Of a stretch of 21,325 nt of DNA, positions 1 to 21,325 are shown piece by piece. The position numbers were made by a program, and so were the translations under genes. This stretch comes from a virus. The stretch spans positions 1 through 21,325 of the IMG/VR virus record IMGVR_UViG_3300044971_001457; one strand, written 5' to 3'. Each line of letters starts with the position of its first letter. Position 1 is the stretch's first letter. Below the pieces are notes generated by a model that worked only from the letters and a program-made list of their open reading frames with translations, made no database searches and was not told where the DNA came from.

Positions 1-3000
1 GCTAGTAATGGATGGGTCCCAAAATGGAACTGTTGTTTGTGGACCTACACCTATATTTGAATTAAAAGTTGAATCAATTGAACCATTTGCATTTATTCTA
101 GTAAGATAATATATTTGTGTACCATTATATGTTTTTGAACCTTGACTAAAATCTGCAGCCAAACGATCAGTCCAAGCAAGTATTTTATCATCTGATTGTT
201 GTACAAATCCAGGTGCGTAATTACCACTTTGAAATCCAGTACCAACCCAAGAAGTATCTTCTGTACCATTCATATTTAATCTACATATTTTTCTATGAGT
301 TACGCCATTATAATTTTCAAAAAAACCACCTGCAACAATTTTATTTACAGAATTTTGATAGAATGGTGTTGCACCATATGTAGAAGCACCTTTATAAAAC
401 CCAAGACTTGTAAATGAACCATCAATATTACCGTTTTGATCTGTCATAAACATTCCTAATCTTGAAACTCCATTCCAACTAATACCACCAACACCATATA
501 TATAACTTGTACTTGAAATTTTATCAACAACTACACCCGCAGTTGGTGTTGAACCAGAAACAAATGAAGTATCAAATCCTCCATTTGAATTAAATCTTAA
601 TCCTTGTACTGTAGTATTTGCTAAAACTTTACCACTATCTTGTTCTAAAAACTGATAAAAATCACCAGCGGTAGTAACATATGGAGGTAATGCTGAAGGT
701 GTAGGTGTAACCGTTGTTGTAACTGTTGGCGTAGGTGTTGGATATGGTGTATTTGTAGGTGTCATAGTTGGTGTTGGTGTCGGTGATGGACATAAGTTAC
801 TACCGTAGTAAATTGAACTACCTGTTGTAATACCATATGTTGTTCTTGCAGTATTAAAATCACTACAATTTGCATAAACATTCAAACCTTGTTTTGTATT
901 TGCTGCTGGTGGTAAATCATTTATTCCTGAACTAAACCAAAAGCCAGGAATAAAATAACTAAATGATTGAGTACTAATATATGAATATATATGGTTATGT
1001 AATGTATCACAATCCCAATTTAAACAAGTTGAAGTATTATAATCATCTTTACTAATTTCATACATAAAATATGGAATATACTTTAAAGTAGAGTTTTGTA
1101 TATCAGCAAATGAACTGGTAAAACCACTTACATTTCCACCCAATATACCCACATAATAATCATATAATACACTCCAAAAATAGTTTGTATCTCTTAAATT
1201 TGGATTAGTAAAATCTGTTTTAAATTTATAACAAAGCGATGGATTATCACAATAATAATAAGCAAAATATCTTGTTGGATATTCTGATGGGTTATTATTC
1301 GCTTGAATTAATTCTACTTTAGATAGTTCAGGATTGGTTAAATTAAATCCATCAATCTTATTCCAAGTAAAGTATTGTTCGTTAATCTTAATTAAATCGT
1401 TTGCTTTAAGATTCTTTACATCATTATATTTTAAATTAAAATAACCACTTAAAAATCTTGTATTTGGGTTATATAAATTATTTATTCTATTTTGATAAAA
1501 TACAGAATATATATCATTTTCTGTATAAGCATTATATGCTGTTGTTGTACCGATTGATATAGGTTCTTCTGAATTAAATAAGTTACATAAACTATCATTG
1601 TTTATTTTATTTGAGTCAGGATTACCAATTGGCATTGTATGACTAATAATAGGTATATATTCAAATCTACCACTTACATTTGCATCAGAATCAGAAACAT
1701 ATATATTATATGTTGGAAATGCACTAGCACCTGAATAAGGGAATGCTTCACCAACAATATCTAAGAATGGATTAAATCCACCCAACCAAAACATTAACTT
1801 TGGTTTTGTTTTAAGACCTTTGTATATATAGGCAAGACTTTCTGAACCACCACTAGCAACTGTTTGACTTGAACCAGCGTAGTTAATACCTAAGGGTAAT
1901 GAAATGTTCTCATCCCAAGTTCTAATCAATTCAGGTGAAAATATTGTATCAATTTTCTTTTCCTGTGATTTAAAATCTGTTGGGTTATAAACAATATTCT
2001 GTCCGTATATTCTATTATTTCTAGCTTTAAATTCTTGATTACCATAGTCACCATCTTCTTGATCTGTCAATGTTAATTGAGATTCAATATAATTTAATGC
2101 TGGTTCTACGGTAAATCCTTTATCCCAAGATATTTTATCTGACCAATCGTGAATATCACCTGTACCAATATAATAGTTATATGGTTCTATAATGATTTGA
2201 TTTTTATTTTCAGGGTCAGGAACAAATACTAGATTAAACTTCTTAGCAATTGAACTAAGTAAATCAATTTGTTTTATTGTATCACTTATAACTAAACTAA
2301 AATCAACTGTATCACCATCTTGATATGTGACAAATGTTCCAGCTGGAATTGGTAAATATGCAAGTCCCTCAGAAGATTCTGATACATTTGATGCTGCAGT
2401 ATTTAATCCAAGATTTACAACATATTCTAAACTAAAAGGACAACCAGAACCACAATCAACATATTGATTAGAAACCCAACTGTATGTTGTTCCTGTTGAA
2501 TTGGCTGGAATATTTAAATTAACTGTATAATTACTTGCACCACCATAACAAGGATATAATATAAAATCTAATACAAGATTAATATCTTCTGAACAATAAC
2601 AAGGAATCCCTGAATTTGATTTAACTACGTAAATTGTATATGTTCTATCTGTTCTAATATATTGTGTTCCACAAGGATATTCACTTAAATCAACAAATGT
2701 TTCAACTAAAATAACTTGTACACCTTCTAATGGTAATACATCTATTGATGGCATATTATAACCAAATTTAGTTCTATCTGAACTAAAATATCCATACATA
2801 TATAAAGCCTTAAACCAAGGAGTATTAAAAAAATCTGATTTTATTGTATATCCATAAGTTTTAAACATTAATTGAATAAGGCTATATATGTTTAATGCAG
2901 GTTTTAATTGATTATCTAATATACCTTGATTTGGTGAATTAATTCTATATTGTTTAACCCCTGCAGCGAAAGCCGCAGCTGGTGTTGTATAACCACTTAT

Positions 3001-3645
3001 TGGTCCCGATGTTGTATAAAGTCTTGTTTGGTCTTGTACTGTTACACCACTTAAATTAACTGTATCTCCTGAATATTCATAACCATTATGAACAATTGGA
3101 TAAAAATATGTAAGTGGATTTTCTGAATCTATTGCAAATATACTTAGATTAAAAGAATCGGTTACTGTATATTGATCAAAAAAATGATTAAATGTATATT
3201 CTGTATCATTAAAATTTAATTCATTTAATAAATTATTACCTATATTACCAAACAAATCTCCTATTGAAGAATATAATGTTACATCATATTCAACCTTTGA
3301 TTCCATTACAGAAGTTTTATTTAACCTCATATAACCTGTAAAATAAGATTCATCATCCAATAATACTTGACAAGGGACCCTTTTGGTTGCATTGAAATAA
3401 AGTGATTTTGTATCTACTTCAAAGAAGTTTTCAAAGAATCTGTTGTTCTTTTTTGAACCAGGTAATTGTAATCCAATAGAATAATCAGAATTACGTTTAG
3501 ATATATCTTGAAGTTCCGCAAATGATTTACTAATCTTAATTGGAATGTCGCCATATAAATCTAAAAACTCATATTCGGTTATACCTGTAGTGGTATTAAC
3601 ATTATCAAATTGAACCCTTAAAACTGTTTGTTGTTGTGTTGCCAT
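1..3645 (-). CDS. Large tail hub/baseplate-like protein fused to a delta-60 beta-propeller (partial)
   Basis: The frame is open from ATG 3645 to the left edge, giving 1215 residues with no stop, so the C-terminus is missing. The N-terminal 150 residues contain phrases I associate with large Bacteroidota phage structural proteins (DLYGDIPIKI, LQDISKRNSDYS, LPGSKKNNRFFENFF). Position after the gp10-like gene and size suggest a tail-tip or baseplate hub; this is inference. A Cys-containing insert lies around residues 310-420. Residues about 953-984 form a Pro/Thr linker of repeated TPTP units. After it, from about 990 on, come repeats of the form R-x-N-x-NG-x-x-D-x-SF with GGFFxxYNG, typical of delta-60 (DUF5122-type) beta-propeller repeats; about four are visible. 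A secreted adhesin-like or receptor-binding role for that end is plausible. The start is 3 nt after the preceding stop and has an ATATATG context. Confidence 0.7.
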   Translation of the reverse strand, partial: MATQQQTVLRVQFDNVNTTTGITEYEFLDLYGDIPIKISKSFAELQDISKRNSDYSIGLQLPGSKKNNRFFENFFEVDTKSLYFNATKRVPCQVLLDDESYFTGYMRLNKTSVMESKVEYDVTLYSSIGDLFGNIGNNLLNELNFNDTEYTFNHFFDQYTVTDSFNLSIFAIDSENPLTYFYPIVHNGYEYSGDTVNLSGVTVQDQTRLYTTSGPISGYTTPAAAFAAGVKQYRINSPNQGILDNQLKPALNIYSLIQLMFKTYGYTIKSDFFNTPWFKALYMYGYFSSDRTKFGYNMPSIDVLPLEGVQVILVETFVDLSEYPCGTQYIRTDRTYTIYVVKSNSGIPCYCSEDINLVLDFILYPCYGGASNYTVNLNIPANSTGTTYSWVSNQYVDCGSGCPFSLEYVVNLGLNTAASNVSESSEGLAYLPIPAGTFVTYQDGDTVDFSLVISDTIKQIDLLSSIAKKFNLVFVPDPENKNQIIIEPYNYYIGTGDIHDWSDKISWDKGFTVEPALNYIESQLTLTDQEDGDYGNQEFKARNNRIYGQNIVYNPTDFKSQEKKIDTIFSPELIRTWDENISLPLGINYAGSSQTVASGGSESLAYIYKGLKTKPKLMFWLGGFNPFLDIVGEAFPYSGASAFPTYNIYVSDSDANVSGRFEYIPIISHTMPIGNPDSNKINNDSLCNLFNSEEPISIGTTTAYNAYTENDIYSVFYQNRINNLYNPNTRFLSGYFNLKYNDVKNLKANDLIKINEQYFTWNKIDGFNLTNPELSKVELIQANNNPSEYPTRYFAYYYCDNPSLCYKFKTDFTNPNLRDTNYFWSVLYDYYVGILGGNVSGFTSSFADIQNSTLKYIPYFMYEISKDDYNTSTCLNWDCDTLHNHIYSYISTQSFSYFIPGFWFSSGINDLPPAANTKQGLNVYANCSDFNTARTTYGITTGSSIYYGSNLCPSPTPTPTMTPTNTPYPTPTPTVTTTVTPTPSALPPYVTTAGDFYQFLEQDSGKVLANTTVQGLRFNSNGGFDTSFVSGSTPTAGVVVDKISSTSYIYGVGGISWNGVSRLGMFMTDQNGNIDGSFTSLGFYKGASTYGATPFYQNSVNKIVAGGFFENYNGVTHRKICRLNMNGTEDTSWVGTGFQSGNYAPGFVQQSDDKILAWTDRLAADFSQGSKTYNGTQIYYLTRINANGSIDSTFNSNIGVGPQTTVPFWDPSITS

Positions 3646-3648
3646 ATA

Positions 3649-5247
3649 TTAGAATCCTCTATTTACAAAGAATGTATCCGCCGTCTTTAATGTTATTCTA
3701 TATTTATTTAACTTTTGGTGTTTTTTCGTAATTGTCTGAACCTCAGTTGATAATATTTGAAGTGGTCTCATATCTTTAAATGCAATATTTTGAGTATCAA
3801 TTGGTGATTGATAATCTTGTTTCATCTCATAAACTTGAGGTGAATAAAACAATTGTTCTAACCAATTACCTACCGAAACAGATAGATAATCAGATTCCAA
3901 TACTATCTCTTGGTCCACATCCGTTGCAAATGTCTTCACAGAACGTCCATAGTCTCTATCTGGTGACGCCAAACTAGTGGAGTAATACCTACTATCAAAA
4001 GTCTGAGATTTAATCTTTTTGGTGTCTTGTCTGAATGATGTGAATGTGAAATAATCATATCCACCACGTGCATTTAAAAACGCCAATCTTGTGTTCTCAG
4101 GTTTACAATTATCATACAGATAAAAATAGAATTGTTCTGATACGGGACCTATTGGTCCTACACTACTTCTTAATTCACTATTTGTTGGATATGAATAGAA
4201 TAATTGAACTGTATAATATGCAACTGTATCCCAATCAATAGATGAAGAAATAATATTTGTTAAATCAGTTGGACCACACGGTAATGCAAATGGTTGTAAA
4301 GTATCTGTATAACCAGTTGGTGATGCATAATTTGTACCAACAAAATTTAATTGTTGTGCATAATAATCTATTTCTGTATTACTTTCATCAAAAAATTCAA
4401 TTACCGCATAATCAGCTTCTATCACTTGTCTATCTCCTGTTTGTCCGTTTAAATAATAAAGTACATAATTATCGTCAGATTGTACATATTGGATACGTGG
4501 TGCATCAGTTAAAAATCTAGCTGTTTCTGATGGTTCTGGTATCGTTGGATAATCCATCAAATACTGTGACATTGGTGAATATCTTCTTGGTAGTTCAGCT
4601 GGTGATATTGTTAAACCAGTTCCAATTGTTGTACCCAATTCTTGGTCAAAGTTTGGAAGATAAAATTTATCAACTCCCATTTGAAATGACCCACCAACAT
4701 AATCAAACTTATCACCTGTATTTGTAAATCCTGATGGTATAAATGATGTTTCTGATGGACAAAAATATATATCAGTATAATGATTATATTCTCTAAATGG
4801 TGATGTTGTATATTCTGTTTCAGTTGCACCTGATGCATTAACATATCTCCATCCAAATTTATAATTGGCTTGTACAATATTTGGATAAGGGTTATTGTAA
4901 TTAATGTTTAATGTTGTATTATAAAAATCATTTAATATATAATTTTCATAATGCTGTGATTGAACATAATTTGATAAATAACTATATGGTCTTAAGTTAA
5001 ACTTATAGGTATATGTTAAACCTGATTGTGTTGTTGAATAAGGTACCAATGACATTCTACCTACCTTATCTCCATTAGCATATAAATCTACATCCATTTC
5101 TATAGATGATTCATATGTATCTCCTGTTAAAACAATCTCGTATGTACCTCCTCTTTGATAAACCATATCTGTACTTCTTCTTATTTGGGAAGTGCTGTTT
5201 AAGTTATTTGCGTATAGGTTGGGGTATCCAAATATTGGCGTTGGCAT
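3649..5247 (-). CDS. Unrecognised beta-rich virion-type protein, 532 aa
   Basis: I do not recognise a family. The protein is rich in Tyr, Asn, Thr and Ser, has few Cys, and shows neither signal peptide nor membrane segment, as in extended beta-rich virion proteins. The C-terminus (LNKYRITLKTADTFFVNRGF) is reminiscent of short beta-strand endings in tail proteins. It starts 1 nt after the stop of the gp10-like gene and stops 3 nt before the hub-like gene, so all three are probably translated from one message. That placement suggests a tail or baseplate component. A purine-rich AGAAGGA lies about 9 nt before the ATG, one of the few Shine-Dalgarno-like signals in the window. Capsid-associated or neck functions are not excluded. 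Confidence 0.6.
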   Translation of the reverse strand: MPTPIFGYPNLYANNLNSTSQIRRSTDMVYQRGGTYEIVLTGDTYESSIEMDVDLYANGDKVGRMSLVPYSTTQSGLTYTYKFNLRPYSYLSNYVQSQHYENYILNDFYNTTLNINYNNPYPNIVQANYKFGWRYVNASGATETEYTTSPFREYNHYTDIYFCPSETSFIPSGFTNTGDKFDYVGGSFQMGVDKFYLPNFDQELGTTIGTGLTISPAELPRRYSPMSQYLMDYPTIPEPSETARFLTDAPRIQYVQSDDNYVLYYLNGQTGDRQVIEADYAVIEFFDESNTEIDYYAQQLNFVGTNYASPTGYTDTLQPFALPCGPTDLTNIISSSIDWDTVAYYTVQLFYSYPTNSELRSSVGPIGPVSEQFYFYLYDNCKPENTRLAFLNARGGYDYFTFTSFRQDTKKIKSQTFDSRYYSTSLASPDRDYGRSVKTFATDVDQEIVLESDYLSVSVGNWLEQLFYSPQVYEMKQDYQSPIDTQNIAFKDMRPLQILSTEVQTITKKHQKLNKYRITLKTADTFFVNRGF

Positions 5248-5248
5248 A

Positions 5249-5737
5249 TTATATTCCTTCTATTAAGTTAATTAAATCGTCATAAGCCTCATCACCAATT
5301 AAATCCATAATCTTTGGGTCGTCAGCTATCATTTCTAATGCCACATCCAAAAAGTTTGATGGTCTTATTCCGAATTTTTTTATGTTATTTTGTATTGCAA
5401 ATGCAAAACTTCTTCTTTTTATAAATTTTCCTTTCTTATCTCTTCCTGTCAATCCTCTTTCCTTAATCCATTGTTCTATTGCACTAACAGGTACACCTTT
5501 CTTTCCTGGCAATCTTCCTGATTGCACCCATTGTGCATATTCCTCAGATATTACCTGAATAACAGTTTCATCCTCATTTACCTTTTTGGTAACTACTGTT
5601 ATACTATCTCTTAACTTACCAGACGCAACTTTATTACCAACTCCTTTGAACTTGGCAAAACCAAATGGATAACGTTTTTGTTCCAACGTTTTTTTCATTA
5701 TGGTCTCAATAATAGGTGCTATCTTTTCTAAATCCAT
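5249..5737 (-). CDS. HK97-gp10-like tail completion/head-tail joining protein
   Basis: At 162 aa it is within the usual size range of HK97 gp10-like proteins, which cap or complete the tail at the head-tail interface. Features resembling that family are SGKLRDSI at residues 39-46, YAQWVQSGRLPGKKGVP at 67-83, the helix AIEQWIKERGL at 86-96, and the C-terminal block IKKFGIRPSNFLDVALE at 119-135. The linker 97-109 is strongly basic (GRDKKGKFIKRR). Its ATG overlaps the stop of the upstream 89-aa gene by one base, so translation is probably coupled. The assignment rests on motif pattern only; a generic minor tail protein of the same fold is the main alternative. Confidence 0.7.
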   Translation of the reverse strand: MDLEKIAPIIETIMKKTLEQKRYPFGFAKFKGVGNKVASGKLRDSITVVTKKVNEDETVIQVISEEYAQWVQSGRLPGKKGVPVSAIEQWIKERGLTGRDKKGKFIKRRSFAFAIQNNIKKFGIRPSNFLDVALEMIADDPKIMDLIGDEAYDDLINLIEGI

Positions 5738-6006
5738 TAGTTAATTGTTGTTCCGCTTATTGGTTCATTACCAACCCATTCAGGTTGATCTAATATATCC
5801 AACATCTCTTCATTATTATATATAATACTTTTTGAAGTTAGGTTTGAAATACAACTTGGTTCATCACCAATCCATTTTACAAATGTTCTTAAACTGTCTT
5901 CAGTTAATCTAAGTGTTTCAATTGATGTTTCAAAAACTTCATTAAAGTCAATTTTGTCTACTTCTGCGTAATTAAATATTACGTATCTTAAATTTTCATT
6001 CATCAT
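5737..6006 (-). CDS. Small acidic phage protein of unknown function, 89 aa
   Basis: An acidic protein of 89 residues without Cys-rich, membrane or signal features except one Cys. It contains TFVKWIGDEPSCIS at residues 41-54 and a later EEMLDILDQPEWVG, a pattern I recall in small proteins next to tail genes of Bacteroidota phages, with no function known to me. It begins ATGATG; the first ATG overlaps the LamG gene stop in an ATGA arrangement, and its own stop overlaps the next ATG by one base. This tight coupling to virion genes suggests a structural or assembly role, for example a small head-tail adaptor, but nothing in the sequence proves it. Confidence 0.6.
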   Translation of the reverse strand: MMNENLRYVIFNYAEVDKIDFNEVFETSIETLRLTEDSLRTFVKWIGDEPSCISNLTSKSIIYNNEEMLDILDQPEWVGNEPISGTTIN

Positions 6007-6758
6007 ATTCTATTACTGTTTGCGTTGTAGTTCTGTGTTATTTCTGCGGCGGTTAATCCTGTTCCTTTATAAATTCTAACGATACCAACGGTTCCATTTA
6101 AATAATGTAAATATCCAGCGTATCCTAATGTACTAATTTTAAATGCGTTACCACCACTATTAACGTTACCTGATAAATTTATTCCAGGAGTATATTCAGT
6201 TCCATTAATAAACAATCTTGTTGTTGCACCACGACGTGTAACACCTACTTGATAAAATACACCTTGTGTAAATGTAAAAGATACTTGTATATCTTGTACA
6301 ACACTACTAGCATATTTTTGTAGTCTTAATCCTGTACCAGTTGTGGTTGAGCTTGCATCAAATTGTAAATTCCAAGCGTTAGGAACCGCACCACTAGTTG
6401 TAAAACAACTTAATATTGTTGCATCCCTTACTCCACTATTATTTAAACCTGAATTACCGTTTATCTTAACCCAAGCCTCCAAAGTAAAATCACCACTACC
6501 AAAATCAAATATTGCGTTGTTTGCTGCTGTTGTAAAATCGTTGGTACCATCAAATACAATAGTTCCTCCATTATTTGTACTAAAGGTTGGACCATTAGTT
6601 AATGTAGAATTTATACTTGTTGGTTGTAAGTTGCTCCAAGTAGTGCCTGTACCAGGATATGATGATGTATTTCCAGCATCATAATTTAATACCAAGTTAG
6701 TTGTTACAATACCTGCTACGGGTGCTGAGTTTTGAAATGCAAATGGAGCAAAATTCAT
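6003..6758 (-). CDS. LamG/concanavalin A-like lectin domain protein
   Basis: A 251-aa protein in which residues about 18-247 form a LamG-type jelly roll. The pattern is LVLNYDAGNTSSYPG, TWSNL, then GGTIVFDGTNDF at 64-75, FTLEAWVKI at 90-98, and the late strands TRLFINGTEY and GTVGIVRIYKGTGLTAAEITQNYNA. Such domains bind carbohydrate or serve as laminin G-like folds, and in phages they occur in fibres and decoration proteins. There is no signal peptide. It starts 1 nt after the stop of the giant fibre gene, suggesting a fibre-tip accessory or head decoration that contacts host glycans. Ligand and location in the virion are inference; the fold call is fairly secure. Confidence 0.8.
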   Translation of the reverse strand: MNFAPFAFQNSAPVAGIVTTNLVLNYDAGNTSSYPGTGTTWSNLQPTSINSTLTNGPTFSTNNGGTIVFDGTNDFTTAANNAIFDFGSGDFTLEAWVKINGNSGLNNSGVRDATILSCFTTSGAVPNAWNLQFDASSTTTGTGLRLQKYASSVVQDIQVSFTFTQGVFYQVGVTRRGATTRLFINGTEYTPGINLSGNVNSGGNAFKISTLGYAGYLHYLNGTVGIVRIYKGTGLTAAEITQNYNANSNRI

Positions 6759-6759
6759 A

Positions 6760-9700
6760 TTATACTAAATTTTTAACGTTTGCAAGGAATAGACTTGAGC
6801 TATCAAAACTAACCAATGTTATTATGTCTACACTTGTTGTTGTAGTTGGAACATATGATGAACCACTTATTTGTTTAACAGATGAAGGGAAGTTAACCGT
6901 TCCTGAACCTGTTGTGTTTAATCTAATGTTAACAGTTTGACCTGGTTTAATATTAGATGGATTGATATGGGTTGCTGAACCTGACACTAGTTGAAGTGTA
7001 AAGAAGTTACCATCGTTTAAGTTAAGTGATGCAGTTTGAGATGTAATTGATAATGCGTTTACATTACCTTGTACTGAACCTGTTAATATTGTATTACCAA
7101 TTACTCTTAACTCAGGGTCTGCGGAACCACTCAATATAAGTGAACCTGTAATTGTTGTACCACCAATTACTTCTAATGAACCTGATATAATTGCACTACC
7201 AGTGAAAGGGAATGTAGAACCACCTCCACCACCACCATTCAATGCGAATGATGCAGTTAATGCCATTGTAGCGTAAGATGCTGTACCCTCTAAAGAACCT
7301 GTAATAGATGGTGATAATAATGAACCAGTAATTTCAATTATACTTGATTGATTTTTACCTATAATAACACTACCTGTTGCGGTTTTTGGTAGAAGATATA
7401 TTGCATTTCTTTCATTATTTATAGTAATGTTAGTAGCACCACCAGTGTTCCAATTCACAATACTTGTTAATCCAATTTGATTAGTTGCAGTTAATTGTCC
7501 ATTACCTGTAATATCAACAACACCATAAGTTGGGTCACCAAATCTTGCAATAGTTGCACCTGGATTAGAAGGGTTACCAATAACATTCATTGAACCTGTT
7601 TGATTAAATGAACCTGTTAATGTTTGGTTACCTACGAATATGTTTGAACCAGTTGTGGCAAATGAACCTGTATTTATGGAAGCTGCTGCAGTATTCAATG
7701 CAAATGATGCAGTTAATGCTTGTGTTGCATAAGATGCGGTACCTTCTAAAGAACCTGTAATACCTGCACTAACACTTAATGAACCAGTCATTGTTGTATT
7801 ACCAATTACTTGTAATGACCCTGATACACCAACCAATGAACCTGATGTTACATATAAACCTGTTCTTCTTGTACCAACTGCGGTACCTGTACCTACAGCA
7901 AATACTATTTGTTGTGAATCATTTAATGTGCTAGCATCATTATATCTACCAACAAATGTTGAACCTCCAACGCCATTTGCGTGTGATGCAGATACAATTA
8001 AGTTCTGACCAAATACAATTGATGAAACTAAATGTGTATCAGCACCTACTTGAGATGAAGATACTGCTGTTGTGTGCCCACCAATAATATTTGAAATTAC
8101 TGACCTTCTATTTGTAGTATTTGAACCTGAAACCCAAACACCATTTGCTTGACCAATTATAAGGTTATTATTAAATGATAAACCATTATTAGTTGTAGAT
8201 ACTGAACTTGATACTAAGTTAGTAACAGTAAATGATGCACCACCTATAATATTACTTGTTGCTGTTATTGATGAACTAGTATGATTTAATGTTAATGCTG
8301 CAGCACCAAAATAGTTTTGTTGCATTGATGGTAAAAATGGTAATGCAATATTGTTTGCATTTGATGTAACTGTACCAACATTTATATTTTGTGAATAATT
8401 TATTGAACCACTTTGATGATTTATATTTACCCCACCAATAACATTATTATTGGCAAATGTTGGTGCGGCTAATGAACTTGTTGTAAATGCAAAGGATACT
8501 AAACTATTTAAATTATTATTTGATACTGATGGTCTAAGAATAGATGATGTAGTAATAGTTGGAAGTGTACTAACAATATTAGTACTACCACCAATATATC
8601 CATATGTTCCTTGTGCTAGTGTACTTGTTCTATTACCACCAGATAAAAGAATATTATTTGAACCTGATATTACAATTGAACCTGTTTGAGTATTACCTAA
8701 TTGACCATTACCAGCAGTGCCAGTCGATGTACCAAATACTAAATTTGATTGTGATATTGCTGCTGATGCTGAAATATAACCAAATGGTACCGATAAAGAA
8801 CTTGAATTTTGAGTTGTTGTATTTATTTTAATTAAACCATCGTTTAATGTATTTGTTATTAAACTACCTGATATTGTTTGGTCACCTGTAAGATTTAATA
8901 TACCTAATATGTTTACACTACCTGTATTTGTTTGGTCACCTTTAACATCCAATTCAACACCCGCTGAACCACTTAATATTACACTACCAGTAATTGCTTG
9001 TATTGATGATATTGAACCTGTGGTGATTAAACCTGTTCTATTAAAATTACTTGCAAATGATGCTGTACCTTGTAAGTTACCATTAAATCCTACTGAAGAT
9101 GTTACAGGTGCAAAGAAATTAATTGAAGATGTATTAAAATCTGCAATATGTGTATTAGCGTTTGAGTTTACAATAACATAATCACCAGCACCATTTACTG
9201 CAGTACTAATCCAACTATTATCATCATTTGCTGGTCCATAAAATCTTATGATTGAACCTGACACCATACCAATAAATGATGGATTTGCTGGTGCTGGTTC
9301 TGTAATAAAGTAATTTCCTTTATTAAAATAGTTTACACCATCCAAATATGTTGTACCGTATAGATAAGTTGTTCCTGATATACCTAAACTTCCTGTAATT
9401 TGTTGTGTTCCTCCTATTGAACCTGTGGTAATTAAACCATTTCTATTACTATTATCGGGTGCATATGATGCAGATAATGCATTGCTTGCAAATGACGCAG
9501 TACCTTGTAATGACCCTGTAAATGAACCATTAAAGTCACCATTAAATGAACCTGTGTTACTTAAGAATTGGTCAACTCTATTTGCTGTTAATATAACTGA
9601 AGGAACGCCAGGATGTACACTTGATGATACTTCTGCTAATAATCTCATATCAGTATCAGCTGATGCCCATATAAGTTGATAATAATCATTGGTTGCCGAT

Positions 9701-11046
9701 TGAACAAACCAGTTCCAAGATGCAACTGATTTATCATTATTACCCGTTAATGTTACTGTTGTTGCTGTATCTAAAAGGTCAATACCATTTTTTCTAATCC
9801 ATATATCAACACTATCCGTACCACTATCTGTCTTATCTAATTGTGCTGAGAATTGAATATTATATACACCAGCATTTTGTGTTTTAATATATGTGTTGAA
9901 TGGACTTAAACTACCACTTATTGAAACACCATTTGTGATTGCTGTTTCATTAAATGACATTGAGTTAGGAGTATTTGCTACAGGATTTAATTGGTTTGTA
10001 GTATCATAGAAACTACCATACGAACCTGTTGCAGTATTAAAACTACCTGTACCTGTTCCTGTTGAAGAAATTGTAACTTGTCCTTGACCACTTAATGGTG
10101 ATACTATAATATTTGGTCCTGCTAATATTTGTGTTACACCACCATTTGATGCAAATGATGCCGTTTGTGCATATGAACTACTTACAGCAAAGTTACTGAA
10201 TGAACCACTTATTGTATTTTGTGAGAATGAAGCAGATGTTGCATTGTTTGCATATGATGCAGATACCGCTTGTAATACATATGATGCTGTATTTGAATTA
10301 GTTGCTTGGGATGCAGATACTGCATTCTGTGATTGACTTGAACTAATAGCTGTTTGTGCAAACGATGCTGAGTTAGCATTACTTGCAAATGATGCGGTAC
10401 CTTGTAAGTTACCAAAGAAACCTAATGATGATGTTGTTGCACCTGTTACATTTAAGTTACCCAATGGGATATTAACTACACCATTTAATGTTTGTGTGTC
10501 ACCTGCTTCATCTCCCAATATGTTTGAACCACTTGAGAATATAATTGATGATGTTTGATATACTGTTTGTAAGTAAGTAATTGATGCTGACAATGCTGTG
10601 ATTGAACCTGTAACAATTAAACTTCCTGATATTGTTTGGTTACCTTGAAATACATTTGAACCTGTAGTTGCATAACTACCTGTTCTTGCATCCATTGATG
10701 CAGTATAAGAATTAAAAGAACCTGTATCTAACTTCTGATTGATTTGATTTTGTAATGAACCTGTTTCAATTTCCAACGCATCTACACGTGCATCAATGGA
10801 TGCTGTAAATGCATTGAATGATGCACTAGTTACTAATGAACTACTATCAACAGCGTTAATTGGTAACCCGTTTACTGTAAACGATCCAGTGATATTAACA
10901 GATGATGTTGATATTTGGAGAGGTAGGTTATTTCCTAAACCATCTTGAGTGTACTGTAGTGTTCCAGTAACTCCTGTGGTTGAATTAGCAAGTTTGATTA
11001 ATCCCTGATAGGATTGACTTACATATAAATTCGTTAATTGTCCCAT
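6760..11046 (-). CDS. Giant repeat-rich phage tail fibre/appendage protein, 1428 aa
   Basis: The protein is dominated by Ser/Thr/Gly/Asn repeats such as TGS, QGTASFASN, SASFA and SLEGTASYAT, which typify long trimeric beta-structured phage fibres. A short coiled-coil-like stretch (DARVDALEIETGSLQNQINQ) lies at about residues 85-104. Residues about 342-492 look like a C1q/TNF-like jelly roll, with YGSFYDTTNQ, GVYNIQFSAQLDK, DIWIRKNGIDLLD and a closing VPSVILTANRV. A long Asn/Ser-rich section suggests a beta-solenoid, followed by FVGRYND and FAVGTGTAVGTRRTGLYV. A GGGGGG hinge precedes the C-terminal part, which ends with NFFTLQLVSG and KPGQTVNIRL. No intramolecular chaperone or peptidase domain is evident. 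It starts with an ATATATG context, and the LamG gene follows immediately. Confidence 0.85.
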   Translation of the reverse strand: MGQLTNLYVSQSYQGLIKLANSTTGVTGTLQYTQDGLGNNLPLQISTSSVNITGSFTVNGLPINAVDSSSLVTSASFNAFTASIDARVDALEIETGSLQNQINQKLDTGSFNSYTASMDARTGSYATTGSNVFQGNQTISGSLIVTGSITALSASITYLQTVYQTSSIIFSSGSNILGDEAGDTQTLNGVVNIPLGNLNVTGATTSSLGFFGNLQGTASFASNANSASFAQTAISSSQSQNAVSASQATNSNTASYVLQAVSASYANNATSASFSQNTISGSFSNFAVSSSYAQTASFASNGGVTQILAGPNIIVSPLSGQGQVTISSTGTGTGSFNTATGSYGSFYDTTNQLNPVANTPNSMSFNETAITNGVSISGSLSPFNTYIKTQNAGVYNIQFSAQLDKTDSGTDSVDIWIRKNGIDLLDTATTVTLTGNNDKSVASWNWFVQSATNDYYQLIWASADTDMRLLAEVSSSVHPGVPSVILTANRVDQFLSNTGSFNGDFNGSFTGSLQGTASFASNALSASYAPDNSNRNGLITTGSIGGTQQITGSLGISGTTYLYGTTYLDGVNYFNKGNYFITEPAPANPSFIGMVSGSIIRFYGPANDDNSWISTAVNGAGDYVIVNSNANTHIADFNTSSINFFAPVTSSVGFNGNLQGTASFASNFNRTGLITTGSISSIQAITGSVILSGSAGVELDVKGDQTNTGSVNILGILNLTGDQTISGSLITNTLNDGLIKINTTTQNSSSLSVPFGYISASAAISQSNLVFGTSTGTAGNGQLGNTQTGSIVISGSNNILLSGGNRTSTLAQGTYGYIGGSTNIVSTLPTITTSSILRPSVSNNNLNSLVSFAFTTSSLAAPTFANNNVIGGVNINHQSGSINYSQNINVGTVTSNANNIALPFLPSMQQNYFGAAALTLNHTSSSITATSNIIGGASFTVTNLVSSSVSTTNNGLSFNNNLIIGQANGVWVSGSNTTNRRSVISNIIGGHTTAVSSSQVGADTHLVSSIVFGQNLIVSASHANGVGGSTFVGRYNDASTLNDSQQIVFAVGTGTAVGTRRTGLYVTSGSLVGVSGSLQVIGNTTMTGSLSVSAGITGSLEGTASYATQALTASFALNTAAASINTGSFATTGSNIFVGNQTLTGSFNQTGSMNVIGNPSNPGATIARFGDPTYGVVDITGNGQLTATNQIGLTSIVNWNTGGATNITINNERNAIYLLPKTATGSVIIGKNQSSIIEITGSLLSPSITGSLEGTASYATMALTASFALNGGGGGGSTFPFTGSAIISGSLEVIGGTTITGSLILSGSADPELRVIGNTILTGSVQGNVNALSITSQTASLNLNDGNFFTLQLVSGSATHINPSNIKPGQTVNIRLNTTGSGTVNFPSSVKQISGSSYVPTTTTSVDIITLVSFDSSSLFLANVKNLV
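7240..7761 (-). repeat. Duplicated 66-bp segment inside the fibre gene
   Basis: The stretches 7240-7305 and 7696-7761 align over 66 bases with about 8 differences by eye. Both encode SLEGTASYAT-x-ALTASFALN. They are the clearest nucleotide-level copies in a gene full of degenerate protein repeats, and indicate in-frame duplication of a shaft module. Such near copies could recombine and change fibre length. Confidence 0.75.
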
Positions 11047-11068
11047 ATATATTTATATATTTGTGTGT

Positions 11069-12088
11069 TTAAGTTTTAGACCAATCGGTGTTTACGTTCT
11101 TCCATAATTCAGCAACTTCTTCCCAAGTTAATCCTCTAATAAATGAATATTCAGGTAATACACATCTGTTATAATCATATTTCTGAATAAAGTGAAAATC
11201 TAACAACCATCCTGAAAGGACAGTTTCTGTTTTCTCATAATATGGACTAACTATTGCATCCCAACCTGATTCAAAATCTGAAAGATATAGTTTAGCAAAA
11301 AAGTCTTTTACTATTTCTAATTGGTCAGATAGTACATCTTGTTGATTTGATAAGTCATTGTTTAATTTATCTACAAAGAACACTTTCCATCCTAAATGTA
11401 TTTGACCTGATTTTACGTGAGTACTATCGGGAAGAACATACATACGTGGATATTTTGGTTCCTTTTTAGTTATTATATCGTTTGTTAATTGTTCTACATC
11501 CCCAAATCCATATGAGTTTACTTGTAAGTGTAAGTCTGCAAATCTTTCAAACTCATCTAATACATATTTGTAACTATTATATTGTTGGTCCTCAGGGAAT
11601 TGAAAGTTATTCAATACTGGTGGTGTACAACTGTTATAATCAAATGCAACTTGAAATGATAAGTTTAATGTCCATCCACCCAAGATTGTTTCAAATCTTT
11701 CTAAGAATGGAAATATATCAGGATCTTCGTCTACTACTAAATCCCAACTAAAATTACCTTGTTCTGCTGTAAATGATTGTAAAAGAATTGTCCAAACATC
11801 CATAACTGTTCTCAAAGTATCAGACATTACTTCTGTCTGATTGGATTGGTCATCATCAACTCTATCCATAATAATAATGGAAAAACGATAATGAAGACGG
11901 TTTTCATTTAATTGAACATTACCAGGAACCACATACATTCTTGTATATTTTGGTTCTTGTTTGGTTACAATATCATTTGTACACTGCGCCAAGTCACCAA
12001 AACCAAAAGATTTAATTTGTGGGTGATTATAAGCTATAGAACTTAAATCCGCTAGTATCTGTTTGTAATTTATAGAGCTTGTGTTCAT
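11069..12088 (-). CDS. Tandem-duplicated virion-type protein, 339 aa
   Basis: The protein consists of two homologous halves. Residues 27-55 (beginning SFGFGDLAQCTNDI) align with 192-220 (SYGFGDVEQLTNDI) at 21 of 29 identical positions, sharing TNDI, T-K-x-EPKY and RMYV. A second pair, residues 133-157 and 288-312, shares the pattern E-T-x-L-x-GW-x-L and DYN-x-C. Each half is about 130-150 aa, joined by an Asn/Tyr-rich linker near 158-185. I recall similar proteins in uncultured Bacteroidota phages but know no proven function. Lying between the chaperone-like gene and the fibre, it may be a tail or baseplate component that doubles a subunit interface. The start has AGGATG, with only a weak Shine-Dalgarno-like signal. 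Confidence 0.7.
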   Translation of the reverse strand: MNTSSINYKQILADLSSIAYNHPQIKSFGFGDLAQCTNDIVTKQEPKYTRMYVVPGNVQLNENRLHYRFSIIIMDRVDDDQSNQTEVMSDTLRTVMDVWTILLQSFTAEQGNFSWDLVVDEDPDIFPFLERFETILGGWTLNLSFQVAFDYNSCTPPVLNNFQFPEDQQYNSYKYVLDEFERFADLHLQVNSYGFGDVEQLTNDIITKKEPKYPRMYVLPDSTHVKSGQIHLGWKVFFVDKLNNDLSNQQDVLSDQLEIVKDFFAKLYLSDFESGWDAIVSPYYEKTETVLSGWLLDFHFIQKYDYNRCVLPEYSFIRGLTWEEVAELWKNVNTDWSKT

Positions 12089-12128
12089 CCTATCTTTAAA
12101 TATAAAATAATGTTAATCGTTATACGAA

Positions 12129-12949
12129 TTATATCTTTCCTTCCATTTTCTTTTGTAACCTTATTTGTTCTTGGTCAAATGATATTAAATAACTCAATTG
12201 ATTAAGTGATTCCATTATGTTTTTTTTATAGATGTACTCGTGTTTTGTAAAATCATTGTCAGCAATTTTGTTGACGACCAAAAACCAGCCGAACGACTTT
12301 TGGAAGGAATCTTGTAAATCATCCTCCACATTATCCATATCATCTTGATTGTTTCCCATTTCGATAGCTTCAAGGTCGAAGATGGTAGGGTAAAGTTGGA
12401 GAATGTCTTTGCGAATTTGATAAAAAAAAACTGTGCGCCAATCACGTACCTTACATCTAATCGTTTTTTAAACAATTCGGATCGTTCTTTCATCTTGGGT
12501 ATATCATATTCTTCTATCTTAAAGTTATGTTCACTTATCTCTTCCACTATTGGTCTATACATAATTGCTGCAAGTATGTGTAATAAATCCAATAATTCAT
12601 CTTCCTTCTTTGTTGAGATGGTATCCAAGTCAATAAATTCAGCAAAGGTTAAATCCCTCCAATTTGGAAAGAATCCATATTGTACTCCATCCAATTCAAA
12701 TCTATCCACAAATTTGGTTGTTTCTGTTGTGGGTAATGATTGCATTATACGGTAAGCCAAATAATTAATTTCCTCATATCCACCCTCAAGTAAATCCTTT
12801 TGTGGTGCTCCCGATACAATACTAATTAACTTTGATGCAAAGTAATCCTCTGAGAACAAATCCTTAATCTTATAAATCTTAACATAATTCTCAATTGACA
12901 TAAAGTCATCAATTACATATGGTTCACCTTCTATCTTAAATTTTATCAT
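12129..12949 (-). CDS. Tail-assembly-chaperone-like protein read across a -1 frameshift
   Basis: The first frame starts at ATG 12949, overlapping the TerL stop as ATGA, and would give 244 aa ending at 12215. After residue 176, however, its text becomes shadow-like (WETIKMIWIMWRMIY). The -1 frame from 12422 reads as normal protein (YQIRKDILQLYPTIFDLEAIE, an acidic DDMDNVEDD stretch, GWFLVVNKIA) to a stop at 12129. Shifting at the run of nine T gives one 273-aa product. The N-terminal part has FELDGVQYGFFPNWRDLTFAEFIDLD and MYRPI, which I associate with a conserved Bacteroidota phage protein. Size, position and recoding resemble lambda G/GT-type tail chaperones, but that function is inference. 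Alternatives are transcriptional slippage, a real frameshift mutation, or an assembly error in the homopolymer. Confidence 0.65.
12422..12430 (-). other. T9 slippery run at the frame change
   Basis: On the coding (minus) strand nine consecutive T follow CAG and encode Phe174-Phe176 of the upstream frame. Slipping back one base at TTT TTT gives TAT as the next codon and enters the -1 frame that extends to 12129. Homopolymers of this length are known substrates for ribosomal and RNA-polymerase slippage and are also common sites of sequencing error. Confidence 0.6.
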
Positions 12950-14274
12950 ACAAATGCAATGGCATATCGGCCAGTCGATTTTAAATTCTTTATTTCAAAA
13001 TACATCCTCATCATTAGTGCATCAGATAAATCGGGTGATTTACCCAATATCTTCTTCATATCATCTTTTGATTGAACTTGTACCTTATTATCTTTATCCA
13101 CATCCTTTAGCTTAACTGCTAATAGTTCCTGTGTTAATTCATCTATTGTTGCAGGGTCCATAATGTTTAGACTTATCTTTCCTTCCTTAAACAATTCAGA
13201 TAGTTTAATATAACATTGGGACTTTAAATTACTGAAGTTCTGTTCGTGTAATGGTCTTGAGTTGTTGACAAAGTTTGTACCTCTAATTTGGTCTGCAACT
13301 CCACCTCCAACGCCATCACTATCCACAATTACATTATTTGGGTGTACACCATACTTTGAAATAAGTTCCCTTATTTCGGACGATAATTCTGTGGTTGATA
13401 GTTTGGTATAGATAAGAACTTCTAATACAACCAGTCCATTCCAAACCACCGCCACGGACCTGTCTGAACCAAACCTTGCTACGTCCACGGAGATATACTT
13501 CTTATCGGTTCCTTGTGGAACACTTGAGAAAACACTATTGGATATACTATCAAAGTCAAATAGATTATCTGATTCATCCATATAGTTCCAATCACCTTCA
13601 AGTAGTCTTCGTTTCTGTGCTGGTGGTAATGACTTTAACATCTCAATATAAGATGGTGGTAAGTGTGGATTGTCAAGTGGTAGTGCTGGTACAAACGCTT
13701 TGTTTGATTCCAACGTATCCTGTATATATGGAAGATAGAACACTTTCTTTAACCATACTTGACCAGGGTTACAAGTCATCAATATCTTTGGTTGTAGATT
13801 ATACTCTGTTAGTTTAAATCTCATACGAGACTTTAGTATATTATAAGCCAATTGACTAATCTGTGCTGCTTCATCTACAAAGACTGCTGTAAGTTCCAAA
13901 CCTCCCAATGAATCAAAGTTAGGGTCTGATGGTTGGTATGCTAAATCCTTTAATACTATCTCAGACTTATTTGTGAACGTTATAACATTACTTTGTCCGT
14001 TATATACATAATGTTCCCCTGATTTTAATCCCATTGATTGTAGGGTCTCAAATAAAGTATTAAGAGTTGTTAGTTTTAATTGTTGTAATACTGTTCTTCC
14101 TATTAAACATCTAATCCCTTGATATTTTAAACATAATGTGGTAATCCATAAACAACCTAACCAAGACTTTCCCGCGCCAGCTGAACCTCCGTATAATACT
14201 TCGTTAGTTATATTATCCATTAGGAGTTTCCACGCTTGGGATTGTTTCTTTGTTAGATTAATGTTTACTTCCAT
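12946..14274 (-). CDS. terL: Terminase large subunit (packaging ATPase-nuclease)
   Basis: TerL pumps DNA into the prohead with an N-terminal ATPase and cuts concatemers with a C-terminal RNase H-like nuclease. Using ATG 14274 (442 aa), Walker A is GGSAGAGKS at residues 29-37, Walker B is AVFVDEA with D134/E135, and the coupling motif is TCNP at 167-170. Candidate nuclease acidic residues are D264 in SVDVARFGSD, D318 in VIVDSDGVGGG, and D415 or D418 in SPDLSDALM. All key elements are present, so the gene looks intact. The frame extends 7 codons further upstream to a TTG, but ATG 14274 follows the preceding stop with the local TAATATG pattern and is preferred. It overlaps the next gene by ATGA. 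Confidence 0.95.
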   Translation of the reverse strand: MEVNINLTKKQSQAWKLLMDNITNEVLYGGSAGAGKSWLGCLWITTLCLKYQGIRCLIGRTVLQQLKLTTLNTLFETLQSMGLKSGEHYVYNGQSNVITFTNKSEIVLKDLAYQPSDPNFDSLGGLELTAVFVDEAAQISQLAYNILKSRMRFKLTEYNLQPKILMTCNPGQVWLKKVFYLPYIQDTLESNKAFVPALPLDNPHLPPSYIEMLKSLPPAQKRRLLEGDWNYMDESDNLFDFDSISNSVFSSVPQGTDKKYISVDVARFGSDRSVAVVWNGLVVLEVLIYTKLSTTELSSEIRELISKYGVHPNNVIVDSDGVGGGVADQIRGTNFVNNSRPLHEQNFSNLKSQCYIKLSELFKEGKISLNIMDPATIDELTQELLAVKLKDVDKDNKVQVQSKDDMKKILGKSPDLSDALMMRMYFEIKNLKSTGRYAIAFV

Positions 14275-14275
14275 A

Positions 14276-14491
14276 TTAGTCTTCTCTTTTATCAAATAGG
14301 TCTTCTACTTTAGGACCTACACCATCCTCAACAACTGCAACCTGATTAAGGTATGCATACTTATTCACCATCCTATCAACATAAGTCTTTATTTGATCCT
14401 CAGTCATATTCTTGGTCCTTTCAATAAATTCCTTATGAATCTTTTCTCTTAATCTTTCTTGTTGTCTTTTGTACCTTCTATTTGCTGACAT
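14276..14491 (-). CDS. Small basic-to-acidic helical protein, 71 aa
   Basis: A 71-aa protein with a strongly basic N-terminus (RRYKRQQERLREKIHKE) and an acidic C-terminus (VEDLFDKRED), probably mostly alpha-helical. No family is recognised. It overlaps the upstream zinc-motif gene by 14 nt and stops one base before the TerL ATG, so it is translationally linked to packaging. A role as a nucleic-acid-binding or terminase-associated factor is possible from charge and position only. The start has an AAAAATATG context. Confidence 0.55.
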   Translation of the reverse strand: MSANRRYKRQQERLREKIHKEFIERTKNMTEDQIKTYVDRMVNKYAYLNQVAVVEDGVGPKVEDLFDKRED

Positions 14492-14741
14492 ATTTTTTAT
14501 ATTTTAATCCTGTTGGTCTATTCTTAGTTTTCCACGGTTTTGGTTGGGAGTATAAACATCCACACGATTTTGTTTTGTTATGCATAACGTGACCAATCAT
14601 TATTGTTTTAACTTTACCACACTCACATTCAAAAACTCCCATCCTTATTTTTGTAAAACCTTGGTATCTTGGTTCATCTTCTTCCAAGTATGTAAGTTTA
14701 TTAAACTTTTGATTGATTGATATATTTAATTTTCTACTCAT
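14478..14741 (-). CDS. Small zinc-finger-like protein (CxC...SCGC), 87 aa
   Basis: Residues 37-62 carry FECECGK (C39, C41) and then K-S-CGC (C60, C62). This four-cysteine pattern with a GHVMHNKTKSCGC-like end resembles the zinc finger preceding AP2 or HNH domains in phage homing-type endonucleases. Here no nuclease domain follows; the C-terminus is short and basic (PKPWKTKNRPTGLKYKKY). It could be a stand-alone DNA-binding protein or a remnant of a homing endonuclease. It lies 7 nt after the glycosyltransferase gene and overlaps the next gene. The start has AATATG. Confidence 0.6.
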   Translation of the reverse strand: MSRKLNISINQKFNKLTYLEEDEPRYQGFTKIRMGVFECECGKVKTIMIGHVMHNKTKSCGCLYSQPKPWKTKNRPTGLKYKKYVSK

Positions 14742-14748
14742 ATTATTA

Positions 14749-15477
14749 TTAATTTAAATACATAAAATTATAAGCTGACATATCAATTATGTCAATATCG
14801 TTATTTATATCACGATCCCATTTATCAGGGTCGTTTTTACTGTTACAATCTGATCTTCCTCTTTTACATCTATTCATCCAATCTTCTTTTGTTTTACTGT
14901 GGTAATGATTTATATACGCAACATCCATAGGACCATTTGGATTGAATGGACCATTAAATCTGTGACCATTTGTATCCATTGATAAATTATCAGTGTTGTG
15001 TGGTAATACCATTTTGTTATTAGATTTACAATTAACAATCACTTTAATGTGACCGTCTGTATTATTGTTTCTTTTTGTGAAAGTTTTAAGTAGTGAGTTA
15101 GAAGTTCTATTCAATATTCCACACGAACCATACATCACCCAAACTAATCCAATCACATCTGTCTTATCTTTATAGTCATTAATAAACTCTTTAATATTAT
15201 TGTGTTTCTTTAATATAATAAACTCATCACAATCATTAAATGCAACCCAATCATATTCTGTATTTGTATGTAGGAATGAATTATATACTTGTAACTGAAC
15301 TGCTTTACCATCCCATTCTCTCTTCTCTAAGAAAGGTCTTTCAATATCTGTTCTCCAATCGTTTTGATACATAATAATCTTATCAAACCCTAATTTGTAA
15401 TTGTAGTCTAACCATTCTTCTAAGTAATAGTCCTCCCTCTTTGCAACAACTACTAACGCTACTTTAATTGTGGACAT
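14749..15477 (-). CDS. Glycosyltransferase, GT-A fold (Glyco_tranf_2_4/GT92-like)
   Basis: The 242-aa protein starts IKVALVVVAKREDYYLEEWLDYNYKLGFDKIIMYQND, the usual opening of this family (KxE-x-YL-x-EWL-x-Y-x-LGFD). The metal/nucleotide-sugar DxD-type motif is in FNDCDEF (D82, D84). A late AYINHYHSKTKEDWMNRCKRGRSD around residues 188-211 matches the conserved NHYxxKS-x-EW-RG-D region. It transfers a sugar from a nucleotide donor; the acceptor is unknown. Possible acceptors are virion proteins, modified DNA or host surface glycan. It overlaps the preceding glycosyltransferase by 14 nt, so the two are co-expressed and may act in sequence. Confidence 0.85.
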   Translation of the reverse strand: MSTIKVALVVVAKREDYYLEEWLDYNYKLGFDKIIMYQNDWRTDIERPFLEKREWDGKAVQLQVYNSFLHTNTEYDWVAFNDCDEFIILKKHNNIKEFINDYKDKTDVIGLVWVMYGSCGILNRTSNSLLKTFTKRNNNTDGHIKVIVNCKSNNKMVLPHNTDNLSMDTNGHRFNGPFNPNGPMDVAYINHYHSKTKEDWMNRCKRGRSDCNSKNDPDKWDRDINNDIDIIDMSAYNFMYLN

Positions 15478-16045
15478 ATAATATTCTGTTTACCTTTTTT
15501 ATGTTTGCGTATTTAAACTTCTTTTGAAAGTCCTCAATGAAATACCAGTCAGCCCATTCGTGTTCTTTCTTTAGTTTTATTTTGTTTGCCATATTAGTCT
15601 TACACATAAAACTTCCTATATCTATCTTACCCAATTCTAATTTTGATTTGATTGGGATATACTCTTTGTTAATCCAATTATGAAGTAAGTCACAATAGAC
15701 AAAATGTTGGTTGGTACTTTCTTTTAACATTAGGTCCACAAACTCAGGGACATAGTAGTTATCCTCACCAGTCATTACCACCCATTCCTCTGTTGCATTA
15801 TTTAATCCGTATTGTCTTGGTGTATGTCCCCAATCATTATATCTCTCAGGTAGGATGGTAAGTTTAATCCTGTCATCATTAAAAAACTCCACAATGGTTT
15901 TCATTGCATCTTGTATCTCATCAGGTGGACAATCAGCAACGATGTGTGCTTTCCAATTTGGATTTGATTGTGCCATCAATGAACCAACGATGGTTATTAA
16001 ATGGTTTACTCTTGCGTAAGTTGGTATTATAAATTCTATTCCCAT
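15464..16045 (-). CDS. Glycosyltransferase family 2-like protein
   Basis: Starting at ATG 16045, the 193-aa protein begins with the GT2 nucleotide-binding strand (FIIPTYARVNHLITIVGSL). It continues with IVADCPPDE at 35-43 and the segment WGHTPRQYGLNNATEEWVVMTGEDNYYVPEF at 72-102. There GEDN (93-96) replaces the canonical DxD. WADWYFIEDF at 164-173 supplies a possible catalytic base. It is shorter than typical GT2 enzymes (about 250-300 aa), so it is a minimal catalytic domain. The frame can be extended two codons to a TTG, but the ATG is preferred. It lies between TerS and the second glycosyltransferase. Confidence 0.8.
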   Translation of the reverse strand: MGIEFIIPTYARVNHLITIVGSLMAQSNPNWKAHIVADCPPDEIQDAMKTIVEFFNDDRIKLTILPERYNDWGHTPRQYGLNNATEEWVVMTGEDNYYVPEFVDLMLKESTNQHFVYCDLLHNWINKEYIPIKSKLELGKIDIGSFMCKTNMANKIKLKKEHEWADWYFIEDFQKKFKYANIKKVNRILYVHN

Positions 16046-16061
16046 AGTCAAAAACGAAACA

Positions 16062-16080
16062 TTACTAACATTCTTAGTAA
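16062..16080. repeat. Perfect inverted repeat between TerS and the glycosyltransferases
   Basis: TTACTAA and TTAGTAA form a perfect 7-bp inverted repeat with a 5-base loop, between the TerS stop and the first glycosyltransferase start. A T run follows only on the + strand, where no gene would need terminating. On the minus strand only a weak U-rich tract follows. It may be an operator, an mRNA-processing or stability hairpin, or chance in AT-rich DNA. Confidence 0.4.
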
Positions 16081-16086
16081 ATTTTT

Positions 16087-16482
16087 TTAATCTTCTGTTA
16101 TATTAATATTAATTGATATGGGTTCTCCTCCTGAAGTTAAATCTATCTTCTTTGGTGATTCCATTCCTAATATCTTTGTTATATCTCTTAGAACTTCAGA
16201 TTCAACCCTACGGTTACCTGATAGTCTACAACGATTTAAAAGGTCATACAGACGATTTAATTGTTCGGATAGTATTTCCTCTTGGTTCTGTGCGTAACGT
16301 TCCTTTAAACGGTTCCTAACGTCCTTCCAGTAGTTTTCTGCCATCCTTACTGTTATACCCATTTCCTTTGAGAATTGATTCTTAAACTCATCATATGATT
16401 TTTTCTCATATAACATAAGTTCAAATGCACGATTCATTCTTTCCTCGTACTCTAATTCGTTTACTTTATTTTCTTTAGCCAT
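16087..16482 (-). CDS. terS: Terminase small subunit
   Basis: TerS recognises the packaging site and loads TerL. This 131-aa protein has an N-terminal helical HTH-like region (about 14-60, with YDEFKNQFSKEMGITVRMAENYWKDV), a charged oligomerisation-type helix region (60-105), and the characteristic C-terminal tail ILGMESPKKIDLTSGGEPI. The size is typical. It begins with AATATG, 1 nt after the stop of the previous gene. It is separated from TerL by two glycosyltransferases and two small genes rather than lying next to it. The assignment rests on the DLTSGGEPI-type tail, HTH, length and genome position. Confidence 0.8.
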   Translation of the reverse strand: MAKENKVNELEYEERMNRAFELMLYEKKSYDEFKNQFSKEMGITVRMAENYWKDVRNRLKERYAQNQEEILSEQLNRLYDLLNRCRLSGNRRVESEVLRDITKILGMESPKKIDLTSGGEPISININITED

Positions 16483-16483
16483 A

Positions 16484-16804
16484 TTATATTGAATTTACAT
16501 AGTTTGTAAACTTTCTTACTCTACCTCTTCCACAACCTTTACAGTTGAAGTTAAAGTCTTCACCGAATAAAAAGTTATACACCTTATTGATAAATATCTT
16601 TTTATCTTCCTTTACGCCACCAAATGATGTTAATTCTGCATATGCAAGTTTAATATCTTCTTTGGTTGGTATCCATATTGCTTCGTAATCAACTGTTGGT
16701 AGTGGTTCATTTATTTCTTTTTTCTTCTTACAGTCTGTACATCCTTTTTTCTTTTTACCAGGATTTTCAATTGAGTTTAGTTTTAGTTTCTCTAATCTTT
16801 CCAT
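16484..16804 (-). CDS. Small four-cysteine phage protein, 106 aa
   Basis: Contains a Lys-rich N-terminus followed by CTDC (C22, C25) and a C-terminal CKGCGRG (C88, C91), which together could bind one zinc ion. Between them is WIPTKEDIKLAYAELTSFGGV and VYNFLFGEDF, a pattern I recall from small proteins upstream of TerS in Bacteroidota phages; no function is known to me. GGAAG lies just before the ATG. It stops 1 nt before TerS, so it may be linked to packaging. A zinc-structured DNA-binding role is speculative. Confidence 0.55.
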   Translation of the reverse strand: MERLEKLKLNSIENPGKKKKGCTDCKKKKEINEPLPTVDYEAIWIPTKEDIKLAYAELTSFGGVKEDKKIFINKVYNFLFGEDFNFNCKGCGRGRVRKFTNYVNSI

Positions 16805-16825
16805 ACTTCCGTGTTTGTCTATGTT

Positions 16826-16918
16826 TTAGTTCCGAGTTTGTCCACTTATTGGTTCTAGTATTGTTGGTGTTACCACAGGCAATACTATCTCTGGTTTCTT
16901 TTTACAATTGCATCCCAT
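16826..16918 (-). CDS. 30-aa Cys-containing microprotein (MGCNCKKK...)
   Basis: ATG 16918 lies one base after the stop of the methyltransferase gene, and the frame runs 30 codons to TAA at 16826. The product begins MGCNCKKKPEI and is Pro/Thr-rich afterwards. Spacing equals that of real genes in this operon, and it fills most of the otherwise empty gap 16805-16919. Short proteins beginning MGCNCKK occur repeatedly in Bacteroidota phages as far as I recall; function is unknown. The CxC pair could bind metal. Confidence 0.5.
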   Translation of the reverse strand: MGCNCKKKPEIVLPVVTPTILEPISGQTRN

Positions 16919-16919
16919 C

Positions 16920-17465
16920 TTAAACCTTATTTAACTTTAATGGTTCAAATGGACGGTACCCGTGCAGAACACCTTGATAATCAATATCCAAATGATCAAA
17001 GTTATAATACTCCAACTTGAAACCTGCTTCGGTTAGTTTGTTCTCACAAGATATTAGACAAGATAAATTATGGTACTCAATACCAATCTGTTGAACTGAT
17101 TCTAAATAAGATACATCTAATGCGTTGATGAGTATCTCACTACCCTCAATGTCCATCTTAACTACCTCAGGTTTATAATACCCAAGGTATAGTTCAAACT
17201 TCTCAATCCTATCTACCATATCCATAATGGGTAGGAAGTTCTTTACAACGTAATTCTGTTTGAACCAGTCATATGATTGTTTATCACTATCAATACCCAC
17301 AACATTCTTTGCTTTCATATTCTGCAAGAAATGCCAAGGTGTTGGTGTAAATTCTGAGTTTATTCCACATCCTAAATCTAATACCGATTTACCTTCTACA
17401 TTTAAAAATCCCCAATGTATGTCTGGTGATTCACTTGTGATTGTTCCTTTTACTAATCTATCCAT
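16920..17465 (-). CDS. FkbM-family SAM-dependent methyltransferase
   Basis: A Rossmann-fold methyltransferase of 181 aa. SAM-binding motif I is SVLDLGCG at residues 27-34, motif II is VVGIDSDK at 55-62, and the FkbM signature is VVKMDIEGSE at 101-110, followed by QIGIEYH. FkbM enzymes often O-methylate sugars or polyketides, so with two glycosyltransferases downstream in the operon a glycan-capping role is likely, although the substrate cannot be read. It starts 2 nt after the sigma-like gene and is followed one base later by a 30-aa ORF. The start has AGATATG. Confidence 0.85.
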   Translation of the reverse strand: MDRLVKGTITSESPDIHWGFLNVEGKSVLDLGCGINSEFTPTPWHFLQNMKAKNVVGIDSDKQSYDWFKQNYVVKNFLPIMDMVDRIEKFELYLGYYKPEVVKMDIEGSEILINALDVSYLESVQQIGIEYHNLSCLISCENKLTEAGFKLEYYNFDHLDIDYQGVLHGYRPFEPLKLNKV

Positions 17466-17467
17466 AT

Positions 17468-17986
17468 CTATTTGTTTAATTTATTAATAATATTTGTTCT
17501 AATTGTATCCTTGCCTTCCCTAATATAACGAGAAATTGATGTTAAGGGAATAGTTGTCTTCTTAGATACTGCCTTCAATGAGTTGAGAGTTAGGTACATA
17601 TCCAATAATGATTTGTGGAACCAATTTAATTCAGCATAGTTCTCCTCCAATAATTGATATAGTTCCTCCGTTTCAAATAGTTCTTGTTCCTCGCTCATAT
17701 TCATTGCTTCAGTTAAATCTGAATATAGACAACGTTCCTTTCTGATTCTATAATAGTATGGTGACGTTTGAGAATAATAATTAACCCTCATAATTGAAGT
17801 GATATAATACTTTATACTATCATCACCGTAGTCTTTTAACTTTATAACATCCCTTTGATATAATTGTAGAAATACTTCGTGGAGTAATTCCCTTGATGTT
17901 TCTTCATCCTTCTTAGTTATTTTCTTTGCTATTGCTAACAATAAGTAATAGTTTCTCGTGATGAAACAATCAATTCTTTTATCCAT
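17468..17986 (-). CDS. Sigma-70-family-like RNA polymerase sigma factor
   Basis: The 172-aa protein resembles a short ECF-type sigma factor. Residues about 13-75 match region 2 (LLLAIAKKITK...SRELLHEVFLQLYQR...IKYYITSIMRVNYYS). Residues about 113-168 match region 4 with an HTH (SLLDMYLTLNSLKAVSKKTTIPLTSISRYIREGKDTIR). Region 2 is divergent and lacks a clear -10 recognition helix consensus, so it may instead be a sigma-like transcription regulator. Located near the start of the packaging/virion operon, it is a candidate activator of late transcription by the host polymerase. Its start overlaps the upstream gene by 8 nt. Confidence 0.65.
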   Translation of the reverse strand: MDKRIDCFITRNYYLLLAIAKKITKKDEETSRELLHEVFLQLYQRDVIKLKDYGDDSIKYYITSIMRVNYYSQTSPYYYRIRKERCLYSDLTEAMNMSEEQELFETEELYQLLEENYAELNWFHKSLLDMYLTLNSLKAVSKKTTIPLTSISRYIREGKDTIRTNIINKLNK

Positions 17987-18233
17987 CTATTAGTTTTTTT
18001 ACATCCGTCAAGACTCCACATATTTCATATAGTTCTTCTTCTTGATTTGTTATTATTGAAGATTCAATTAATAACCCAAGTGCAAACATTCTATTAACCT
18101 CTGGATTTAATTGTTTATCTAATATTTCCAACATAAAGTTTAAAATTCCAATACATACAGCTTCCTTCTCCTCATCATTTAATTCAAAGTAGTCCGCAGG
18201 TATTTCAATTTCACTTAATTTAATTTTTTTCAT
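17979..18233 (-). CDS. Small acidic helical protein, 84 aa
   Basis: Unrecognised, mostly helical and acidic, without Cys clusters or membrane segments. It overlaps the upstream zinc-ribbon/HTH gene by 14 nt and the downstream sigma-like gene by 8 nt, implying coupled translation with two transcription-type proteins. A partner or anti-sigma-like role can be imagined from that alone and is not supported by motifs. Confidence 0.55.
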   Translation of the reverse strand: MKKIKLSEIEIPADYFELNDEEKEAVCIGILNFMLEILDKQLNPEVNRMFALGLLIESSIITNQEEELYEICGVLTDVKKLIDG

Positions 18234-18969
18234 AGTTTAACCATTTATAAATTGTTGTATCAGACAAACCCAATTCATCCGCAATATATTTATATGTTTT
18301 ACCTTTAATTCTTAAAGCAACTGCTTTATTAAAAATTTCCTTTTTTTGAGGATTACGCCACATCAAAAATGGATAATCTTCAAATGATTCTTTAGTTGGT
18401 TTAGTTTTGATATTAATAAATACTCCGTCGCTGGTCTTTATCCCATCCTTCCACCAAATTCCATTCTCTTCGTTGAGTTTCCATCCAATTGCTTTGAGAA
18501 TATTGTATGTTGCTTCCTTTTGATATTCATCAACCCATTCGCCAGGGTTTTCTTTGCGGTACAAACTACCACCATTTTCTTCTAGTTCTTTTAACCTATC
18601 TTTTTTTGACCTCTCAACTTCTTTTTTATTAACACAAGGTCTGCAATCCAAATAAGTTTTCTTTGAACTTTGATAATAATAATATTCTGATTTTAATTTC
18701 CATTCCTGACAAGTTCTACATTGTTTATAGTTCTTATCATTGGATAGGTCTGGTTGTGATTCTTGGACTACTGGTTGAATTATCTCTGGTCTAATGGATA
18801 CTTGTATCAATTTGGATTCTAATCGTTTTAAACGTCTTCTTTCGTTATGTTGAGTATTATGACATAATGTACATTCTTTTCTGATTCTAAATTTCTGCTG
18901 CGTTGAGTGCCAATACGTTTGAAATTCTTTATCTTCTTTATCAATTTTACATTTTGTACATATCTTCAT
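18220..18969 (-). CDS. Double zinc-ribbon protein with C-terminal helix-turn-helix, 249 aa
   Basis: From ATG 18969 the protein has two treble-clef/ribbon-like zinc sites: C4-x-x-C7 with C33-x-x-C36, and C84-x-x-C87 with C109-x-x-C112. Each is followed by a basic helix (HNERRRLKRLE; NKKEVERSKKDR). The middle (about 145-205) is unrecognised. Residues about 213-246 form an HTH (NKAVALRIKGKTYKYIADELGLSDTTIYKWL). It looks like a DNA-binding regulator or an endonuclease VII-like relative, though no His-Asn nuclease motif is evident. The frame can start at ATG 19005, but that codon lies inside a terminator stem, so 18969 is preferred. Confidence 0.65.
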   Translation of the reverse strand: MKICTKCKIDKEDKEFQTYWHSTQQKFRIRKECTLCHNTQHNERRRLKRLESKLIQVSIRPEIIQPVVQESQPDLSNDKNYKQCRTCQEWKLKSEYYYYQSSKKTYLDCRPCVNKKEVERSKKDRLKELEENGGSLYRKENPGEWVDEYQKEATYNILKAIGWKLNEENGIWWKDGIKTSDGVFINIKTKPTKESFEDYPFLMWRNPQKKEIFNKAVALRIKGKTYKYIADELGLSDTTIYKWLNYEKN

Positions 18970-18990
18970 TATAAATATCTGCGTTTTAAC

Positions 18991-19039
18991 CAAAAATCCC
19001 AGCATCGTAGGAAAATGGAAGCTAACCTAGTGCTGGGAT
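18991..19039 (-). terminator. Rho-independent terminator after the nuclease gene
   Basis: On the minus strand the 9-bp arms ATCCCAGCA (19039-19031) and TGCTGGGAT (19004-18996) pair perfectly. An inner TAGG/CCTA helix and a loop lie between them, and five T follow at once if the last stem T is counted. It sits 48 nt after the stop of the nuclease-like gene and upstream of the zinc-ribbon/HTH gene, so it separates two transcription units or acts as an attenuator. Confidence 0.75.
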
Positions 19040-19059
19040 AAACAAGTATTTCACTAACT

Positions 19060-19077
19060 GTTATATATAAATATAAC
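19060..19077. promoter_or_regulatory. Palindrome, possible operator
   Basis: GTTATAT and ATATAAC form a perfect 7-bp inverted repeat around a 4-base spacer. It lies between the nuclease-like gene stop and the terminator, where a promoter for the next unit might be. No convincing TTTG/TAnnTTTG promoter was found beside it, so an operator role is tentative. Confidence 0.3.
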
Positions 19078-19086
19078 TAAAAAAAA

Positions 19087-19515
19087 TCAATTAATCAATA
19101 TCTGGTCTAATTGGAAGGATGCTTTACTGATTGGGTAGTATCCACTATCCTTTTCTATTTTGGTACCTGAACCTTCAAAGTAAGTTGACTTAGCCATTTT
19201 ATTATAATCCCATATTGGTTCTTCTAATTGCTTAATATCAAATACAAATATTCCCTTTGGGGTTGAGTTAATGTAATATGCATTCTCTTTTTGCATTAAA
19301 GCATTCCACTTACTTCTTTCAATTAATAAAGCATCCCAATGTTTTGGTCTGCACTTACCTTCTATCCAAGTATTAGTAGTGGGCACGTACCAGTCTATTA
19401 TTGAATTTGGATTGGTTAAATTATTATCAACAATATCTGTCCAGTACTTTTGCAATAACTGGAACAAATCTGCTTCTTTTAAGTTGGATAATATCTTTTC
19501 TCTATTTACTGCCAT
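19087..19515 (-). CDS. Putative PD-(D/E)xK-type nuclease, 142 aa
   Basis: From ATG 19515 the protein has IIDWYVPTTNTWIEGKCR at residues 39-56. Here D41 and E52-x-K54 fit the PD-(D/E)xK catalytic pattern, with a following helix (DALLIERSKWNALM) and a strand GIFVFDI near 88-94. The length suits small restriction- or resolvase-like nucleases. Likely roles are recombination, repair or host-DNA breakdown near the replication genes; none is proven. The frame can extend to a TTG at 19542 but the ATG is preferred. It lies 23 nt after the previous gene and is followed by a terminator. Confidence 0.55.
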   Translation of the reverse strand: MAVNREKILSNLKEADLFQLLQKYWTDIVDNNLTNPNSIIDWYVPTTNTWIEGKCRPKHWDALLIERSKWNALMQKENAYYINSTPKGIFVFDIKQLEEPIWDYNKMAKSTYFEGSGTKIEKDSGYYPISKASFQLDQILIN

Positions 19516-19538
19516 ACTTATAAATATTATGGCTTTTA

Positions 19539-19751
19539 TCAAAGTTCTAAAAACTTTGAATTTTGTTTTTCTTCTTTAGTTCTAGATACTAGCAAGATGA
19601 TATTATCAACAGTGCTTCGTTGAGATTGTTCTAAAGTTAATATAAATTCAATGTGCTTCCTCCTGTCGGTTGGGATTAATTTATAATAATCTTTCAAAGA
19701 TACTTCACCAGTTCTAAAATACCACTGGCCACATTTAGTTAAATTTTCCAT
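19539..19751 (-). CDS. Small basic protein of unknown function, 70 aa
   Basis: Unrecognised. It begins MENLTKCGQWYFRTGE, with basic residues later (DRRKHIEF, SRTKEEKQNSKF). There is no clear zinc site, since only one Cys is present. It begins one base after the stop of the iteron-bearing winged-helix gene, indicating coupling to replication functions. A helicase-loader or DNA-binding accessory role is possible by position only. Confidence 0.5.
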   Translation of the reverse strand: MENLTKCGQWYFRTGEVSLKDYYKLIPTDRRKHIEFILTLEQSQRSTVDNIILLVSRTKEEKQNSKFLEL

Positions 19752-19752
19752 A

Positions 19753-20307
19753 CTAGTTTTTATTTAATTGTTTTAGTTCTTGTTTTTGTTGATATTCAAA
19801 TTTTAATAATTCATTTCTTTGTTCTGGTGTTAATTCATCAAAAGGTTTATCAGGTATTTCCTTATCTAATTCCTTATGTGGTAATTTATTTAATTCATTA
19901 TTTAATATAGGGTATATAATACTGCCAACTCCACCGACTAATGAAGTGTCGGAGTACCGACTAATACCGTTCGGTTTACCGACTAATGGGTTCGGAGTAC
20001 CGACTAACCTATTCGGTTCACCGACCATCTTCAATGGAACGATAGTTCTTCTTTCTTTACCATTTACCATTACTCTTTCACATTTAATATAACCTAATGT
20101 TTCCAATTTGGTAATTCGTTCACTTGCGGTGGTTCTACTTACTCCCAACATATAACCCAATTTACTATTGGATATATATACCTCTTTGTTATTATTGTGA
20201 AATGAATAGATTAGTGCAAGTGTCATCTTATCACTATCCTTCAATTCTTTGTTCTGCAAAATGGTATATGGTACCATTAAGAATTGTTCTTCTGTTTTAT
20301 TTTTCAT
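19753..20307 (-). CDS. Winged-helix replication-initiator-like protein with repeat linker
   Basis: Residues about 8-92 form a winged helix like those at the N-terminus of phage replication O/DnaD-type proteins. FLMVPYTILQNKELKDSDKMTLALIYSF is followed by the HTH ISNSKLGYMLGVSRTTASERITKLETLGYI at 45-74 and wing KCERVMVNGKERRTI. Residues 95-115 are three 7-residue repeats VG-x-PN-x-x, encoded by iteron-like DNA. A degenerate copy (SLVGGVG) follows near 122-128. The C-terminal tail is acidic then Gln/Lys-rich and could bind a helicase loader. By analogy with lambda O, the protein may bind an origin within its own gene. A phage repressor or plasmid Rep-like role is the alternative. Start ATG has AGATATG. 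Confidence 0.7.
   Translation of the reverse strand: MKNKTEEQFLMVPYTILQNKELKDSDKMTLALIYSFHNNNKEVYISNSKLGYMLGVSRTTASERITKLETLGYIKCERVMVNGKERRTIVPLKMVGEPNRLVGTPNPLVGKPNGISRYSDTSLVGGVGSIIYPILNNELNKLPHKELDKEIPDKPFDELTPEQRNELLKFEYQQKQELKQLNKN
19934..20028 (-). repeat. In-gene iteron array (candidate replication origin)
   Basis: On the minus strand the unit TTAGTCGGT-N3-CCGA recurs with start-to-start spacings of 21, 21, 22 and about 23 bases. Four copies contain the dyad TCGG-N4-CCGA: 19949-19960, 19971-19982, 19992-20003 and 20013-20024. A fifth half-copy lies at 19934-19941. The array is clearly GC-richer than its surroundings, and AT-rich DNA lies just downstream (19895-19930). Regular two-turn spacing plus a dyad suits binding of a winged-helix initiator. 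That it is an origin is inference. Confidence 0.6.
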
Positions 20308-20400
20308 ATCTAATAAAAAAGGGTCATCAAATACTCACTGTGCTTCACTTCAGTTTTCTTTGACAACCCTTAAAATCTTTAATGTCCGTATTGTGAAGCA
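20308..20400 (-). promoter_or_regulatory. Structured 5' leader of the winged-helix gene
   Basis: The minus strand between about 20400 and the ATG at 20307 holds two hairpins with complementary loops. Hairpin 1 has a short GTCC/GGAC stem whose loop carries TGCTTCAC (20400-20393). Hairpin 2 is the terminator-like stem whose apical ACTG/CAGT helix displays GTGAAGCA (20348-20341). The 8-base match allows a kissing interaction or an antiterminator pairing that competes with the terminator stem. No minus-strand gene lies just upstream to need a terminator, so attenuation of the downstream gene is the simplest reading. Confidence 0.45.
20315..20371 (-). terminator. Attenuator-like terminator hairpin in the leader
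   Basis: AAGGGTTGTCAAA (20371-20359) pairs with TTTGATGACCCTT (20331-20319) over 13 bp including two G-T pairs. The loop is 27 bases and a run of six T begins at the stem end. The run finishes only 7 bases before the ATG of the winged-helix gene. The other strand has no T run, so it would act on minus-strand transcription. Confidence 0.5.
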
Positions 20401-20482
20401 GGACTTATATATTGTAAATATACATATTTTTTTCAAAAGATAAAATTTTTGTCAAATATTTTTTTATTTCAAATAATTTATG

Positions 20483-20490
20483 TAGATTTG
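20483..20490 (+). promoter_or_regulatory. Bacteroidota-type -7 promoter box (TAGATTTG)
   Basis: TAGATTTG matches the Bacteroidota primary-sigma -7 consensus TAnnTTTG and lies 22 bases before the ATG of the only + strand gene. No TTTG -33 element is found at the usual spacing; the closest is too far upstream (20448-20451). The predicted message would have a leader of roughly 15 nt. Confidence 0.45.
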
Positions 20491-20512
20491 TATAAACAAA
20501 ACAGATATACAA

Positions 20513-20737
20513 ATGGCAAACAACAACACAACTCAAGACAGCATTGTTAGACAATCCTCTCTTAAATTCGTACAAGATTATCAAAGAACAATCGGTACAC
20601 CACTAACTCTTAAGGAAATTTTAGGTATTACCAACGTAATTGTAGACTATTGTCAAAATGGTTACAGTAAAGAAGTAGGTGAAAGAATATCTAAAATAGA
20701 TGAACATATTCAAAATAAGTTTGAAGAAACACCATAA
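20513..20737 (+). CDS. Small helical protein on the opposite strand, 74 aa
   Basis: The only + strand gene. It has its own promoter-like box upstream and a terminator 30 bases after the stop, so it is an independent transcription unit. The product has a Ser/Thr/Asn-rich start (MANNNTTQDSIVRQSSLKF) and a helical body (LTLKEILGITNVIVDYCQNGYSKEVGERISKIDEHIQNKF). No HTH is certain, although the central helices could form one. I recall similar small proteins in Bacteroidota phages without known function. Divergent placement beside the replication gene would suit a regulator, but that is inference. Confidence 0.65.
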   Translation: MANNNTTQDSIVRQSSLKFVQDYQRTIGTPLTLKEILGITNVIVDYCQNGYSKEVGERISKIDEHIQNKFEETP

Positions 20738-20767
20738 ATGTTTTTTTTGTTACGTAAAGTGAAAATT

Positions 20768-20797
20768 GGGGACCTGGTGTTGGTTCCCTTTTTTTTT
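20768..20797 (+). terminator. Rho-independent terminator of the + strand gene
   Basis: GGGGACC (20768-20774) pairs with GGTTCCC (20782-20788), including one G-T pair, around a 7-base loop. Nine T follow at 20789-20797. It lies 30 bases after the stop codon of the + strand gene. Confidence 0.8.
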
Positions 20798-20806
20798 ATA
20801 AAACAT

Positions 20807-20835
20807 TTTGATTTTTAAATTATTTTTTGTATAAT
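20807..20835 (+). promoter_or_regulatory. Candidate promoter for a small RNA
   Basis: TTTG at 20807-20810 and TATAAT at 20830-20835 are 19 bases apart, the usual Bacteroidota -33/-7 spacing, although TATAAT only partly matches TAnnTTTG. TATAATTATA (20830-20839) is itself a perfect palindrome. A start near 20842 would place the GTGGGG helix at the RNA 5' end. Confidence 0.35.
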
Positions 20836-20841
20836 TATAAA

Positions 20842-20972
20842 TGTGGGGGGAGTCTTTTATATTCTGTATATTCTATTGATTGCCATCTCTGACGAACCCC
20901 ACGTTCTTTTTAATAGAAGTGAGATTTTGTAAAAAGATAAAAACCCTGAAGATTCTGTCCTCAGGGTTTTTT
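20842..20972 (+). ncRNA. Candidate structured small RNA, about 130 nt
   Basis: In a very AT-rich gene-free gap (20738-20994) GTGGGG (20843-20848) pairs with CCCCAC (20897-20902). The helix continues across a GGA/GAA internal loop with GTC/GAC. A small hairpin-capable stretch (TTCT/AGAA) and the 8-bp terminator ending at 20972 follow. A promoter-like pair of boxes ends just before the first helix, so a discrete transcript is plausible. No known RNA family was recognised, and the strand is inferred from promoter and terminator placement. Confidence 0.35.
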
Positions 20973-20975
20973 GTT
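20938..20975. terminator. Bidirectional terminator
   Basis: AACCCTGA and TCAGGGTT form a perfect 8-bp stem around an 11-base loop. An A run precedes it and a T run follows it, so it can end transcription from both strands. It lies 20 or more bases after the stop of the minus-strand gene at 20995 and downstream of the candidate + strand small RNA. Confidence 0.8.
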
Positions 20976-20994
20976 ATTTAAATTGATTTTAAGA

Positions 20995-21306
20995 CTACTT
21001 CTCGTCCCATTTGGACTTACATATCGCATACGCTTGGTCCGTGTCATATTCGTTACTTATATCACTAATACAACGACTTATATACTTGTCTTCTTCCTCA
21101 TCTGATTCAGGTGATGGAATTGGGAATCCTTCCTTCTTTATTTTTGATTGTTCTTCTTTGATTGGAACACAATTTGGTGAACCATCATCTTTTAAACCAA
21201 TTGGTTCATAACCTTCCCAACAAGGGTTTGGTTCAATTTCTAATTTCTTTGGTAATTTAATCTCAAAGTTATTTAACTTTAATTTTATTATATTTTCTAA
21301 TTTCAT
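20995..21306 (-). CDS. Two-motif phage protein (PCWxGYExIG...NCVP and RC...AIC..W), 103 aa
   Basis: A Lys/Leu-rich amphipathic N-terminus is followed by NPCWEGYEPIGLKDDGSPNCVPI (C29, C46) and, after an acidic linker, a helical block with KYISRCISDI and AYAICKSKW (C79, C96). Both blocks recur in phage proteins, usually near or within head-morphogenesis or protease/portal polypeptides as far as I recall; here they form a small stand-alone protein. The paired cysteines might form disulfides or bind metal. Function is unknown. It starts with AATATG, and the gene before it lies outside the window. A bidirectional terminator follows it. Confidence 0.6.
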   Translation of the reverse strand: MKLENIIKLKLNNFEIKLPKKLEIEPNPCWEGYEPIGLKDDGSPNCVPIKEEQSKIKKEGFPIPSPESDEEEDKYISRCISDISNEYDTDQAYAICKSKWDEK

Positions 21307-21325
21307 ATTACTTTGTTAATTTTAA

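Follow-up and report, generated by a model that had tools for sequence, protein, structure and literature searches.

The initiator gene and its surroundings

The window analyzed here is the whole of a 21,325-bp virus DNA record (IMGVR_UViG_3300044971_001457). The locus of interest comprises a replication initiator gene, a set of short dyad repeats (iterons) inside that gene, a conserved element and an AT-rich stretch in the flank of the repeats, and a structured leader RNA upstream (Table 1). The large terminase of the record shares 48% identity with its counterpart in Flavobacterium phage 11b, and based on this likeness, the host of the virus is probably a flavobacterium.

Table 1. Features of the initiator locus and neighboring genes, in plus-strand positions of the window
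Feature	Position	Strand	Remark
Replication initiator gene, 184 aa	19753..20307	-	Pfam, PHROG, AlphaFold2 model, Foldseek
Iteron 1, GTCGGTGAACCGA	20013..20025	-	Read as VGEPN
Iteron 2, GTCGGTACTCCGA	19992..20004	-	Read as VGTPN
Iteron 3, GTCGGTAAACCGA	19971..19983	-	Read as VGKPN
Iteron 4, GTCGGTACTCCGA	19949..19961	-	Identical to iteron 2, one base out of frame, read as SRYSD
Half iteron, GTCGGT	19933..19938	-	23 bp after iteron 4, in frame again
Conserved element, GTTGGCAGTATTATATACCCT	19909..19929	-	Encodes VGSIIYP
AT-rich stretch, four imperfect 12-mers, consensus near TTAGATAAGGAA	19858..19905	-	Candidate DNA-unwinding region
Structured leader RNA, about 92 nt	20313..20405	-	Just upstream of the initiator start codon
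Loop of leader hairpin 1, TGCTTCAC	20393-20400
Loop of leader hairpin 2, GTGAAGCA	20341-20348
TATATTTAC	20414..20422	-	Resembles the Bacteroidota promoter -7 element; 9 nt before hairpin 1
Gene with endonuclease-VII/HNH-like stretches	18220-19005	-
Gene for a 172-aa protein	17468-17986	-
Glycosyltransferase-like and methyltransferase-like genes	14749-17465	-	By sequence look only
Small-terminase candidate	16087-16482		By position and sequence look only, unsupported by PHROG profiles; nearer the large terminase gene than the initiator gene
Large terminase gene	12946-14295		About 5.5 kb from the array

The initiator consists of a winged helix (residues ~10-92), a disordered stretch (residues 95-150), and a C-terminal helix (residues 161-183). 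In the AlphaFold2 model (mean pLDDT 61), the wing domain and the C-terminal helix are moderately confident, and the disordered residues are those encoded by the iterons and their flank. The protein matches PF13730 (HTH_36; E = 2e-8, 34.3 bits versus a gathering threshold of 25) and PHROG profiles for replication initiation, DnaD-like, and O-like proteins; the O-like match (E about 2e-5) covers the wing part only and is weaker than those to other initiator families. The best PDB folds found by Foldseek are staphylococcal RepA_N initiators (4pql, 4pt7, and 5kbj, including a Rep-DNA complex), followed by DnaD, and the viral fold matches include phage replication initiators and replisome organizers. 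RepA_N (PF06970) is not among the Pfam matches up to E = 1, so the likeness to these plasmid proteins is one of fold only. An earlier note made from the DNA letters had proposed a winged-helix initiator candidate, and the PHROG profiles and the predicted fold bear this out; its comparison with lambda O is a good functional analogy but does not name the closest relative, as the fold and HTH_36 point to RepA_N/DnaD-like initiators.

Several neighboring genes can be described from their sequences. The gene with two endonuclease-VII/HNH-like stretches also has a C-terminal HTH and is kept downstream of the initiator cassette in many relatives. The 172-aa protein is very weakly sigma-70-region-2-like, with similar-looking genes in several relatives, and it is possible that it is a phage sigma factor. 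Two glycosyltransferase-like genes and one methyltransferase-like gene sit between the early genes and the terminase.

The iteron array and its AT-rich flank

The dyad TCGG-N4-CCGA occurs exactly at the first positions listed for the four iterons in Table 1 (plus strand) and nowhere else in the 21,325 bp. Allowing one mismatch gives 5 matches versus 0.57 expected, and 0 of 100 shuffles had as many as 5. The spacing along the gene is 21, 21, and 22 bp and then 23 bp to the half copy. This is the only array in the record with at least three copies at a spacing of 20 to 24 bp, and no second one was found there. The exact and mismatch counts, together with the shuffles, confirm what the earlier note had described, namely, four dyads plus a half copy at 21- to 23-base spacing within one gene.

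When viral contigs were searched at the protein and DNA level, relatives with identities between ~31% and 96% came up, as did one near-identical contig. Ten related genes (repeats within one contig family are not independent) have three to five dyads each at the same place, right after the wing, 21 to 23 bp apart. The dyads come in three sequence versions: TCGGT/ACCGA in the window, L014, L015, L016, L040, and L087; GGTCG/CGACC in L017, L018, and L029; and TCGTC/GACGA in L007 and L020. In the alignment of relatives, the recognition helix varies along with the repeat version, as would be expected if the protein reads the repeats. No relative of the window's initiator was found in the bacterial genomes searched. 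Four DNA-pattern matches (L035, L036, L037, and L044) have no reading frame for an initiator and were set aside as chance hits.

Is it the peptide or the DNA that is conserved? Iterons 2 and 4 share an identical 16-mer (TTAGTCGGTACTCCGA), which is read as VGTP in copy 2 and, one base out of frame, as SRYSD in copy 4. A frame shift of this kind is also seen in L014, L015, L016, L017 (where it falls in the fifth copy), L018, L029, L040, and L087, and all three frames are in use for the unit in L007 and L020 (giving VSS, GIV, and GYRP/GYSP). By the end of the array, the frame is restored (in the window, over 87 bp, i.e., 29 codons). The earlier note had held that the iterons encode VG-x-PN repeats with the reading frame kept throughout; the peptide is present in three copies but not in the fourth, and the frame is kept over the whole array but not between copies. 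When codons were shuffled synonymously, the observed self-similarity was reached in 1 of 1,000 shuffles of the window gene and in 0 to 1 of 1,000 for seven relatives.

Because identical DNA is read in different frames and synonymous shuffles lose the self-similarity, these comparisons indicate that selection keeps the iteron DNA, that is, that the iterons are conserved as DNA beyond the protein's needs and that the peptide is not the conserved thing. The note's own proposed check, whether iteron DNA is conserved beyond what the amino acids require, thus has a positive answer: homologues keep the dyads while frame and peptide change. Counted over the whole gene, generic 4-4-4 dyads do not outnumber those in shuffles; symmetry was assessed at the iterons alone, and several of these are imperfect dyads. 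Within the iteron stretch, synonymous identity per codon is not elevated (54% versus 57%), and given that frame and alignment shift inside this stretch, it is the frame argument that carries the case. One DNA unit read in several frames provides a clean computational argument that in-gene arrays are kept as DNA.

Directly downstream of the array is a GTTGGC-N3-ATTATATACCCT element whose synonymous codon identity across three clades is 73/83, compared with 300/529 for the winged helix. AT content is 77% in the 60 nt scored beyond this element. Among the 10 relatives, leucine is encoded by TTA in 35 of 39 cases in those 60 nt, compared with 24 of 90 in the part preceding the array and 32 of 66 in the part beyond those 60 nt; the genes are related, so that Fisher p-values overstate this comparison, and the excess over the pre-array part has the same direction in every gene. 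The AT-rich 12-mers look like a candidate unwinding element, and part of their repetition could reflect selection on an LDKE-type helix because they are in frame.

Probable origin function and known in-gene origins

The array is, very probably, the replication origin of the phage, located inside the gene of its own initiator, with binding by the wing, melting of the flank, and recruitment of a helicase or primase. This reading is supported by the repeats, by their being kept as DNA in different frames, by a protein whose sequence and predicted fold are of the initiator type, and by the constraint on the AT-rich flank, and we infer that replication start, binding, melting, and recruitment take place at the array. 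In this model, the winged-helix domain, probably as dimers, would bind the four dyad iterons, which, being two helical turns apart, would present themselves on one face of the DNA. The protein would load beside the conserved ATTATATACCCT element and the AT-rich 12-mers, whereupon the 12-mers would melt, and the C-terminal helix, carried on the flexible iteron-encoded linker, would bring in the host helicase or primase. Recruitment from the host is assumed because no obvious helicase or loader gene was seen in the window or its two longest relatives (32 and 28 kb; reading frames inspected, with profile scans covering part). Most relatives are metagenome fragments, so this absence proves little. 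The GC skew of the record marks no origin.

Could the dyads instead be an operator, at which the protein binds its own gene only for transcriptional shutdown, with the origin elsewhere? The winged-helix domain is weakly similar to MarR/Lrp-type regulators and the array sits in a transcribed unit, but the site is ~280 bp inside the gene and far from the likely promoter, the best PHROG matches are replication-initiation profiles (with a single weak regulator match), and the constraint on the adjoining AT-rich codons would be left unexplained. We therefore consider a purely regulatory role improbable; autoregulation may well occur in addition to the origin role. Could the dyads be a packaging (pac) site to which a wing protein akin to a small terminase binds? 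In some phages, pac sites are known inside the gene of the DNA-binding subunit (e.g., the small terminase gene), but here the large terminase gene is about 5.5 kb from the array and has another small-terminase candidate closer to it (Table 1), and the protein matches initiators rather than terminases by both PHROG and fold, making a pac site very improbable. Least credible of all is that the repeats are a VG-x-PN peptide linker whose DNA similarity follows from the protein, an account that fits three of four copies and is refuted by identical DNA copies in different frames (all three in L007 and L020), by the loss of similarity in synonymous shuffles, and by the predicted disorder of the linker.

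If the array is an origin, how unusual is its placement? An origin inside its own initiator's gene is a layout already known from other phages and plasmids: pSK41 Rep, lambda O, SPP1 gp38, and genes of Firmicutes phages share in-gene boxes or repeats, and the placing of the window's array among them is well supported. In pSK41, the N-terminal wing binds the Rep boxes, which are inside the rep gene, and the linker encoded by these boxes is dispensable; the N-terminal HTH_36 domain of pPR9 Rep is similar to a phage replication protein (PMC5703833). The window initiator is like pSK41 Rep in its winged-helix N-terminal domain, its four boxes in the middle of the gene, and its origin-encoded linker, and pSK41 rep also has a regulated leader region upstream (PMC5703833), although pSK41 uses an antisense RNA, whereas the leader of the window has an internal loop-loop helix. 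The window protein differs in belonging by sequence to HTH_36 and not to RepA_N, and it is short (184 aa), with a large DnaG-binding C-terminal domain not in evidence.

The likeness to lambda O and ori-lambda is one of layout, i.e., four iterons, each an inverted repeat, midway along the initiator gene with an adjoining AT-rich tract (PMC7466680); in contrast to lambda, there is no close sequence relation beyond the weak O-like PHROG profiles, and no P-like loader gene was noticed beside the window initiator. SPP1 likewise has direct repeats and an AT-rich unwinding element inside gene 38 (oriL), bound by the gene product gp38 (PMC6316719), but SPP1 has two origins along with a loader and a helicase of its own, whereas no second array was found in the window record. 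Finally, the window protein is 25 to 33% identical to HTH_36/DnaD-like proteins of the Firmicutes phages phiPYB5, D7138, LJ, SE-1, c5, and PLgT-1, which include phages of lactic acid bacteria. Of these six initiator-type genes, five bear the annotation of a replication protein or DnaD and one that of a helix-turn-helix protein; they have two to four in-gene repeats right after the wing, mostly 22 to 24 bp apart. Their proteins are longer and their repeat sequences different from the window's, and in two of these phages, unlike in the window, a DnaC- or helicase-type gene directly follows the initiator-type gene.

With an origin at the array, the initiator genes known to contain their own origin would come to include some from uncultured phages that probably infect Flavobacteria. 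The rule of a wing domain followed by repeats every 21 to 23 bp and then an AT-rich stretch could be of use for finding origins in phages that lack annotation; wing and repeats held in two initiator groups, and the AT-rich flank was examined in the window's family.

The leader RNA and the genes behind it

The leader RNA has a small hairpin 1 (GTCC/GGAC) and, before a T run, a long hairpin 2 that resembles a terminator, and the loops of the two are joined by an 8-bp loop-loop helix (TGCTTCAC with GTGAAGCA), which is fully kept in six genomes through double changes. A scan of viral contigs for part of the leader motif gave 39 stretches, about 30 of them with loop-loop complementarity, and a covariance model from which the loop-loop pairs had been left out found 36 matches (including training sequences and repeats of one contig). 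In the alignment of these 36 matches, every one of the 224 loop-loop cells is paired, and 44 two-sided changes are seen among them; the whole structure has 96% of its cells paired, a share that drops to 36 to 47% when it is slid by 1 to 3 columns. Rfam 15 gave no match at the gathering threshold for five leader sources and none up to E = 5 for the window leader. None of 51 DNA matches to the leader pattern in bacterial genomes holds the RNA, nor was it found in known phages or, by the covariance model, in the GGTCG/CGACC group (L017, L018, and L029). The leader is apparently an undescribed structured RNA common to dozens of related phages. The consensus of the Bacteroidota promoter -7 element is TAnnTTTG, from which we infer that TATATTTAC is such an element; similar motifs accompany most copies of the leader RNA.

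What lies behind the leader? About 30 initiator-like genes, belonging to several families unrelated to one another, follow it, with the start codon within ~10 nt of the leader in nearly all copies (in L015, L020, and L063, a small gene comes first). In some copies, including the distant L086, this gene is an initiator of the window's family. A second wing family occupies the position in L056, L057, L060, L061, L063, and L082 and has in-gene repeats at 22 to 23 bp in L056, L057, and L060. In further copies, the gene behind the leader is of another kind: the genes of L067 and L062 (the latter Lin1244-type) match PHROG profiles for replication initiation, others are DUF6291-type, and L070 and L072 have yet other genes there. 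No iterons were found in the DUF6291-type genes, L067, or the Lin1244-type L062. Unrelated initiator-type genes thus share one slot behind the leader (L056, L057, L060, L062, L067, L080, and others), and the downstream genes are syntenic.

Between the window and L067, the next genes are 69, 60, and 77% identical, and between the window and L056, they are 55, 72, and 48% identical; in both comparisons, the initiators do not match at E 1e-3. Because the initiators differ while the following genes stay, it looks as if initiator-origin cassettes are exchanged behind a fixed leader. We tentatively suggest, as a possibility on which opinion could fall either way, that the ~92-nt leader is a new phage RNA family, promoter proximal in an early operon, that would control read-through into initiator-origin cassettes, each swapped between phages as a single unit while the RNA and the downstream genes stay. 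If this is true, the leader RNA would be a general switch or dosage control for replication and not part of one replicon; an RNA that matches no known family may thereby control the replication of many phages.

DUF6291 and related genes stand in the initiator slot in L055, L064, L066, L068, L076, L077, and L080, several of them with KEKD/KEKE low-complexity tails, and DUF6291 may be an initiator family without detectable iterons.
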